This document shows, one piece after another, positions 1 to 64,000 of a DNA stretch of 64,000 nt (the first letter of the stretch is position 1; each line of letters starts with the position of its first letter). The notes beneath the pieces are model-generated. The model saw nothing but the letters and a program-made list of their open reading frames with translations. It made no database searches and was not told the DNA's origin. The DNA comes from Prauserella cavernicola (GTDB lineage Bacteria; Actinomycetota; Actinomycetes; Mycobacteriales; Pseudonocardiaceae): assembly GCF_016595675.1 (NCBI RefSeq), contig NZ_JAENJH010000010.1:62001-126000 (forward strand). The letters run 5' to 3'. Made by a program: the position numbers and the translations under genes.

Positions 1-2
1 AG

Positions 3-206
3 ACGGTGGCGTCGGCGACCCTGCTGGAGGCAGCGGTGACGGAGCTGGACTACGAGGCGGGCACGGCGCGGCTCGTCGCGGTGCTGGACGTGCGGCTGGG
101 CACCGAAGGCGAACCGCCCGAGCCGCAGCGCAGCAGGCTGACCGTGGGTGCGGAGCGCGCCGGCGAGGTCTGGAAGGTCAGCGAGGTACAGGCGGCGGGC
201 GGATGA
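3..206 (+). CDS. Mce-associated membrane protein, C-terminal part only
   Basis: Only the last ~68 codons lie in the window; the gene begins upstream of base 1. The visible end (LTVGAERAGEVWKVSEVQ) aligns by eye with the end of the next gene (LTVAATRAGGSWKLSSLTP), so the two look like tandem paralogues with the NTF2-like outer domain of actinobacterial Mce-associated proteins. Its TGA overlaps the next ATG by 4 bp (ATGA), implying translational coupling. The family is thought to accompany Mce lipid-uptake complexes. No mce genes are visible here, so the role is inferred from similarity to its neighbour. Confidence 0.6.
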   Translation, partial: TVASATLLEAAVTELDYEAGTARLVAVLDVRLGTEGEPPEPQRSRLTVGAERAGEVWKVSEVQAAGG

Positions 207-1006
207 CGGAGCGAACCGAGGCCGACATCGACGAGCCGGCCCCCGAGCCGGACGACGCCGAGGCGGGGGCTGTGCCTTCCGGGCCGGGCGACGCCGAGGG
301 GCGGGTTCCCGAGCACAGTGACGCCGGGCAGCGGACCGCGGCCCCCGAGCCGGACGACGAGGGCGACCCGGCCAGGCCACCCGCTCCGGCGCGCAGACCC
401 CGCCCCACCGCCAGACCGAAGCCAAGCCCCGGACCGGCGGCGCCGGAGACGGCAGAGACGGCCGAGCCGCCCGAGGACGCCGAGCCGCGGCGCGGAGTAG
501 CGGGCAGGCGGGCGACGGTCCTGGCGGCGCTGGTCGCCGTGCTCGTGCTGGCGATCGGGGCGGCGGTGTGGTCGGGGCTGGAGGCGCAGCGCCTGCGAGA
601 CCCTGGCGGCAACGTGGCGCTGGCGGACGAGGCGGCGACGCGGGAGGTCGCCGAGCAGGTGAGCGCGGGACTGAAGGCGATCTTCTCCTACGACTACAAC
701 AACCTCGCGCGCACGGAGCGCGCGGCGGACGACGTGCTCGTCGGCCGCGCGGTCGAGCAGTACGCCCGCAGCTTCGCCGACGCGAAGGCGCGGGCGCAGG
801 AGCAACGTCTAGTGCGCACGACCACGGTCCGCTCGGTGGGCGTGCAGGAGCTCGCGGGAAGCGAGGCGCGAGTCGTGGTCCTGGTGGACCAGCAAACCCT
901 GCACACGGCCGAGGACAACCGCCAGGACACGACCACGGCCGCGCTGACCGTGGCGGCCACCCGAGCGGGCGGCTCCTGGAAACTCTCGTCCCTGACCCCA
1001 CTCTGA
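203..1006 (+). CDS. Mce-associated membrane protein
   Basis: 267 aa. Residues 1-100 are a disordered Pro/Glu/Ala/Arg-rich cytoplasmic tail. One membrane helix follows at about 104-125, then a ~140-residue outer domain with an NTF2-like pattern (a helix with AVEQYARSFADAK, strands carrying ARVVVLVDQQT and GGSWKLSSL). This is the layout of actinobacterial Mce-associated proteins, single-pass partners of Mce transporters. The ATG overlaps the stop of the preceding paralogue. In most actinobacteria ftsI, not such genes, lies directly upstream of murE, so this pair appears inserted into the dcw region. The family call is fairly secure; the function is not. Confidence 0.65.
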   Translation: MTERTEADIDEPAPEPDDAEAGAVPSGPGDAEGRVPEHSDAGQRTAAPEPDDEGDPARPPAPARRPRPTARPKPSPGPAAPETAETAEPPEDAEPRRGVAGRRATVLAALVAVLVLAIGAAVWSGLEAQRLRDPGGNVALADEAATREVAEQVSAGLKAIFSYDYNNLARTERAADDVLVGRAVEQYARSFADAKARAQEQRLVRTTTVRSVGVQELAGSEARVVVLVDQQTLHTAEDNRQDTTTAALTVAATRAGGSWKLSSLTPL

Positions 1007-1007
1007 C

Positions 1008-1091
1008 CCGCGAGTCCCCCACTCCAGCACGCGAGTCCCCCGCTCCGATCGGCGAGTTGCCCGCCCAGGCTCGCGAGTTGCCCGATCCCGG
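1008..1091. repeat. Reverse-oriented array of 21-bp degenerate repeats (about 4 units)
   Basis: Starting at the stop codon of the preceding gene are about four head-to-tail units of ~21 bp beginning GCGAGTCCCCC or GCGAGTTGCCC. They are the reverse complement of the units in the larger array at 1222-1640. The two arrays therefore face each other across about 130 bp and could pair when transcribed. No gene is evident here. Confidence 0.75.
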
Positions 1092-1221
1092 AGGCGCGGG
1101 CCGTCCGCCCCGGTGGACACGTCCCGCGATTCGGTCCGGCGGAAGGCGGACACCCCGGCGCAGGTGTGGTCCCGGCCCGGTGAACCCACTCGAGTGCGAC
1201 GACGCCAATCCTCGCACCCGA

Positions 1222-1640
1222 GCGGGGAACTCCCACCCGGCAACGGAACTCGCGTGTCGCAACAGGAAAGTCACGCCCCGCAACGGGAACCTACGTGCCG
1301 GATCGGGGAATTCGCGCGCTGCAACGGGGGACTCGCGCGCTTGGGCGGGGGACTCGCGGGCCGGAGCTGGGCAACTCATGCGCGGAAATGGGGGACTCGC
1401 AGGCTGGAGCGGGGGACTCGCGCCAAAGGGGCAACTCACGCGCTTGGGCGGGGGACCTCGCGCGCTTGGCCGGGGATCTCGCGCGCCAGAGTGGGCAACT
1501 CACGCGCCGCAGCGGGGGACTCGCGCGCTTGGGCGGGCAACTCGCGGGCTGGAGCGGGCAACTCGCGTGCCTCGGCGGGCAACTCGCGTGCCGGAGTGGG
1601 GGACTCGCGGGCCTGGGCGGGGGACTCGCGGGCGGGGCTT
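1222..1640. repeat. Forward array of 21-bp degenerate repeats (about 19 units)
   Basis: About 19 tandem units, mostly exactly 21 bp, alternate between GGGGGACTCGCG and GGGCAACTCGCG anchors followed by a variable ~9-bp segment such as CGCTTGGGC or GGCTGGAGC. The first four units are the most diverged and the last seven the most regular. Since 21 is a multiple of 3, several frames stay open through the block, but the predicted heptad peptides look like repeat artefacts. The block fills the gap before murE. Confidence 0.8.
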
Positions 1641-1729
1641 GGCTTGTCGGCTCGGGGGTGGTGACGCGCGCCGGCGTGCGGGACGCACGCGAGGGGCGCA
1701 CCGCTTCCAGCGGCCGGGCGCGCCGCCGG

Positions 1730-1735
1730 TAACCT
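1730..1735 (+). promoter_or_regulatory. -10 element of murE (leaderless layout)
   Basis: TAACCT lies 6 nt before the murE GTG, which would put the transcription start on the start codon. No Shine-Dalgarno sequence precedes murE, so the operon may begin as a leaderless mRNA. Confidence 0.4.
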
Positions 1736-1741
1736 TCCCGC

Positions 1742-3337
1742 GTGTCTGTCAACAACAACGAGTCCGCCCAGGCAGGGCGGGTTCCGGACAGCCCGGCCAA
1801 GGTCTCCGCCGCGCCACCGCGTCCACTCCGCATCGAACCGGTGCCGCTGACGACGCTGGTCGCGCGCGCCGACGCCCGCCTCATCGCCGACCCCGCCGCC
1901 GTGGACATCGCGATCACCGGCGCGACCCTGCGTGCGCAGCACGTCATCCCCGGTGATCTCTTCGCCGCGCTGCCCGGCGCGCGCGTGCACGGCGCCGACT
2001 TCGCCGCCGACGCGATCGCCGCGGGCGCCGCCGCGGTGCTCACCGACGAGGCCGGCGCCGAGCGCCCCTCGCTGCGCGACACCGACGTCCCCGTGCTCGT
2101 CCACACCGACCCCCGCGCGGTGCTCGGCGAGGTCGCGGCGTGGATCTACGGCGAGCCGTCGCTGCAGCTGGCCGTACTCGGCATCACCGGCACGTCGGGC
2201 AAGACCACCACTGCCTACCTGGTCGAGTCGGGCCTGCGGGCCGCGGACCGGGTCACCGGGCTCATCGGCACGGTCGAGACGCGCATTGCGGGCGAGCGCC
2301 TCACCAGCGCCTTCACCACCCCCGAGGCGCCCGACCTGCAGGCGCTGCTCGCCGTGATGGTGGAGCAGGGCGTCACGCACGTGCCGATGGAGGTGTCCAG
2401 CCACGCCCTGTCGCTCGGCCGCGTGAACGGCACCCGCTTCGCCGTCGGAGCGTTCACGAACCTCTCGCAGGACCACCTCGACTTCCACCGCGACATGGAG
2501 GAGTACTTCGCCGCCAAGTCGCTGCTGTTCGACGGCAGGTCCACTCACGAGGCCGTGGTGGTCGACAGCGCGTGGGGCCAGCAGCTGGTCACCCCGCAGA
2601 CCGTGACCGTCTCCACCGAGCCGGGCACGTCGGCCGTGTGGCGCGCCTCCGACATCGAGATCGTCGCGACGGGGGAGCAGCGCTTCGTCCTGCACCACCC
2701 CGACGGCCGCACCGCGACGGCGACCCTGCCGTTGCCGGGCGCGTTCAACGTCGCCAACGCCGCGCTCGCCGCCGCGATCCTGGACACCGCGGGCATCGAG
2801 CTGGAGCACATCGTCGAGGGCCTGGCCACCGTCGAGGTCCCCGGCCGCATGGAGCGTGTCTACCTCGGCCAGGACTTCACGGCCGTCGTCGACTACGCCC
2901 ACAAACCCGCCGCGGTCGCGCAGGCGCTGCAGGCCCTGCGCGCCCGCACCGAGGGCCGCATCATCACGGTGCTCGGCTGCGGCGGCGACCGCGACACCGC
3001 CAAGCGCCCGATGATGGGCGAGGCCGCGGTCAGGGGCAGCGACCTGGTGATCGTCACCGACGACAACCCGCGCAGCGAGGACCCCGCCGCCATCAGGGAG
3101 GCGATGCTGCACGGCGCCCGCGCCGTCGGTCCCGTCCAGAGCGGTGAGGTGCTGGAGATCGGCGATCGCCGCGAAGCCATCGTCGCCGCCGTCGAGCGGG
3201 CCCGGCCCGGTGACGTCGTGCTCGTGGCAGGCAAGGGCCACGAGACCGGCCAGGAGATCGCCGGCGTGGTGCATCCCTTCTCCGACCGCGACGAACTGGA
3301 GGCCGCGATCCGCGACAAACTCGAGGTGACCGTGTGA
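1742..3337 (+). CDS. murE: UDP-N-acetylmuramoyl-tripeptide synthetase MurE
   Basis: 531 aa cytoplasmic ligase that adds the third stem-peptide residue to UDP-MurNAc-L-Ala-D-Glu using ATP. The ATP loop GTSGKTTT is at about 149-156. The central domain holds the VSSHALSL segment, and DNPR at about 441-444 is the signature of meso-diaminopimelate-specific MurE enzymes. Residues 1-35 are an extra Pro/Ala-rich N-terminus. The start is a GTG with no visible Shine-Dalgarno, placed 6 nt after a TAACCT -10 element. Its stop overlaps the murF GTG (GTGA), opening the mur operon. Length is normal for the family. Confidence 0.97.
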   Translation: MSVNNNESAQAGRVPDSPAKVSAAPPRPLRIEPVPLTTLVARADARLIADPAAVDIAITGATLRAQHVIPGDLFAALPGARVHGADFAADAIAAGAAAVLTDEAGAERPSLRDTDVPVLVHTDPRAVLGEVAAWIYGEPSLQLAVLGITGTSGKTTTAYLVESGLRAADRVTGLIGTVETRIAGERLTSAFTTPEAPDLQALLAVMVEQGVTHVPMEVSSHALSLGRVNGTRFAVGAFTNLSQDHLDFHRDMEEYFAAKSLLFDGRSTHEAVVVDSAWGQQLVTPQTVTVSTEPGTSAVWRASDIEIVATGEQRFVLHHPDGRTATATLPLPGAFNVANAALAAAILDTAGIELEHIVEGLATVEVPGRMERVYLGQDFTAVVDYAHKPAAVAQALQALRARTEGRIITVLGCGGDRDTAKRPMMGEAAVRGSDLVIVTDDNPRSEDPAAIREAMLHGARAVGPVQSGEVLEIGDRREAIVAAVERARPGDVVLVAGKGHETGQEIAGVVHPFSDRDELEAAIRDKLEVTV

Positions 3338-4794
3338 TCGCGCTCAGCCTGGCCGAGATCGCCGACATCGTCGGCGGGCGGCTGCACAACAGTGACGGCG
3401 GTGAGCGGGTCACCGGAGGCGTCGAGTTCGACTCCCGCGCGCTCACCGAGGGCGGTCTGTTCGTGGCGCTGCCCGGCGAGCGGGTCGACGGGCACACGTT
3501 CGCCGCGCGCGCGATCGACGCGGGAGCGGCCGGGGTGCTGGCGGCCCGCGAGGTCGACGCGCCCGCCGTCATCGTGCCGCCGCTGCCGCAGGGTGAGGCC
3601 CACGAGCGCTCGGTCGCGCTCACCGGCGACACCGACGGCTCCGGCGCCGCCGTGCTCGCGGCGCTCGGCAAGCTCGCCCGCCACGTGGTCACGGTGCTCT
3701 CGCGTGACGAGCTGACGGTCGTGGGCGTCACGGGCTCGTCGGGCAAGACGTCGACCAAGGACCTCATCGCCCAGGTGCTCGAACCGCTGGGGCCGACCGT
3801 CGCGCCGCCCGGCTCGTTCAACAACGAGCTCGGCCACCCGTGGACCGCGCTGCGCGCCGACGCGGGCACCCGGCACCTGGTGCTGGAGCTGTCCGCCCGC
3901 GGGGTCGGTCACATCGCCGAGCTGGCCGCGATCGCGCCGCCCCGCATCGGGGTGGTGCTCAACGTCGGCAGCGCGCACGTCAGTGAGTTCGGGTCCCGCG
4001 ACGGCATCGCCCAGGCCAAGGGCGAGCTCGTGGAGGCACTGCCCGCCGACGGTGTCGCCGTGCTCAACGTCGACGATCCGCTGGTGGCGGCGATGGCGTC
4101 GCGCACGAAGGCCCGCGTCGTCGGGGTCGGTGAACGTCCGGACGCCACGGTGCGTGCCGAGAACGTGCGCCTCGACGACCAGGCCCGTGCGTCGTTCCGG
4201 CTGGTCGCCCCGCAGGGCCAGGCCGACGTCACGCTCGGGCTCGTCGGCGAGCACCACGTCGGCAACGCCCTGTCGGCCGCGGCCGTGGCACTCGAGCTCG
4301 GCTCGTCCGTCGAGGAGGTCGCCGAGCGGCTCAGCACCGCGCAGCGCCGCTCGGCCCACCGCATGGAGGTGGTCACCCGCTCCGACGGGCTGACCGTGCT
4401 CGACGACTCGTACAACGCGAACCCGGAGTCGATGCGCGCCGCGCTCAAGACTCTGGCCTCGATGTCGAAGAGCAAGAAGTCGTGGGCGGTACTCGGTGTG
4501 ATGGCCGAACTGGGGGCCGATACCGTGTCCGCGCACGACGACATCGGCAGGCTCGCCGTGCGGCTCAACATCAACCGGCTCGTCGTGGTCGGCCAGCAGG
4601 CCGCCGCCATGCACCACGGCGCGTGCCACGAAGGATCTTGGGGAGAGGAGTCGGTCCTGGTGCCCGACACCGACGCCGCGGTCGCGCTGCTGCGCGACGA
4701 GCTGCGTCCCGACGATGTCGTTCTGGTGAAGGCTTCGAACTCCGTCCAGTTGTGGCGCGTGACCGATGCACTACTGGAAGGCGATAACGCGTGA
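3334..4794 (+). CDS. murF: UDP-MurNAc-tripeptide:D-Ala-D-Ala ligase MurF
   Basis: 486 aa cytoplasmic ligase that attaches D-Ala-D-Ala to UDP-MurNAc-tripeptide, completing the pentapeptide. The ATP-binding GSSGKTST loop is at about residues 133-140, followed by the Mur central-domain pattern ([19 protein letters not shown]). The C-terminal domain carries [11 protein letters not shown], typical of MurF. The GTG start overlaps the murE stop by 4 bp and the stop overlaps the mraY GTG the same way, so translation is probably coupled throughout. Confidence 0.97.
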
Positions 4795-5876
4795 TCAGCA
4801 TCATGATCGCGGCCGGGGTCGGGCTGCTGGTCTCCATCCTGCTCACGCCGTACCTGATCCGGTTCTTCTCGAAGCAGGGCTTCGGTCAGGAGATCCGTGA
4901 GGAGGGCCCGGAGGGGCACAAGTCGAAGCGCGGCACGCCGACGATGGGCGGTGTGGCGATCATCGTCGCGATGGTGGTGGCGTACTTCGTCGCCCACCTC
5001 GCCGACTGGTTGCGCGGCTCCATCAACGACGGGCCGACCGCCTCCGGACTGCTGGTGCTGGGGCTCTCGGTCGGGCTCGGCATCGTCGGGTTCCTCGACG
5101 ACTTCATCAAGATCCGCAAGCAGCGAAACCTCGGCCTGAACAAGACCGCGAAGCTGGTGGGCCAGCTCGTGGTGGCGGTGACGTTCGGCATCCTCGTGCT
5201 GCAGTTCGCCGACGAGAACGGGCTCACCCCGGCGTCGCAGAACCTGTCGTACGTGCGCGACCTGGCACTGATCTTCTTCCCGGTGCCCATCTTCATCCTG
5301 TTCTGCTACTTGCTGATCTCGGCGTGGTCGAACGCGGTGAACTTCACCGACGGCCTCGACGGGCTCGCGGGCGGCGCGGCCGCGATGGTGCTGTCGACGT
5401 ACGTGGTGATCGCGTTCTGGCAGGCCAGGCTCAGCTGTGTGGAGTCGCCGCAGGCCGCGTGTTACGACGTGCGCGACCCGCTCGACCTCGCGGTGGTGGC
5501 CGCGGCGGGCGCCGGTGCGTGCGTCGGGTTCCTGTGGTGGAACGCCGCACCGGCGAAGATCTTCATGGGTGACACCGGCTCGCTGGCGCTCGGTGGTCTG
5601 GTCGCCGGGTTGTCGATGACCACGCGCACGGAGCTGCTCGCGATCGTGATCGGCGGCCTGTTCGTGGTCGAGATGATCTCGGTGGTGCTGCAGATCGCGG
5701 TGTTCCGCACGACCAGGCGCAGGCTCTTCCGCATGGCGCCGTTCCATCATCATTTCGAGCTGGCCGGGTGGGCGGAAACCACGGTGATCATCCGCTTCTG
5801 GTTGCTCGCGGCCATCTGCTGCATGTTCGGCCTCGGACTGTTCTACAGCGAGCAGCTCGGGCTCGGAGGAGGCTAG
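4791..5876 (+). CDS. mraY: Phospho-MurNAc-pentapeptide transferase MraY
   Basis: 361 aa polytopic membrane enzyme (about 10 helices) that transfers phospho-MurNAc-pentapeptide to undecaprenyl phosphate, forming lipid I. Visible family motifs are the Asp pair D103-D104 in [28 protein letters not shown] at 184-195 with D187 and D190, and the HHHFE loop at 319-323. These are the conserved Mg2+ and substrate residues of the family. The GTG start overlaps murF; murD follows after 4 bp, with a GGAGG Shine-Dalgarno inside the end of mraY. Confidence 0.97.
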
Positions 5877-5880
5877 CCCC

Positions 5881-7287
5881 ATGGACCTCGCGGACGCTGC
5901 GGGGAGGAGCGTGCTCGTGGCGGGCGCCGGGGTCACCGGGAAGTCGGTGACCGCCGCGCTGACCGCGCTCGGCGCCGAGGTCACGGTCACCGACGGCAAC
6001 GCGGAGCGGCTCGCCGAGCTCGACGGGCTCGGCGCCACGCTGGTCCCCGGTCTCGCCGAACCGCCCGAGGACACCGACCTGGTCGTCACCAGCCCCGGCT
6101 GGCGCCCCGACGCGCCGCTGCTCACCGCGGCGGCAGCGCGCGGCGTCGAGGTCATCGGCGACGTCGAGCTGGCCTGGCGGATCTCGCAGCGCAGGGAGAA
6201 CCCGCCCGCGTGGCTCGCCGTCACCGGCACCAACGGCAAGACCACCACCGTCGGCATGCTCGAGGCCATCCTGCGCACGGCCGGGGTGAACGCTGTGGCC
6301 TGCGGCAACGTCGGCTTCGCCGTGCTCGACGCCGTGCTGGCGGGGCACGAGGCGCTGGCGGTGGAGTTGTCGAGCTTCCAGCTGCACTGGTCGAATACGC
6401 TCGCGCCGACGGCGTCGGTGGTGCTCAACGTCGCCGAGGACCACCTCGACTGGCACGGCGGCCTCGACGCCTACGCCGAGGCCAAGGGCAAGATCCACGA
6501 CCATTCCGCCACGGTCGTGCACAACACCGCCGATGCCACCTCGGTGCGGCTGGCCTCCGCGCACGCGCCCGAGGGCGCGGCGCACGTCGGGTTCCGGCTC
6601 GACACCCCGCGGCCAGGTGAGCTGGGCGTGGTGGAGGACCTGCTGGTCGACCGCGCGTTCGTCGCCGATCCGGCCACCACCGCCGACGAGCTCGCGTACC
6701 TCACCGACGTGCGCCCAGGCGGGCCGCACAACGTGGCGAACGCGCTGGCCGCGGCCGCGCTGGCCAGGGCGTACGGCGTCGAGGCCGGGAAGATCGCCGA
6801 GGGGCTGCGCGCGTTCCGGCCCGGCGCGCACCGCGCCGTCGAGGTCGCCGAGATCGACGGCGTCCGCTACGTCAACGACTCGAAGGCCACCAACCCGCAC
6901 GCGGCGGCCGGGTCGCTGCTCGCGCACCCCTCCGTGGTGTGGATCGCGGGCGGCCTGCTCAAGGGCGCGTCGGTCGAGGAGCTGGTGGCGACGGTCGCCG
7001 GGCGCCTGCGTGCGGTGGTGCTGCTGGGCGCCGACGCCGACGTGATCGCCACCGCTGTTGCGCGACACGCGCCGGATGTCCCGGTGAAGCGGCTGAGTCC
7101 GGGTGACCATGAGCCCATGACTTCGGCGGTGACGGTGGCCCGCGCCTTGGCGCACCCGGGTGATGCGGTGCTGCTCGCGCCCGCTGCCGCGTCGCTGGAC
7201 ATGTTCCGCGACTACGCGGCGCGTGGAGACGCGTTCGCCGCTGCCGTGGGCGCGCTGAGAGGGCAGCACCCCCGTGACGGCGGTTGA
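5881..7287 (+). CDS. murD: UDP-MurNAc-L-alanine:D-glutamate ligase MurD
   Basis: 468 aa cytoplasmic ligase adding D-Glu to UDP-MurNAc-L-Ala. An N-terminal Rossmann-like domain (VLVAGAGVTGKSV) is followed by the ATP loop GTNGKTTT at about 117-124. The Mur central segment ELSSFQLHW and the C-terminal VNDSKATNPHAA are typical of MurD. The ATG has a good GGAGG ribosome site. The 3' end overlaps the ftsW start by 14 bp. Confidence 0.97.
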   Translation: MDLADAAGRSVLVAGAGVTGKSVTAALTALGAEVTVTDGNAERLAELDGLGATLVPGLAEPPEDTDLVVTSPGWRPDAPLLTAAAARGVEVIGDVELAWRISQRRENPPAWLAVTGTNGKTTTVGMLEAILRTAGVNAVACGNVGFAVLDAVLAGHEALAVELSSFQLHWSNTLAPTASVVLNVAEDHLDWHGGLDAYAEAKGKIHDHSATVVHNTADATSVRLASAHAPEGAAHVGFRLDTPRPGELGVVEDLLVDRAFVADPATTADELAYLTDVRPGGPHNVANALAAAALARAYGVEAGKIAEGLRAFRPGAHRAVEVAEIDGVRYVNDSKATNPHAAAGSLLAHPSVVWIAGGLLKGASVEELVATVAGRLRAVVLLGADADVIATAVARHAPDVPVKRLSPGDHEPMTSAVTVARALAHPGDAVLLAPAAASLDMFRDYAARGDAFAAAVGALRGQHPRDGG

Positions 7288-8752
7288 CGAGGCCCGAAGC
7301 AGCGGCGACGAACGGCGTGAGGGCGTCCCCCGTCGCAGACGCGAGCGGGCCGAACGCGGGTTCGCGGCGGTCCGCAGCGCGCTCACCGCGTGGCTCTCCC
7401 GGCCGCTGGCCGACTTCCACCTGATCCTCGCCACGTGCGGCATGCTCGGTGCGATCGGCATCGTGATGGTGCTGTCGGCCTCGTCGGTTTCGTCGTACAG
7501 CCCTGGCAGCGACTCCAGCGTCTACGCCCTGTTCCAGCGGCACGTGCTGTTCTGCCTGATCGGCACGGTGGTGTTCTGGCTCGGCGTGCGCGTGCCGCTC
7601 AAACGCATCCGGACACTGTCGTCCGCAGGCGTGGTCGTCTGCCTCGGCCTGCTGGCACTCGTGCTCACCCCGCTGGGCCGCAGCGTCAACGGCTCCCAGG
7701 GCTGGTTCGTGATCGGGCCGTTGTCCCTGCAGCCCGTCGAGGTCGCCAAGGTCGCGCTCGCGCTGTGGGGTGCGCACATCCTCGTGGTGAAGTACAACGT
7801 CCTGCACCAGTGGCGTCACCTGCTCGTGCCGCTCGTGCCGGTGGCGCTGCTGATGTTCGCGCTCGTGATGGCCCAGCCCGACCTGGGCGGCACGATCACG
7901 CTCGGCGTCGTGCTCGTCTCCCTGCTGTGGTTCGCGGGCGCGCCGAAACGGCTGTTCGGGGTGATCTTCGCGGCCGGGGTCGCCGGCGTGGTCACCCTCG
8001 CGCTGGTCGCCCAGTACCGGCTCGACCGCGTGATGACGTTCCTCAACCCCGACGAGGACCCGCTCGGCAAGGGGCTGCAGGCCAACCAGGCGCTGTACGC
8101 GCTGGCCGACGGCGGCCTGTTCGGCAAGGGACTCGGGCAGGGCCAGTCCAAGTGGGCGTACCTGCCCAACGTGCAGCACGACTTCATCTTCGCCCTCATC
8201 GGCGAGGAGCTCGGCTTCGTCGGCTCCGTCGTGGTGATCAGCCTGTTCGGTCTGCTCGCGTTCGTGGGCCTGCGCATCGCGGTGCGCAACCTCGACCCGT
8301 GGATCCGCATCGTCGCGGGCACGCTGACGGTGTGGCTGGTGGCGCAGGCCGCCATCAACATCGGCTACGTGGTCGGCCTGCTGCCTGTCACGGGCGTGAC
8401 GCTGCCGATGATCTCCTACGGCGGCACCTCGCTGCTCGTGACGATGCTGCTGTTCGGCATCCTCGCCAACTGCGCGCGGCACGAACCGGAGGCGGTCGCG
8501 GCACTGCGCACGCAGGGACCCGGTAAGTTCGGCCGTCTGATGCGGCTGCCCGCGCCGGACCCGTACCGCCCTCCCGCCAAGCGCAGGGGCAGCGGCCGGG
8601 GCGCCCCGGCCAAGGGCGGCAGGCCCGCCGCCCGCAGCGCACGCTCGGCGTCGACGCCCGATCGCAGGCGAGCCGCGCCGGAGTACGGTCGACGGAGCAC
8701 GCCACGAGGCGGCGCCCGACGAGGAACGCAAACGCGGAGAGGACGCAGGTGA
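7274..8752 (+). CDS. ftsW: SEDS-family septal glycosyltransferase FtsW
   Basis: 492 aa. A hydrophilic N-terminus of ~45 residues precedes about 10 membrane helices of the SEDS family, which polymerises lipid II at the septum together with a class B PBP. The segment [17 protein letters not shown] holds Asp303, matching the conserved catalytic Asp of FtsW/RodA. The [14 protein letters not shown] motif near the end is also typical. The last ~65 residues form a strongly basic tail rich in Arg, Gly and Ala, an actinobacterial extension probably used for divisome contacts. The GTG start lies inside murD. Confidence 0.95.
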
Positions 8753-9885
8753 GCCAGCCCGTACCTGGGGGCGAGAAGGCCGCTTCGACAGCGGCACCGA
8801 CCGTGGTCGTCGCGGGAGGAGGCACGGCGGGCCACATCGAACCGGCGCTCGCGCTCGCCGACGCCGTGATGCGCCTGAGGCCCGACGCCAAGGTCGTGGC
8901 GCTCGGCACGGAGCGGGGGCTGGAGAACCGGCTCGTGCCCGCCCGTGGCTATCCGCTCGAACTCATTCCGCCCGTGCCGATGCCGCGCAAGCCGACGCCC
9001 GAGCTGCTGCGCCTGCCGCTCAAGGTCCGCGACTCGGTGCGCCGCACCCGCGAGGTGCTCGACCGCGTCGGCGCCGACGTGGTGGTGGGCTTCGGCGGCT
9101 ACGTCGCGCTGCCCGCCTACCTGGCCGCGCGCGGGCGCGTGCCGATCGTGGTGCACGAGGCCAACAAGCACGCCGGGCTCGCCAACAAGGTCGGGGCCAG
9201 GTTCGCCTCGAAGGTCGCCGTCGCGGTGCCCGGCACGACGCTGCCGGGATCCGAGGTGGTCGGCATCCCGCTGCGGCACTCCATCACCTCGCTGGACAGG
9301 GCCGCGCTGCGGGCCGAGGCGCGCAGTCACTTCGGCCTCGACCCGGACGCGCCCACACTGCTGGTCTTCGGTGGCTCCCAGGGCGCGCGCTCGATCAACA
9401 CGGCGGTCTCCGGTGCGGCGAAGGAGTTCGCCGACGCGGGCGTCGGCGTGCTGCACGCGCACGGCCCGAAGAACACCGTGGCGGTGCGCGAGTACCCCGG
9501 CAGGCCCTCCTACGTCCCCGTGCCGTACCTCGAGCGCATGGACCTCGCCTACGCCGCGGCCGACCTGGTGCTGTGCCGCTCGGGCGCGATGACCGTCGCC
9601 GAGGTGTCGGCCGTCGGCCTGCCCGCGGTGTTCGTGCCGCTGCCCATCGGCAACGGCGAGCAGGCGCTCAACGCCGAGCCCGCCGTCGACGCGGGCGCCG
9701 CGCTGCTCGTGCCCGACGGCGAGCTGACCCCGGACAAGGTGACCGAGCTGGTGCTCCCGCTCGCCACCGACCCGGAGCGGCTCGCGAAGATGAGTGCGGC
9801 CGCGGTGTCACTCGGGCATCGTGAGGCGGACGAGGTGCTGGCGAAACTGGTGCTGGAGGCTGGGGGACATGGAACTTCGCGATGA
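8749..9885 (+). CDS. murG: Lipid II synthase (GlcNAc transferase) MurG
   Basis: 378 aa peripheral membrane GT-B glycosyltransferase that adds GlcNAc from UDP-GlcNAc to lipid I, giving lipid II. The first diphosphate-binding loop GGGTAGHI is at 23-30. The second region contains [14 protein letters not shown] and the donor site has [10 protein letters not shown]. The first ~17 residues are an unstructured extension. The GTG start overlaps the ftsW stop (GTGA); the 3' end overlaps murC by 17 bp. Confidence 0.96.
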
Positions 9886-11272
9886 GCTGCGACGCGCCCA
9901 TCTGATCGGGATCGGCGGTGCCGGGATGAGCGGCATCGCCCGCATCCTGCTGGCCCGCGGCGCGCAGGTGTCCGGTTCGGACGCGAAGGACTCGCGCGCG
10001 TTCCTCACGCTGCGCGCGCAGGGCGCCCGCATCGAGGTGGGGCAGAGCGCGGAGAACCTCGACGCGTTCGAGGGCGGACCGTCGGCCGTGATCGTCTCCA
10101 CCGCCATCAAGGACACCAACCCCGAGCTCGTCGCCGCCAGGGAGCGCGGCGTCCCGGTGCTGCACCGGGCGCAGGCGCTCGCGGCCCTCATGGAGGGCCA
10201 CCGGACGGCGTGCATCGCGGGCACGCACGGCAAGACGTCGACCACGTCGATGCTCACCGTCGCGCTGCAGCACTGCAGGCTCGACCCGTCGTTCGCCATC
10301 GGCGGCGACCTCAACGAGTCCGGAGCCAACGCACACCACGGCGAGGGCGGGCTGTTCGTCGCCGAGGCCGACGAGAGCGACGGCTCGTTCCTCACCTACT
10401 CGCCGTCGGTCGCCGTCGTGACCAACGTCGAGCCCGACCACCTCGACCACCACGGCACCGCCGAGGCCTACGTCGCGGTGTTCACGCGGTTCGTGGAGCG
10501 CATCGAGCCGGACGGCGTGCTGATCGTGTGCGCCGACGACGCGCCGGCCAACGAGCTCGCCGCGCACGCCGAGGCCGCCGGTGTGCGCGTGCGCCGCTAC
10601 GGCCGCTCGGCCACCGGCGCCGACGACGCGCGGGTGCTCGACTACGCGCCCGGCGAGGACGGCGGCACGGTGCGGGTCGCCCTCGGCGGCGACGAGCTCG
10701 CCGTGCGGGTCGCCGTGCCCGGCGAGCACATGGCGCTCAACGCCGTCGCCGCGCTGCTGGCCGGGCTCGAGCTGGGCGCGCCCGCCGACGAGCTGGCCGA
10801 GGGGCTGGCCGCGTTCGGCGGGGTGCGCAGGCGCTTCGAGTTCAAGGGCCGCGCGGCCGACGTGCGGGTCTACGACGACTACGCCCACCACCCCACGGAG
10901 GTCGCCGCACAGCTGCGCGCCGTGCGCCACGCGGCGGGCCTCGGCCGGGTCATCGTGGTCTTCCAGCCGCACCTGTACTCGCGCACCAAGGCCTTCGCGA
11001 CCGAGTTCGCCGAGGCGCTCGGCCTGGCCGACGAGGTGATCCTGCTCGACGTCTACGGCGCCCGTGAGGAGCCGGAGCCCGGTGTCACCGGCGAGCTCGT
11101 CGCCGAGCGCATCGCGGGCGCGGCCGTGCACTACGAGCCCGCGTTCGACAGGGCGGCCGCACTGGCCGCCGACCTCGTCAAGCCCGGCGACCTGCTGGTC
11201 ACGATGGGCGCGGGCGACGTCACGCAGCTGGGCCCCGAGATCCTCGCCGAACTCGACCGCCGCGGCGCGTAA
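9869..11272 (+). CDS. murC: UDP-MurNAc:L-alanine ligase MurC
   Basis: 467 aa ligase for the first amino-acid addition to UDP-MurNAc. The N-terminal UDP-binding motif [11 protein letters not shown] begins at residue 14. The ATP loop GTHGKTST is near 117, EADESDGSF near 170, and DDYAHHPTE opens the C-terminal domain. I chose the ATG at 9869, which begins MELRDELRR right before the conserved domain and has GGAGG 9 bp upstream inside murG. The open frame extends further upstream only as an overlap with murG. Confidence 0.96.
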
Positions 11273-11284
11273 CGGGCGGCCGCC

Positions 11285-12091
11285 ATGACCACGACGAGGC
11301 AGCGCGCGGGACAGCGTCCGGCACGGCGGACGCCGTCGCGACGGCGCACGACCGAGCAGGTGCGCAGCCGTCGTGGTCGAAGGCCGGAGAACGCGAGGAC
11401 CCGCACCGGCACGGGTGTGTCCCGGCGCAAGGCGCTGCGCCGTCGCTGGGTGGCGCTGCTGGGCCTGCTCACGGCGGCCGCGCTGGTCTACATTCTCTTC
11501 TTCACCTCGCTGCTCGGAGTGCGTTCGGTCGAGGTCGTCGGCACCCAGAGCATCTCGGCCGACCAGGTCCGCGAGGTCGCGAAGGTGCCCGACCGGCGCG
11601 CGATGCTGCGGGTGGACACCGACGAGATCGCCGATCGCGTCGCGACGCTGCCCGGCGTGGCCACCGTCGACGTGTCGCGCTCGTGGCCCTCGACGATCGA
11701 GATCGCCGTGACCGAACGGACCCCGATCGGCTTCTACAACACGGGTGAGGCCCTGTACCTCGTCGACACCGGCGGCGTGGTCTACAAGCAGGTCGGCGAG
11801 CCGCCCGAGGGTTTCCCCGAGCTGAAGCTCTCCGAGGTCGGGCCGAACGACCCCGCGACCAGCGCGGTGACCGAGGTGCTCGACTCGCTGCCGGGGCAGC
11901 TGCGCGAGCGGGTCACCGTCGTGCGGGCCGACACCCCCGGCAGCGTCGAGTTCACGCTCGAGGGTGGCAAGGTCGTGCGGTGGGGTGACGCCCAGCAGAC
12001 CGACCGCAAGGCGAAGGTCCTCGCCGCGCTCATGACGCGCGAGGGCAAGGTCTTCGACGTGTCGAGCCCGGAGCTGCCGACCGTGTCGTGA
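11285..12091 (+). CDS. ftsQ: Cell division protein FtsQ (DivIB)
   Basis: 268 aa bitopic divisome protein. A very Arg-rich cytoplasmic tail (1-54) is followed by one membrane helix (~55-77). A POTRA domain comes next (~78-147, starting GVRSVEVVGTQSISADQV) and then the FtsQ beta domain (TERTPIGFY, VDTGGVVYKQV). It sits 12 bp after murC, as usual in actinobacteria. Normally ftsZ follows directly; here a sigma/anti-sigma pair intervenes. Confidence 0.93.
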   Translation: MTTTRQRAGQRPARRTPSRRRTTEQVRSRRGRRPENARTRTGTGVSRRKALRRRWVALLGLLTAAALVYILFFTSLLGVRSVEVVGTQSISADQVREVAKVPDRRAMLRVDTDEIADRVATLPGVATVDVSRSWPSTIEIAVTERTPIGFYNTGEALYLVDTGGVVYKQVGEPPEGFPELKLSEVGPNDPATSAVTEVLDSLPGQLRERVTVVRADTPGSVEFTLEGGKVVRWGDAQQTDRKAKVLAALMTREGKVFDVSSPELPTVS

Positions 12092-12112
12092 GAGTCACGT
12101 CCACTGTGGGCG

Positions 12113-12134
12113 GTGGGTGAGCGCACTCACCCAC
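12113..12134 (+). terminator. Hairpin after ftsQ
   Basis: A perfect 9-bp inverted repeat, GTGGGTGAG / CTCACCCAC, with a 4-nt loop lies 21 bp after ftsQ. The following bases are only weakly T-rich (GGTTTG), so this may be a weak terminator or an attenuator between the mur-fts operon and the sigma gene. It directly abuts the candidate sigma promoter. Confidence 0.4.
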
Positions 12135-12160
12135 GGTTTGCGGTCGAGGCCAATCCGAAT
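12131..12160 (+). promoter_or_regulatory. Candidate SigK-type promoter of the sigma operon
   Basis: CCACGG at 12131 and CCGAAT at 12155-12160 are separated by 18 bp, about 60 bp before the sigma start codon. From memory, M. tuberculosis SigK recognises a CCATCC / CCGAAT pair. The -10 matches exactly and the -35 partly, suggesting autoregulation. This is a pattern match, not proof. Confidence 0.35.
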
Positions 12161-12220
12161 GTGCGTCTGCTCCGAACGACTAGCGTGCACAACACGGGCA
12201 GGCGAGGCCGGGAAGGCCCC

Positions 12221-12817
12221 ATGGACGAGCCGGACGCGGGGCCGGAGATCGCTGGTGCGCAGCGGGACGAACCCACGAACGAGGAGTTGCTCGTCGAGGT
12301 CGCCAAGGGCGACGAGCGCGCCTTCGAACAGCTCTACGAGCGGTTCGCCGCCCCGATCTTCGGCGTTGTGCGGCGGGTGCTGCGCGACCCCGCCCAGTCG
12401 GAGGAAGTGGCCCAGGAGGTGCTGGTCGAGCTCTGGCGTACCGCCACGCGGTACGCGCCGGACAAGGGCGGCGCGCTCAACTGGGCGCTGACGCTCGCGC
12501 ACCGGCGGGCCGTCGACAGGGTCCGCTCGGCGAGGGCGGGCACCGACCGTGAGCAGCGGGCCACCTTCGAGGCGGGCAGGGCACGGCCCTTCGACGAGGT
12601 CTCGGAGGAGGTCACCAGCCGCTGGGAACGCAGGCAGGTCCGCCGTTGTCTCGGGAACCTGACCGAGCTGCAACGCGAGTCCGTGCTGCTGGCCTACTAC
12701 CAGGGCTACACGTACCGCGAGGTCGCGGAGGTCCTCGCTACGCCACAGGGGACCGTCAAGACCCGCCTGCGCGATGGTTTGATCCGGTTGCGGGACTGCC
12801 TGGGGGTGATCGCATGA
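12221..12817 (+). CDS. sigK: ECF RNA polymerase sigma factor, SigK-like
   Basis: 198 aa. Region 2 (FEQLYERFAAPIFGVVRRVLRD...EVAQEVLVELW) and region 4 (LTELQRESVLLAYYQGYTYREVAE with a helix-turn-helix) are complete, and no other domain is present. I chose the ATG at 12221, preceded by GGGAAGG; an upstream GTG at 12113 would add an unconserved leader lying in the hairpin and promoter. The stop overlaps the rskA ATG by 4 bp. Pairing with a RskA-type anti-sigma is the basis for the SigK name. The target genes cannot be told from here; position between ftsQ and ftsZ suggests a link to envelope stress (inference). Confidence 0.85.
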   Translation: MDEPDAGPEIAGAQRDEPTNEELLVEVAKGDERAFEQLYERFAAPIFGVVRRVLRDPAQSEEVAQEVLVELWRTATRYAPDKGGALNWALTLAHRRAVDRVRSARAGTDREQRATFEAGRARPFDEVSEEVTSRWERRQVRRCLGNLTELQRESVLLAYYQGYTYREVAEVLATPQGTVKTRLRDGLIRLRDCLGVIA

Positions 12818-13584
12818 CCTCGCCCGATCTGCACACGCTCGCGGGCGCCTATGCGCTCAACGCGCTGGACGAGCACGAGAGTGCTCGCTTCCGCCGGCAT
12901 CTCAGCGAGTGCCACTCGTGCAGGCAGGAGGTGCGCGAGCTGCAGGCGACCGCCGCCCGGCTCGGCGAGGCCGCCGCGCTGGAGCCGCCGCCCGAGCTGA
13001 AGGGCAGGGTGCTGGCCGAGATCAGGGCCACCCGGCAGGTGCCGCCCGCCGCGGACGCGGAGCCGAAGCGTGCCAGCCGGGACACCGGAGTGCCGAGGTG
13101 GGCGATGCTCACCGCGGCCGCGGCCGCCGTGGTCGGGCTCGCGCTGGCGGGGGTGTTCGGCGGCCTGGCGTTGCGGGCCCAGAACCAGTACGACGCCGCC
13201 CAGCAGCAGATCGAGCAGGCCTCGGGCCGCTACGCCCCGGTCTCCGACCTGCTCACGGCCTCGGACGTGCGGGTGGAGCACGCGCAGTCCACCATCGGCG
13301 GGTCGGCCACGGTGCTGGTGTCGCGCTCCCGCGAGGCCATGATGGTGCTCGGCGGCGGCCTCCCGCCCGCTGAGCAGGGCCACGACTACGAGCTGTGGCT
13401 GCTCCAGCCGGACGGCGAGATGCATTCCGCCGGGGTGCTGCCGCCGGATGAGATGCTGCTCGCCAACGGCGCCGACGGGGTCGACACGGCCCGCGGGATG
13501 GCGGTGACGGTGGAACAGCAGGGCGGCTCGCCGACCGGCGCACCCTCCGGGGCGCCGATCCTCAGGGTCGACATGCCCGCCTGA
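12814..13584 (+). CDS. rskA: Anti-sigma-K factor RskA
   Basis: 256 aa single-pass membrane protein. The N-terminal anti-sigma domain has the zinc-type pattern H29-x3-C33-x2-C36 (HLSECHSC). One membrane helix spans about 96-120. The outer domain (~130-256) has the RskA-like pattern ending HDYELWLLQPDGEMHSAGVL...ILRVDMPA. It should hold the adjacent sigma factor at the membrane until regulated proteolysis. ATGA overlap with the sigma gene implies stoichiometric production. Confidence 0.88.
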   Translation: MTSPDLHTLAGAYALNALDEHESARFRRHLSECHSCRQEVRELQATAARLGEAAALEPPPELKGRVLAEIRATRQVPPAADAEPKRASRDTGVPRWAMLTAAAAAVVGLALAGVFGGLALRAQNQYDAAQQQIEQASGRYAPVSDLLTASDVRVEHAQSTIGGSATVLVSRSREAMMVLGGGLPPAEQGHDYELWLLQPDGEMHSAGVLPPDEMLLANGADGVDTARGMAVTVEQQGGSPTGAPSGAPILRVDMPA

Positions 13585-13712
13585 GCGCCGGTGCCGCGAG
13601 AACGTGAAGAAGACACGGAAAAGACGTTGTGTCGAATGACGTCCGCGACACACGGCGTGGCTCCTGGATTCGGGCCTTTCCGATGCCTACCGTCCTACAT
13701 CAACGTTGGTAG

Positions 13713-13741
13713 TTGACATAGCTCTAAGCCTCGACTAGAGG
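13713..13741 (+). promoter_or_regulatory. ftsZ promoter
   Basis: TTGACA (13713-13718), a 17-bp spacer and TAGAGG (13736-13741) form a good -35 with a weaker -10 for the housekeeping sigma, 95 bp upstream of the ftsZ ATG. It lets ftsZ be transcribed apart from the sigma operon. Confidence 0.55.
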
Positions 13742-13835
13742 TTGAGAGTTTTTGGGGACACGGTTCAACCTCACCCAGATTCCGTCGACCTCCAGCGGAG
13801 GCAGGGACAGCACCACGATCAGGAAGGCGAACCCG

Positions 13836-15155
13836 ATGACGCCCCCGCACAATTACCTCGCGGTGATCAAGGTCGTCGGTATCGGCGGCGGCGGCGTGAA
13901 CGCCGTGAACCGGATGATCGAGGTCGGCCTCAAAGGCGTCGAGTTCATCGCGGTGAACACGGACGCGCAGGCGCTGTTGATGTCCGACGCCGACGTGAAG
14001 CTCGACATCGGCAGGGAACTGACCCGCGGCCTCGGCGCCGGCGCGGCCCCCGAGGTCGGGCAGAAGGCCGCCGAGGACCACCGCGAAGAGATCGAAGAGG
14101 TCCTCAAGGGCGCCGACATGGTGTTCGTGACCGCAGGCGAGGGCGGTGGCACCGGTACCGGTGGCGCTCCCGTCGTCGCGCAGATCGCGCGCAAGCTCGG
14201 CGCGCTCACGATCGGCGTGGTCACGAGGCCGTTCTCCTTCGAGGGCAAGCGCCGTGGCAGGCAGGCCGAAGAGGGGATCCAGTCGCTGCGCAACGAGTGC
14301 GACACGCTGATCGTGATCCCCAACGACCGGCTGCTGCAGCTCGGCGACATCGGCGTCTCGCTGATGGACGCCTTCCGCTCGGCCGACGAGGTGCTGCTCT
14401 CCGGTGTGCAGGGCATCACCGACCTCATCACCACCCCCGGTCTGATCAACCTGGACTTCGCCGACGTCAAGAGCGTGATGTCGGGTGCGGGCAGCGCTCT
14501 GATGGGCATCGGCTCGGCGCGCGGCGAGGGTCGCGCCGTGCAGGCCGCGGAGAAGGCGATCAACTCGCCGCTGCTCGAGGCGTCCATGGACGGTGCGCAC
14601 GGCGCGCTGCTGTCGATCGCGGGTGGCTCCGACCTGGGGCTGTTCGAGATCAACGAGGCCGCGTCGCTGGTACAGGAGTCGGCTCACCCCGAGGCGAACA
14701 TCATCTTCGGAACGATCATCGACGACTCGCTCGGCGACGAGGTGCGGGTGACGGTGATAGCGGCCGGGTTCGACGCGGGCGCTCCGACGCACAAGAAGCT
14801 CGACCCTGGCTCGTTCAACACCCGCGGCGGCTCCACGGCCACCGCGGAGGCGGGTCAGGTGGGCGGCGCCGCCGAACCGCAGACCAGGCCCAGCGCGACC
14901 CCGCCCGTCGGCGGTGGTGGCGGGCAGCCGACGCCGCCGGTGTCGCGCACCCAGAACCCGGTGGCCGGCAACGGGCACGGCTCGCAGTCGGGATCGCTGC
15001 CGCCGCAGGCGGGTGCGGGCAACCGCAGCGGCTACGTGCCGCCCGCGTCCCCGACGGCTCCGCGTTCGCAGGGCAGCCTGCCCAGCAGGGCGTTTCCGGT
15101 GACCGACGACCCGTCCGACGACGACGTCGACGTTCCGCCGTTCATGCGCCGCTGA
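13836..15155 (+). CDS. ftsZ: Cell division GTPase FtsZ
   Basis: 439 aa tubulin homologue forming the Z ring. The GTP signature GGGTGTG starts near residue 104, preceded by the N-terminal [15 protein letters not shown] and followed by the T7 loop [12 protein letters not shown] disordered Gly/Pro/Ser linker (~330-425) leads to the C-terminal peptide DVPPFMRR, which in actinobacteria binds SepF (encoded 1.6 kb downstream) and FtsW. I chose the ATG at 13836, with AGGAAGG 8 bp before it; a frame extension to 13752 lacks homology. Confidence 0.97.
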
Positions 15156-15171
15156 CCCACGCTTCAGTTCA

Positions 15172-15220
15172 GGCCCCCGAGGGCGTTCCACCACCGGAAC
15201 GCCCTCGGGGGCCTTTATTA
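15172..15220 (+). terminator. Strong intrinsic terminator after ftsZ
   Basis: A perfect 18-bp inverted repeat (arms 15172-15189 and 15196-15213, GGCCCCCGAGGGCGTTCC and its complement) with a 6-nt loop is followed by TTTATTA. It starts 17 bp after the ftsZ stop and separates ftsZ from pgeF. Confidence 0.9.
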
Positions 15221-15267
15221 GGCTCGGGGACGACGAGGCAGAAGAAAGATTGGGAAGGGTTGGCGTC

Positions 15268-15972
15268 TTGCGCATCCGGCGAGTGGTCACGACCAGGGCG
15301 GGCGGTGCGTCCACGGCCCCGTACGACTCCTTCAACCTCGGTGACCACGTCGGCGACGACCCCGCCGCCGTCACCGCCAACCGCGAGCGGCTCGCCACCG
15401 AGCTCGGCCTGCGCCCGGACCGGATCGCCTGGATGGAACAGGTCCACGGCCGCACGGTGACCGTCGTCGACGGCACCGAGACCGAGCCTGCCGAGGCCAC
15501 CGACGCGCTCGTGACCGACCGGCGTGGTGTCGCGCTCGTCGTGCTCGTCGCCGACTGCGTACCCGTGCTGCTCGGTGACGCCGAGGCCGGGGTCGTGGCC
15601 GCCGTCCACGCCGGCCGGGTCGGCGCGAGAGTCGGCGTGGTGCCCGCCGCGGTCGAGACGATGCGCTCGCTGGGCGCCGAGCCGCACCGGATCGAGGCGC
15701 TGCTCGGCCCGTCGGTGTGCGGCGAGTGTTATGAGGTGCCGCCCGAGATGGCCGACGACGTGGAGGCGCACCTGCCCGGCAGCAAGTGCCGCAGCCGCAA
15801 GGGCACCGCGGGCCTCGACCTGCGGGCGGGCCTGTGGCAGCAGCTCGCCGATCTCGGGGTCGGCCGGATCGGCGTCGATCCCCGGTGCACCTTCGAGGAC
15901 GACACGTTGTTCAGCCACCGCAGGCAGGCGCCGACCGGCCGCATCGCGGGCGTCACGTGGACCGAGGACTGA
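15268..15972 (+). CDS. pgeF: Peptidoglycan editing factor PgeF / YfiH family (laccase-domain) protein
   Basis: About 234 aa from the TTG at 15268, which has GGGAAGG 9 bp upstream; a TTG at 15250 in the same frame is an alternative. The metal and catalytic motifs of the family are present: MEQVHG, VADCVPVLL, VHAGR and the Cys pair in PSVCGECYEVP. The usual HAGWRG is HAGRVG here. Members have been described as editing misincorporated Ser in UDP-MurNAc or as purine nucleoside phosphorylases. Position right after ftsZ and before yggS-sepF is the usual actinobacterial arrangement. Confidence 0.88.
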   Translation: MRIRRVVTTRAGGASTAPYDSFNLGDHVGDDPAAVTANRERLATELGLRPDRIAWMEQVHGRTVTVVDGTETEPAEATDALVTDRRGVALVVLVADCVPVLLGDAEAGVVAAVHAGRVGARVGVVPAAVETMRSLGAEPHRIEALLGPSVCGECYEVPPEMADDVEAHLPGSKCRSRKGTAGLDLRAGLWQQLADLGVGRIGVDPRCTFEDDTLFSHRRQAPTGRIAGVTWTED

Positions 15973-15977
15973 GCGAC

Positions 15978-16706
15978 ATGGACCGGCGCCGCGAACTGGC
16001 AGAGAACCTCACCGCCGTCCGCGAGCGGATCGACGCGGCGTGCGAGGCGGCGGGACGCGAGCCCGGCGATGTCCGCCTGCTCGCCGTCACCAAGACGTTT
16101 CCCGCGGAGGACGCGGCGCTGCTCACCGACCTCGGCCTGACCGAGCTCGCCGAGAACCGCGACCAGGAGGCGGCCGCCAAGACTCGCGCGGTCGCGGACC
16201 TTCGCCCCGACGCGGCCGTGCGCTGGCACATGGTCGGCAGCCTGCAGCGCAACAAGGCCCGCTCGGTGGCCGGGTGGGCGTCGGTGGTGCAGACCGTCGA
16301 CTCGCCCCGGCTCGCCGACGCGCTCGCGAAGGCCGTGCCGACGGCGCTCGACGCGGGGGAACGCGAGGGCCCGCTCGACGTGCTGGTGCAGGTGAGCCTG
16401 GACGACGATCCCGCGCGCGGCGGTTGCCCGCTCGCGGAGGTGCCCGCGCTCACGGAGCGAATCGCCCGGTCGAGTGACATTCTCCACTTGCGGGGACTGA
16501 TGGCGGTCGCTCCGCTCGGCGAGGAGCCTGCCCGCGCGTTCGAGCGGCTGGCGCGCGCCGCCGAGGCACTTCGTCGTGATCATCCCGACGCGACCGAGAT
16601 TTCCGCTGGTATGAGCGGTGACCTCGATGAGGCTATTGCGCACGGCTCGACGTGTGTGCGTGTCGGAACTGCGTTGCTCGGGGGTCGCGGTCTAGCCTCG
16701 CCATAG
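15978..16706 (+). CDS. yggS: PLP-binding homeostasis protein YggS/PLPBP
   Basis: 242 aa single-domain alanine-racemase-like TIM barrel. The pyridoxal phosphate lysine is K39 in LLAVTKTFP. Other family segments are [20 protein letters not shown]-type strands and [24 protein letters not shown]. The protein buffers PLP and amino-acid pools rather than acting as an enzyme. ATG at 15978, 5 bp after pgeF, giving a pgeF-yggS-sepF order. Confidence 0.94.
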
Positions 16707-16783
16707 AGAGGTTCACCCACAGCGGCATCCATGCGCGTGACTCAGCGTCAGGATGGATCTGCCGTGAAGGGCGGAGGAGGGGC

Positions 16784-17401
16784 ATGAGCGCGCTGCAGAA
16801 GCTGAAGGCCTACTTCGGGATGGTCCCAGCCGAGGACGAGTACGACTTCGATGACGACTACCGGCGCGGTTACTCCGATGAGGACGACTACGACCGGTAC
16901 GACGAGCCCCAGTACGCCGAGTCGCGCCGCGCGCGGCCTCGCTACCACGTCATGGACGAGTTCGACGAGGCGGAGCCGGTGCGCGCGCGCCGTTCTGCGC
17001 CGGCGAGCGAGCCTTCGACGCACGGAGCGCTGGCCGTCGACCGGCAGCCGGAACCGGTCTCGCGGCTGCGCCCCGCGCCGGAGCCGGCTCTGTCGTCGGC
17101 GTCGTCGGCCGGCCGGGACGCGCTGAGCCGGATCACCACGCTGCACCCCAAGAGCTACTTCGAGGCTCGGGAGATCGGTGAGGCGTACCGCGACGGTGCC
17201 CCGGTGATCATCAATCTCACACAGATGGACAACGCCGACGCGAAGCGACTTGTCGACTTCGCGGCGGGGCTGGCATTCGCGCTTCGTGGGTCCATGGACA
17301 AGGTCACCAACAAGGTGTTCTTGCTCTCACCGCCCGATGTTGACGTGACGGCGGAGGACCGCAGGCGCATCGCCGAGGGCGGACTGTTCCTCCGCCACTG
17401 A
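16784..17401 (+). CDS. sepF: Cell division protein SepF
   Basis: 205 aa. A short amphipathic N-terminal segment ([13 protein letters not shown]) anchors it to the membrane. An acidic Asp/Tyr/Arg-rich linker (~15-110) follows, then the globular SepF domain (~115-203: [26 protein letters not shown]...). It tethers FtsZ to the membrane through the FtsZ C-terminal peptide in actinobacteria, which lack FtsA. ATG at 16784 has an excellent GGAGGAGG site; the open frame upstream overlaps yggS and is not conserved. Confidence 0.95.
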
Positions 17402-17414
17402 GCGCGAGTTCGGG

Positions 17415-17717
17415 GTGTGGCAGAGTGGTGTCGTGGATGCGGTCCGGTTGATCCTTTATTGGCTGCTCTTTGCCTTCTGGCTCCTGCTCACGGCACGTAT
17501 CGTGGTGGAGCTGGTTCGAGCGTTCGCCCGCGAGTGGCGCCCCGTCGGAGGGGTTGCGGTCACGCTCGAGACCATCTACACAGTGACGGACCCACCGGTT
17601 CGACTCGTCCGCCGGATTATTCCGATAGTGCGGATCGGCGGCGTGGGGCTGGACTTATCGATTATGGTGCTGCTGTTGGTTGTGTTCATACTGATGCAAC
17701 TGGCGTATCCCGGGTAA
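17415..17717 (+). CDS. YggT family membrane protein
   Basis: About 100 aa with two membrane helices (roughly 12-32 and 75-98) and the YggT motif VTDPPVRLVRRIIP between them. Start is GTG at 17415 or, equally possible, GTG at 17433. It sits between sepF and divIVA as in most actinobacteria and is presumed to assist division or envelope processes; its biochemical role is not established. Confidence 0.9.
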   Translation: MWQSGVVDAVRLILYWLLFAFWLLLTARIVVELVRAFAREWRPVGGVAVTLETIYTVTDPPVRLVRRIIPIVRIGGVGLDLSIMVLLLVVFILMQLAYPG

Positions 17718-17766
17718 CGGGGAACCCGGGTGTCCGGCAAGGCCATGGAGTGCGTGAGGTGATCAG

Positions 17767-18636
17767 ATGTCGTTGACCCCTGCGGACGTGCATAACGTCG
17801 CGTTCAGCAAGCCTCCAATCGGCAAGCGGGGCTACAACGAGGACGAGGTGGATGCGTTCCTCGACCTGGTGGAGACCGAACTTGCCCGATTGATAGAGGA
17901 CAATAACGAGCTGCGCCAGCAGGTCGAGCAGCTCGATGCGGAGTTGGAATCGACCCGTAGCGAGCTGGAGTCCGCGAAGGCCGGTGTCGGCGCCGCTCCT
18001 CAGGCCCCGGCAGAGCCTCCTTCGCGCAGGCTGGCGCCCGTGCCCCCGCCCTCGTCGATGGAGCAGACGCAGGCACACGGCTTCATGGGGGACAGCGGTG
18101 AGCCCAACGTCCAGGCGGCGAAGGTTCTCGGCCTCGCCCAGGAGATGGCAGACCGGCTGACCGCCGAGGCCAAGACCGAGTCCGACGGCATGCTCGCCGA
18201 GGCGCGGACCAAGTCGGAGCAGTTGCTCTCCGACGCCCGCTCGAAGGCGGACTCGATGGTCAATGAAGCACGTACGCGTGCGGAGACCATGTTGAACGAC
18301 GCGCGGACGAGGGCGGAGACCCTCGAACGCCAGGCCCGCGACAAGGCAACGACCTTGGATCGCGAGGCGCAGCGCAAGTACACCGAGACGATGAACAACC
18401 TGAACACCGAAAAGGGCGCGCTGAACAAGAAGATCGAGGAGTTGCGCACCATCGAGCGGGAGTACCGCACGAGGTTGCGTGGGTTCCTCGAGTCCCAGCT
18501 GCGTGAGCTCGACGACCGTGGTTCCGCGGCCCCCGCGTCCGCGTCCTCGTCCGCGTCGGGCCAGTCCGGCAACGGCGGCTCCGGCGCCAACAGCGGCCAG
18601 GGCTACTCCTTCGGTCCCCGTGCGGAAGCAGGCTGA
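17767..18636 (+). CDS. wag31: Polar growth / cell-pole organiser DivIVA (Wag31)
   Basis: 289 aa. The N-terminal DivIVA lipid-binding domain (1-~65) has [35 protein letters not shown] disordered Pro-rich linker follows (~75-110), then a long coiled coil (~115-245) with repeated [19 protein letters not shown]-like heptads, and a Ser/Gly-rich tail. In actinobacteria it marks curved poles and directs tip growth. AGGTGAT precedes the ATG. A bifunctional hairpin terminator follows. Confidence 0.95.
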
Positions 18637-18659
18637 CGCCCGCTTCACCTCGCGCAACG

Positions 18660-18707
18660 AAACGGTTCCGACACTCCCAGTGGGAGGGTCGGGGCCGTTT
18701 TGCATTT
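18660..18707 (+). terminator. Intrinsic terminator after divIVA
   Basis: Interrupted inverted repeat: AAACGG..CCGAC.CTCCC pairs with GGGAG.GTCGG..CCGTTT around an AGT loop, ending in TTTTGCATTT. It lies 24 bp after the divIVA stop and 21 bp before the next gene. Confidence 0.75.
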
Positions 18708-18727
18708 CCCTCGTGTTGTAATTCACC

Positions 18728-19279
18728 GTGCTCTACTTCGTCCTCATCCTGGTGCTGGCCGCCCTCGGACTGGTGGTCACATCGCTCATCACCGCCGACT
18801 CGCTGTGGGCCTGGGTGTCCGTCGGGTTCTCGGTCCTGGCGGGGCTCGTGTTGCTCGTCGAGTGGCTGCGCAGGCGTTCGGCGAAGCCGGCGTCGAGCAC
18901 GACCGACGCCGACACCGATGCCGACGACTCCGACGAAGACGACGACGAGGAGTCCGAGCCGGAGACCGAGGCCGAGCGAGAGGACCAGACGGCGCTGCTG
19001 CCGGCCTCGGGTGAGCTCAAGACCGTCGCGGGCGAGCCTGCCGAAGAACAGACCGATGCCGCGGACCTGCTCGTGATCTCGTCGCTCGAGACGGAGGTCC
19101 TCGTGGTGGACGAGTTCCCGCGCTACCACGTCAGCGGCTGCACGTGGCTCGAGACCAAGGACACGATCCCGCTGCCCGCGAAGGAGGCTCGCGAGCTCGG
19201 CTTCACGCCGTGCGCGCTCTGCGGCCCCGACGCCACGCTGGCCGCGCAGCACCGGGAGAAGCGCAAGTCGCGCAAGTGA
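18728..19279 (+). CDS. Two-helix membrane protein with C-terminal Cys/His motif
   Basis: 183 aa, GTG start. Two membrane helices (about 1-22 and 27-48) are followed by a highly acidic linker (Asp/Glu runs, ~60-90). The C-terminal region has H-x3-C ... C-x2-C (HVSGCTWLE...GFTPCALCGP), resembling a small zinc-binding motif found at the ends of various proteins. No catalytic domain is recognised. It lies between divIVA and ileS, a spot where actinobacteria often carry an uncharacterised membrane protein. Confidence 0.7.
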   Translation: MLYFVLILVLAALGLVVTSLITADSLWAWVSVGFSVLAGLVLLVEWLRRRSAKPASSTTDADTDADDSDEDDDEESEPETEAEREDQTALLPASGELKTVAGEPAEEQTDAADLLVISSLETEVLVVDEFPRYHVSGCTWLETKDTIPLPAKEARELGFTPCALCGPDATLAAQHREKRKSRK

Positions 19280-19280
19280 A

Positions 19281-19297
19281 CTCCTCGCCCCGAGGAG
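19281..19297 (+). terminator. Small hairpin before the ileS leader
   Basis: CTCCTCG and CGAGGAG pair around a 3-nt loop directly after the preceding stop codon. An A-rich stretch (CACAAAAGG) follows rather than a T tract, so termination is possible but weak. The CTCCTC arm could also pair with the distant ileS GAGGAG site. Confidence 0.35.
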
Positions 19298-19312
19298 CCG
19301 CGCACAAAAGGT

Positions 19313-19340
19313 TTGCCGACACCGGTTAATCTGGTAGGCA
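19313..19340 (+). promoter_or_regulatory. Candidate promoter for the ileS T-box transcript
   Basis: TTGCCG and TAGGCA separated by 16 bp sit just ahead of the T-box specifier stem. The match is modest; the position is what supports it. Confidence 0.3.
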
Positions 19341-19560
19341 CAGGCGTCGATCCGGCCATCACCGGGGAGCCTCCGGAAGAACGGGCGCGCCCGCGCCCCA
19401 GTAGAACCGGACGGTCGCGGCCCGTCATCGCCGCCGAACGAGTGGCCCTCGCCGTGTCGCGTGGGCAAGCGGGGTGGTACCGCGGAACGCGCGCCCGAGG
19501 CGCCGTGTCGTCCCCGTGTGGGCTCACCGAGTCCGTACGAGAACGATGAACCGCGAGGAG
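19341..19560 (+). promoter_or_regulatory. Isoleucine T-box riboswitch (translational type)
   Basis: The leader contains the hallmark T-box bulge GGGTGGTACCGCG at 19472-19484, which pairs with the uncharged tRNA acceptor end. About 110 nt upstream is a short specifier stem, CCGGCC-ATC-ACCGGGGAGCC, with an ATC isoleucine codon at 19358-19360. The compact first stem and the absence of a T-rich terminator fit actinobacterial ileS T-boxes, in which the ileS Shine-Dalgarno (GAGGAG, 19555-19560) is masked when tRNA-Ile is charged. The downstream pairings were not folded. Confidence 0.88.
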
Positions 19561-19569
19561 CACACCCGG

Positions 19570-22500
19570 ATGTATCCCCAGGCTTCCGTCGGCGGGCAGC
19601 CGGCCGACCAGGTCCCGTCCCAGCCGTCGTTTCCCGAGCTGGAGAAGGACGTACTGGCCTACTGGGAGTCCGACCGCACGTTCGCGGCGACGGTGGAGGC
19701 GCGCGAGACCGGCACGGACGGCGCCAACGAGTACGTCTTCTACGACGGCCCGCCGTTCGCCAACGGCCTCCCGCACTACGGCCACCTGCTGACCGGCTAC
19801 GTCAAGGACATCGTTCCCCGTTACCAGACCATGCGTGGCAAGCGCGTCGAGCGCCGTTTCGGCTGGGACACCCACGGTCTGCCCGCCGAGCTGGAGGCCG
19901 AGCGTCAGCTGGGCATCACCGACAAGTCGCAGATCGACGAGATGGGCATCGCGGAGTTCAACCGCGCCTGCCGCGAGTCGGTGCTGCGCTACACCAAGGA
20001 ATGGCAGGAGTACGTCACCCGCCAGGCCCGCTGGGTGGACTTCGACAACGACTACAAGACGCTCGACGTCACCTACATGGAGTCGGTGATCTGGGCGTTC
20101 AAGCAGCTCTGGGACAAGGGCCTCGTCTATGAGGGCTACCGGGTGCTGCCGTACTGCTGGCGCGACGAGACGCCGCTGTCCAACCACGAGCTGCGGATGG
20201 ACGACGACGTCTACCAGAGCCGTCAGGACCCCGCGGTGACCATCGGCTTCCGCGTCGAGGGCAACGAGAACGACCTCGACGGCGCGCACCTGCTGATCTG
20301 GACGACCACGCCGTGGACGGTCCCGTCGAACATGGCCACCGCCGTGAACCCCGACGTCGACTACGTCCAGGTGGCCGACGGCGAGGGCAGGCGGTTCGTG
20401 CTCGCCGAGGCCAGGGTGGCCGCCTACGCCAAGGAGCTCGGCGAGGAGCCCGCCCTCGTCGGGAGGTACCGGGGCGCCGACCTGCTCGGCACTCGCTACG
20501 TGCCGCCGTTCCCGTACTTCGTGGGCCACGAGAACGCCCACCGCGTGCTCGGCGCCGACTACGTGACCACCGACGACGGCACCGGCATCGTCCACATCGC
20601 ACCGGCCTACGGTGAGGAGGACAAGGTCGTCACCGACGCGGCGGGCATCGCCCCGGTGACGCCGGTGGACGCCAAAGGCCGGTTCGACGCACAGGTCCCC
20701 GACTACGAGGGCCAGAACGTCTTCGAAGCCAACCCGAACATCATCCGTGACCTCAAGAACGGCACGGGCTCCGCGGCGGCGCAGGGGGCCATCCTGCTGC
20801 GCCACGAGACCTACGAGCACTCGTACCCGCACTGCTGGCGCTGCCGCAACCCGCTGATCTACCGAGCGGCGTCGTCGTGGTTCGTGGCGGTCACCGAGTT
20901 CAAGGACCGCATGGTCGAGCTGAACCAGCAGATCACCTGGTACCCGGAGCACGTGAAGGACGGCCAGTTCGGCAAGTGGCTGGAGAACGCGCGGGACTGG
21001 TCGATCTCGCGCAACCGCTACTGGGGCACGCCGATCCCGGTGTGGATGTCGGACGACCCGACCTATCCGCGCACCGACGTCTACGGCTCGCTCGACGAGC
21101 TGGAGCGCGACTTCGGTGTCCGGCTGGACAACCTGCACCGGCCCTACATCGACGAGCTGACCCGGCCGAACCCGGACGACCCGACCGGGCAGTCCACCAT
21201 GCGCCGGATCCCCGACGTGCTCGACGTGTGGTTCGACTCGGGTTCGATGCCCTACGCGCAGGTGCACTACCCGTTCGAGAACGCCGACTGGTTCGAGCAC
21301 CACTACCCGAGCGACTTCATCGTCGAGTACATCGGCCAGACGCGCGGGTGGTTCTACCTGCTGCACGTGCTGGCCACCGCGCTGTTCGACCGGCCGGCCT
21401 TCCGCACCTGCATCTCGCACGGCATCGTGCTGGGCTCGGACGGGCAGAAGATGTCGAAGTCGCTGCGGAACTACCCGGACGTCAACGAGGTCTTCGACCG
21501 CGATGGCTCCGACGCGATGCGCTGGTACCTGATGGCGAGCCCCATCCTGCGCGGCGGGAACCTGGTCGTCACGGAGAAGGGCATCCGCGACGCCGTGCGC
21601 CAGGCTGTGCTGCCGCTGTGGAACTCGTACTACTTCCTCGCGCTGTACGCGGGTGCCGGTGGCGTCGAGGGCTCGGTCCGCACGGACTCGCGGCATGTGC
21701 TCGACCGCTACGTGCTCGCCAAGACTCAGGAACTGGTCACCGACGTCGGCTACGCGCTCGACAACTACGACATCGCGGGCGCGTGCGCCACGCTGCGGGA
21801 CTTTCTCGAGGTGCTGACCAACTGGTACGTGCGGCGCTCGCGCGACCGGTTCTGGGCCGCTGAGCAGGACGCCATCGACACCCTGCACACCGTGCTCGAG
21901 GCGGTCTGCCGGACCGCGGCGCCGCTGCTGCCGCTCACCACAGAGGCGGTGTGGCGGGGCCTGTCCGGTGGCCGTTCGGTGCACCTCACCGACTGGCCGA
22001 GCGTGTCCGAGCTGCCCGCCGACGCGGCGCTGGTGACCGCGATGGACCGGGTGCGGCAGGTGTGCTCCTCGGCGCTGTCGCTGCGCAAGGCCAACAAGCT
22101 GCGCGTGCGGCTGCCGCTGGCGAAGCTGCTGGTGGCCGCGGAGGACGCAGAGCTGCTGCGGCCGTTCGCCGACATCATCCGCGACGAGGTGAACGTCAAG
22201 TCCGTGGAGCTGACCACCGACGTCGCCTCCCACGGCGGCTTCGAGGTCGCGGTGAACGCGCGCGCGGCGGGGCCGAGGCTCGGCAAGGACGTGCAGCGCG
22301 TGATCAAGGCGGTCAAGGCGGGCGACTGGAGCACCACCGCCGAGGGCGCCGTGGTGGCCGACGGGATCGAGCTGCTGGAGGGCGAGTACGAGCGACGCCT
22401 CGTCGCGAGGGACCCCGGCGCCGCGGCCGAGCTGCCCGGCGGCTCCGGTCTGGTGCTGCTCGACACCGAGGTGACGCCCGAGCTCACCGCCGAGGGCGTG

Positions 22501-22740
22501 GCCAGGGACCTGGTGCGCGTGGTGCAGCAGGCCCGCCGCGACGCGGGCCTCGACGTCGCCGACCGGATCACGCTGACCGTGCACGCGCCTGACGACGTGC
22601 TCGCGGCCGTGCGCGCGCACGAACAGTTCGTCGCGGGCGAGACGCTCGCGACCGACGTCGAGTACGGCGCCGTCGAGGCCGGGTTCGAAGGCTCGGTCGG
22701 CGACGGAGACAAGGTCAGCGTCGCGGTCGTCAAGCGGTAG
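19570..22740 (+). CDS. ileS: Isoleucyl-tRNA synthetase
   Basis: 1056 aa class I synthetase. The HIGH-type motif HYGH is at 69-72 and KMSKS at 627-631. [14 protein letters not shown] and [11 protein letters not shown] belong to the catalytic and editing domains. These segments and the length resemble the eukaryote-like (type 2) IleS found in mycobacteria, a type associated with low mupirocin sensitivity (family knowledge; not shown here). I chose the ATG at 19570, 9 bp after GAGGAG; an upstream ATG at 19546 lies in the T-box leader. A terminator follows the gene. Confidence 0.95.
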
Positions 22741-22745
22741 ACACC

Positions 22746-22803
22746 AGGCCGGGATGAGCCGTCGATGAAGAATTCCTCATCTTCGGCTCATCCTGGCCTT
22801 TCC
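22746..22803 (+). terminator. Terminator after ileS
   Basis: A 16-bp stem (outer arms 22746-22761 and 22784-22799, with one G-T pair, core GGATGAGCCG) encloses a second short stem (GATGA/TCATC). It starts 6 bp after the ileS stop and ends in CCTTTCCTC. Confidence 0.75.
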
Positions 22804-22824
22804 TCAGGGCGGGAGAGTTCCGGT

Positions 22825-23130
22825 ATGAGCCCAACCCCGCGAGTCATCGCCTTCGTGGCGGTGCTCGCCCTGCCCGTCGCGGCCGTGCTCGCGACGCTGC
22901 TGCTCTCGGACCCGAGCCCGCCGCGCGAGACCGCACCCGTCGTGCGCATCGGCGAGTCCGGCGAGATGACCCCGCCGCCGTCGGGGCCGCCGACCACGTC
23001 CGGCGAGCCCAGCACCTCCGGCGAGCCCACCACGTCGAGCCGGGTGCAGCTGCCGCCGCCACCGCCGGTGGACGACGACGATGACGATGACGACGGTCCC
23101 GATGACGCCGACGACCCCGACGATGACTGA
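22825..23130 (+). CDS. Small exported acidic, Pro/Thr-rich protein
   Basis: 101 aa from the ATG at 22825 (GGGAGAG upstream). A hydrophobic signal or anchor helix (~7-27) is followed by a Thr/Ser/Pro/Glu linker with a repeated TSGEP unit, and the chain ends in a long Asp run. The low-complexity body suggests a disordered cell-envelope peptide. It overlaps the histidine kinase start by 8 bp and is presumably co-transcribed, so it could be a sensory accessory. No family recognised. Confidence 0.55.
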   Translation: MSPTPRVIAFVAVLALPVAAVLATLLLSDPSPPRETAPVVRIGESGEMTPPPSGPPTTSGEPSTSGEPTTSSRVQLPPPPPVDDDDDDDDGPDDADDPDDD

Positions 23131-24631
23131 CGGCTCGGGGAGCCAGCCCGCTGGCCCGATGAGCGACCGGCCGACCGTGTACCAGCCCGTCACGGGCAAG
23201 CCGCAGTCGGCGAAGGGCACCCGCGTTCCCGCCAGGGTGCAGATCATGGGCTGGCTCGTGCTCGTGATGACGGCGGGGCTCGCGACCGTGGTGCTGTTGG
23301 TCGCGGAGTTCGAGCACCGCGCCATCGACCGCAGGGTCGTCAGCGGGCTCGAACAGGATGTGCGCGAGTTCCGGCAGGTCGCGGGGATGGGGCGTGACCC
23401 GGCGACCGGGCAACCGCTGACCGACCCGTACCAACTGCTGACGCGGCACCTGGCAGGCCAGTACCCCGATCGAGCGGAGATGATGCTCGGGATCACCGAG
23501 CAGGGCACCCGGCTCAACACGGTGCGCCAGAGCGACCAGGAGCTCGACCACGTCTCGCTCGACGACGCGCTGTTGCGCCGGATCGTCGAGGACCCGTCGA
23601 CGACAGGCACGGCGGAGACCACCGGTGGCGAGCTGCGCTGGCTGCGGATGGCCGTGCTGCCGCCGTCGGGATCCGACCAGCCGAACGCGTGGTTCGTCAG
23701 CGGCTACTTCGTGGACGTCGCGAAGTCCGACGCCAACGACACCGTGCGCACGCTGCTGGCGATCAGCGCCGTGGCGCTCGTGCTCGCCGCCGGGGTGTCG
23801 TGGGCGGTCGCGGGTCAGATCCTCGCGCCCGTCAACACCGTGCGGCGGACCGCGGCCGAGCTGACCGAACAGGACCTGACCCACCGCATTCCCGTGCACG
23901 GACGCGACGACATCGCCGCGCTGGCCGAGCAGTTCAACGCGATGCTCGACCGGCTCGAGAGCGCCTTCGCCACGCGCAGGCAGTTCCTCGACGACGCCGG
24001 GCACGAACTGCGCACCCCGATCACGATCATCCGGGGGCACCTGGAGGTGATGGGCGACGACCCGGCCGAACGGGCCGAGGTCGTGCGGCTGTGCACCGAC
24101 GAACTCGACCGCATGGCACGCATCGTCGACGACCTGCTGTTGCTCGCCAAGGCCGAGCAACCGGACTTCGTCCGTCCCGAGTGGACGTCCGTGCCCGAGC
24201 TGACGAGCGACATCGACGCCAAGGTGAGGGCCCTCGCGCCCCGCAACTGGGTGCTGGAGTCGCTGGGCGAGGGTGACGTGTGGATCGACGGGCAGCGGGT
24301 GACGCAGGCGGTGGTGCAGCTGGCGCAGAACGCCGTGCAGCACACGGTCGAGGGTGCGACCATCCGGGTCGGCTCCGCCGTCCACAGTGGCTCGACGTCG
24401 TTCTGGGTGACCGACAGCGGGCCCGGGGTGTCGCACGAGGACGCCGCCCGGATCTTCGAACGGTTCGTGCGAGGGGAGTCCGGGGCCAGGGACGGCACCG
24501 GTGCGGGGCTGGGCCTCTCGATCGTGAAGGCCATCGCCGACGCGCATCACGGCCAGGTGAGATTGGTGTCGCAGCCAGGGCAGGGGGCGACGTTCGGACT
24601 TGAACTACCCACGGGGGGAATGACCAGATGA
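23123..24631 (+). CDS. Sensor histidine kinase (HAMP-HisKA-HATPase)
   Basis: 502 aa. TM1 is at ~41-61, followed by an outer sensor region of ~145 residues, TM2 at ~210-232 and a HAMP domain. The phosphoacceptor H294 lies in DDAGHELRTPI. The ATPase domain has the N box (LAQNAVQHT), G1 DSGPGV, F box FERFVRG and G2 GTGAGLGLS. Start ATG 23123 overlaps the small exported gene. Its last 4 bp overlap the response regulator (ATGA). The signal is unknown. Confidence 0.92.
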   Translation: MTDGSGSQPAGPMSDRPTVYQPVTGKPQSAKGTRVPARVQIMGWLVLVMTAGLATVVLLVAEFEHRAIDRRVVSGLEQDVREFRQVAGMGRDPATGQPLTDPYQLLTRHLAGQYPDRAEMMLGITEQGTRLNTVRQSDQELDHVSLDDALLRRIVEDPSTTGTAETTGGELRWLRMAVLPPSGSDQPNAWFVSGYFVDVAKSDANDTVRTLLAISAVALVLAAGVSWAVAGQILAPVNTVRRTAAELTEQDLTHRIPVHGRDDIAALAEQFNAMLDRLESAFATRRQFLDDAGHELRTPITIIRGHLEVMGDDPAERAEVVRLCTDELDRMARIVDDLLLLAKAEQPDFVRPEWTSVPELTSDIDAKVRALAPRNWVLESLGEGDVWIDGQRVTQAVVQLAQNAVQHTVEGATIRVGSAVHSGSTSFWVTDSGPGVSHEDAARIFERFVRGESGARDGTGAGLGLSIVKAIADAHHGQVRLVSQPGQGATFGLELPTGGMTR

Positions 24632-25287
24632 GCCGGATCCTGATCGCCGAGGACGAGCAGCGTATCGCCTCGTTCGTCGAGAAGGGATTGCGTGCCAACG
24701 GTTTCGTGACCACGGTGGTGGGCGACGGCGACGCCGCGCTCGCCCAGGTCGTCGCCGGTGAGTTCGACCTCGTGGTGCTCGACCTCGGGTTGCCGAGGCG
24801 CGACGGGTTCGCGGTGCTGCAGGCGATGCGGCAGGCGAGGGTCACCACGCCGGTGATCATTCTGACCGCGCGAGGTTCGGTGCACGACACCGTGGCGGGG
24901 CTCGAGGGCGGCGCGGACGACTACATGACCAAGCCGTTCCGGTTCGAGGAACTGCTCGCGCGGGTGCGGCTGCGGCTTCGCTCGTCCGACCGGGCGCCGG
25001 AGGTGACGGTGCTGCGAGCCGGGCCGGTGTCGCTCGATCTGCGCACCCGCCGCGCGGAGACACCCGACGGGATGGTGGACCTGACCGCACGTGAGTTCGC
25101 GTTGCTGGAGCTGTTCCTGCGGCATCCGGGCCAGGTTCTCTCGCGGGAGCAGATCCTCTCGCACGTGTGGGGGTACGACTTCGATCCCGGGTCCAATGTG
25201 GTCGATGTGTACGTACGGACGCTGCGCCGCAAGATCGGCCAGGACCACATCGTGACCGTGCGGGGCATGGGCTACCGCCTGGGCTGA
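24628..25287 (+). CDS. OmpR/PhoB-family response regulator
   Basis: 219 aa. The receiver domain has the acidic pair E8-D9 (AEDE), the phospho-acceptor D52 (VVLDLGLPRRDG), a conserved Thr in ILTAR and Lys in MTKPF. The C-terminal winged helix (~125-219) ends VDVYVRTLRRKIG...VRGMGYRLG, typical of OmpR-type DNA-binding domains. Cognate partner of the overlapping kinase gene. A large palindrome lies 30 bp downstream. Confidence 0.95.
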   Translation: MSRILIAEDEQRIASFVEKGLRANGFVTTVVGDGDAALAQVVAGEFDLVVLDLGLPRRDGFAVLQAMRQARVTTPVIILTARGSVHDTVAGLEGGADDYMTKPFRFEELLARVRLRLRSSDRAPEVTVLRAGPVSLDLRTRRAETPDGMVDLTAREFALLELFLRHPGQVLSREQILSHVWGYDFDPGSNVVDVYVRTLRRKIGQDHIVTVRGMGYRLG

Positions 25288-25317
25288 CCCACGAGCCGTG
25301 TCGAGCGCTCTGCTCAT

Positions 25318-25370
25318 GCGGTGAAGGGCACCTTTACTGCATCAGATGCAGTAAAGGTGCCCTTCACCGC
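25318..25370. repeat. Perfect 25-bp palindrome (possible mobile/REP-like element or terminator)
   Basis: Arms 25318-25342 and 25346-25370 are exact complements around a CAG loop; the core reads GTGAAGGGCACCTTTACTGC. It follows the response regulator by 30 bp. There is no T tract after it. The arms are more AT-rich than the flanks and far more perfect than the other terminators here, which suggests a dispersed repeat element that may also terminate transcription from either side. Confidence 0.8.
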
Positions 25371-25447
25371 GTTCGGGGCGTGGGGCATGAAGATTGGCTC
25401 ACGTCCGTTTCACCCGTTGTTCAGCCCCGCGTCCGAATCTTGTTCAC

Positions 25448-26785
25448 ATGGCAGGACTTCCCGTAGACGGCTGGATCACCCTCGGGGTGTTCGGTGTCGC
25501 CGTGCTCGCGTGGATGTTCAGCCGCCTCGACGACACCTACATCGGGCTCGCCGCCGTGCTCGTGCTCATCGGCGCGGGCGTGCTGCACTCCGGTGAGCTC
25601 TTCGGCGCACTCGGCAGCGAGACCATCTGGCTCCTCATCGCCGCGTTCGTGCTCGCGGCCGCGCTCACCAGCACCGGGTTGCCCACCCGGTTCGCACTGG
25701 CGCTGTGCGGCAACGCCCGCACCGTGCGGGGCCTCGTCCACCGCGTCACCGCCGCGCTGGTCGTCACCTCCCTCGCGGTTCCCGCCACGTCGGGGCGAGC
25801 TGCGCTGGCGCTGCCCGTCTTCGTCGCGCTCGCCACGGCACTCGCCGGCCGGGACGCCGTGGTCCGGGCGCTCGCGCTGCTGTTTCCCACCGTCATCCTG
25901 CTCTCCGCCGTCGCGACGCTGACCGGCGCGGGCGCCCACGTGATCACCAGCCAGCTGCTCGCCGACGCGACCGGCTCCGGCATCGGCTACGCGCACTGGC
26001 TGCTGCTCGGGATGCCGTTCGCCGTACTGAGTTCCCACCTCGCCGCCGAGCTCGTGTTGCTGCTGATGACTCGCAGGACCGACCGGCGCAACCCGATCGG
26101 CCTCGACCCCGTCCACGTCGCGGACCTCGCCGGCGTGCGCGTGAGTGGACCGCTGACACCGGAGCAACGCCGCGCGCTCGGCGTGCTGTCGCTGGTGATC
26201 GTCCTGTGGTGCACCGAGTCCCTGCACGGTGCCTCACCCGCACTGGTCGCGCTCGTCGGCGCTGTGCTGGCCACGTCACCCAGGCTGGGCACCACGTCGT
26301 TCGGGCCCGCGCTCGCCTCGGTGCCGTGGTCGCTGTTGCTGTTCATGGTCACCACCGCGGTGCTCGGTACGGCGCTGACCTCGTCGGGTGCGGCCGCGTG
26401 GCTCGGTGGGTCGCTGGCCGCGGGCATCGGCGACGAGCTCGCGTTCCTCGCCGTGGTGGTGGCGCTCAGCGCCGCGGCACACCTGGTGTTGCAGTCGCGT
26501 TCCGCGCGGTCGTCGGTGCTCGTGCCGCTGGTGATCCCGCTCGCGATGGTCGCCGGGCTGAACCCGGCCGCGATCGCGTTCGCCTCCACCGCCGCCGCCG
26601 GGTTCTGCCACACGTTGCCGTCGTCGGCCAAGCCGGTCGCCATGTTCGCCGCGGTGGAGGGCGTGCCGACGTACCGGCGCGGCGACCTGCTGCGGCTCTC
26701 GGCTGTGCTCGGGCCGCTCGTGATCCTGCTCGTACTCGTGTTCGCACTGGCCGTCTGGCCCGCGCTCGGCCTGCCGCTGCGCTGA
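25448..26785 (+). CDS. SLC13/DASS-like anion (carboxylate) transporter
   Basis: 445 aa with about 11-12 membrane helices in two inverted halves. It resembles the divalent anion:Na+ symporter superfamily: GSETIWLLIAAFVLAAAL early, a first hairpin at PATSGRAALALP and a second at FCHTLPSSAKPV. The usual SNT signatures are altered (TSGRAA, PSSAKP), so substrate and ion coupling are uncertain. Start ATG 25448 (MAGLPVDGW); no Shine-Dalgarno is visible. Glycerate kinase starts 16 bp downstream, hinting at glycerate or a related acid as substrate (inference). Confidence 0.75.
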   Translation: MAGLPVDGWITLGVFGVAVLAWMFSRLDDTYIGLAAVLVLIGAGVLHSGELFGALGSETIWLLIAAFVLAAALTSTGLPTRFALALCGNARTVRGLVHRVTAALVVTSLAVPATSGRAALALPVFVALATALAGRDAVVRALALLFPTVILLSAVATLTGAGAHVITSQLLADATGSGIGYAHWLLLGMPFAVLSSHLAAELVLLLMTRRTDRRNPIGLDPVHVADLAGVRVSGPLTPEQRRALGVLSLVIVLWCTESLHGASPALVALVGAVLATSPRLGTTSFGPALASVPWSLLLFMVTTAVLGTALTSSGAAAWLGGSLAAGIGDELAFLAVVVALSAAAHLVLQSRSARSSVLVPLVIPLAMVAGLNPAAIAFASTAAAGFCHTLPSSAKPVAMFAAVEGVPTYRRGDLLRLSAVLGPLVILLVLVFALAVWPALGLPLR

Positions 26786-26801
26786 CCCAAGGGAGACAAC
26801 A

Positions 26802-27998
26802 ATGACCGCGATCACGCCACTGCGCTTCGTCGTAGCACCGAGCGGGTTCAAGGAGTCGCTGGCCGCCGAGGCCGTCGCGAGTGCGATCACCGCGGGACTG
26901 CGCCGCGTGGTGCCCGGCGCCGTGGTGGACAGCGTTCCCCTCGTCGACGGCGGCGAGGGCTCGGCGAGCACGCTCGCCGCGGCGACCGAGGGCGCGCTCG
27001 TGCCGGTGCGGGTCACCGGGCCGGTCGGCGATCCGGTGGACGCGCATTTCGCGCTGCTCGGCGGAAGTGGCCCGAAGACCGCGTTCGTCGAGATGGCCGC
27101 CGCCGCGGGACTGCGCCTGGTGCCGCCGGACGCGCGCGACCCCGGGCTGACCACCACGCGTGGCGTCGGCGAGCTGATCAGAGCCGCGCTCGACGCGGGG
27201 TGCCGCCGGATCCTCGTGGGCTGCGGCGACTCGGGCACGTGCGACGGTGGCGCCGGAGCCCTCACCGCGCTGGGCGCACGCGCGCTGGACGCGGCGGGCG
27301 AGCCCGTCGCCGACGGGGGCTACGCGCTGGCCGGTGCCGTCGAGCTGGACATGTCCACGGTGGATGAACGGATGGCGGAGACCGAGCTCGTGGTGGCGTG
27401 CAACCCGCACAACGTGCTCACCGGGCCGTCCGGTGTGGCCACGGTCTTCGGCCCGCAGAAGGGAGCGAGCCACGATCAGGTCGCCGCCCTGGAGACGGCC
27501 ATGACGCAGTGGGCCAAGGTGCTCGAGCACCGGTGCGGACCCGACCTCCGGCTCGTCGCCGGAGGCGGTGCGTCGGGCGGACTCGGCGCGGGGCTCGCCG
27601 GCGCGTTCGGAGCGCGGTTGCTCTCCCGCTTCGACGTGCTGCTCGATCACACCGGACTCGACGCGCGCCTCGCCGATGCGGACCTGGTGATCACCGCCGA
27701 GGGGGCCATCGACTTCCAGACGCCGAGGGGCAAGGTGCCCGCCGAGGTCGCCAGGCGCGCCAAGCGGTACGGCAAGCCGGTGATCGCGCTGGCCGGCACG
27801 ATCGGCCGCGGCGCCCGCGCCACCCACGACGCCGGGATCGACGCCTACGCCGGGATCCTCGCGGCGCCGGTGCCGCTCACGGAGGCCATCGAGCGGGCGG
27901 AGGAGCTGGTGGCCGATGCGACCGAACGGGCCATCCGGCTCGTTCTTGTGGGCTCGGCCCTTGCCACGGTGGCCAGGGTTGCCGCGGAAGCGGGCTGA
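26802..27998 (+). CDS. Glycerate kinase (type 1)
   Basis: 398 aa. It phosphorylates D-glycerate to 2- or 3-phosphoglycerate with ATP, feeding glycolysis. Family features are the N-terminal VVAPSGFKESLAAEAVA, VDGGEGS, GCGDSGTCDGG and FGPQKGA, then GGGASGGLGAGLAG and ITAEGAIDFQT. The ATG has AAGGGAGAC upstream. Likely an operon with the transporter just before it, making an import-and-phosphorylate pair. Confidence 0.93.
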   Translation: MTAITPLRFVVAPSGFKESLAAEAVASAITAGLRRVVPGAVVDSVPLVDGGEGSASTLAAATEGALVPVRVTGPVGDPVDAHFALLGGSGPKTAFVEMAAAAGLRLVPPDARDPGLTTTRGVGELIRAALDAGCRRILVGCGDSGTCDGGAGALTALGARALDAAGEPVADGGYALAGAVELDMSTVDERMAETELVVACNPHNVLTGPSGVATVFGPQKGASHDQVAALETAMTQWAKVLEHRCGPDLRLVAGGGASGGLGAGLAGAFGARLLSRFDVLLDHTGLDARLADADLVITAEGAIDFQTPRGKVPAEVARRAKRYGKPVIALAGTIGRGARATHDAGIDAYAGILAAPVPLTEAIERAEELVADATERAIRLVLVGSALATVARVAAEAG

Positions 27999-28021
27999 GA
28001 ACTGAAAACCCCGGGGGCCTG

Positions 28022-28382
28022 ATGCGGGCTCGGACGAAACGCATGGTGCTCGGCGGCGCCGCACTGGCGGTGGTCGCGATCGTCACCGCTGGGGTGCTGG
28101 TGCTGCGGGGCGAGTCGAGTCAGGGCACCTCGCCGCAATCCCGGGAACGGGGTTATCGGCGGGTGAGGTCGAGCTTCGCGCTCGAGGACCTTAACGACAG
28201 TCGCCGCTTTCGGTGACACAGCGGGCAAAACGGGCACGACGCAGCTTGCCGATCCCTCCCGCACGGCTGGTTCACCGGATACCGCGGCCACGTCGCGTTC
28301 GCCGTGCTGGTGGAGAGCGCGGGAACGTCGGAATCCGTGGGTGCGGGCGGCGTCGACCTTTCTGCGCGAACTGCCGGCGTGA
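28022..28382 (+). pseudogene. Remnant of a penicillin-binding transpeptidase
   Basis: An ATG at 28022 gives a signal-anchor start (MRARTKRMVLGGAALAVVAIV) typical of class B PBPs, but the frame stops at 28216. In another frame, bases 28221-28257 encode AGKTGTTQLADPS, the KTG box. In a third frame 28262 onward encodes HGWFTGYRGHVAFAVLVE, the usual post-KTG segment. The last part, AASTFLRELPA then TGA at 28380-28382, returns to the KTG frame. So the start and the extreme C-terminus survive, the ~400-500 residues between (including SxxK and SxN) are deleted, and two frameshifts follow. Confidence 0.75.
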
Positions 28383-28615
28383 GCCCGCTACGGTGAGGCC
28401 GGGCGGTCGGCTCGGCCTCGCGGCATCGCAGGGGCCACAAGGAAACGTGGCGTACCGGTGTGGCCACGCGCCGTGGCGGTGGTGGGCGTTTCGTCGTGAT
28501 CTCCTTGCGGCGCGGGCACAACGCCTGACAGAACGCGCCTGCGGACACCGTGGCCTCCGCCGGGATCTATTGTGGAGGGCCCAGAACCGCACGAACGGGC
28601 TGAACGGGAGGTGCC

Positions 28616-30094
28616 ATGAACGATCTTCCGGTCATCCTCGGATCGGGAGCGCTCGTTCTGCTCGCCTCCGTGCTCGCCGTCCGGTTCTCGATCCGGCTGG
28701 GCCTGCCGTCGCTGCTGATCTACCTCGGCATCGGTCTGCTCATCGGCGAGGTCGGTTTCGGCGTCGACTTCGAGAACCCGCAGCTGACCCAGAGCCTGGG
28801 GCTGGCCGCGCTCGTGATGATCCTGGCCGAGGGCGGTCTCACCACGCGCTGGTCCACGGTGCGGCCCTCGCTGGGGCCGGGGATCGCACTGTCCACTGTG
28901 GCCGTTCTGGTGACGATCCTGGTGACCGGCTCCGCGCTGCACCTGCTGCTGGGCCACGACTGGCGCACGGCATTGCTGTGGGGCGCGGTGCTGTCGTCGA
29001 CCGACGCGGCGGCGGTGTTCTCGGTGCTGCGCTCGTCCGGCATCGGCAGCAGGGTCACCGGCACGCTGGAGCTCGAGTCGGGGCTCAACGACGCTCCGGC
29101 CTACATCGCCGTGGTGCTGCTCGCGTCGGGGGCCACGCTGACGTGGAGCCTGCCGCTGCTGGTGATCTACGAGCTCGTGGCCGGGGCGCTGATCGGCTTC
29201 CTGCTGGGCTGGCTCGGCGCGCAGACGCTGCGCAGGGCCGCGCTGCCCGCCACCGGGCTGTACCCGCTGGCCACGGTCGCGGTGTGCTTCGCGGCGTACG
29301 CGGCGGCCCAGTCGGGGCACGCCTCGGGGTTGCTCGCCACCTATGTCGCGGGCGTGGTGCTGGGCAACTCCAGGCTGCCGCACCGCTCCGACACGCTCTC
29401 GTTCGCGGAGGGGCTCGGCTGGATCGCCCAGATCGGGCTGTTCGTGCTGCTCGGCCTCTTCGCCTCGCCGGAACGGCTGGTGGACAACGTGGTGCCGGGA
29501 CTCGTCGCGGGCGCCGTGGTGCTGCTGCTGGCGCGGCCGGTGTCGGTGCTGCTGTCGGCCACGCCGTTCCGCGTGCCCTGGCGAGAACAGGTGTTCCTGT
29601 CGTGGGCGGGGCTTCGCGGCGCCGTGCCGATCGTGCTCGCCACCATCCCGCTCGCCGAGGGCGTGCCAGGCGCCGAACAGCTCCTCGACGCCGTGTTCGT
29701 GATCGTCATCGTGTTCACGCTGCTGCAGGGCGCGCTGATCGGGCCGCTCGGGAGATGGCTGGGGCTGACCACCGACTCCGAGCCGGAGGAGATCGAGGTC
29801 GACGCCGCGCCGCTCGACGAACTCGGCGCCGTGCTGCTGCAGGTGCGCATCCAGCGCGGCTCCCGGCTGCACGGGGTGTACCTCGCGGAGCTGCGCCTGC
29901 CGACCGGCTCCGGGGTGAGCCTGGTCGTGCGCAGGGGCCAGGGTTTCACCCCCGCCGACACCACGCGGCTGCAGGAACAGGACCAGCTTCTGGTGGTCAC
30001 CACACAGGACGTGCGGGCCGCCGCCGAACGCAGGATCAGGGCCGTGGACAGGGCGGGACCGCTCGCGAGGTGGAGGGGCGAGCTGGGCGACTGA
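28616..30094 (+). CDS. CPA1-family potassium/proton antiporter with TrkA-C domain
   Basis: 492 aa. About 12 membrane helices of the cation:proton antiporter-1 family, with SSTDAAAVFSVLR and LESGLNDAPAYIAV holding the Asp residues of the ion site. A cytoplasmic TrkA-C/RCK-C domain (~400-475, with GVYLAELRLPTGSGVSLVVRRG and LQEQDQLLVVTT) would gate it by a ligand. This is the NhaP2/CvrA layout used in K+ efflux and pH control. ATG has GGGAGGTG upstream. The 230 bp before it, after the PBP remnant, hold no gene I can support. Confidence 0.9.
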   Translation: MNDLPVILGSGALVLLASVLAVRFSIRLGLPSLLIYLGIGLLIGEVGFGVDFENPQLTQSLGLAALVMILAEGGLTTRWSTVRPSLGPGIALSTVAVLVTILVTGSALHLLLGHDWRTALLWGAVLSSTDAAAVFSVLRSSGIGSRVTGTLELESGLNDAPAYIAVVLLASGATLTWSLPLLVIYELVAGALIGFLLGWLGAQTLRRAALPATGLYPLATVAVCFAAYAAAQSGHASGLLATYVAGVVLGNSRLPHRSDTLSFAEGLGWIAQIGLFVLLGLFASPERLVDNVVPGLVAGAVVLLLARPVSVLLSATPFRVPWREQVFLSWAGLRGAVPIVLATIPLAEGVPGAEQLLDAVFVIVIVFTLLQGALIGPLGRWLGLTTDSEPEEIEVDAAPLDELGAVLLQVRIQRGSRLHGVYLAELRLPTGSGVSLVVRRGQGFTPADTTRLQEQDQLLVVTTQDVRAAAERRIRAVDRAGPLARWRGELGD

Positions 30095-30197
30095 GCGTGC
30101 CCGCGTCGCGGCGGCGACGGCGACGGGCCGGGCGGTGCCGAAGCCGCGTGCCGGTGCTGCGTGCCGGGTGCGCGGGGCAGCCGTGGACAATGGAGCC

Positions 30198-30827
30198 GTG
30201 AGCAGCGAGCAGTCACCCGAGCCGTCAACCAGCGACGCGGAGCCCCCGGCCCCCGAGCCGCCCCGGCAGCGCATCCTGCTGCTGGTCGTCGTCGCGGTGC
30301 TCGCCTACGCCGTCGACCTCGTCACCAAGATCGTCGCCACCGCGACGCTGGAGGGCGAGGAGCCGATCCGCATCCTCGGCGGGGCCGTCTACCTGCAGCT
30401 GGTCCGCAACCCCTACGCCGCGTTCGGCATGGACTTCGGCGGCACCTGGATCCTCGCGATCGTCGCCATGGGGGTGGTCGGCGCGATCATCTGGTTCGCC
30501 CGCAGGCTGCGTTCCCCTGGCTGGGCCGTGGGCCTCGGCCTGGTGCTGGCCGGCGCGCTCGGCAACCTCACCGACCGCATCTTCCGCGCCCCCGGGCCGC
30601 TGCACGGCCACGTCGTGGACTTCATCTCCGCCTTCGAGCCCAACGGTTCCTTCTTCCCGGTGTTCAACGGCGCCGACTCGGCCATCACCATCGGCGCCGT
30701 GCTGATCGTGGTGCTCTCGCTGATGGGCCGTGACTACGACGGCAGCACCACGAAGTCCCGCAAGGAGCAGGAGAAGGAACAGGAACAGGAACAGGAACAG
30801 CAGCAGGCTGGGGAGGACAAGGCGTGA
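30198..30827 (+). CDS. lspA: Prolipoprotein signal peptidase LspA
   Basis: About 209 aa, four membrane helices. It cleaves lipoprotein signal peptides before the lipidated Cys. The catalytic Asp pair is D126 (GNLTDRIFR) and D160 ([11 protein letters not shown]). RNPYAAFG replaces the common RNPGAAFS. GTG at 30198 is my choice (GACAAT lies 6 bp before it; GTG 30183 is an alternative). The C-terminus is a [15 protein letters not shown] simple repeat from iterated GAACAG triplets. Stop overlaps the rluD GTG. Confidence 0.9.
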
Positions 30828-31750
30828 GCGCGCGGATGTTGCCGGTGCCCGAAGGGCTCGACGGCATGCGGGTCGACGCCGGTCTCGCGAAGCTGCTCGG
30901 ACTCTCCCGCACCGTCGTCGCCGAGCTGGCCGCGTCGGGTGACGTGCTGGTCGACGGCAGGCCCGTCGGCAAGTCCGACCGGCTCACCTCGGGCGGCGTG
31001 CTCGAGGTGACACTGCCCGAGCCGGACGCCCCGCTGGAGGTCGTCGCCGAGCCCGTCGACGGCCTCAAGGTGATCCACGACGACGACGACATCGTGGTGG
31101 TCGACAAGCCCGTCGGCGTCGCCGTGCACCCGAGCCCCGGCTGGACCGGGCCCACCGTGGTGGCGGGGCTGGCCTCGATGGGGCTGCGCATCTCCACCTC
31201 CGGCGCCGCCGAGCGCCAGGGCGTGGTCCACCGGCTCGACGCGGGCACCACCGGCGTGATGGTGGTGGCCAAAAGCGAGCACGCCTACACGGTGCTCAAG
31301 CGCGCGTTCAAGGAACGCACGGTGGACAAGGGCTACCACGCGCTCGTGCAGGGTCATCCCGACCCGATCCGAGGCACCATCGACGCGCCCATCGACCGGC
31401 ATCCCCGGCACGACTACAAGTTCGCCGTGGTCGCGGGCGGTCGTGCCTCGGTGACGCACTACGAGGTGATCGAGGCGTTCCGGGCGGCCTCGCTCGTGGA
31501 CGTGAAACTCGAGACCGGCCGCACGCACCAGATCCGCGTGCACTTCTCCGCGCTGCGCCACCCGTGCGCGGGCGACCTGACCTACGGCGCCGACCCGGTG
31601 CTGGCGCGCAAGCTCGGCCTGTCGCGACAGTGGCTGCACGCCCGCACGCTCGGGTTCGCCCACCCCGCCGACGGCAGGCACGTGGAGTTCACGAGCGAGT
31701 ACCCCGCTGACCTCGCGGCGGCGCTCGACGTCCTGCGCGCCGAGTCCTAG
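30824..31750 (+). CDS. rluD: RluA/RluD-family 23S rRNA pseudouridine synthase
   Basis: 308 aa. An N-terminal S4 RNA-binding domain (~18-75) is followed by the RluA catalytic domain, with Asp139 in [14 protein letters not shown] acting on the target uridine. Other motifs are [12 protein letters not shown] and [16 protein letters not shown] overlap with lspA and a GGGAGGA site. lspA-rluD adjacency is common. Which uridines it modifies cannot be told from sequence. Confidence 0.93.
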
Positions 31751-31763
31751 TTCTGGGTCGTTC

Positions 31764-32804
31764 TCAGTCGTCGATCGACCAGAGCAAGGAGCGCTCGTCC
31801 GGTTCCGGGCGGGGGCTCCAGCGCACCGACACGACCCGTGTGGCGTCGGGCAGGACGTACACCGTGTGCCCACCCGTGGTCTCGCCCGGCGCGACGCCGA
31901 TCTTGTGCGGGGGCCGGGAGCTCAGCGAGACGGGCGCCTTCGCGATCGCCGCGCCGTCGGTGGTGATCAGCTCGAGGTAGTTGTCCGGCAGTGACGCGAA
32001 CGGGATCGGTCCCCGGTTGGTGATCTCGGTGTGCACCACGACGGCGCGCTCGCCCTCGTCGAGCCGGTAGCCCGCGGCGCCGAAGAGATAGTCGGCCGGG
32101 TCCTGCACCTCGAGCAGCTGCACCGCCAGGCGCTCGCCCTCTAGGCCCTCGGTCTGCAGCACGTCGCCGGATCGGCCGGTGCGCGGCGTGGCGGGCGCGG
32201 GGGGCGGTGCCGACGGTGGTTGGTCGCCACGCGCCCACAGGGCGCTCTGCGGAGGGCCCCACGTGGTCATCACCGGGTCCGGTGGCGGCGGCTGCTGCGG
32301 AGCGAGCGGTGGACGCTGCTGCGCGGGAGGCGGCGGCTGGTAGCGGCCGGACGGCGTGCCCTGTGCCGCGTGGGCGGCGTGCCCGGGGTGCGGGCCCTGG
32401 ACGGGATACGCGCCGCTGGGAGCCCCGTGGACGGGATACGCGCCGCTCGGCGCGCCCTGGACCGGGTAGGCGCCACTCGGGGCTCCGTGGACGGCCTGCG
32501 GCCCACCGGGCTGCGGATGCGGCTGCTGCTGCGGGTGCGGTGTCTGCTGCTGCGGGTGGGGGTGCGGTGGCTGCGGTGGCTGTGGCGGGGCACCCCAGCC
32601 ACCCGCGAGCGCGGCGCGCAGCCCGTTCGGGTCGCTCTCCACACCCACGAGCAGCGGCAGCCCGCTGGCCGAGAGGTTCACGAGCCGGTAGGCGACGTCG
32701 CGCGGATCCATGCCCACCTTGGCCGCGACCTCGTGCACCGCGGCCTTGCCCAGCTCCGCGAGAGCCGCGAGCAGGCGGGCGTCGAGAGGGTCGGTCACAG
32801 CCAC
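31764..32804 (-). CDS. Pro/Gln-rich protein with N-terminal winged-helix-like and C-terminal beta domains
   Basis: About 346 aa (GTG 32804; GTG 32798 also possible). Residues 1-60 resemble a winged helix (LDARLLAALAELGKAAVHEVAAKVGMDPRDVAYRLVNL). The middle is disordered Pro/Gln/His-rich and contains three near-perfect copies of a 10-residue unit, GAPSGAYPVQ or -H. The C-terminal ~130 residues form a beta-rich domain (RLDEGERAVVVHTEITNRGPIPF) like extracytoplasmic DUF4352-type folds, yet no signal peptide is visible. Function unknown. A TACGCT -10 at 32812-32817 lies 7 bp before the start: leaderless layout. Confidence 0.7.
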   Translation of the reverse strand: MAVTDPLDARLLAALAELGKAAVHEVAAKVGMDPRDVAYRLVNLSASGLPLLVGVESDPNGLRAALAGGWGAPPQPPQPPHPHPQQQTPHPQQQPHPQPGGPQAVHGAPSGAYPVQGAPSGAYPVHGAPSGAYPVQGPHPGHAAHAAQGTPSGRYQPPPPAQQRPPLAPQQPPPPDPVMTTWGPPQSALWARGDQPPSAPPPAPATPRTGRSGDVLQTEGLEGERLAVQLLEVQDPADYLFGAAGYRLDEGERAVVVHTEITNRGPIPFASLPDNYLELITTDGAAIAKAPVSLSSRPPHKIGVAPGETTGGHTVYVLPDATRVVSVRWSPRPEPDERSLLWSIDD

Positions 32805-32811
32805 GCGGAGA

Positions 32812-32843
32812 AGCGTAGTCGGATGGCCCCCCGTCAGTATGCT
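32812..32843. promoter_or_regulatory. Divergent pair of -10 elements
   Basis: On the minus strand TACGCT (32812-32817) lies 7 bp before the GTG of the Pro/Gln-rich gene. On the plus strand TATGCT (32838-32843) lies 6 bp before the ATG of the DUF885 gene. Both genes would be leaderless, and the two promoters share a 45-bp gap. Confidence 0.45.
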
Positions 32844-32849
32844 GCGGCC

Positions 32850-34517
32850 ATGACCGCTGTGGCCGCGCTCGCGGACGAGTACATGGACCTGCTGTTCGAC
32901 GCCGACCCGCTGTGGCCCGCTCTGCTGGGGATGGAATCGCCGAGGAACGGACTCGAGCAACTCAGCGAGGAGGCCGAGCAGCGGCACCGCGCGTCCTTGC
33001 TCGAGCTCACCGAGCGGGCGAGGGAACTCGACTCCGCCGCGCTGGCGCCACAGGACCGCGTGACGCGCGACGTGCTGATCATCTCGGCCACGGCCGCGAT
33101 CGACCAGATCGACGCGCGACTGACCGAGTTCAGCATCAGCCCGCTGTTCGTGGTGCCCGTGGCAGGCCTGCTGAACCTCCTGCCGATGGTGCCGGTGGGC
33201 GACGCCGTGCAGGCCGCCGCCCAGCTCGACCGGCTCGCCGCGATCCCTGCCTTCCTCGAGCAGGTGGCGCAGCGTCACCGCGACGGCGTGGCCGCTGGCC
33301 GGGTCCCGGTCGCGCGGCTCGTGCGGGGCGCCATCGAGCACCTCGACCGCTACCTGGCCGAACCGGACGCCGACCCGCTGGCGCGCCAGACCGCACCCGA
33401 CGGGGACTTCGCCGAGCGCCGGTCCGCGCTGCTGTCCGAGGTCGTGCACCCGGCGTTCGCGGCCTACCGCGACGTGCTCGAGGCCGAGATCTTGCCGCAC
33501 GGCAGGTCCGACGAGCGGCCCGGTCTGTGTCACCTGCCCGGCGGGGAGTCGACCTACGCCGCCCTCGCGCGCGTGCACACCACCACCGACCGCAGCCCCG
33601 ACGAGCTGCACGCCACCGGGCTGCGGATCATCGAACAGCTCGCCGTGGAGTACTCCAAGATCGGCGGGCGGGCGTTCGGCACCCACAGCGTTCCCGACAT
33701 CTTCGCGCGCCTGCGCACCGATCCCGCGCTGCGCTGGAAGTCCGAGGACGAGCTGCTGGACACGGCGCGCTCGGCGATCGCGCGCGCCGAACAGGCCGCG
33801 CCGGGCTGGTTCGGCAGCATCCCCGAGCAGCCGTGCGCCGTGGAGCCGGTGCCGCCCGCCGACGCGCCCGGCTCCGTGGCGGCCTTCTACCTGCTGCCCT
33901 CCGCGGACGGCTCCCGGCCGGGCACGTACTTCGCCAACACCTACGAGGTGACCGAGCGCCAGCGCTGCACGGCCGAGGTCACCGCGTTCCACGAGGCCGT
34001 ACCCGGCCACCACTTCCAGCTCAGCACCGCGCTCGGGCTCACCGACCTGCCGCTGCTGCGCAGGCTGGGCAACTTCAACGCGTACTCGGAGGGCTGGGGG
34101 CTCTACTCGGAGCGGCTCGCCCACGAGATGGGGCTCTACTCCGACGACCTCGCGCTGCTCGGCATGCTCAGCCTCGACTCGACGCGGGCGGGCAGGCTCG
34201 TGGTCGACACCGGCCTGCACGCGCTGGGCTGGAGCAGGCAGCAGGCGATCGACTTCCTGCTGGCCAACTCGCCGATGACCGAGGTGGAGGTCATCGCCGA
34301 GGTCGACCGCTACATCGTCTACCCGGGCCAGGCGCTGGCGTACATGGTGGGCAGGCTCGAGATCGAGCGCGTGCGGGCCGACGCGGAGCGGGCACTCGGT
34401 GAGCGCTTCGACATCAAGGCCTTCCACGACCTGGTGCTGGGCGTCGGCGCGGTGCCGATGTCGGTGCTGGCCGACGTCGTGGCCGACTGGGTGGCTGCCT
34501 CTGCCTCGGCCGGTTAG
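32850..34517 (+). CDS. DUF885 family zinc-metallopeptidase-like protein
   Basis: 555 aa. The metal motif HEAVPGHH is at 381-388 (H381, E382, H387/H388), followed by FNAYSEGWGLYSERLAHEMG, the second signature of the DUF885 family. The fold is mostly helical and related to M3/M32-type peptidases. No signal peptide, so probably cytoplasmic. Start ATG 32850 has no Shine-Dalgarno but has TATGCT 6 bp upstream. Substrate unknown; the family is common in actinobacteria. Confidence 0.87.
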   Translation: MTAVAALADEYMDLLFDADPLWPALLGMESPRNGLEQLSEEAEQRHRASLLELTERARELDSAALAPQDRVTRDVLIISATAAIDQIDARLTEFSISPLFVVPVAGLLNLLPMVPVGDAVQAAAQLDRLAAIPAFLEQVAQRHRDGVAAGRVPVARLVRGAIEHLDRYLAEPDADPLARQTAPDGDFAERRSALLSEVVHPAFAAYRDVLEAEILPHGRSDERPGLCHLPGGESTYAALARVHTTTDRSPDELHATGLRIIEQLAVEYSKIGGRAFGTHSVPDIFARLRTDPALRWKSEDELLDTARSAIARAEQAAPGWFGSIPEQPCAVEPVPPADAPGSVAAFYLLPSADGSRPGTYFANTYEVTERQRCTAEVTAFHEAVPGHHFQLSTALGLTDLPLLRRLGNFNAYSEGWGLYSERLAHEMGLYSDDLALLGMLSLDSTRAGRLVVDTGLHALGWSRQQAIDFLLANSPMTEVEVIAEVDRYIVYPGQALAYMVGRLEIERVRADAERALGERFDIKAFHDLVLGVGAVPMSVLADVVADWVAASASAG

Positions 34518-35185
34518 CGGGCCACGCCGGTGAGCCTGGCGAACACCACCACGGCGTCGGGTTCGGCGGCGGAGGAGTCGAACTGGCCGGACACGCTGAG
34601 CAGGCGCAGGTCGGGGTGGTCGCTGGGCGCGGTGGCCAGTGCCCGCGCCGCGTCGTGGGCCACGGTCTGCACGCGGTAGACGGTGAAGACCGCGGTGGTG
34701 CCGTCGGCCCTGCCCACGGACACCTCCGCGCCCGGCCGCACGTCGCCGAGCGGGTAGAACGCCCCGTGTTCGTAGGCGAAGTCGGTGTGCCCGGTGAGCA
34801 CGGCGGCGCCGCGTTCGCCGGGGGTGCCGTTCTCAGCCAGCCAGCCCACGGTCGCCGCGGTGCCAGGCACCTCGAGCACCCCGGTGGGGGTGCGGCCCAG
34901 TTCGGCGAGCGCGTCGGTCTCGAGCCCGATCTCGGGCACGTGCAGCGAGCCGGGCACCGACGCCGGCAGGGGATCGTGGGCGCGAGGGACAGGGCCGTCG
35001 AGTACCTCGCCGCGGTCGGTCAGCGTGCCGGGGCCGAGCGGTGTCGCGTGGTCGAGTGCCTCGTCGGCGGGCTGCGAGCGCGCGAGCGTCACGGTGGTCA
35101 GCACCGCCGCGAGCGTGACGACCACGGCGGCCGCCACAGCCCCCAGCCTGCCCGCGTCGTCACGTGTGTTTACGGTCACAGACAC
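34514..35185 (-). CDS. Class F sortase-like protein lacking the catalytic cysteine
   Basis: 223 aa from GTG 35185. One N-terminal membrane helix (~13-34), then a sortase beta-barrel domain: LHVPEIGLETDALAELG, VGWLAENGTPGERGAAVLTGHTD with catalytic-type His133, GDVRPGAEVSV, and LRLLSVSGQFD near the end. In class F sortases the last motif is usually L-x-T-C-G-G-x-F-D. Here the Cys is Ser199 (codon TCC) and the preceding Thr is Val. The Arg usually preceding the final VVV strand is also absent (EPDAVVVFA). It should not perform normal transpeptidation. The end overlaps the DUF885 stop by 4 bp on the other strand. Confidence 0.8.
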   Translation of the reverse strand: MSVTVNTRDDAGRLGAVAAAVVVTLAAVLTTVTLARSQPADEALDHATPLGPGTLTDRGEVLDGPVPRAHDPLPASVPGSLHVPEIGLETDALAELGRTPTGVLEVPGTAATVGWLAENGTPGERGAAVLTGHTDFAYEHGAFYPLGDVRPGAEVSVGRADGTTAVFTVYRVQTVAHDAARALATAPSDHPDLRLLSVSGQFDSSAAEPDAVVVFARLTGVAR

Positions 35186-35229
35186 CGGAGCTCGCCGCTC
35201 GTTCGGACCACGGCACGCGTTCGGCTCAT
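35176..35229 (-). CDS. Possible 17-residue leader ORF ahead of the sortase-like gene
   Basis: An ATG at 35229 has the best ribosome site in this stretch (GGAGGGG 8-9 bp upstream) but reads only MSRTRAVVRTSGELRCL before a TGA that overlaps the start region of the sortase frame (GTGTCTGTGA). It could be a coupling leader peptide, or the true start of the downstream gene separated by a frameshift. Coding status is uncertain. Confidence 0.3.
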   Translation of the reverse strand: MSRTRAVVRTSGELRCL

Positions 35230-35435
35230 GGCCGCCCCCTCCACCTGGAGTTTCCCGCTCTGTCCCGTCGGCAGGCGCCGCCGTCGGACACTCGATGCCT
35301 GCTGATCGCACCAACCGGTATGTGGCGTTACGGCCCCTAGCGTCACACGATTAAATGTCACTCATTCGGGTTATACAGTCGTGATCCGCCTACAGTAGTG
35401 GGAATGTCCGAATTGGCGGCGGACAGGAGGACAGG

Positions 35436-36407
35436 GTGAGAACGGCGGCGACAACGACGACCTCGACGACGGTGGGCGTACTCGACGTGGGGTGCTTCAG
35501 CGCTCGGCTACTGGTGGCCGCGCGTGGCGGATCCCTGCTCGACCCCGTGTTCAGCCACAAGACTCGCCTGCGCCTTGACCGCGCGCTCGATTCCTCGGGA
35601 CGACTCGGCACCAAGGGCGTCGAGGCGATCATCGCCGCCGTGGCGAAGGAGAGCGGGCTCGCCGCACGGCACGGCGTCAGCACCGTGTTCCCGCTGGCCA
35701 CCTCGTCGATCCGCGACGCGTGCAACTCGGCCGAGGTCGTGGAGCGAGTGCGCCGCGAGACCGGGACCGAACTGCGATTCCTCAGCGGCCAGCGCGAGGC
35801 CGAGCTGTCCTACCTCGCCGCGCGCCGCTGGTTCGGCGCCGCGGCGGGACCGCTGGCCGTGCTCGACATCGGCGGCGGCACGGTCGAGTTCGCCGCGGGC
35901 GACGGCGGGCAGGCCGCGTTCGCGCGTTCGCTGCGGCTCGGCGCCAGGGAGACCACCCGGACCTGGCTCAACGCCGAGGTGCCGTCACGCGAGAGCATCG
36001 ACGCACTGCGCGGGTTCGCCCTCGACCGCGCCAGGGCCGCCTTCGCCGAAGCGGAGCCCGAGCTGCGTGGCTACCGCACCATCGGCTGCTCGAAGGTGCT
36101 GAACCAGCTCGCGCGCCTCACGGGCGCCAGGCCGGGCCGCGCCGCGGCATCGGTGGAGCTGCACGTCGACGACCTGCGCACCTGGATTCCCCGGCTCGCC
36201 GTGATGCCGGCGGCTCGCCGCGCCGACCTGCCCGGTATCTCGCGCTCGCGCGCGCACCAGGCGCTGGCCGGAGCCGTGGTCGCGGAAGCCCTGCTGACCG
36301 TGCTCGGCGGCTCGCTGGTCGTGTGCCCGTGGTCCACGACCCAGGGCCTGTTGCTGACCCTGCTCGACCAGGCCGAGCAGGAAGATCCGTGCTTGTCGGT
36401 CGCATGA
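35436..36407 (+). CDS. Ppx/GppA-family phosphatase (exopolyphosphatase-like)
   Basis: 323 aa of the actin-like ASKHA fold. Two phosphate-binding loops are visible: VGVLDVGCFSARLLV near the N-terminus (the usual DIGSNSxRL here reads DVGCFSARL) and VLDIGGGTVEFA in the second half. LSGQREAELSYLAARRWF is a further family segment. Members hydrolyse polyphosphate or pppGpp. The GTG start has GGACAGGAGG upstream. The single-domain length (~320) matches the short actinobacterial type. Confidence 0.9.
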   Translation: MRTAATTTTSTTVGVLDVGCFSARLLVAARGGSLLDPVFSHKTRLRLDRALDSSGRLGTKGVEAIIAAVAKESGLAARHGVSTVFPLATSSIRDACNSAEVVERVRRETGTELRFLSGQREAELSYLAARRWFGAAAGPLAVLDIGGGTVEFAAGDGGQAAFARSLRLGARETTRTWLNAEVPSRESIDALRGFALDRARAAFAEAEPELRGYRTIGCSKVLNQLARLTGARPGRAAASVELHVDDLRTWIPRLAVMPAARRADLPGISRSRAHQALAGAVVAEALLTVLGGSLVVCPWSTTQGLLLTLLDQAEQEDPCLSVA

Positions 36408-36454
36408 GGCCGTGCCACCTGACAACGACCGCGGAGGAGAGTAGAGATCGAGAC

Positions 36455-36637
36455 ATGCACAGCGACGACGTGAACCGCGAGGAACCGGAGCGGAAGCTGT
36501 CGCCGGATGTCCCGGCTCCGCCCGGCCACGACTTCGACCACGGCACCGAGGACGTCCCCGAGCCGCCCAACAAGAACGAGATCCAGACCGGCGACGACGT
36601 CACCCCCGACGCGGGCGAGCTCGAACCCCCGGACTGA
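36455..36637 (+). CDS. Small acidic hydrophilic protein
   Basis: 60 aa rich in Asp, Glu and Pro (MHSDDVNREEPERKLSPDVP...). No membrane segment or known domain. It starts 48 bp after the Ppx/GppA gene, with GGAGGAG about 17 bp upstream, longer than ideal. Probably a disordered conserved peptide co-transcribed with its neighbour; coding potential is moderate. Confidence 0.5.
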   Translation: MHSDDVNREEPERKLSPDVPAPPGHDFDHGTEDVPEPPNKNEIQTGDDVTPDAGELEPPD

Positions 36638-36646
36638 CCGGCGCAG

Positions 36647-39049
36647 TCACTGCACCTCGCGCGCGTACCAGGGCTGGATGGTGTCGCCCTCGCGCGGCAC
36701 GCCGTCGCCCCGGTGCTGCGGGGCCCGCCCTTCGGGCTGCGCCGGGTGCTCGGTGACGAGCAGCGCGGGCAGCGGCAGCGGGGTGGCCTGCTCGGTGAGC
36801 GTCACCTCGGTGTCGTAATGGGTGATCGTGAGCCCGTCGCCGCTGAGCAGCTGGTAGGTCGCCTTGTCCTGCTCGATCTCCACGCCGAACTGCGAGCCGC
36901 GAAAGCACATCCGGAACGCGATCCGGTCCACAGCGGACGGAATGCGCGGTCGGAACGTGAGCTCGCCGCCGTGGTCGCGCATGCCGCCGAACCCGGAGAC
37001 CACGGCGATCCACGCGCCCGCGAGCGAGGCCATGTGCAGGCCGTTGCGCACGTTGTTGTGCAGGTCGTGCAGATCGGTCAGCGCCGCTTCCGCCAGGTAG
37101 TCGTAGGCCAGGTCCAGGTGCCCGCATTCCGCGGCGAGCACCGCCTGCGTGGCCGCCGACAGCGACGAGTCGCGGACGGTCAGTCCTTCGTAGTAGGTGA
37201 AGTTGCGCTGCTTCTGCTCCGGCGTGAACGCGTCGCCGCGCAGATGCATCGCCAGCACGAGGTCGGCCTGCTTCACCACCTGTTTGCGGTAGAGGTCGAA
37301 GTACGGGAAGTTCAGCAGCAGCGGATAGCTGTCCGCGGGCGTGTCGGCGAAGTTCCACCGCGCGTGCTCGGTGAACCGTTCCGACTGCGGGTGCACGGCC
37401 AGCAGTTCGTCGTAGGGCACCAGCATCGTGCGCGCGGCCTCTCGCCAGCCCGCGATCTCGGTGGTGCTCACCTCGAAACGTTCGGCGATGTCGGGGTGCC
37501 GGTCGCACGAGTCGGCGGCCTCGCGCAGGTTCTTCTGCGCCATCAGGTTGGTGTAGACGTTGTTGTCGGCGACGGCGGAGTACTCGTCGGGTCCGGTGAC
37601 ACCGTCGATGCGGAACCCGCCGTGCGGGTCGTGGTGTCCCAGCGACATCCACAGGCGTGCGGTCTCCAGCAGCAGTTCGGTGCCGTGCTGGCGTTCGAAC
37701 TCGGCGTCGCCGGTCGCGGCGAGGTAGCGCGCGATGGCGTCGGCGATGTCGGCGTTGACGTGGAACGCCGCCGTGCCGGCAGGCCAGTACGCCGAGCACT
37801 CGGCGCCGTTGATGGAGCGCCACGGGAACGACGCGCCGCGTAGCCCCAGCTGGTCAGCCCTGTCCCTCGCCTTGTCCACAGTGGAGTGACGCCAGCGCAG
37901 CGCGTCGCGCGCGGCGTCGGGCAGCGTGTAGGTGAGCACCGGCAGCACGAAGCTCTCGGTGTCCCAGAACGCGTGCCCGTCGTAGCCGGGGCCGGTCAGT
38001 CCCTTGCCGGGGATCGCGCGGCTCTCGCCGCGGGCCCCGGCCTGCAGCACGTGGAACAGCGCGAAGCGGATCGCCTGCTGCAGCTCGGGATCGCCGTCGA
38101 CCTCCACCCCCGCGGTGCTCCAGAACTGGTCGAGGAACTGCCGCTGCTCGGCGAGCAGGCCGTCCCAGCCGGTCTGCAGCGCGCCCGCGAGCGCTGCGTC
38201 GACCTGTGCCCTCAGCGCGGGAATCGAGCGCTGGGCCGACCAGCCGTAGGCGAGGTACTTGGTGACGCGCAGCTTCTGCCCGAGCGGCACGTCGACCGCG
38301 AGGGTGAGCCGCGCCAGGTCCTCCTCGCACGTGATCTCGGTGCGCAGTCCGTCGCCGGTCTCCACCTGGTGGTCCATCGCGGCGGCCATGCGCAGGCCCG
38401 AGCGCTTGGTGCGGTGCACCAGCACGGCGCGGTAGTCCTCGGCCATCACGTACTCGGACTGCAGCGGCGCCTCGAGCGCGGCGGCGACGCGCGGGTCGCC
38501 CGTGTCCGACTCGATCGGCTCGTTGGCCAGCAGGTCCGACTGCGCCACCAGCTGTACCTCGTCGTCCAGCGGCTCCACCTCGTAGCGGATGGCCGCCACC
38601 GCGCGCTGGGTGAACGACACGAGCCGCTCGGTCCGCACGCGCACCCGACGCCCCGTCGGTGACGTCCAGTCCGTCTCCCTGCGCAGGGTGCCCGAGCGGA
38701 AGTCGAGCACCCGGTTGTGCGCCGTGGCGTGGCCGTAGCGCATGTCGAGCGGCTCGTCCTCCACCAGCAGGCGGATGACCTTGCCGTCGGTGACGTTCAC
38801 GACCGTCTGGCCCGCCTCGGGGTAGCCGTAGCCCGCCTCGGCGTAGGGCAGTTCGTGTTCCTCGTAGAACCCGTTGAGGTAGGTGCCCGGCAGTCCGCGC
38901 GGCTCGCCCTCCTCGAGCGTGCCGCGCATGCCGATGTGGCCGTTGGACAGCGCGAAGGTGGACTCCGTTCGCTGCAGCTGGTCGACCGCGAGCCCTCGCC
39001 AGCGCAGTTCCCACGGCGAGCACTCGTAACCACGTGCGGGATCGGTCAC
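36647..39049 (-). CDS. Glycoside hydrolase family 65 phosphorylase (trehalose/maltose/kojibiose type)
   Basis: 800 aa, GTG 39049 with GGAGGAA upstream. An N-terminal beta-sandwich domain (YECSPWELRWRGL...NGHIGMRGTLEEGEP) precedes an alpha/alpha barrel. The general acid is Glu489 in FRIDGVTGPDEYSA, and GHAFWDTESFVLPV is another family signature. Such enzymes split alpha-linked disaccharides with phosphate to glucose plus beta-glucose-1-phosphate. The overlapping beta-phosphoglucomutase gene supports phosphorolysis; the same pair occurs in M. tuberculosis (Rv3400-Rv3401). The exact disaccharide is not determinable. Confidence 0.92.
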   Translation of the reverse strand: MTDPARGYECSPWELRWRGLAVDQLQRTESTFALSNGHIGMRGTLEEGEPRGLPGTYLNGFYEEHELPYAEAGYGYPEAGQTVVNVTDGKVIRLLVEDEPLDMRYGHATAHNRVLDFRSGTLRRETDWTSPTGRRVRVRTERLVSFTQRAVAAIRYEVEPLDDEVQLVAQSDLLANEPIESDTGDPRVAAALEAPLQSEYVMAEDYRAVLVHRTKRSGLRMAAAMDHQVETGDGLRTEITCEEDLARLTLAVDVPLGQKLRVTKYLAYGWSAQRSIPALRAQVDAALAGALQTGWDGLLAEQRQFLDQFWSTAGVEVDGDPELQQAIRFALFHVLQAGARGESRAIPGKGLTGPGYDGHAFWDTESFVLPVLTYTLPDAARDALRWRHSTVDKARDRADQLGLRGASFPWRSINGAECSAYWPAGTAAFHVNADIADAIARYLAATGDAEFERQHGTELLLETARLWMSLGHHDPHGGFRIDGVTGPDEYSAVADNNVYTNLMAQKNLREAADSCDRHPDIAERFEVSTTEIAGWREAARTMLVPYDELLAVHPQSERFTEHARWNFADTPADSYPLLLNFPYFDLYRKQVVKQADLVLAMHLRGDAFTPEQKQRNFTYYEGLTVRDSSLSAATQAVLAAECGHLDLAYDYLAEAALTDLHDLHNNVRNGLHMASLAGAWIAVVSGFGGMRDHGGELTFRPRIPSAVDRIAFRMCFRGSQFGVEIEQDKATYQLLSGDGLTITHYDTEVTLTEQATPLPLPALLVTEHPAQPEGRAPQHRGDGVPREGDTIQPWYAREVQ

Positions 39050-39780
39050 GGCGATTCCTCCAGTAACTCGGCGAGATCGTCCACCACGGTGCTCGCGCCC
39101 CGCTCGTGCAGGGCGCCCGCCTGGTCGGCTCTGTTCACCCCCACCACGTACCCGAACTCGCCCGCCTTGCCCGCCTCGACACCGGCGAGCGCGTCCTCGA
39201 ACACCGCCGCGTGCGCGGCCGCGACGCCGAGTTGTTCGGCGCACGCGAGGAAGGAGTCGGGCGCCGGTTTGCCGCGCAGCCCGCGCTCGGAGATCGTGTT
39301 GCCGTCGACGCGGGCGCGCACGAACCGGTCGAGCCCCGCGGCCGACAGCACGCTCACGGCGTTGGCCGACGACGTGACCACGCCGATCGCGAGCCCGGCC
39401 CGCTCGACGGCCTCCAGGTAGCGCACCGAACCCGCGTACGGTTGCACGCCCTGCTCCTCGAGGATGCGCCCGACGAGATCGTTCTTGCGGGTGCCGACGC
39501 CGTGCACCGTCACGGCGTCCGGGCTGTCGTCCTGGCCGCCCTCGGGTAGTTCGATGTCGCGCGAGGCGAGGAAGGTCCGGACACCGTCGAGCCGGGGCCT
39601 GCCGTCGACGTAGGCCGTGTAGTCCCGCTCTGTGAAAGGTTGGAAATCGCCGCCGTCGCGGCGCCGCAGGAGGTCGTCGAAGGTCTGTTTCCAGGCCTGC
39701 ATGTGCAGGGTCGCGGTGCTGGTCAGCACGCCGTCCAGGTCGAACAGGCACGCGGTGATCGTGCTCGGTAACCCGATCAT
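39046..39780 (-). CDS. HAD-family beta-phosphoglucomutase
   Basis: 244 aa from ATG 39780 (an in-frame GTG at 39789 would lie inside the -10). The nucleophile and acid are D14 and D16 in LFDLDGVLTST. A cap domain follows, then VVTSSANA, RGLRGKPAPDSFL and VFEDALAGVEAGKAG. It converts beta-glucose-1-phosphate to glucose-6-phosphate, the product of the GH65 enzyme whose GTG overlaps this stop. TAGCGT lies 7 bp before the ATG, a leaderless layout. Confidence 0.9.
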   Translation of the reverse strand: MIGLPSTITACLFDLDGVLTSTATLHMQAWKQTFDDLLRRRDGGDFQPFTERDYTAYVDGRPRLDGVRTFLASRDIELPEGGQDDSPDAVTVHGVGTRKNDLVGRILEEQGVQPYAGSVRYLEAVERAGLAIGVVTSSANAVSVLSAAGLDRFVRARVDGNTISERGLRGKPAPDSFLACAEQLGVAAAHAAVFEDALAGVEAGKAGEFGYVVGVNRADQAGALHERGASTVVDDLAELLEESP

Positions 39781-39787
39781 GCCGTTC

Positions 39788-39793
39788 ACGCTA
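39788..39793 (-). promoter_or_regulatory. -10 element of the beta-phosphoglucomutase-GH65 operon
   Basis: TAGCGT on the minus strand, 7 bp before the ATG at 39780; no Shine-Dalgarno is present. Confidence 0.4.
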
Positions 39794-39887
39794 GTAGTGG
39801 TTTTCCGAGGTCGCCACGCCTAACATCTGAGCAGCTGAAAAGGTGATGAACCGAGCACCTCGGAGTCCGCCGATGAGCACGCTCGCG

Positions 39888-40559
39888 ATGCACGCCAGTG
39901 ACGGCCTGCTCAATGCCCCCACCTCCCTGGCGACCGGCGCGGTCGCCGTACTCGGCGTCGCCGTGGCTCTGGTGCGAGCGCGCACGGACCTGGACGACCG
40001 GACGGCGCCGCTGGCCGGTCTCGTGGCGGCGTTCGTCTTCGCCGTGCAGATGCTCAACTTTCCCGTGCTGCCCGGTGTGAGCGGGCACCTGCTCGGTGGC
40101 GCGCTGGCCGCGATCCTGGTGGGACCGTGGGTCGGCGCGCTGTGCGTGAGCGTCGTGCTCGTGGTGCAGGCCCTGCTGTTCGCCGACGGGGGGCTCACCG
40201 CGCTGGGCGTCAACATCATCAACATGGCGCTGCTGGGTACCGCGGCCGGTTATCTCGTGGCCGTGGCGCTGCGGTCGGTCGCGACACGGTCGCGGGCCGG
40301 GCTGCTCGGAGTGGCGTTCGTGGCCGCGTTCGTCAACACCGTGGTGGCCTCGGCGGGGTTCGTCGTGGAGTACGCCCTCGGCGGCCAGGGTGCGGTGTCG
40401 CTCGGCGGGTTCGCGGCGGCACTGCTCGGGGTGCACGCGCTGATCGGCATCGGTGAGGGCGTGCTCACCGCGCTCACGGTGGGAGCGGTCGCGTCGGTGC
40501 GGCCGGATCTGGTGTACCTGCTGCGCGATCGCACGGCCGCGAGGGAGGTGACGTCGTGA
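39888..40559 (+). CDS. cbiM: Cobalt/nickel ECF transporter substrate-binding membrane subunit CbiM
   Basis: About 223 aa, six to seven helices. Members begin Met-His-x-x-Asp-Gly, the N-terminus and His2 being metal ligands. The ATG at 39888 gives exactly MHASDGLLNAPTSLATG, so I prefer it over in-frame starts at 39843, 39846 and 39873, although no Shine-Dalgarno sits at the right distance (AGGTGAT is at 39841). GVNIINMALLGTAAGY is a further CbiM segment. The stop overlaps cbiN. Only ~100 bp lie upstream, too short for a cobalamin riboswitch. Confidence 0.88.
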   Translation: MHASDGLLNAPTSLATGAVAVLGVAVALVRARTDLDDRTAPLAGLVAAFVFAVQMLNFPVLPGVSGHLLGGALAAILVGPWVGALCVSVVLVVQALLFADGGLTALGVNIINMALLGTAAGYLVAVALRSVATRSRAGLLGVAFVAAFVNTVVASAGFVVEYALGGQGAVSLGGFAAALLGVHALIGIGEGVLTALTVGAVASVRPDLVYLLRDRTAAREVTS

Positions 40560-40924
40560 GCTCCAGGGTCAGCAGGCGAGGACTGTTGTTCGCCGCCGTC
40601 GCGGTGGCGGTCGCGTTGCTGCTCGCCGGGGTGGTGTCCTACTTCGCCTCCGGCAACCCCGACGGGCTCGACCACGTGACGGCCAGGGGCTGCACGGAGG
40701 TCGGCGGAGCGCTGCACGGCTCGTGCCCCGCACAGCACGCGCGCGAGCACGCGCTGGCCGGCTCGCCGCTGGCCGACTACGCGGTGGATGGCGACGACGG
40801 GTTCCTCGGCGTCGCGGGGATCCTGGGCGTGCTGGCGACGTTGCTGATCGCGGGCGGGCTGTTCTGGTTGCTGCGCGCGCGATCCGGCTCCCGCGGCGGG
40901 CAGGGACGCCGCGACCGATCGTGA
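40556..40924 (+). CDS. cbiN: Cobalt/nickel transporter accessory subunit CbiN
   Basis: 122 aa, two membrane helices flanking an outer loop. SYFASGNPDGLDHV right after the first helix is the PDGL-type signature of CbiN/NikN. The loop (ARGCTEVGGALHGSC...) is Cys- and His-containing. GTGA overlap with cbiM; the end overlaps cbiQ (GTGA). Confidence 0.88.
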   Translation: MSSRVSRRGLLFAAVAVAVALLLAGVVSYFASGNPDGLDHVTARGCTEVGGALHGSCPAQHAREHALAGSPLADYAVDGDDGFLGVAGILGVLATLLIAGGLFWLLRARSGSRGGQGRRDRS

Positions 40925-41685
40925 CCGCCACGGTGCTGCACCGGCCTGGCGACTCGCCGGTGCATCGCCTGCCACCGGAGGTGAAGGTGGTGGGCGCGTT
41001 CGCCGCGGTGCTGTGCGTCGTGGCGACGCCGAGGGAGGCGTTCTGGGCTTTCGGGGTGGACCTGCTGGTGCTGCTCGCGGTGTGGACGATCGCGCGCGTG
41101 CCCGTGGGCTGGTTCGCGCGCAGGGCGCTCATCGAGGTGCCGTTCGTGCTCCTGGCGCTCGTGCTGCCGTTCACCGGCGCGGCGCCGAGAACAGACGTGC
41201 TGGGTGTGTCCGTCTCGGTCGACGGGGCGCTGGCGGGCTGGAACATCCTCGTGAAGGGCACGCTCGGCGTGCTGGTGTCGCTGACGCTCGCCGCCACCAC
41301 GTCTCCCGGCGACATCGTGGCAGGACTGCGCAGGCTGCGCGTGCCGCGGCTGCTGACCACTATCGCGAGCCTGATGCTGCGCTACGCCGAGGTGATCGTC
41401 GCCGAGGCCCGGCGCATGCGCACGGCGCGCGTGTGCCGGGGGCACGACCCGCGGTTCCTCTGGCAGGCCGGAGCGACGGCGCGCGGCATCGGTGTGTTGT
41501 TCCTGCGCAGCTACGAACGCGGCGAGCGCGTGCACCTGGCGATGCTGTCGCGCGGCTGGACGGGGGCCCAGCCGGTCCAGCCCGCGCCGCCGGCGGCTCC
41601 GGTGAGCGTGGCGCGCTGGCTCGCCGGGGTCCTGCCCGCGCTGGTGGTCGCGTTCACGTGCGGGGTGGCGCTGTGGACGACGTGA
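40921..41685 (+). CDS. cbiQ: Cobalt/nickel ECF transporter transmembrane (T) subunit CbiQ
   Basis: 254 aa. Several membrane helices and the coupling-helix Ala-Arg signatures in MLRYAEVIVAEARRMRTAR and HLAMLSRGWTG, which contact the ATPase. GTG 40921 overlaps the cbiN stop. It couples ATP hydrolysis by CbiO to metal uptake by CbiM/N. Confidence 0.92.
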   Translation: MTATVLHRPGDSPVHRLPPEVKVVGAFAAVLCVVATPREAFWAFGVDLLVLLAVWTIARVPVGWFARRALIEVPFVLLALVLPFTGAAPRTDVLGVSVSVDGALAGWNILVKGTLGVLVSLTLAATTSPGDIVAGLRRLRVPRLLTTIASLMLRYAEVIVAEARRMRTARVCRGHDPRFLWQAGATARGIGVLFLRSYERGERVHLAMLSRGWTGAQPVQPAPPAAPVSVARWLAGVLPALVVAFTCGVALWTT

Positions 41686-42413
41686 CTCCCGCCGTACTGG
41701 TCAAGGACCTGGCCTACACCTACCCCGACGGGCACCGCGCGCTGGCGGGCGTCGACCTGCGCGTGGAGCCGGGGGAGCGCGTCGCCGTGCTCGGCCCCAA
41801 CGGCGCCGGCAAGACGACGCTCGCACTGCACCTCAACGGCGTCCTGACCGCCGAGCGCGGTCAGGTGGAGGTGGCCGGGATCGCCGTGCGCAAGCGGACG
41901 CTCGCGGAGATCCGCCGTCGCGTCGGCGTGGTGTTCCAGGACCCCGACGACCAGCTGTTCATGCCCACCGTCGCCGAGGACGTGGCGTTCGGCCCCCGCA
42001 ACTTCGGAGTCGCCGAGTCCGACGTGCCGGGGCGGGTGGCCACCGCGCTCGCCGCGGTCGGGATGGCCGAGCACGCGGTGCGCTCGCCGATGCACCTGTC
42101 CGTGGGGCAGCGGCGCCGCGTCGCGCTGGCCACCGTGCTCGCGTGCGAGCCGGACGTCCTGGTGCTCGACGAACCCTCGGCCAACCTCGAACCCGTTGCC
42201 AGGCGCGAACTCGCGGAGCTGCTGCTGACGCTGGAGCGCACGATGCTGCTGGTCACCCACGACCTGCCCTACGCGCTGCAGCTCTGCCCGCGCGGCGTGC
42301 TCGTGGACGACGGCGTGGTGGTGGCCGACCGGCCGACCCGCGATCTGCTCGCCGACTCCGCGCTGCTCGCCGCCCATCGCCTCGAGCTGCCGTGGGGTTT
42401 CCGGCTCGACTGA
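41682..42413 (+). CDS. cbiO: Cobalt/nickel ECF transporter ATPase CbiO
   Basis: 243 aa ABC ATPase. Walker A GPNGAGKTT at 38-46, Q loop VFQDPDDQLFMPTVAEDVAFGP, signature LSVGQRRRVALA, Walker B VLVLDEPSANLE and the switch His in VTHDLPYA. GTG at 41682 overlaps the cbiQ stop; an alternative GTG at 41673 is 3 codons upstream. Ends 10 bp before the convergent ArsR gene. Confidence 0.94.
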   Translation: MTPAVLVKDLAYTYPDGHRALAGVDLRVEPGERVAVLGPNGAGKTTLALHLNGVLTAERGQVEVAGIAVRKRTLAEIRRRVGVVFQDPDDQLFMPTVAEDVAFGPRNFGVAESDVPGRVATALAAVGMAEHAVRSPMHLSVGQRRRVALATVLACEPDVLVLDEPSANLEPVARRELAELLLTLERTMLLVTHDLPYALQLCPRGVLVDDGVVVADRPTRDLLADSALLAAHRLELPWGFRLD

Positions 42414-42423
42414 GATCGCGTGC

Positions 42424-42777
42424 CTAGTCGGCCGTGGTGTGCGGCCGCACGTGGTGGATCAGTTCGTGCACCGTGTCGTCGGCCAGCCGGTAGTAGACGA
42501 CCCTGCCGCTGCGGGTGGCCGTCACCAGCCCGTGCGCACGCAGCAGCCGCAGTGCCTGCGAGACCGCGGTGTCGCTCATGCCCGCGGCCACCGCGAGGTC
42601 GGACACGCAGATCTCGCGCGCGTAGTGGATGCACACCAGCAGGGTCAGCCGTGAGGGGTCGGCCAGCACGGAGAACCGCTCGGCCCACTCCTGTACCGTC
42701 TCGCGCTCACCGAGCCCGGCCAGCGCGGCCTCGACCCGGTGTGGGTCGATCAGGCGACGGTCCCCGGCGTTCGGCAC
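42424..42777 (-). CDS. ArsR/SmtB-family regulator, probable nickel/cobalt sensor
   Basis: 117 aa from GTG 42777 (an ATG at 42831 would add an unconserved leader). A winged helix-turn-helix with ADPSRLTLLVCIHYAREICVSDLAVAAGMSDTAVSQALRLL. One Cys lies in the recognition-helix region (EICVSDL). The C-terminal helix is metal-ligand rich (DDTVHELIHHVRPHTTAD), as in SmtB-type sensors binding at the dimer helix, though spacing does not match NmtR exactly. Position next to cbiMNQO suggests metal-dependent control of that operon or of the divergent neighbour. Confidence 0.8.
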   Translation of the reverse strand: MPNAGDRRLIDPHRVEAALAGLGERETVQEWAERFSVLADPSRLTLLVCIHYAREICVSDLAVAAGMSDTAVSQALRLLRAHGLVTATRSGRVVYYRLADDTVHELIHHVRPHTTAD

Positions 42778-42812
42778 TCCGCCATGATCCCACGCCGGGG
42801 CATACTGGTCAG

Positions 42813-43664
42813 GTGGATCCCGAGGTCGCACGGTCGTCGTGGGTGCTGCTGGAACCGGTGCACGACGTCACCTACTTCGCCCCGCAGGCGCGCGCCTCGC
42901 ACGAGGCCGTGGGGCTGCGCGGGTTCTGGCGTGGTTATGTCGCGATGCGCGCGGCTCCGCTCGGGCAGGCGAGCCTCGGCGCGGTCACGGCCGCGTTCCA
43001 CAACTTCGCGCCCGCGTTCCTGGCCAGGTCGTTGCCCGCCGTGTGGGAGCTGGCTCCGCCCGCGACGGCGCTCGCCGCGCGGTCCGAGGGCGCGGTGGCC
43101 GCGCTCGACGCCGCCGTTCCCGAGCTGCGCACCGACCCGCACCTGCCAGGGATCGTCGAGCTGCTGCACCGCATCGCCGACGCCGTGTCGTGGGCGGGTC
43201 GCCCGCTGGCCGCCGCCAACGCCGCGCTCGCCAGGCCCGACGACGGCGTCGCCGCGCTGTGGCAGGCCGCCACGACGTTGCGCGAACACCGCGGTGACGG
43301 GCATGTCGCGGTGCTCGTGTCCGAGGGCATCAACGGTATCGAGGCGCACGTGCTCAGGGACGCCGCCGACGGCAGCCGCTCGCTGACCGAACCCGCGCGG
43401 GGCTGGACGGCGCGGGAGTGGGCCGACGCGGCGGACCGCGTGCGCGAGCGCGGCCTGATCTCCGCGTCAGGTGCGCTGACCGATCAGGGCGTGGCGTTGC
43501 GCGAGCACGTCGAACGGCGCACCGACGTGCTCGCCGCGCCGCCCTACGCCGTCGCCTCCGACGCCGAACTCGACCGGCTCGCGGCATTCCTGCGCCCGTT
43601 CGCGCGCACCATCGCCGCGGGCGTGGTGCCGTTTCCCAACCCGGTCGGCGCGCCCGCGCCGTGA
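42813..43664 (+). CDS. SCO6745-like actinobacterial protein of unknown function
   Basis: 283 aa, GTG 42813. All-helical protein with DVTYFAPQARASHEAVGLRGFWRGYVAMRAAPLGQ and FHNFAPAFLARSLPAVW near the N-terminus, and two MarR-like helical segments further on (LREHRGDGHVAVLVSEG; ALTDQGVALREHVERRTD). I recognise it as the family named after SCO6745, whose function is unknown. It is divergent from the ArsR gene with 35 bp between, so the two may share control. Confidence 0.6.
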   Translation: MDPEVARSSWVLLEPVHDVTYFAPQARASHEAVGLRGFWRGYVAMRAAPLGQASLGAVTAAFHNFAPAFLARSLPAVWELAPPATALAARSEGAVAALDAAVPELRTDPHLPGIVELLHRIADAVSWAGRPLAAANAALARPDDGVAALWQAATTLREHRGDGHVAVLVSEGINGIEAHVLRDAADGSRSLTEPARGWTAREWADAADRVRERGLISASGALTDQGVALREHVERRTDVLAAPPYAVASDAELDRLAAFLRPFARTIAAGVVPFPNPVGAPAP

Positions 43665-43665
43665 G

Positions 43666-45018
43666 TCAGTCCTTGCCGCGTGCGGCGCGGAAGCGGTCCA
43701 GGCCCTCCTTGAGCTCGACGATCGGCTTCGGGTAGCCGAAGTCCTTCAACATCGCCTCGGGCAGCTTCCACGGCTCGTGCACGGCGGCACCGGCCACCTT
43801 GCCCAGCTCGGGGACGTAGCGGCGCACGTACTCGCCCTCCGGGTCGTAGCGCTTGGCCTGCAGGATCGGGTTGAGCACCCGGTTGGGCCTGCTGTCGGTG
43901 CCGGTGCCCGCCACCCACTGCCAGTTGAGCTGGTTGTTGGCGACGTCGGCGTCCACGAGATGGTCGAGGAAGTGCCGCGCGCCGAGTCGCCAGTCCAGGT
44001 ACAGCGTCTTGGAGAGGAAGCTGCCGACGATCAGCCGCGCACGGTTGTGCATCCAGCCCTCGCGCAGGAGCTGGCGCATCCCGGCGTCGACGATCGGGTA
44101 GCCGGTGCGGCCCTCCTGCCACGCCGTGAGGTCCTTCTCCGAGCGCCGCCAGCGGTCGCCATGGCCTCGATAGTCCTGTGTGGACGATTTCGGCCTCGCC
44201 GCGAGCACCTGGTGGTGGAAGTCGCGCCAGCACACCTGGCGTACGAACTCAGGCGAGCCGTGCGCACCCGACACCAGCTCGGTGGCCGAGAGCGTGCCGA
44301 AGTGCAGGTGCGCCGACAGCCGGGACGTGGCGTCGCCCGCGAGGTCGTCGTTGCTGCTGCCGTAGTCGTCGACCGGTCCGTCCAGCCAGTGCCGCAGCAG
44401 GTCCCGCGCCGCCCGCTCGCCGCCCGCGGGCAGGTCCGGGGCGGTGTCGCCGGTGCAGATGTCGGCGGTCTTCGGCAGCGTGCCCGCCCGCACCTTCGGC
44501 AGCGAGACGCGCTCCGGCGGAGCGAGCACGGGCCGCTTCCGCTCGGCCGCCCACCGCCGGTAGTAGGGCGTGAAGATGGCGAAGTGGTCGTTGCCGGACG
44601 GAGTGATCGCACCCGGAGGCACGACGGTGATCGAGGCGTCGTGCACGCGCAGCTCGCGCCTGCTCTGCTGAAGTCGTTGCCGCAGCGCGGTTTCGCGCCG
44701 GTGGGCGAACGCGCTGACGTCGCCTGCCACGTGCACCTCGGCGACGTCGTGCTCGTCGGCGAGCGTGGCGACCACCTCGGCGACCTCGCCCTCGCGGACC
44801 ACGAGGCGGCCGCCGAGCTCGCGCAGGTTCGCGTCCAGGTCGTGCAGGGAGTCGGCGAGGAACGCGGCGCGGTTGGGCCGGTTGAAGGAGCCACCGGTGA
44901 TCGCCGGGTCGAGCACGAACAGCGGGATCACGTGCTCGGCCGAGGTCGCCGCGGCGTGCAGGACGGGGTTGTCGTGGACCCGCAGGTCGCGCGTGAACAG
45001 TGCGATGGAGACGGTCAT
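43666..45018 (-). CDS. phr: Deoxyribodipyrimidine photolyase / cryptochrome family
   Basis: 450 aa. N-terminal antenna-binding Rossmann domain (SIALFTRDLRVHDNPVL) and C-terminal FAD domain with WRDFHHQVL, WQEGRTGYPIVDAGMRQLLREGWMHNRAR and NQLNWQWVAGTGTDSRPNRVLNP, the last typical of class I CPD photolyases. It repairs UV pyrimidine dimers using light. ATG 45018 has GAGG upstream; it lies 8 bp downstream of the PIG-L gene and is probably co-transcribed. Confidence 0.94.
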   Translation of the reverse strand: MTVSIALFTRDLRVHDNPVLHAAATSAEHVIPLFVLDPAITGGSFNRPNRAAFLADSLHDLDANLRELGGRLVVREGEVAEVVATLADEHDVAEVHVAGDVSAFAHRRETALRQRLQQSRRELRVHDASITVVPPGAITPSGNDHFAIFTPYYRRWAAERKRPVLAPPERVSLPKVRAGTLPKTADICTGDTAPDLPAGGERAARDLLRHWLDGPVDDYGSSNDDLAGDATSRLSAHLHFGTLSATELVSGAHGSPEFVRQVCWRDFHHQVLAARPKSSTQDYRGHGDRWRRSEKDLTAWQEGRTGYPIVDAGMRQLLREGWMHNRARLIVGSFLSKTLYLDWRLGARHFLDHLVDADVANNQLNWQWVAGTGTDSRPNRVLNPILQAKRYDPEGEYVRRYVPELGKVAGAAVHEPWKLPEAMLKDFGYPKPIVELKEGLDRFRAARGKD

Positions 45019-45026
45019 GTCGGGCC

Positions 45027-45815
45027 TCACAGCCCGGCGAGGAGGTCGGTTTCGGTGATGCCAGGTCCGTGTCCCTCGCGGATGAACCACTCCGTGCCGA
45101 ACGCGAACGCGAACGGCTCGTCGGGAATGGCGAGGAAGAACGACTGCTCACTGATCTGGCTGGCGTGGGCGCGCATCGCGCGGCGCTTGTGCCCGAGGTA
45201 CGGCGTGACGTCGACGGCCGCGGTGATGACCGACTCGGGCTGGCCGAAGTTCGCGTCGGGCTCGGGCATGTCCACGCCCGCGAACTCGGGCCGCTCGGCG
45301 AGCTCGCGCATGCCGTGCGCCATGTGATCGCGGTTGATCGTGTTCTGGTAGACGCGGGGCGTGCCTGCCAGCTCGGCGGCGCGCATGCCCACGCGGTGCA
45401 CCTGGATGTGGTCGGGGTGGCCGTAGCCGCCGTTGTGGTCGTAGCACGTGAGCACGTCGGCGGACTCCTCGCGCAGGATCGCGGCGAGCTTCTGCGCGGC
45501 GTCCTCGACGGGAGTCGTCCAGAACGAGCCGGGCGCGTCGTTGGAGGGTTCGCCCATCATCCCGGAGTCGACGTAGCCGAGGAACTCCACGCGCTGCGCC
45601 CCGAGGATGTCCGCGGCCGCCTGGGTCTCGGCGACACGCCGCTGCCAGAGCTCTTCCCCCTCATCGAGGAATCCGTCGGGCACCTCCCCGCGTTCCCCCC
45701 GGGTGGCCACGACGAGCACGACCCGGTGTCCCTGCTCGTGGGCCTTGCGCATGATCCCGCCGCAGCCGATGCATTCGTCGTCGGGATGCGCGTGAAAGGT
45801 GACCAGAGTTGCCAT
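45027..45815 (-). CDS. PIG-L family deacetylase, Mca/MshB-like
   Basis: 262 aa. Zinc motif AHPDDE at 9-14 and HPDH at 133-136 in YDHNGGYGHPDH, the pattern seen in mycothiol conjugate amidase (Mca) and MshB. The likely reaction is amide hydrolysis of GlcNAc-Ins-type or mycothiol S-conjugate substrates. It is slightly shorter than typical Mca (~290 aa), so the exact role is open. TAGCCT lies 6 bp before the ATG, indicating a leaderless transcript. Confidence 0.88.
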   Translation of the reverse strand: MATLVTFHAHPDDECIGCGGIMRKAHEQGHRVVLVVATRGERGEVPDGFLDEGEELWQRRVAETQAAADILGAQRVEFLGYVDSGMMGEPSNDAPGSFWTTPVEDAAQKLAAILREESADVLTCYDHNGGYGHPDHIQVHRVGMRAAELAGTPRVYQNTINRDHMAHGMRELAERPEFAGVDMPEPDANFGQPESVITAAVDVTPYLGHKRRAMRAHASQISEQSFFLAIPDEPFAFAFGTEWFIREGHGPGITETDLLAGL

Positions 45816-45821
45816 GCCGCG

Positions 45822-45827
45822 AGGCTA
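45822..45827 (-). promoter_or_regulatory. -10 element of the PIG-L deacetylase-photolyase operon
   Basis: TAGCCT on the minus strand, 6 bp before the ATG at 45815. No Shine-Dalgarno is visible. Confidence 0.45.
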
Positions 45828-45874
45828 ATCGGTGCGAAGCCGGGGTGCGAACCGGTGCGGACTTCGCGCCCCGC

Positions 45875-46698
45875 TCAGCCCGGGGTGGTCTCGCCGCCGA
45901 GCGCGGCCATGACCTCACCGGTGTAGTACGACGACAGCTGATTCGCGGCCAGGAACACGTACGACGGCGCCAGCTCGTCGGGCTGCGCGGCGCGGCCGAA
46001 CGGGACCTGCTCGCCGAACCTCTCGACGTGCTCCCCGGGCATGGTCGACGGGATCAGCGGTGTCCACACCGGACCCGGGGCGACGCGGTTGACGCGGATG
46101 CCGCGCGGGGCGAGCGACTGCGCCAGCGCCATCGTCCACGCGTGGATCGCACCCTTCGTGGCCGAGTAGTCGATGAGCTTCTTGTTGCCCCGCAGGCGAT
46201 CGCGCTGCCCTTGGGCAGGTACGTCAGCGCCGCCGCCGTGACCCGGAAGTAGCTGTGGATGTTGACGTCGAAGGTGTGGGTCCACTGCTCGTCGGTGAGG
46301 TCCTCGAACGACTCCAGTGCGAGCTGCGTGGCGACGTTGTTGACGAGCAGGTCGAGGCCGTCGAACTCCGCCACGGTGCGCTCGACCACGTCCGTGCACT
46401 GCCGCGCCCGCGCGAGGTCGCCCGGCAGCAGCACGCAGCGCCTGCCCTGCTCTTCGACGAGCCGCCTCGTGTACTCGGCGTCGGCGTGCTCGCTCAGGTA
46501 GGCGATCGCCACGTCGGCGCCCTCCTTGGCGAACGCGACCGCGACGGCGCGCCCGATGCCCGAATCGCCGCCGGTGATCAGGGCTCGCCGGTCCCGCAAC
46601 AGGTCCCTGCCCACGTACGCGGCCATCGAGTCCTGCGGGCGCGGGGTCATCGCGGCGCTGTCGCCGGGTGGCTGCTGCGTCTGCGGTGGCCTGCTCAC
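45875..46698 (-). pseudogene. Short-chain dehydrogenase broken by a ~22-bp deletion
   Basis: The reading frame opens with GTG 46698 (GAGGAGGA upstream) and encodes an SDR with ALITGGDSGIGRAVA, LLVNNVATQ and a run to LTYLPKGSAI. It then leaves frame at about 46195-46198 and ends at 46054. In another frame the family continues exactly (LRGNKKLIDYSATKGAIHAWT...NRVAPGPVWTPLIPS...GGETTPG, stop at 45875). Between SAI and LRGNKK only 2 nt remain where the family has ~8 codons holding the catalytic Ser. So a deletion of about 22 bp removed the Ser segment and shifted the frame. Confidence 0.85.
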
Positions 46699-47182
46699 GG
46701 GCGTCCTCCTCTCCGTGCTCGTCCGGGTTCACTCGACGAGATGCGGTGTCGTGCCGTTCCGTCCGGCCGTGGCCGGTCCGTGGCCGGACGGTCGGTGTGC
46801 GCGGGTCTGGGCCGCCGTGCGCCGCCTCGCGGTGATCCACCGCCCCGCCGAGTGCGTGCTGGCCGGACGCGTGGGGGTCGGCGCGCGCCGGTGGCTCGCT
46901 CGTCGGGCGCCCCGGTTGCCCCGGGGCTGAGGGTGGACCCACCGTGGCGGCGCACGACGGCGGTCGCCGCGGCCTTCGCGATCACGACGGGGTGAGCGCG
47001 GATCGGCGTGCGGGTCGCGGCTGTGGTGAGTGGCGAGGCCGATCCGGCCGGACCGGGCCTCGGGTGTACGGCAGGTGCTGCCGAGCCCAGGGGCCCGCGC
47101 GATCCGCGGCTGTCCCGGATCGCGGCGCGGGCGCTGCTCACCATGGCTCGCAGATACCCGGCGCCGTCCAGGGCCAAACGAC
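46699..47182. other. Gap without a convincing gene
   Basis: Between the broken SDR and the sigma gene. An open frame on the minus strand (46695-47186, 163 codons) overlaps both neighbours by 4 bp, but its product is low-complexity Arg/Pro/Ala/Gly sequence with no recognisable domain. I see no hairpin or promoter worth naming apart from the GAGGAGGA site of the SDR remnant. Confidence 0.5.
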
Positions 47183-47986
47183 TCATTCGCTCAACCGCAC
47201 GCGCAGGTGTTCGAGCGTGTGCGACAGCAGGCGCGAGACGTGCATCTGCGACACCCCGATCCGCTCGGCGATCTGGGTCTGCGTCATGTTCCCGAAGAAG
47301 CGCAGCAGCACCACCCGCCGCTCGCGCTCGGGTAGCTGGGCCAGCAGGGGCCGCAGGGATTCGTGGTAGTCGACGTGCTCGAGCGCGGAGTCCTCCTCGC
47401 CGACCGTCTCCGACAGCGGCAGTGTCGACTCGTCGTGCTGGGCCGCGTCCATCGACACCGACTGGTAGGCGTTGCCCGCGAGCAGACCCTCCCAGACGTC
47501 TTCGGGGGCCAGGTCCAGCTCGGCGGCCAGCTCGCTCGGCGTGGGCGCCCTGCCGAGGGTCTGCGAGAGCCTGCCGCTGGTCTGGCTCAGGGTCAGGTGC
47601 AGCTCCTTGAGCCTGCGGGGCACGCGCACCGCCCAGCCCGTGTCGCGGAAGTGCCTGCGGACCTCACCCATGATCGTGGGCACGGCGTACCCGACGAACC
47701 CGGTGCCGCGTGCGGGGTCGAATCGGTCGATCGCGTTCAGCAGCCCGACCCGGGCCACCTGGACCAGATCGTCTCGGGCCTCGCCCCGGCCGGAGAACCT
47801 GCGCGCGATGTGCTCGGCCAGCGGCAGGCAGCGGGTGACGATCTCCTCCCGCAGCGCCGGATGGCGTGGGTCTTGGTCGTCGAGGCGGGCGAGTTCGGTC
47901 AGCAGGGCCGCCACGTCCTCGTACTCCCGGCCCTGCGCCGGGGTGTGGTCGTGCTCGGTGGTGACGTGGCTGCTCTGCTCAGGCAC
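47183..47986 (-). CDS. RNA polymerase sigma factor, SigF/SigB group 3
   Basis: 267 aa, GTG 47986. Region 2 (CLPLAEHIARRFSGRGEARDDLVQVARVGLLNAIDRFDPARGTGFVGYAVPTIMGEVRRHFRD), region 3 (RLSQTLGRAPTPSELAAEL) and region 4 (LPERERRVVLLRFFGNMTQTQIAERIGVSQMHVSRLL) are complete. This matches general-stress/sporulation sigma factors such as SigF and SigB. It overlaps the upstream hydrolase-like gene by 8 bp. No RsbW-type kinase anti-sigma gene adjoins it, unlike most SigF loci. Confidence 0.93.
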   Translation of the reverse strand: MPEQSSHVTTEHDHTPAQGREYEDVAALLTELARLDDQDPRHPALREEIVTRCLPLAEHIARRFSGRGEARDDLVQVARVGLLNAIDRFDPARGTGFVGYAVPTIMGEVRRHFRDTGWAVRVPRRLKELHLTLSQTSGRLSQTLGRAPTPSELAAELDLAPEDVWEGLLAGNAYQSVSMDAAQHDESTLPLSETVGEEDSALEHVDYHESLRPLLAQLPERERRVVLLRFFGNMTQTQIAERIGVSQMHVSRLLSHTLEHLRVRLSE

Positions 47987-48500
47987 GGTCCCGTGCGGTG
48001 AGGGCGTGGTGGATCGCGACGGCGACGTCCGGGTGTCCCAGCGGCAGCGGCGGCCCGATGCGGTCGCGCTCGCCCTCGAAGCTGCGCGCGACGACCGTCA
48101 CCACGACCCCCTCCGACTCGAGTTCGGTCGTCCTCGCGGCGATCAGGTCCTCGCCGTCGTGCAAGCTGTGGCTCTCCGGGGCGACGAGCAGCACCGAGCG
48201 CACGGTGTCAGGGTGCCGGGCCGCCATGCCGAGGCCCTCGAACGCGACCGGCCCGCTGACCACCAGATCGACGGTGTAGCCGATCGCGTCGGGGTCGGCC
48301 AGCAGGTCCTCGGCTTCGGTGCGGGCACCGTCGGCGGGCAGCCTGCACCAGCAGACGTGCCGGTCGGCGACCAGGCCGCTCCACGTCGGCGGGAGGTCAC
48401 CGTGCTTGGCCTCGCCGAGCGGGTCGAGCACCAGAATCGCCGGTGCTCCGCTCTGGCCCTCCCGGACGAGGGCGGGGCCGTGCGTGCGAGGTTCGGACAT
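47979..48500 (-). CDS. Degenerate alpha/beta-hydrolase-like protein co-expressed with the sigma factor
   Basis: 173 aa, ATG 48500 with GAAGGAG. APAILVLDPLG, then VDLVVSGPVAFEGLGMAARHPDTVRSVLLVAP, follows the nucleophile-elbow region of alpha/beta hydrolases, but the G-x-S-x-G is not intact. A final strand and helix follow (GVVVTVVARSFEGERDRIG). The cap domain and catalytic His are missing. Translation is probably coupled to the sigma gene by the 8-bp overlap. In B. subtilis the hydrolase RsbQ acts in SigB energy signalling; a loose analogy is possible but unproven. Confidence 0.6.
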   Translation of the reverse strand: MSEPRTHGPALVREGQSGAPAILVLDPLGEAKHGDLPPTWSGLVADRHVCWCRLPADGARTEAEDLLADPDAIGYTVDLVVSGPVAFEGLGMAARHPDTVRSVLLVAPESHSLHDGEDLIAARTTELESEGVVVTVVARSFEGERDRIGPPLPLGHPDVAVAIHHALTARDRA

Positions 48501-48536
48501 CGTCACTCCTTCGCAGGCGTGCTGGGCCCCGCCGGG

Positions 48537-48563
48537 TACCCGGGGCGGTGCGACGGCAAAACC
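48537..48563 (-). promoter_or_regulatory. SigF/SigB-type promoter upstream of the sigma operon
   Basis: On the minus strand GGTTTT (48563-48558) and GGGTA (48541-48537) are 17 bp apart counting from GGTTT, matching the GGTTT-N15..18-GGGTA form of SigF/SigB promoters. It lies 37 bp before the ATG of the hydrolase-like gene and implies autoregulation. Confidence 0.65.
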
Positions 48564-48704
48564 GTCCACAGTAGACTTCCTGGCCAACGGGCCTTGCGGC
48601 CCGGCGCGCCGGGCGCGTACGGTCACCCGAGGTGGTTAGCTGTTTTCTCTCCGTATCCCAGCCGACTCCCCGGACGTGATGAACAACCGGAAGGCGGCGG
48701 ACAA

Positions 48705-49082
48705 ATGGATGACGGCCCGAATCTCGACATCAGAGTGGAGCCCCGGCCCGCGGGGCTCGTGGTCGCCCACGTCGCGGGCGACGTGGACATCATCGCCATC
48801 CCACCGCTGCGCCACTGTGTCGACGAACAGCTCGGCAGCGCGAGCGCGTTCGTCCTCGATCTGACCGATGTCGGATTCTTCGGCGCCGCCGGGCTGTCGC
48901 TGCTGGTCGGGCTCTCGGCCCAGGCCGGCGAGCGTGAGCTGCCGTGGGCGCTCACCGGGGGCAGGCCGGTGCTCCGGCCCCTCGAGGTGACCGGGCTCGA
49001 CCGCTCGCTGCCGGTCTTCGCCGAGCTGGGCGACGCCGTGGCGGCCGTCGTCGTCCGGCTGCCCGTCGGCGCGGGCGGCTGA
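48705..49082 (+). CDS. STAS-domain anti-sigma factor antagonist lacking the phosphorylatable Ser
   Basis: 125 aa, ATG 48705. Single STAS domain: GDVDIIAIPPLRHCVDEQL, then VLDLTDVGFFGAAGLSLLV. In SpoIIAA/RsbV-type proteins the loop reads D-S-x-G-L with the Ser phosphorylated by an RsbW/SpoIIAB kinase. Here it is G60-A61-A62-G63-L64. Such a protein cannot be switched off by that phosphorylation. Divergent from the SigF-type sigma operon, 204 bp apart. Confidence 0.85.
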   Translation: MDDGPNLDIRVEPRPAGLVVAHVAGDVDIIAIPPLRHCVDEQLGSASAFVLDLTDVGFFGAAGLSLLVGLSAQAGERELPWALTGGRPVLRPLEVTGLDRSLPVFAELGDAVAAVVVRLPVGAGG

Positions 49083-49085
49083 GCC

Positions 49086-49946
49086 TCACCGCCGCGGAGG
49101 GGCCGCCGCGACCAGCGCCGTCGTGGCGGGCTGCCACGGCTGGTGGTGTGGACCAGTGAGTACCAGCCTGCGTGTCACCCGCTCGCGCAGCGGAACCAGC
49201 ACGAGTCCCGTGCCGAGTAGCGCCGAGACGAGCCCCGGCACGACGGACACCCCGACTCCGTGGGCCACCATCGCCAGCAGCGTCCCCAGTTCCCGCACGT
49301 GGTGGGTCGCCCGCAGCGGGGTGCGCGCCTCCCGGTAGAGCCGCCGCACGTGCGACTCGCAGCCACCGGCCGAGAGCAGCAGCGGGTCGTCGGCGAGGTC
49401 GGCCACCGAGATCGCCGGCTCGCCGGCCAGCGGATGATCCTCGCGCAGCACGGCGTGGAACACGTCCTCGCCCACCAGCACGCCGGTGTCGCGGCCGGGA
49501 TCGACGAGCACCGCCGCGTCGGCCGTGCCGTTGCCGAGCCAGTCGGCGACCTCGTCGTCGTCGCCCTCGAACAGCTGCACCCGCACCCGCGGCAACTCCG
49601 TGCTCCAGTGCTCGAGCAGGCCGGGCAGCAGTCCCTGGCACACGCTCGGAGGTGCGGCGAGCCGGACGATGCCGCTCGCGCCCCCGGTGCGCTCCGTGGC
49701 AAGCGTGGCGATGGCCGACGTCGCCGACAGCGCGGCGCGCGCGTGCACGAGGATGCCCTCGCCGAAGGCGGTGGGCCTGGGCCTGCGGTCGCGGGAGAGC
49801 ACGGGCAGACCGAGCGTGCGCTCCAGCGCGGAGACGGCGTGCGACACGGCGGACTGGCTGACGCCGAGCGCGCCGGCCGCCGCGCTGAAGCCGCCTTCGT
49901 CCGCGACCGCCACGAACGCGCGCAGCTGAGCCAGGTGCAGGTTCAT
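49086..49946 (-). CDS. LysR-family transcriptional regulator
   Basis: 286 aa, ATG 49946 with GAGGG 7 bp upstream. N-terminal winged helix-turn-helix (LRAFVAVADEGGFSAAAGALGVSQSAVSHAVSALE), followed by a periplasmic-binding-like effector domain (IVRLAAPPSVCQGLLPGLLEHW; VAHGVGVSVVPGLV). Divergent from an EamA permease gene with 116 bp between, which is its likely target. Confidence 0.93.
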   Translation of the reverse strand: MNLHLAQLRAFVAVADEGGFSAAAGALGVSQSAVSHAVSALERTLGLPVLSRDRRPRPTAFGEGILVHARAALSATSAIATLATERTGGASGIVRLAAPPSVCQGLLPGLLEHWSTELPRVRVQLFEGDDDEVADWLGNGTADAAVLVDPGRDTGVLVGEDVFHAVLREDHPLAGEPAISVADLADDPLLLSAGGCESHVRRLYREARTPLRATHHVRELGTLLAMVAHGVGVSVVPGLVSALLGTGLVLVPLRERVTRRLVLTGPHHQPWQPATTALVAAAPPRR

Positions 49947-50062
49947 GAGCAACCCTCATAGTCGACCACGAAGTACTTGTTGGACTCACTATCGCGCATC
50001 GGGCAACGTCATGGCCGAAAGGCGCCGGTCACTCGGACCGGGCTGAGGCGAGAGTGGGGACC

Positions 50063-50962
50063 ATGGTTCGGTGGCTTCCGGGATTCGTGCTGGTCTCCGC
50101 GGTCTGGGGAGCGAGCTTCTCGTTGATCAAGATCGCGGTCGACGCCGGGGTCGCTCCGCTCTGGGTGGCGCTGTGGCGCTGCCTGTTCGGCGCGGTGACC
50201 CTGCTCGTGCTGTGCGCCGTGCTGCGCACGCCGCTGCCGCGCAACCCGAGGACCTGGGGGCACGCCGCGGTGGTGGCGCTGCTGCTCAACGCCGTGCCCT
50301 TCGCGCTCATCGCGTACGGCGAGACGCAGGTGAGCTCGGTCTTCGCCGGCGTGCTCAACGCGACGACCCCGCTCACGACGCTGCTGTTCGCCATGGCGCT
50401 GGTCGCCGACGAACGGCCCACGCTCGCCAGGGTCGGCGGCCTGGTCACGGGCTTCGTGGGTGTGCTGGTGCTGCTCGGAGCCTGGCGCGGCGGGGGCGGC
50501 GACGTGCTCTCCGGCGCGCTGGCGTGCGTGGCCGCCACCACCTGCTACGGCGCCGGATTCGCCTACACCAGGCGGTTCTTCTCCGGCGGAGCGGAATCGG
50601 CCGCCGCGTTGTCGGCGACGCAGATCGGTGCGGCCACGGCGCAGCTGATGCTCGTCACACCGTTCGTGGCGGGAGCGCCCACCTGGCCCGGCGCGGGTCC
50701 GGCACTGGCGCTCGTGCTGCTCGGCGCGGGCGCGACGGGGTTCGCGTACGTGCTCAACCTCAACGTCATCCGGACCGCGGGCCCGACTGTCGCGTCCACG
50801 GTCACCTACGTGACGCCGCTGTGGTCCACGGCGATCGGCGTGCTGCTGCTCGGCGAGGACATCGGCTGGCACACCCTGGCCGGTGCGGTGCTGGTGCTCG
50901 CGGGCGTCTTCCTCGCGCGGTCCAGGCCTGTCAGGCCGAGGCGGCTAGCCCACGTGGCGTGA
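50063..50962 (+). CDS. EamA/DMT-superfamily permease
   Basis: 299 aa, ten predicted helices as two EamA repeats (SAVWGASFSLIKIAVDAGVAPLWVALWR; second repeat ALACVAATTCYGAGFAYTRR). ATG 50063; an upstream GTG at 50054 is possible. It likely exports small metabolites; substrate unknown. Divergent from the LysR gene. Confidence 0.88.
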   Translation: MVRWLPGFVLVSAVWGASFSLIKIAVDAGVAPLWVALWRCLFGAVTLLVLCAVLRTPLPRNPRTWGHAAVVALLLNAVPFALIAYGETQVSSVFAGVLNATTPLTTLLFAMALVADERPTLARVGGLVTGFVGVLVLLGAWRGGGGDVLSGALACVAATTCYGAGFAYTRRFFSGGAESAAALSATQIGAATAQLMLVTPFVAGAPTWPGAGPALALVLLGAGATGFAYVLNLNVIRTAGPTVASTVTYVTPLWSTAIGVLLLGEDIGWHTLAGAVLVLAGVFLARSRPVRPRRLAHVA

Positions 50963-51481
50963 CCGGTAGGTGCGCATCTTGTTCCTGGCGCCGCAGATGT
51001 CCATGCTGCACCAGACGCTGTTCTGCGCGGGGGAACGGTCGTAGAACACGTAGCGGCACGCGGGGTTGCGGCACACCTTGAGCTTGTCGAGCTCTCCGGA
51101 GAGCCCGGCCGTGAACAGTGCGCCGAGCAGCTCCGCGACGTAGGTCTCCACGCCGGAGGGCCGCTTGGGCGGCAGCACGGGCTCGCCCTCCGGTGACCAC
51201 CTGATTCCGACCACAGTGGACTTGGCGATCCGGTTCAGTGTGGTCGCGCTCGCCTCGGGCGAAGTGCCTGCGAGGTGCTCACGCACGGTCTCGCGCAGCG
51301 TCACCAGCAGGTCGTGCTCCTTGCGGTTCGGCTCGCCGAGGTCGCGTCCCTGCTCGCGCAGCCAGGCGGCGGCGCTGGCGGAGGTGATGAGCGCGTCCTC
51401 GGTGTAGAGCAGGCGTGCGGAGTTGCAGAGCGCCTCGAGCTCGCCCAGTTCTCCCGGTGCTCCGGAGCGTGCGTAGACCAT
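50945..51481 (-). CDS. CGNR zinc-finger regulator
   Basis: 178 aa, ATG 51481. An N-terminal ABATE-like helical stress-sensing domain (~10-100) and a C-terminal CGNR zinc finger: C137-x4-C142 ... C158-x4-C163, reading CRNPACRYVFYDRS and CSMDICGARNKMRTYR (CGAR instead of CGNR). This family represses a neighbouring gene in response to small molecules. TAACAT lies 7 bp before the ATG and overlaps a perfect palindrome, so autoregulation of a leaderless gene is likely. The 3' end overlaps the convergent permease by 18 bp. Confidence 0.9.
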   Translation of the reverse strand: MVYARSGAPGELGELEALCNSARLLYTEDALITSASAAAWLREQGRDLGEPNRKEHDLLVTLRETVREHLAGTSPEASATTLNRIAKSTVVGIRWSPEGEPVLPPKRPSGVETYVAELLGALFTAGLSGELDKLKVCRNPACRYVFYDRSPAQNSVWCSMDICGARNKMRTYRSRHVG

Positions 51482-51488
51482 GCCGACG

Positions 51489-51519
51489 ATGTTACCGTCT
51501 AAGAGTCTTAGACGGTAAC
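51489..51519. promoter_or_regulatory. Perfect palindromic operator between the CGNR regulator and the hydrolase
   Basis: GTTACCGTCTAAG (51491-51503), AGT, CTTAGACGGTAAC (51507-51519): 13-bp perfect arms with a 3-nt spacer. On the minus strand it covers the TAACAT -10 of the CGNR gene; on the plus strand it ends just before the GAGGAGGA of the hydrolase gene. Confidence 0.8.
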
Positions 51520-51531
51520 CGAGGAGGACGC

Positions 51532-52359
51532 ATGGGGGACTGGGAGCTGCCGGAGGAGTTCGAGACCGAGGGCGGGACGGTGCGCTGGACCCGCTTCGGC
51601 AAGGGATCGCCCGTGGTCCTGCTGCACGGAACCCCGTTCTCGTCCTACGTCTGGCGCGACGTCGGACGCGCGCTCGCCGAGCACCACGAGGTCTACGTCT
51701 GGGACATGCTCGGCTACGGCCGTTCGGACATGCGAGATGGCCAGGACGTCTCGCTGCGCGCGCAGGCCGCGGTCTTCGCCGACCTGCTGGAGCACTGGGG
51801 CCTCGACGCCCCGTCGGTGGTGGCGCACGACTTCGGCGGTGCCGTGTCCCTGCGCGCCCGGCTGCTGCACGGCGCGCGCTACGCCAGGCTCGCGCTCGTC
51901 GACGTGGTGGCGCTGGCGCCGTGGGGCTCGCCGTTCTTCCGGCTCGTCGCCGAGAACGCCGAGGTGTTCGAGCAGTTGCCACCGAACCTGCACCGGGCAC
52001 TGGTGCGCGAGTACGTCGGCACGGCCAGCGGGCCCGGCCTGCACCCGGAGACGCTGGACGCGCTGACGCTCCCGTGGCTCGGCGAAGCGGGCCAGGCCGC
52101 GTTCTACCGCCAGATCGCGCAGGCCGACCAGCGCTACACCGACGAGATCGAGCACCGCTTCGGCGAACTGGACCTGCCCGTGCTGGTGTGCTGGGGCACG
52201 GCCGACTCGTGGCTGCCGATCGAACGGGGCGCCGAGCTCGTCTCGTGCATCCCGGGCGCGCGGCTGACGCGGCTCGACGGCGCGGGCCACCTCGCCCAGG
52301 AGGACGCCCCGGCCAGGCTCACCGGAGCGCTCGCCGAGTTCCTGGCACCGGCCCGGTAG
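51532..52359 (+). CDS. Alpha/beta hydrolase, haloalkane dehalogenase / epoxide hydrolase-like
   Basis: 275 aa, ATG 51532 after GAGGAGGA. Oxyanion motif HGTP at 32-35. Nucleophile motif AHDFGG with Asp100 in place of the Ser of esterases, as in haloalkane dehalogenases and epoxide hydrolases. Late acid and base segments are WGTADSWLP and DGAGHLAQEDAP. Halide-binding residues cannot be assigned, so dehalogenase versus epoxide hydrolase is open. Expression is probably controlled by the divergent CGNR regulator through the shared palindrome. Confidence 0.85.
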   Translation: MGDWELPEEFETEGGTVRWTRFGKGSPVVLLHGTPFSSYVWRDVGRALAEHHEVYVWDMLGYGRSDMRDGQDVSLRAQAAVFADLLEHWGLDAPSVVAHDFGGAVSLRARLLHGARYARLALVDVVALAPWGSPFFRLVAENAEVFEQLPPNLHRALVREYVGTASGPGLHPETLDALTLPWLGEAGQAAFYRQIAQADQRYTDEIEHRFGELDLPVLVCWGTADSWLPIERGAELVSCIPGARLTRLDGAGHLAQEDAPARLTGALAEFLAPAR

Positions 52360-52363
52360 CCGG

Positions 52364-52969
52364 TCAGCCCGCGGCGGGCGGCAGGTGCTCGCCCAGCACG
52401 CGCCGCAGCTTCGACGGCCACGTCGACGGCAGTACGCCGATGCCGCGCAGCGCCTCGGTCACCTGGTCGAGCAGGCTGTCGTCGGCGTCGTCGGTGAGCT
52501 CGACCTCCAGCTCCCGCCAGCTGTCCGGCCCGGTGCCCTTGCCCGCCTCGGCGGTCACGTGGTCGTCCACCAGCGTCGCGAGTGGACGGTCCTGGCCGTC
52601 GAGCAGCGAGTAGGAGAACCGTGTCGTGGTGATGCGGGCGACCGGCACCAGTGGCTCGTCGCCGGTGCGGTCGCGGACCTTCTCGGCCAGTGGGGCGGGG
52701 ATGGAGCTCGTGGAGCCGAGCGGCTCGGCGACCTCCTCCCGGTGCCCGTCGGGGCGCGGCAGCTTGAGGTGCCAGCCCGCATCGGTGCCGCCCGTGCGGC
52801 GGCGCAGTGTGATGCCGGAGCCGAGCAGCCGGTGGTCGCGGACGTCGTAGTAGGTCGCCTCGAGCACCGACTTCACCGGTTCGGCCTGCCTGGACACCGG
52901 GCCGACACCGTCGAGGCGGGGTACCGCGGCGTCCAGGTCCAGCTCGAACTTGGCTTCCCTCTCGATCAT
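52364..52969 (-). CDS. CYTH-domain triphosphatase-like protein
   Basis: 201 aa. Begins MIEREAKFELD, the ExExK signature of the CYTH superfamily (E3, E5, K7). Basic strands of the tunnel are GITLRRRTGG, GWHLKLPRP and ITTTRFSYSLL. Likely an inorganic triphosphatase or related polyphosphate enzyme. Ends 5 bp from the convergent hydrolase. GAGGGAGAGGG precedes the ATG. Confidence 0.88.
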   Translation of the reverse strand: MIEREAKFELDLDAAVPRLDGVGPVSRQAEPVKSVLEATYYDVRDHRLLGSGITLRRRTGGTDAGWHLKLPRPDGHREEVAEPLGSTSSIPAPLAEKVRDRTGDEPLVPVARITTTRFSYSLLDGQDRPLATLVDDHVTAEAGKGTGPDSWRELEVELTDDADDSLLDQVTEALRGIGVLPSTWPSKLRRVLGEHLPPAAG

Positions 52970-53037
52970 TCTCGCCCTCTCCCTCGTCGTGCTCGGTGTC
53001 CTGCGTGGCCAAGCCCCTGACGTTACTGTCTGCGGGC

Positions 53038-53778
53038 ATGGATCGTGAGGACGCAGAACTGCCGGACGCCATCGCCAGAGCCCTCCCGCTGTTGCGCGAC
53101 GCGCCGCGGGCGCCGGACGTCAGCCGTGGCTACCTCGACCTCCTCGGCTCGACGGCGCACGAACCACCGGGCCCGGTCCAGGCGCTGTGGGAGTCCTCCG
53201 CGGGCACGGCCGGCTACGACGCCGCGCAGGGACTGGGGCGGCGGATCTTCTCCTCACTGCGGCCGCCCGCAGGGGCGCTGCGCCTGCCTCAGGGAGGGTT
53301 CGCGCTCGACGTGGGGTCCGGCCCTGGCGGGGTCACGGCCCAACTCGGACGCGTCGTCGGCCCCGACGGGCTGGCGCTGGGCGTCGACGTCTCGGAGTCC
53401 ATGCTGGCGAGGGCCGTGCGTGCGTACGGATCGCCCAACGTGGGTTTTCTGCGCGCCGACGCGCGGCGGCTGCCGTTTCCCGACGGGACGGTGGACGCCA
53501 TCACGTGCCTGGCCGTGTTGCAGCTGATCCCCGAACCGCTCGCGGTGGTGGCGGAGCTGATGCGCGTGCTCGCGCCGGGCGGCAGGCTCGCGATCATGGT
53601 GCCGAGCCCCGGCGGCAGGCTCACGTCGCGCCTGGGCGGGCTCGTCGCGGAGCCCGCGGGCGTGCGACTGCTGACCGGTGACGAGCTGGCCGAGACGCTG
53701 CACGCGAGCGGCGCCGCCACGGTGCACACGCGGCAGCAGAGCTTGGTGCTGAGGGTCCTCGCGAGGAAGGCGGTCTGA
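53038..53778 (+). CDS. SAM-dependent class I methyltransferase
   Basis: 246 aa, ATG 53038; TACTGT lies 8 bp upstream, so the message may be leaderless. SAM-binding motif LDVGSGPGG at 90-98, acidic motif II GVDVSESML, motif III RADARRLPFPDGTVDAITCLAVLQ and APGGRLAIMV. It resembles the Methyltransf_11/UbiE-type small-molecule enzymes; substrate unknown. The first 80 residues are an extra helical cap. Divergent from the CYTH gene with 68 bp between. Confidence 0.88.
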   Translation: MDREDAELPDAIARALPLLRDAPRAPDVSRGYLDLLGSTAHEPPGPVQALWESSAGTAGYDAAQGLGRRIFSSLRPPAGALRLPQGGFALDVGSGPGGVTAQLGRVVGPDGLALGVDVSESMLARAVRAYGSPNVGFLRADARRLPFPDGTVDAITCLAVLQLIPEPLAVVAELMRVLAPGGRLAIMVPSPGGRLTSRLGGLVAEPAGVRLLTGDELAETLHASGAATVHTRQQSLVLRVLARKAV

Positions 53779-53780
53779 GT

Positions 53781-53818
53781 CCGACAACAGGACATGTCTT
53801 GACAAGACTTCTTGTCGG
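53781..53818 (+). promoter_or_regulatory. Nested palindromes in the HTH-VOC-SRPBCC promoter
   Basis: GACAAGA-CT-TCTTGTC (53801-53816) is a perfect 7-bp inverted repeat containing a TTGACA -35 start at 53799. It is nested in an outer CCGACAA (53781-53787) / TTGTCGG (53812-53818) pair, with GACATGTC between. The site lies 15 bp before the regulator ATG and is a likely operator for autoregulation. Confidence 0.6.
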
Positions 53819-53833
53819 TGAAACCGTGGCCGC

Positions 53834-54433
53834 ATGCACGAAGTCGCGGTGATCGAGGACCCCGAGGCGGCCGAGGTCTCACTGGACCCGGTGCGCGCCA
53901 GGCTGCTCGCCGAGCTGGCGGAGCCCGGTTCGGCCAGCACGCTCGCCCAGCGCATCGGCCTGCCCCGGCAGAAGGTGAACTACCACCTGCGCGCACTGGA
54001 GCGGCACGGTCTGGTCGAGCTGGTCGAGGAACGGCGCAAGGGCAACGTCACCGAACGCGTCCTGCGGGCGAGTGCGGCGTCCTACGTGATCTCGCCGAAC
54101 GTCCTCGGCGCCGTGCAGCCCGATCCCGAGGACTCGCCAGACAAGCTGTCCGCTCGCTGGCTGCTGGCGCTGGCCTCACGGATGGTGCGCGAGATGGGCG
54201 AGCTCATCACCGGTGCCACCAAGGCGCGCAAGCGTTTGGCGACGTTCGCCGTGGACGGCAAGGTCCGCTTCGCCTCCGCCGCCGACCGCGCCGCGTTCGC
54301 CGACGAACTGGCCGCCGCCGTCACTGGCCTCGTGTCGAAGTACCACGACGAGAACGCGCCCGGCGGCCGAGACCACCGGATCGTCGTCGCCGTGCACCCC
54401 TGCGCCGAGGGTGTCACGAAGGAGACCCCATGA
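53834..54433 (+). CDS. ArsR-like helix-turn-helix regulator
   Basis: 199 aa. N-terminal winged helix (LDPVRARLLAELAEPGSASTLAQRIGLPRQKVNYHLRALERHGLVELVEERRKGNVTERVLRASAASYVI). The C-terminal half is helical, with Lys-rich KARKRLATFAVDG and ADELAAAVTGLVSKYHDENA. No metal motif is visible. ATGA overlap with the VOC gene makes a three-gene operon with a VOC and an SRPBCC protein, a combination commonly found in actinobacteria. Confidence 0.85.
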   Translation: MHEVAVIEDPEAAEVSLDPVRARLLAELAEPGSASTLAQRIGLPRQKVNYHLRALERHGLVELVEERRKGNVTERVLRASAASYVISPNVLGAVQPDPEDSPDKLSARWLLALASRMVREMGELITGATKARKRLATFAVDGKVRFASAADRAAFADELAAAVTGLVSKYHDENAPGGRDHRIVVAVHPCAEGVTKETP

Positions 54434-54837
54434 GGATCAACCTCACGAGCGTGCTGGTGGACGACCAGGACAAGGCGCTGGACTTCTACACCGGCGTGCT
54501 CGGCTTCGTGAAGAAGAACGAGTTCCCGGCCGGCGGGGCCAAGTGGCTGACCGTCGTCGCGCCCGACGGGCCCGGCGACGTCGAGCTGCTGCTCGAACCC
54601 GACGCCAACCCCGCCGTCGTGCTCGACGGCAGGCCGGCCGCGCAGGTCTACAAGAAGGCGCTGTACGACGCCGGCATCCCGTGGACGACGTTCACGGTCG
54701 ACGACGTGCCCGAGGAGTACGAGCGGCTGCGATCGCTGGGCGTGCGGTTCCAGGGCGAACCCGCGTACACGGGCGAGGTCGCTTCCGTCGTCTTCGACGA
54801 CACGTGCGGCAACCTGATCATGATCGTGTCGGGCTGA
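54430..54837 (+). CDS. VOC-family (glyoxalase/bleomycin-resistance-like) protein
   Basis: 135 aa, two beta-alpha-beta-beta-beta units (INLTSVLVDDQDKALDFYTGVLGFV; second ending FDDTCGNLIMI). A metal-dependent lyase, dioxygenase or ligand-binding role is possible; substrate unknown. Translationally coupled to the preceding regulator. Confidence 0.88.
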   Translation: MRINLTSVLVDDQDKALDFYTGVLGFVKKNEFPAGGAKWLTVVAPDGPGDVELLLEPDANPAVVLDGRPAAQVYKKALYDAGIPWTTFTVDDVPEEYERLRSLGVRFQGEPAYTGEVASVVFDDTCGNLIMIVSG

Positions 54838-54846
54838 GGGGGCCAC

Positions 54847-55602
54847 GTGAGCGAGCGGCGCAGGCTGGAGAAGCGGATCGAGCTCGACGCCAGCCCCGAG
54901 GAGGTCTGGGAGGCGGTGTCGACCACCGCCGGGCTCTCGGTGTGGTTCGTGCCCCACCAGGCCGACGAGTCGGGTGAGGTCTCCGCCGATTTCGGCGACG
55001 GCAACACGCAGGCGGGCAAGGTTCTCGCGTGGGAAGAGGGCAGGCGCGTCGTCTACGGCGGCCCTGACGACGAGTCCGAGCAGACGGCCGCCGTCGCGCT
55101 CGAGTTCCTCGTCGAGGGCAGGGACCGCGGCGGCACCGTGCTCCGTTTCGTCCACAGTGGATTTGCGGGGGACGAGGACTGGGCCGACGAGTACGGGCAG
55201 CACAGCAGGGGCTGGGACCTGTTCTTCCGCAACCTCGTCGCCTACTTCGAGCACTTCGCGGGTCTTCCCGTCACGGGTGCCGTGGCGACGGCGTTCACGG
55301 AGCTGGGCGGCGACGAGGTGTCCGACCGCCTGCACCGCGCGCTGGGCGTGGCGACGTCGGCGGCGCCCGGCGAGCGGGTCCGGCTCAGCCCGGCGGGGCC
55401 CGCGCCGGTCGACGGCGTGCTCGACGTGCGTGAGCCGGGCGTGCTGGGCGTCCGGTCCGCGGACGGCCTCTACCGGTTCCTCGGGCTCGGCGGCGGCACC
55501 CACCGCATGGTCAACGTGACGATCTACCGGTACGGCGCCGACGTCGACGGGGCCTCGCTGACGGGCTCGTGGCAGACGTGGCTCGACGGCGTCATGCGGT
55601 AA
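54847..55602 (+). CDS. SRPBCC/AHSA1-domain protein
   Basis: 251 aa, GTG start 9 bp after the VOC gene. The first ~145 residues are an Aha1-like START-fold domain (IELDASPEEVWEAVSTTAGLSVWFVP; RGWDLFFRNLVAYFEHFAG). The remaining ~100 residues are a further domain without clear assignment (GERVRLSPAGPAPVDGVL...LTGSWQTWLDGVM). Likely a ligand-binding or stress protein under the first gene's control. Confidence 0.85.
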   Translation: MSERRRLEKRIELDASPEEVWEAVSTTAGLSVWFVPHQADESGEVSADFGDGNTQAGKVLAWEEGRRVVYGGPDDESEQTAAVALEFLVEGRDRGGTVLRFVHSGFAGDEDWADEYGQHSRGWDLFFRNLVAYFEHFAGLPVTGAVATAFTELGGDEVSDRLHRALGVATSAAPGERVRLSPAGPAPVDGVLDVREPGVLGVRSADGLYRFLGLGGGTHRMVNVTIYRYGADVDGASLTGSWQTWLDGVMR

Positions 55603-55693
55603 TGCGGTGACTCCGACCCCGGCCTGAACGCCGAGGACCGCGAGTCACCTGATCGTGGCGTACGCTCGGGCGCCGGCTCAGGAAGGTGGTGTC

Positions 55694-56128
55694 ATGACGG
55701 GCAGGGATGCCGAGCTCATCCAGGAGGTCTGCGACACGCTCGTGGCCGCTGTGCCCGGCGGCTCCCGCCGCGTGCGGCTCCACGTGTGGGCCAGCGTCGT
55801 CGTCTTCCGGCTCGAGTTCTCGGTCGGCACCGCCGACGGGCAGGCCGCCTCCGTCGAGACGCCGCCCGAGCTCACGGGCACGCTGACCGAGCTGCGCCGG
55901 GAGATGTACGCGCCGGACAGGGGCACCTGGTTCTCGGCGTGGTTCGATCTGCGAGCCGGTGAGCCGCCTGAGGCCGGGTTCAACTTCGACCGCGACCCGC
56001 GCTGGCTGCCCGACGTTCCCGCCGCGGTGTTCGCCCGCGACCTCGAGTCGTTTCCCCGCGCCGACGAGTACATCCCGCGCTGGTTGCGGGAGCGGCTCGC
56101 CGAGGCCGCCGTCGCGCGGGCGAGCTGA
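55694..56128 (+). CDS. Small cytoplasmic protein, possibly YezG/DUF600 immunity-like
   Basis: 144 aa, ATG 55694 with GGAAGG upstream. RGTWFSAWFDLRAGEPPEAGFNFDRDPRW and DLESFPRADEYIPRWLRERL recall the C-terminal pattern of YezG/DUF600-type immunity proteins, which counter nuclease toxins. No toxin gene adjoins it, so it would be an orphan. The assignment rests on memory of the motif and is tentative. Confidence 0.5.
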   Translation: MTGRDAELIQEVCDTLVAAVPGGSRRVRLHVWASVVVFRLEFSVGTADGQAASVETPPELTGTLTELRREMYAPDRGTWFSAWFDLRAGEPPEAGFNFDRDPRWLPDVPAAVFARDLESFPRADEYIPRWLRERLAEAAVARAS

Positions 56129-56134
56129 CCCGTG

Positions 56135-57247
56135 CTAGTCGTCGTCCACTGAGGACTGCTCGTCGGGCTCGGCCTTCGGTGGCGGTCTCGGGGGCCTCGC
56201 GGCGAGCAGCACGCCGATCCAGCGGTTGTTCGGGTCCACGTCGATGAGCAGGGCCTTGGCCATCAGCGTCAACGGGATGGCCAGCAGCGCACCGAGTGGC
56301 CCGATCGCCCACGCCCAGAACACCAGCGCGAGGAACGACAGAGTGACGCTGATGCCCACCGCGTCACCGACGATCTTGGGCATCACCACGCTCTCCACCA
56401 CGAAGTTGATCGCGATGTAGAGCACGATCACCAGCAGCATCGTCCCGGGACCGCCCTCGAGCAGTGCGAGCAGCGCGGGCGGTACCAGGCCGAGTACGAA
56501 ACCGATGTTGGGCACGAAGTTCGTGATGAACGCCAGCAGTCCCCACACGAACGCCAGCGGGATGCCCAGCACCAGCAGCAGGATCACGTCGAAGAACGCG
56601 GTGACGAGCCCGAACGCCGTGGTGACCCACAGGAACCTGCGGGTGCCCGAGGCGAACGACGACAGCGCCGTCACCACGTCGCCGCGCTCACCGGCGATCC
56701 CGGTGAGCCTGCTGCGAAAGCTCACCGCGTCCATGCCCATGAACAGCACCACGAGCACGATCAGCAGCAGGTCGGAGGCGACACTGGCGACCTGGCCGAG
56801 CACGTTCTGCAGCACGCCGACCACGCTGCCCAGGTCGAGCTGGGCCAGCGCGTCCTGGATCTGGGTCTGCTGGATGCCGAGGCGCTGGAGCAGATCCGTG
56901 ACCTGGTCGACGAGTGCGTTGAACTGGTCGCTGTAGGCGGGCAGCTGCCGCACCAGCTCGGCGACGGCGAACGCGAGTGAGCCCGCCAGCAACGCGAGCA
57001 GCAGGTACGCGGTGAGGATGCCCGCCGTCGCCGCGAGCCACGCGGGAACACCGCGACGCCGCAGCCACGAGACGACGGGGCTCACGGCGAGCGTGAGGAT
57101 CAGCGCGAGGAAGACCGGGCCGAGGATCCCGCCCAGGCTGCGGATGCCCGCGACCACCACCACGAGCGCGGCCATCCCGACGAGCACGACGAGCCCCCGC
57201 GGCAGCGGCAGCCCCGCCTTTCCCGAGCTCGCCGGCTCGGTCACCAC
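56135..57247 (-). CDS. AI-2E family transporter (PerM/TqsA-like permease)
   Basis: 370 aa, GTG 57247. About eight membrane helices: paired helices near the N-terminus, a long outer segment (~110-150, QLPAYSDQFNALVDQVTDLLQRL), and later FITNFVPNIGFVLGLVPPALLALL and YIAINFVVESVVMPKIVGDAVGIS, which are signatures of the family. Substrate unknown. The last ~40 residues are charged and Pro-rich. Its start overlaps the DUF2237 stop by 7 bp. Confidence 0.9.
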   Translation of the reverse strand: MVTEPASSGKAGLPLPRGLVVLVGMAALVVVVAGIRSLGGILGPVFLALILTLAVSPVVSWLRRRGVPAWLAATAGILTAYLLLALLAGSLAFAVAELVRQLPAYSDQFNALVDQVTDLLQRLGIQQTQIQDALAQLDLGSVVGVLQNVLGQVASVASDLLLIVLVVLFMGMDAVSFRSRLTGIAGERGDVVTALSSFASGTRRFLWVTTAFGLVTAFFDVILLLVLGIPLAFVWGLLAFITNFVPNIGFVLGLVPPALLALLEGGPGTMLLVIVLYIAINFVVESVVMPKIVGDAVGISVTLSFLALVFWAWAIGPLGALLAIPLTLMAKALLIDVDPNNRWIGVLLAARPPRPPPKAEPDEQSSVDDD

Positions 57248-57630
57248 AACCCGCTGGGATCAGCGGGTACGTCGACGGCGTGTTCCTGCAGTGCGCCGAG
57301 GGGGATCACGTCGGTCGCGCGTTCGTGCGTCGAGGCCAGCACGACGGGCGGCGCGTGACCCGCCTCGTACGATTCGAGCCACCTGGCGGCGCACACGCAC
57401 CACCGGTCGCCGGGAACCAGCCCACGGAAGCCGTACTCGGGTCTCGGGGTGACGAGGTCGTTGCCCGTCGCCTTCTGGTGCGCGAGGAACTCCGCCGAGA
57501 CGACCGCGCAGACGCTGTGATTGCCGAGGTCGGCGGGTCCGGTGGTGCAGCAGCCGTCGCGGTAGAACCCCGTGAGGGGATCGGTGCCGCAGGGCTCCAG
57601 GTTCCCGCCGAGCACGTTGCGATCGGTCAT
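57241..57630 (-). CDS. DUF2237 family protein
   Basis: 129 aa. NVLGGNLEPCGTDPLTGFYRDGCCTTGPADLGNHSVCAVV and PGDRWCVCAARWLES are the Cys-rich signatures of DUF2237, a small cytoplasmic family of unknown function. Overlaps the AI-2E transporter start by 7 bp, suggesting one transcript. Confidence 0.9.
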   Translation of the reverse strand: MTDRNVLGGNLEPCGTDPLTGFYRDGCCTTGPADLGNHSVCAVVSAEFLAHQKATGNDLVTPRPEYGFRGLVPGDRWCVCAARWLESYEAGHAPPVVLASTHERATDVIPLGALQEHAVDVPADPSGLW

Positions 57631-57690
57631 GGCCCCAGCCTGGCACGTGTGCCGCCGATGCGGCAGTGGTTTCCCGCCCGTTCGGACGCG

Positions 57691-58293
57691 CTAACGCCAG
57701 GCGAACACCGGCTGCTCGAACCCGGCGACCCGCGTGGTCCTGCCGCGCAGGACGAGCTCGCGGAACTGGTGCAGCACGGCGCCGGTGGGGGCGTGCAACA
57801 GCGTGTCGAGCACCGGCAGCTGAATGACGGGCCGGTCGGACTCGGGGATGTGCACGAACCGCGCGTCCACGTCGAGCTCGGCCAGCGAGAGGAACACCAG
57901 CCTGGCGACCTCGTCGGGGTTGGGGCTGGTCGCGGGCTCGGCGCCGGCCCACAGCACCACGGGCGTGATGACGTAGCCCGAGCGCGTCACGTAGTCGTCG
58001 AGCCTGCCGAGCACGTGGTCGGGGCCGAGCTCCACGCCCAGCTCCTCGTGCAGCTCCCGCAGCGCCGCTGTCACGGCGTCCTCGCCCTCGTCGAGGCGAC
58101 CACCCGGCAGCGCCCACTGGCCCGCGTGCGCGCGCAGCGTGGGTACGCGCCTGGTGACCCACACGCCCTGTTCGCCGTCGCGTTCGACCAGCGTGATCGC
58201 GACGGCGGCGGCGCGCTTGCCGTTCGCCGGTTCGCGGACCGAGGGAAACGCGTTCAGTGCTCCGGCGACCTCGCTGCGAACGACCTGCGGCAT
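57691..58293 (-). CDS. Nudix hydrolase
   Basis: 200 aa. Complete Nudix box at 65-87 (G65-x5-E71-x7-R79-E80-LHEELGV). The N-terminal region ([24 protein letters not shown]) resembles CoA/NUDT7-type diphosphatases, but no distinct UPF0035 motif is seen. TACGAT lies 6 bp before the ATG: leaderless. Divergent from an SDR gene with 29 bp between. Confidence 0.88.
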
Positions 58294-58299
58294 CCGGCC

Positions 58300-58305
58300 A
58301 TCGTA
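58300..58305 (-). promoter_or_regulatory. -10 element of the Nudix gene
   Basis: TACGAT on the minus strand, 6 bp before the ATG at 58293; no Shine-Dalgarno. Confidence 0.4.
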
Positions 58306-58322
58306 AGGGCATACTCGGGCAC

Positions 58323-59054
58323 GTGAGCGGACTTGTGATCATCACCGGGGGCAGCAGGGGTATCGGCGCGGCGACCGCGCGGCTGCTCGCGGCGCACGGC
58401 TGGGACGTCTGCGTCGGCTATCGCGATGAGGCCGACGCCGCCGAGAAGGTCGCCGCCGACTGCAGGGCGCACGGCGTCGAGGCGCTCGCGCTGCGGGCCG
58501 ACGTCGCGGTGGAGTCCGACGTCGTGGAACTGTTCGACCAGGCGCAACACCGGCTCGGGCCGGTGCGCGGCCTCGTGAACAACGCCGGTGTCGTGGCCCC
58601 GCAGTCGCGGGTCGCCGACCTCGACGCGGCCCGCATCGAGCGCGTGCTGTCGGTCAACGTGCTGGGCGCGTACCTGTGCGCGAGGGAGGCCGTGCGGCGG
58701 ATGAGCGACGGTGCGGCGATCGTCAACGTCTCGTCGCGAGCGGCCGTGCTCGGCGCGCCGGGGGAGTACGTGGACTACGCGGGGGCCAAGGCCGCGGTCG
58801 ACGCGCTCACGGTGGGGCTCGCCAAGGAGGTCGCGGGCGACGGGATCCGGGTGAACGCGGTCCGGCCGGGGCTCATCGAGACCGAGATCCACGCCAGCGG
58901 CGGGGAGCCGGGGCGCGTCGCGCGGCTCGGGCCGTCTGTGCCACTGGGCAGGGGCGGACGGGCGGACGAGGTGGCCGAGGCGATCCGGTTCCTGCTCTCA
59001 CCGTCGGCGTCGTACGTGACAGGCACGATCGTGGACGTCAGCGGCGGGCGCTGA
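58323..59054 (+). CDS. SDR-family oxidoreductase
   Basis: 243 aa, GTG 58323. NAD(P)-binding TGGSRGIG at 8-15, LVNNAGV, catalytic Ser in NVSSRAA, and YVDYAGAK holding the YxxxK tyrosine and lysine. C-terminal [14 protein letters not shown] and [13 protein letters not shown]. Similar to FabG-like 3-oxoacyl or glucose dehydrogenase types; substrate unknown. Unlike the SDR at 45.9-46.7 kb, it is intact. Confidence 0.92.
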
Positions 59055-59101
59055 GGACGTTCAGGGCTCCACTGTGGAGCAGGCTGACCAGGAGCGGCGG
59101 T

Positions 59102-59353
59102 TCAGCGTCTGGCGACGAACGTGCCCTTCGACTTCAGCGTCTGCACCAGGCCACGGTCGCGCAGGATCTGGGTCGCCTTGCGGACGGTGTCCAGCGCGAC
59201 GCCGTACTCCTCGGACAACGCCCGCTCGCCGGGCAGTCTGCTGCCGGGGGCCCACTCGCCGTTCTCGATCAGGCCGACCAGGTGCTCGGCGAGCAGCTCG
59301 TACTCGTACCCCGTTTTGTTCTCGGGGTTGTACTTCTTGGCGGGACCGCTCAT
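59102..59353 (-). CDS. Short GntR-family regulator without effector domain
   Basis: 83 aa from ATG 59353. Only the winged helix is present (YELLAEHLVGLIENGEWAPGSRLPGERALSEEYGVALDTVRKATQILRDRGLVQTLKSKGTFV). Full GntR proteins carry a further ~150-residue effector domain. Such minimal forms occur in actinobacteria, some in integrative elements. TAAGGT lies 7 bp before the ATG (leaderless). Confidence 0.88.
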   Translation of the reverse strand: MSGPAKKYNPENKTGYEYELLAEHLVGLIENGEWAPGSRLPGERALSEEYGVALDTVRKATQILRDRGLVQTLKSKGTFVARR

Positions 59354-59360
59354 ACAGCGA

Positions 59361-59366
59361 ACCTTA
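59361..59366 (-). promoter_or_regulatory. -10 element of the GntR gene
   Basis: TAAGGT on the minus strand, 7 bp before the ATG at 59353; no Shine-Dalgarno. Confidence 0.4.
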
Positions 59367-59448
59367 GAACGGTCCTGAGCTGCACGAAGTGGCAGAACGC
59401 GGGGTAGCGCGCTAGGGTGCGGCACTTCTGGCGCCGCCGAGAACGACA

Positions 59449-59477
59449 GCTGCCCGGCATCGTGGGTGCCGGGCAGC
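59449..59477 (-). terminator. Hairpin terminator downstream of the IclR gene
   Basis: An 11-bp perfect stem, GCTGCCCGGCA / TGCCGGGCAGC, with a 7-nt loop, 30 bp past the IclR stop and ahead of the GntR promoter. There is no clear T tract on either side. Confidence 0.55.
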
Positions 59478-59506
59478 CGCGGGGTAGTGACACCGCGACC
59501 CGCCGG

Positions 59507-60349
59507 TCAGGCGGGCGTCTGGTCGAGCTGGAGGTCTGCGATCGGGTTGGTGGTGATCTGCTCGGCGACGTCGAGCAGCTTCTTGGCCGCCTTCTCCACG
59601 TCCTTGAGCGTGAACCGTGCCGACGGCGCGCTGATGCTCAGAGCGGCGGGCAGGTGGGTACCGAGCAGTGGCGCCGCGATGCACCGTCCGTCGGGAGCGT
59701 TCTCGCCGTTGTCGACGGCGTAGCCGAGCCTGCGCACCTTGGCGAGCTCGTCCACATAGGCCTCGATGGAGGTGATCGTGTTGTCGGAGTGCTGTTCCAT
59801 TCCGGTGCGTTGCAGCAGGTCCCGCAGGCGGGCCTCGGGCAGCCGCGAGGCGATCGCCTTGCCGAGCGCCGTGGAGTGCAGCGGGTCGCGGTCGCCGCGC
59901 GAGGCCGCCGAGCGGACCTTGTGCCTGCTCTCCACGATGTCCACATAGATCACGTGGTCGCCGTCGAGGATGCCGAGGTTGGCGGTCTCCTCGAACTCGT
60001 CGCGCAGTTCCTCGAGCCACGGTCTGGCCCGTTCGCGCAGCACCTCGAGGTGGCGCGACTGCATGCCGACGAACCCGAGGCCGAGGCGGTACAGGCCAGT
60101 CTGTTCGTCACGCTCCACGTAGCGGTGAGCCTCGAGCGTCCACAGATAACGGAATGCGGAGGATTTCGGTAGTTCGGTGGCCTGTCCGACTTCGATCAGG
60201 GACACCCCGTCGATCGAATTCTGCAGCAGGTTCAGAATCGAGCAGACGCGTTCCACCGCGCGAACCGTGTAGTCCCGCTCTTCGCCGATGGAAGCCTCGT
60301 CCGAGTTCCCGTTCTGCCCCTGGTTCCTTCGCCGTGGCAGCGTGCTCAC
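59507..60349 (-). CDS. IclR-family transcriptional regulator
   Basis: 280 aa, GTG 60349 with GAGGGGA. A ~25-residue basic disordered N-terminus is followed by the winged helix (RAVERVCSILNLLQNSIDGVSLIEVGQATELPKSSAFRYLWTLE). The GAF-like effector domain has LGILDGDHVIYVDIVES, LHSTALGKAIASRLPE and YAVDNGENAPDGRCIAAPL. It probably controls a catabolic gene elsewhere, since no enzyme gene adjoins it. A TAGGCT -10 candidate lies at 60383-60388. Confidence 0.92.
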   Translation of the reverse strand: MSTLPRRRNQGQNGNSDEASIGEERDYTVRAVERVCSILNLLQNSIDGVSLIEVGQATELPKSSAFRYLWTLEAHRYVERDEQTGLYRLGLGFVGMQSRHLEVLRERARPWLEELRDEFEETANLGILDGDHVIYVDIVESRHKVRSAASRGDRDPLHSTALGKAIASRLPEARLRDLLQRTGMEQHSDNTITSIEAYVDELAKVRRLGYAVDNGENAPDGRCIAAPLLGTHLPAALSISAPSARFTLKDVEKAAKKLLDVAEQITTNPIADLQLDQTPA

Positions 60350-60919
60350 TTCCCCTCAGAAAATCGGACCGGACATTTCAGAAGCCTAGCGCGTCTCACC
60401 TGGTGAAGCAGGGGGCCAGCAGGTGGGAACGATGGTGTGCCGAGCGCGGCCCTGCGAGTGGTCCGACCACGTGGCGGGCCTGCCAGGCTCCTGGTAGTGA
60501 GGCTCGTCCGGCCGACGTCTTTCTGTTGCCGTGGCTCAACTCCGCGACGTGCGCCGGTCTGGTCGGCGGAGGTCGCCGCCGGATCGGGTGATGGAGGGCG
60601 GCGGTGCCCGACCGTCGTCGCCGGCCCGGACGAGGACACTCCACATGAGACGATCGGCGCCTGCGGGGAGTTCGACTCGGCCGGGTCCGCGCCGTTCGCC
60701 GCCACCTCGGCTACGCGTGGGGTCGCCGCCATCAAGGCTGCCGCGGCGCCAGTGTGGACGGGTGGTCGAACTGAAAAACCGACTGTTGGACCGGTCCAAT
60801 GGCCGCGAGTAAACTTCTCGACGCGGTGACTGTCGCGAATGCGGCCTCGTCAGCGCGCGTGATGCGCGTTTGACTCAGCAGGACGCGTTTCGCAGGTGAA
60901 CCACTGGTCGTACTCGCGA

Positions 60920-60943
60920 TTCATTGAATGAACTATTCATTTC
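60920..60943. repeat. Overlapping TTCATT/AATGAA palindromes
   Basis: TTCATT-G-AATGAA (60920-60932) is a perfect 13-bp palindrome. The AATGA half pairs again with TCATT ten bases later, giving three alternating half-sites in an AT-rich island. It looks like an operator cluster but has no attached gene. Confidence 0.45.
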
Positions 60944-61122
60944 TGGGTGGGGGCCGGGCATGTGCCATGAGAGGGCGATCCGCAGCCGCGTCGGCGCGCG
61001 GGCGCTCTCGCGCGCGCTCTGTCGGACGGTCACGGTCGCCGAGTTGGAAATCCACGCACACCAAGGGATCTGGTCGGCCCCCTCGCCGCTGCGGTCAGGG
61101 GTGGAGCAGGTCGGAGTCCGAG

Positions 61123-61152
61123 CTCCTGCCGCGAGTGTTCTCGCGGCAGGAG
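61123..61152. terminator. 13-bp perfect hairpin in the gene-poor stretch
   Basis: CTCCTGCCGCGAG, TGTT loop, CTCGCGGCAGGAG. It has the geometry of an intrinsic terminator but no T tract on either side and no obvious gene to terminate. Confidence 0.45.
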
Positions 61153-61257
61153 TGGGTATGGCACAAGGCGTTGAAATCTGCAATTTGCTGATCGCAAACC
61201 ACACCCATTTGGTGGTACCAGCGGCCCCTGGGCCGAAAGACGCTAGCTTCGGAGGAG

Positions 61258-61524
61258 GTGAAGCGGGGAAAGCCGAGTCCCGATCGACACCCCGGGCGCG
61301 TTCATGATTCACAGACTTTCAAGCCGGTTCGAAAGATCTCGACCGACTGGGCCTGAGAGCGCGACGCCAGGGCGACGACGACCCGGCTCGACGACTGGGG
61401 ACGAGTTACCTCGGCTATCGAGGCGACGCTGTGCGATCTCGGCAGGTTCGTCGAGATCATCGAGAGCTACCTGGAGCAGGCCCACGCATGGGGAGTCTCG
61501 CGCCCGAGGCGGGCGCGAGTGTGA
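61258..61524 (+). pseudogene. Possible decayed small gene with an in-frame TGA
   Basis: After GGAGGAGGTG, the frame from GTG 61258 reads 32 codons (ending TFKPVRKISTDWA) to TGA at 61354. It then continues open for 56 codons (ERDARATTTRLDDWGRVTS, then ATLCDLGRFVEIIESYLEQ) to TGA at 61522. The second half has the amphipathic-helix character of real protein. No family recognised, so a nonsense-disrupted gene is only one reading. Confidence 0.3.
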
Positions 61525-61642
61525 GGGCACCGCGGACAGGGAATCCGCAGACATTGCAGTATCACGCGTCGCACGTACGGTCGTTCGCCATCACGTTCCG
61601 CCACCCGGACAACGAGACTCCATCCCGGACCCCGCCTAAACG

Positions 61643-62200
61643 ATGATCATGTATTCATACAATGCGCACGAAGAGCGCGACGAGAAGTACGACGGCCCGG
61701 TGACGAGCCCGAGATTCCCGGTCGTGGAGAACCCGCCCATCATGGAGAACCACCCCGGCCTGGAGGACCTTCCGGGAGCGGAGGACCTGCCCGCTCAGGC
61801 GGACCGCGCCGTTGTGGCGGACCCGCCTGTCGCGGCGGACCCGCCCGTCGTGGCCGGTCCGCCCGCGGTGGACTCGCCGGTAACGGAGGGTATGCCCGTC
61901 GTCGAGGGCCGGCCTGTTGCGGAGAAGGAACCCGAGCCTGCGAAGGACGACAGCGGCGAGGAGCCCATCTGGGAACTGGTGAGGCGGGTCCGCAAGCTGC
62001 GCGGACTGACGCAGTACCAGCTCGCGGACGTGCTCGTGGACCTCTCGTCCAACGAGAGCGTGAGCCGCGACGAGGTGGCGCGCTGGGAACGCGGAAAGCG
62101 TGTGCCGGGGCCGTACTGGCGCCGCTGGCTCAGTGCCGCGCTCGACGTGCCCAGCGAGGAGCTCGCCGCCGCGGTGCGGTGCGGGCGCAGGCTTCGCTGA
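61643..62200 (+). CDS. XRE-like helix-turn-helix protein with N-terminal repeat region
   Basis: 185 aa (ATG 61643, or ATG 61649). Residues ~20-95 consist of short degenerate Val/Pro/Asp units (PVVENPPIMENHPGLEDLPGAEDL; VVADPPVAADPPVVAGPPAV). The C-terminal ~75 residues are an XRE helix-turn-helix (IWELVRRVRKLRGLTQYQLADVLVDLSSNESVSRDEVARWERGKRVP). Genes downstream are two more XRE-type regulators on the other strand. The DNA target is unknown. Confidence 0.7.
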   Translation: MIMYSYNAHEERDEKYDGPVTSPRFPVVENPPIMENHPGLEDLPGAEDLPAQADRAVVADPPVAADPPVVAGPPAVDSPVTEGMPVVEGRPVAEKEPEPAKDDSGEEPIWELVRRVRKLRGLTQYQLADVLVDLSSNESVSRDEVARWERGKRVPGPYWRRWLSAALDVPSEELAAAVRCGRRLR

Positions 62201-62543
62201 TCCCGGACGGCGACATGCGGTCCGCGCCCGGCCTCGGTCCGCGGTTCGGCGAGGGGCTGCCGAGAGCGCCGAGTCGCGTCCCGGGAGCTCGCTGGACCGC
62301 TGGCTGGTCGACCGGGCGTCAGGGCTCGGGCCGGACTCCCCTGTCCACAGTGGATTTCGTGGTGGCGTGCGCCTGACCAACGCGGTGTAGCGCGGCACGG
62401 AGTAGGCTGCTACGCTGACCGCGGCTGCTGTTTCAGGACCGTTCATCCGCAACACGTGGCCGCGGGCGGCGTGGCCAGTGCTCCTTTCGGGTTCCGGCCA
62501 CGTCGCCACCTGACAGCGCCGGGGCCGATCGAAGGGGGTGTGG
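62201..62543. other. Gap without a supported gene
   Basis: No convincing coding sequence. It includes one copy of the recurrent CCACAGTGG palindrome (62345-62353) and an interrupted GTGGCC/GGCCAC inverted repeat near 62478-62506 that could fold between the two convergent regulator genes. Confidence 0.5.
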
Positions 62544-63416
62544 CTAAGGAGCGTGCCGTCGCCGGAGCAGCCGGCCGATGGTCTCTCGCGACTGCTCCAG
62601 GGGGAGCGCGTGCCGCAGCAGGGCCGACCATCGCGCGCGGTACCGGGCGACCTTGCCCGGCTCGCGGAAATGCACCCAGTCCGCCGCGGTCTTGACGAAC
62701 ACGGCGCCCGGGTCATCGTCGAGCTCGGCGGTCAGCTCCAGAAGTGAGAAGTTGCCTTCCACGCCGGTTGCGGCGTCCGACGGGACGATCCTGATCGTGA
62801 CGCCGGGACGTTCGGCCAGGGCGTCCAGCCGGGCGAGCTGCTCGGTCAGCACGTCCGGCCCGCCGATCTCGCGGCACAGCACGGATTCGTCGATGATCAC
62901 GGTCAGCTCGGGTGGCTCGTCCTGGTCGAGGATCGCGCGCCTGCCCGGCAGCAGTGCCCGGTGCAGTTCCGGCAGTGCCGGCTCCGCGATCCGGTGCAGC
63001 GCCTCGGCATAGCCCGGGGTCTGGACCAGATCGGGCACAGTGTGCGGGGCGTAGCAGCAGATCGCGGTCGCCGAGGACTCGAAGTTGACCAGTAGTTCCA
63101 GCTGGTGCAACTCGGCGGGTTTCTCGGACCGCTTCACCTGGGGAAGGATCTGTTGCCACCACAGGGTTCTCGCTCGTGACCGGTCGATGACGGTCGAGTA
63201 CGGGCCCACGAGATGTCCGTGTCCGAGCTCCTCGAGCACCAGCGTGAGGTAACGCCTGCCGACGAGGCGGGTCGAGGACTCGAAATGGCGCACGCCCGAG
63301 GCGCTCCTGCCCAGTGCCGCGGCGAGTTCGCCGGGAGTGCGGCCGCTGGCCTCACGCAGTGTGGCGATGCGCGCGGCGAACCAGTCCGCGGTGACGACAG
63401 GGGTCGGTGCGACCAC
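62544..63416 (-). CDS. XRE-family regulator with DUF5753 domain
   Basis: 290 aa, GTG start. N-terminal helix-turn-helix (AARIATLREASGRTPGELAAALGRSASGVRHFESSTRLV), then the DUF5753 domain (LLVNFESSATAICCYAPHTVPDLVQTPGYAEALHRIAEP; DESVLCREIGGPDVLTEQLARL; GNFSLLEL). Such proteins regulate small adjacent DUF397 genes or secondary metabolism in actinobacteria. No DUF397 gene is visible here. Confidence 0.9.
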   Translation of the reverse strand: MVAPTPVVTADWFAARIATLREASGRTPGELAAALGRSASGVRHFESSTRLVGRRYLTLVLEELGHGHLVGPYSTVIDRSRARTLWWQQILPQVKRSEKPAELHQLELLVNFESSATAICCYAPHTVPDLVQTPGYAEALHRIAEPALPELHRALLPGRRAILDQDEPPELTVIIDESVLCREIGGPDVLTEQLARLDALAERPGVTIRIVPSDAATGVEGNFSLLELTAELDDDPGAVFVKTAADWVHFREPGKVARYRARWSALLRHALPLEQSRETIGRLLRRRHAP

Positions 63417-63465
63417 GGGGACCGTCCTTCGGCGCTGGGGTCACGGGCGAAGCTCGCCGGTCACT

Positions 63466-64000
63466 CTAGCCCGCGAACTCCTCGATCAGCGCGCGCGAGT
63501 CGGTGGTCGGCAGCGCCCGCTCCTCCAGCAAGGTCCACACCTCGTCGAAGGGATCGATGTCCTGCGGATCCTCGTAGTAGAGATCGTGCGCCGCGGTGCG
63601 CACGTGCACGATTCCCGGATACGTCGGCAGTTCCGGCAGCAGCGCGATGCGCGTGAAGCTCCCGCCCGCGCCGGCGTGCGCGCCGGAGTCCTCGGTGAGC
63701 ACCCGGATGTCGATGTTCGGCCGCGTCGCCAGTTCGGCGAGGTGCGCCAGCTGGGCCTTGAACACGTCCTCGCCGCCGACGCGCCTGCGCAGCACCGACT
63801 CGTCGAGCACGCTCAGCACCTCGGGCGGATCCGCCCGGTCGAGCACGTCCTGCCTGCCCTCGGCGAGCCTGCTCCACAGCTCGACCTCGTCGTCGCTCGC
63901 GTGCGGCATGCTCGCGCGCACCATCGCCGTGGCGTAGTCGCGGGTCTGGAACAGCTCGGGTACGAACTGCGCCTGGTAGCTGCGCACCGTGACGGCGGAG
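63466..64000 (-). CDS. DUF5753-domain regulator, C-terminal part (continues beyond the window)
   Basis: At least 178 residues, the N-terminus (presumably a helix-turn-helix) lying past base 64000. The DUF5753 domain is clear: TVRSYQAQFVPELFQTRDYATAMVRA, DESVLRRRVGGEDVFKAQLAHL, GGSFTRIALL and a final acidic segment. A paralogue of the gene at 62.5-63.4 kb in the same orientation, 49 bp upstream of it; the two may be co-transcribed. Confidence 0.85.
   Translation of the reverse strand, partial: SAVTVRSYQAQFVPELFQTRDYATAMVRASMPHASDDEVELWSRLAEGRQDVLDRADPPEVLSVLDESVLRRRVGGEDVFKAQLAHLAELATRPNIDIRVLTEDSGAHAGAGGSFTRIALLPELPTYPGIVHVRTAAHDLYYEDPQDIDPFDEVWTLLEERALPTTDSRALIEEFAG

Follow-up and report, generated by a model that had tools for sequence, protein, structure and literature searches.

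The locus described here raises the question of what a sortase-like protein can be once its catalytic cysteine is gone, and whether such a gene is still kept. The gene lies on the minus strand at positions 34514–35185 of the window, by which we mean the whole 64,000-nucleotide stretch of Prauserella cavernicola DNA analysed here. Coordinates and strand were confirmed, and the open reading frame is real, with a GTG start at 35185, a stop codon at 34514–34516 and a product of 223 amino acids. The product consists of a predicted N-terminal membrane anchor helix (residues 11–34; 35084–35155, minus strand), assigned from a low-confidence AlphaFold2 helix and from hydrophobicity judged by eye, and a sortase β-barrel domain (residues 76–223; 34517–34960, minus strand) delimited by Pfam, the model and structure comparison. 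The sortase family PF04203 in Pfam matches at 54 bits against a cut-off of 26.6, and the nearest NCBIfam class is F (115.4 bits, with 20 for GN, 18 for E and 13 for D), which bears out the preliminary description of a class F-like sortase. The curated cut-off of the class F model NF033748, 166 bits, is not reached by the window protein; six other members lacking the Cys score 111–126, two orthologues that keep the Cys are likewise under the cut-off (L077, 126; L032, 133), and scores of 200 and 189 were obtained for the intact paralogues L004 and L028, respectively.

The AlphaFold2 model of the window protein has a mean pLDDT of 79, with 118 of the 223 residues at 90 or above. Among solved structures, sortase E 5go5 matched the model with a Z-score of 15.4 (rmsd 2.0 over 126 residues); sortases of classes A and C matched it too. 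Part of this agreement comes from the input, since 18 of the 20 rows of the alignment given to AlphaFold2 were intact sortases of viral contigs, the other two being the window protein and L039. The class E sortases of S. avermitilis (5go5), S. coelicolor (5cuw) and T. fusca (9iok) are among the closest solved folds (Z 13.9–15.4), and class A sortases are equally close. Unlike the window protein, the class E sortases are Cys enzymes, and the sequence identity to them is 16–21%. Sequence searches of the PDB returned no sortase either for the window protein (E-values up to 1, with two unrelated weak matches) or for its paralogue L004 (E-values up to 0.01). With the class F sortases, represented by NF033748 and the same-genome paralogues L004, L001 and L002, the window protein shares the fold, the N-terminal anchor and the His motif, and the PGE-G, R-x-DG and LRL motifs are likewise present.

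The difference from class F lies at the active site. The L-I-T-C-G-G-A-F-D stretch of L004 pairs without gaps with L-L-S-V-S-G-Q-F-D in the window protein, so that TCGG becomes S-V-S-G: Ser197 takes the place of the Thr, Val198 (GTG; 34592–34594, minus strand) that of the catalytic Cys, and Ser199 (TCC; 34589–34591, minus strand) that of the first Gly. The paralogue alignment left out L003 (wrong frame), L006 and L009 (the window itself) and L039 (the same gene as L011). The preliminary description had placed Ser199 at the Cys position and Val at the Thr; both assignments were one residue off. Its central point, the loss of the catalytic Cys, stands, as there is none at the site and the whole protein contains no Cys at all. 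In the window protein, the end of strand 7, where sortases carry their nucleophile Cys, is occupied by Val198, and this places the protein outside the sortases as enzymes.

The absence of the Cys is not peculiar to this genome. A family search gave matches in 236 of 297 genomes, and the best family matches (L010–L027) are 44–82% identical to the window protein. The nearest relatives, at 81–82% identity, also lack the Cys, contrary to the expectation that close relatives would all carry it if the loss were a recent mutation or a sequencing error. Altogether, 22 of 30 fetched orthologues of this locus, all from one bacterial family and including the window, are without it; this is a count of fetched genes rather than a census, and many lower-scoring family matches lie outside it. 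The Cys column of the 30 orthologues reads Ala in eight, Cys in eight, Thr in six, Val in three, Gly in three and Ser in two. Such a proportion makes the absence more than chance or error. That a functional Cys exists and was hidden by a sequencing error or misalignment is refuted by the 22 Cys-less orthologues and by the lack of any Cys in the window protein, and its probability is next to nil.

Outside this locus, the Cys is kept in all 29 relatives fetched from other families as the best matches of one profile, and in 18 of 18 viral-contig relatives, partly by construction, since one of the two search patterns contains the Cys. The latter are class F sortase genes (L106–L123) on contigs classed as viral in IMG/VR. 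No relative fitting the Cys-less profile was confirmed among 38 pattern matches in viral contigs. In a class-wide search of 394 genomes, the top score outside the family was 156 bits, compared with 254–310 for the 20 best genes within it, 17 of which had built the profile. In the genome of the window itself, a PF04203 search found seven other sortases, all with the Cys.

The remaining catalytic residues were compared over the same orthologues. The TGHTD motif is kept in the window protein, as first described, and His133 (34787–34789, minus strand) is the equivalent of the catalytic His by alignment. It occurs in 20 of the 22 Cys-less rows, the exceptions being two close relatives with the window's genus code, which carry Tyr (L010) and Phe (L011, the same gene as L039 of Prauserella flavalba, family Pseudonocardiaceae). 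The Arg before the last strand is indeed missing, as had been claimed, but this says little: the column holds Asn in all 11 rows that represent intact class F sortases in the tree set, so that intact paralogues do without the Arg too and its absence is not diagnostic of inactivity. That Asn is found in none of the 22 Cys-less rows. Arg194 lies four residues ahead of the Cys position; it is conserved in 41 of 41 rows and may stand in for the classical Arg. A Ser-based hydrolase, the other role first proposed, is rejected: the nucleophile position holds Val, the Ser next to it (position 199) is present in 9 of the 22 Cys-less orthologues, and L010 and L011 have lost the His. Ser at the nucleophile position itself is restricted to two Cys-less rows, L090 and L099 of genus g15 (ITSDG and TTSSS). 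These are true Cys-to-Ser replacements and come closer to the preliminary description than the window protein does. In two of the eight Cys-keeping orthologues, L097 and L098, also of genus g15, the Cys is kept (TTCGG) and Asn replaces the catalytic His.

We compared 14 of the 17 rows of the Cys-less clade defined below (the near copies L011, L025 and L026 being left out) with 11 intact paralogues. The residues kept are those of the scaffold, including P78, P84, W115, P122-G123, G126, G141, F143, R159, D161, F167, R194 and A216, among others, and His133 is kept in 13 of the 14 clade rows. Positions that hold the same residue in 10 or 11 of the 11 intact paralogues and have lost it in the clade include C198, G199, K177, P180, T181, V184, Y185, G186 and N211, the last being the Asn before the last strand; the window protein lacks K177, P180-T181, V184-G186 and N211. 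From the fold of the family, the K..FPT..VYG stretch may be part of the sorting-signal site. These losses bear on the idea that the protein is a decoy or regulator of the active class F sortases of the genome, binding sorting signals without cleaving them. The shared fold and the seven Cys-bearing sortases in the same genome speak for such a role; the replacement of K177 and the PT..VYG positions, together with the lack of any sortase among the ten neighbouring proteins scanned with Pfam, speaks against it. A decoy becomes less likely once the presumed signal site has lost these residues, and we regard it as distinctly improbable. The earlier suggestion of substrate binding, in the sense in which a sortase binds its substrate, is weakened by the same losses.

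A new pair of conserved residues, Glu139 and Arg140, is situated six and seven residues after His133. In the window protein the pair reads Glu139-His140 (34766–34771, minus strand). Glu139 is present in 20 of the 22 Cys-less rows, in none of the eight Cys-keeping orthologues and in one of the 11 paralogues; Arg140 is also found in 20 of 22, and position 197 is Thr or Ser in 22 of 22. It is conceivable that the barrel is a repurposed enzyme that keeps other chemistry, as a hydrolase or the like, through His133, Glu139, Thr197 and Arg194 (R194 being present in 22 of 22), and the retention of His133 and of Thr or Ser at 197 does leave room for some chemistry. Against this, the His has become Tyr or Phe in L010 and L011 while omega there is still 0.05–0.08, and T197 and R194 show no new role, being just as conserved in intact sortases. 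On the tree, moreover, the gain of Glu139 and the loss of the Cys amount to about one event; with only one independent pair on firm branches, the gain is no proof of a coupling between the two. A repurposed enzyme is, in our judgement, clearly unlikely.

The history of the loss was followed on a tree of 41 rows, comprising the 30 orthologues and 11 intact paralogues, with the His and Cys columns removed. Left out of the set were L029 and L034 (near copies of L028 and L030), L003, L005, L007 and L008 (not close class F), L032 (the L105 gene), L058 (frameshifted) and L059–L085 (repeat fetches of genes already in the set). The orthologues split from the 11 intact paralogues with a support of 98/99, and 17 Cys-less rows form one clade (96/87) over five genus codes. 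Under parsimony, the Cys state has to change twice. A topology that unites all 22 Cys-less rows had a p-AU of 0.07, which is not a firm rejection, and on this value a single loss was set aside; a topology uniting the 20 Glu139 rows was not rejected (p-AU 0.46). L090 and L099, both Cys to Ser, are possible separate losses. One old loss of the Cys plus one or two separate ones fits best, and the loss is not recent.

The surroundings of the gene were examined next to those of its orthologues. In the window, a DUF885 protein gene (PF05960; 32883–34517, plus strand, start approximate) is the convergent neighbour and a Ppx/GppA phosphatase family gene (PF02541; 35436–36407, plus strand) the divergent one. 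Scans for inverted repeats, promoters and terminators around the sortase-like gene found nothing. In 18 of 19 regions (those of the L010–L027 and L058 matches), DUF885 is found on one side at a distance of no more than about 200 bp, the exception being L052 with DUF885 5.6 kb away, and in 17 of the 19, Ppx/GppA lies on the other side. Farther along, a GH65 family gene sits beside a HAD hydrolase gene (36647–39819 in the window, minus strand); near the locus, the HAD gene is present in all 19 regions and GH65 in 17 of them. In L055 and L056 (genus g24), ppx and GH65 are not beside the sortase-like gene and DUF885 and HAD remain, probably through a local deletion. Among twenty further regions, chosen rather than random, 11 held additional orthologues next to ppx and GH65, with DUF885 in seven of these 11 and touching in two only (L096 and L098); in most of the g15 regions DUF885 does not adjoin the gene. 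Five of the 20 hold ppx homologues in other surroundings. The last four (L086–L089) have DUF885 and ppx and no sortase-like gene, with about 165 bp between the two in L086. Since DUF885 and ppx sit side by side there without the sortase-like gene, they look like plain neighbours, and neither is accepted as a partner gene.

Is the gene, then, merely decaying, with no function left and on its way out? The locus offers some grounds for this. Its versions in genus g15 include Cys kept, Cys kept without the His, Cys to Ser, Cys to Gly and gene absent; L086 (genus g24) has no gene; and the L058 orthologue (G077, genus g44; G077:C1:1673558–1674218) looks frameshifted, being split into two frames that overlap by 17 bases, which appears to be a recent break or a sequencing error. 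As the gene is absent at the locus in four surveyed genomes and apparently broken in L058, some lineages do without it. The substitution pattern opposes decay. Using a pairwise codon model (GY94-type with F3x4, in a purpose-written script), we obtained an omega of 0.05–0.19 for the sortase-like gene in eight pairs of the Cys-less clade, with 2dlnL values against omega = 1 of 55–151. Two of these pairs are L010–L011 (dS 0.60, omega 0.08) and L020–L025 (dS 0.50, omega 0.07); dS exceeds 1 in five of the eight, where the values are uncertain. The barrel alone gave 0.05–0.18 in six pairs. For comparison, two intact class F pairs gave 0.03 and 0.07, three pairs of Cys-keeping orthologues 0.05–0.12, and the neighbours ppx, DUF885 and GH65 0.03–0.12 in seven of the pairs, with DUF885 alone available for L020–L025.

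In six of the eight pairs, the sortase-like gene is less conserved than each compared neighbour, and the four most divergent of these six show 57–72% identity against 69–94% for the neighbours. In the pairs of the window with L010 and L011, its conservation is close to that of ppx and exceeds that of DUF885. There is no stop within the L010–L027 matches; the open reading frames of the script ran from stop to stop, so that frames taken from it are unbroken by construction. The sortase-like gene is under purifying selection in several genera and is not free to drift. Given the low omega values and the conserved residues specific to the clade, loss of all function is very unlikely. The dN/dS check that had been proposed thus came out far below 1, and selection for a non-transpeptidase role is supported by a Cys-less state common to relatives, a preserved fold and these values.

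We consider it probable that the protein is a pseudosortase, that is, a sortase barrel retained at the cell surface in a binding or structural role that involves no catalysis. In pseudoenzymes in general, the catalytic residue is gone while the fold and the selection on it are retained; the window protein would be a sortase-fold pseudoenzyme and, with no Cys, is not a sortase in the enzyme sense. Without a Cys, the thioacyl intermediate of a sortase could not form, which makes this step of the reaction impossible. The pseudosortase would act non-catalytically on the outer side of the membrane, where a partner, either an envelope protein or a polymer, may be bound through the preserved barrel. 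The binding surface might include the gained Glu-Arg pair, which is near the former active-site His in the sequence. A further-reaching proposal is that the barrel became a new kind of protein: as the nucleophile was lost, the Glu-Arg pair would have arisen as a new site for ligand binding or catalysis, and the protein would now have a durable function in the envelope across several genera of one actinobacterial family. This is tentative and, in our judgement, unlikely.

Searches of the open-access literature found no paper on a pseudosortase, on a sortase lacking the catalytic cysteine or on a pseudoenzyme sortase, a weak absence as subscription journals are mostly outside this scope. A broader open-access search matched only a Lactococcus pilus paper and another, on sortases and pseudoenzymes, only a staphylococcal enolase paper; no paper was found on class F sortases with Pseudonocardia. 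In one study, an Actinoplanes missouriensis mutant without all four class F genes shows no phenotypic change (PMC13251363). For one sortase, another paper describes activity as strongly reduced in its results, and as lost in its discussion, for both the Cys-to-Ala and the Arg-to-Ala mutant; the His-to-Ala mutant is given as comparable to the wild type (PMC13257024).

Class F sortases are poorly understood in general. The series found at this locus, from Cys kept through His lost, Cys to Ser and Cys lost to gene lost, could make the steps from an enzyme to a pseudoenzyme testable. If the gene is kept under selection without the catalytic machinery, a sortase barrel can serve the cell without transpeptidation.
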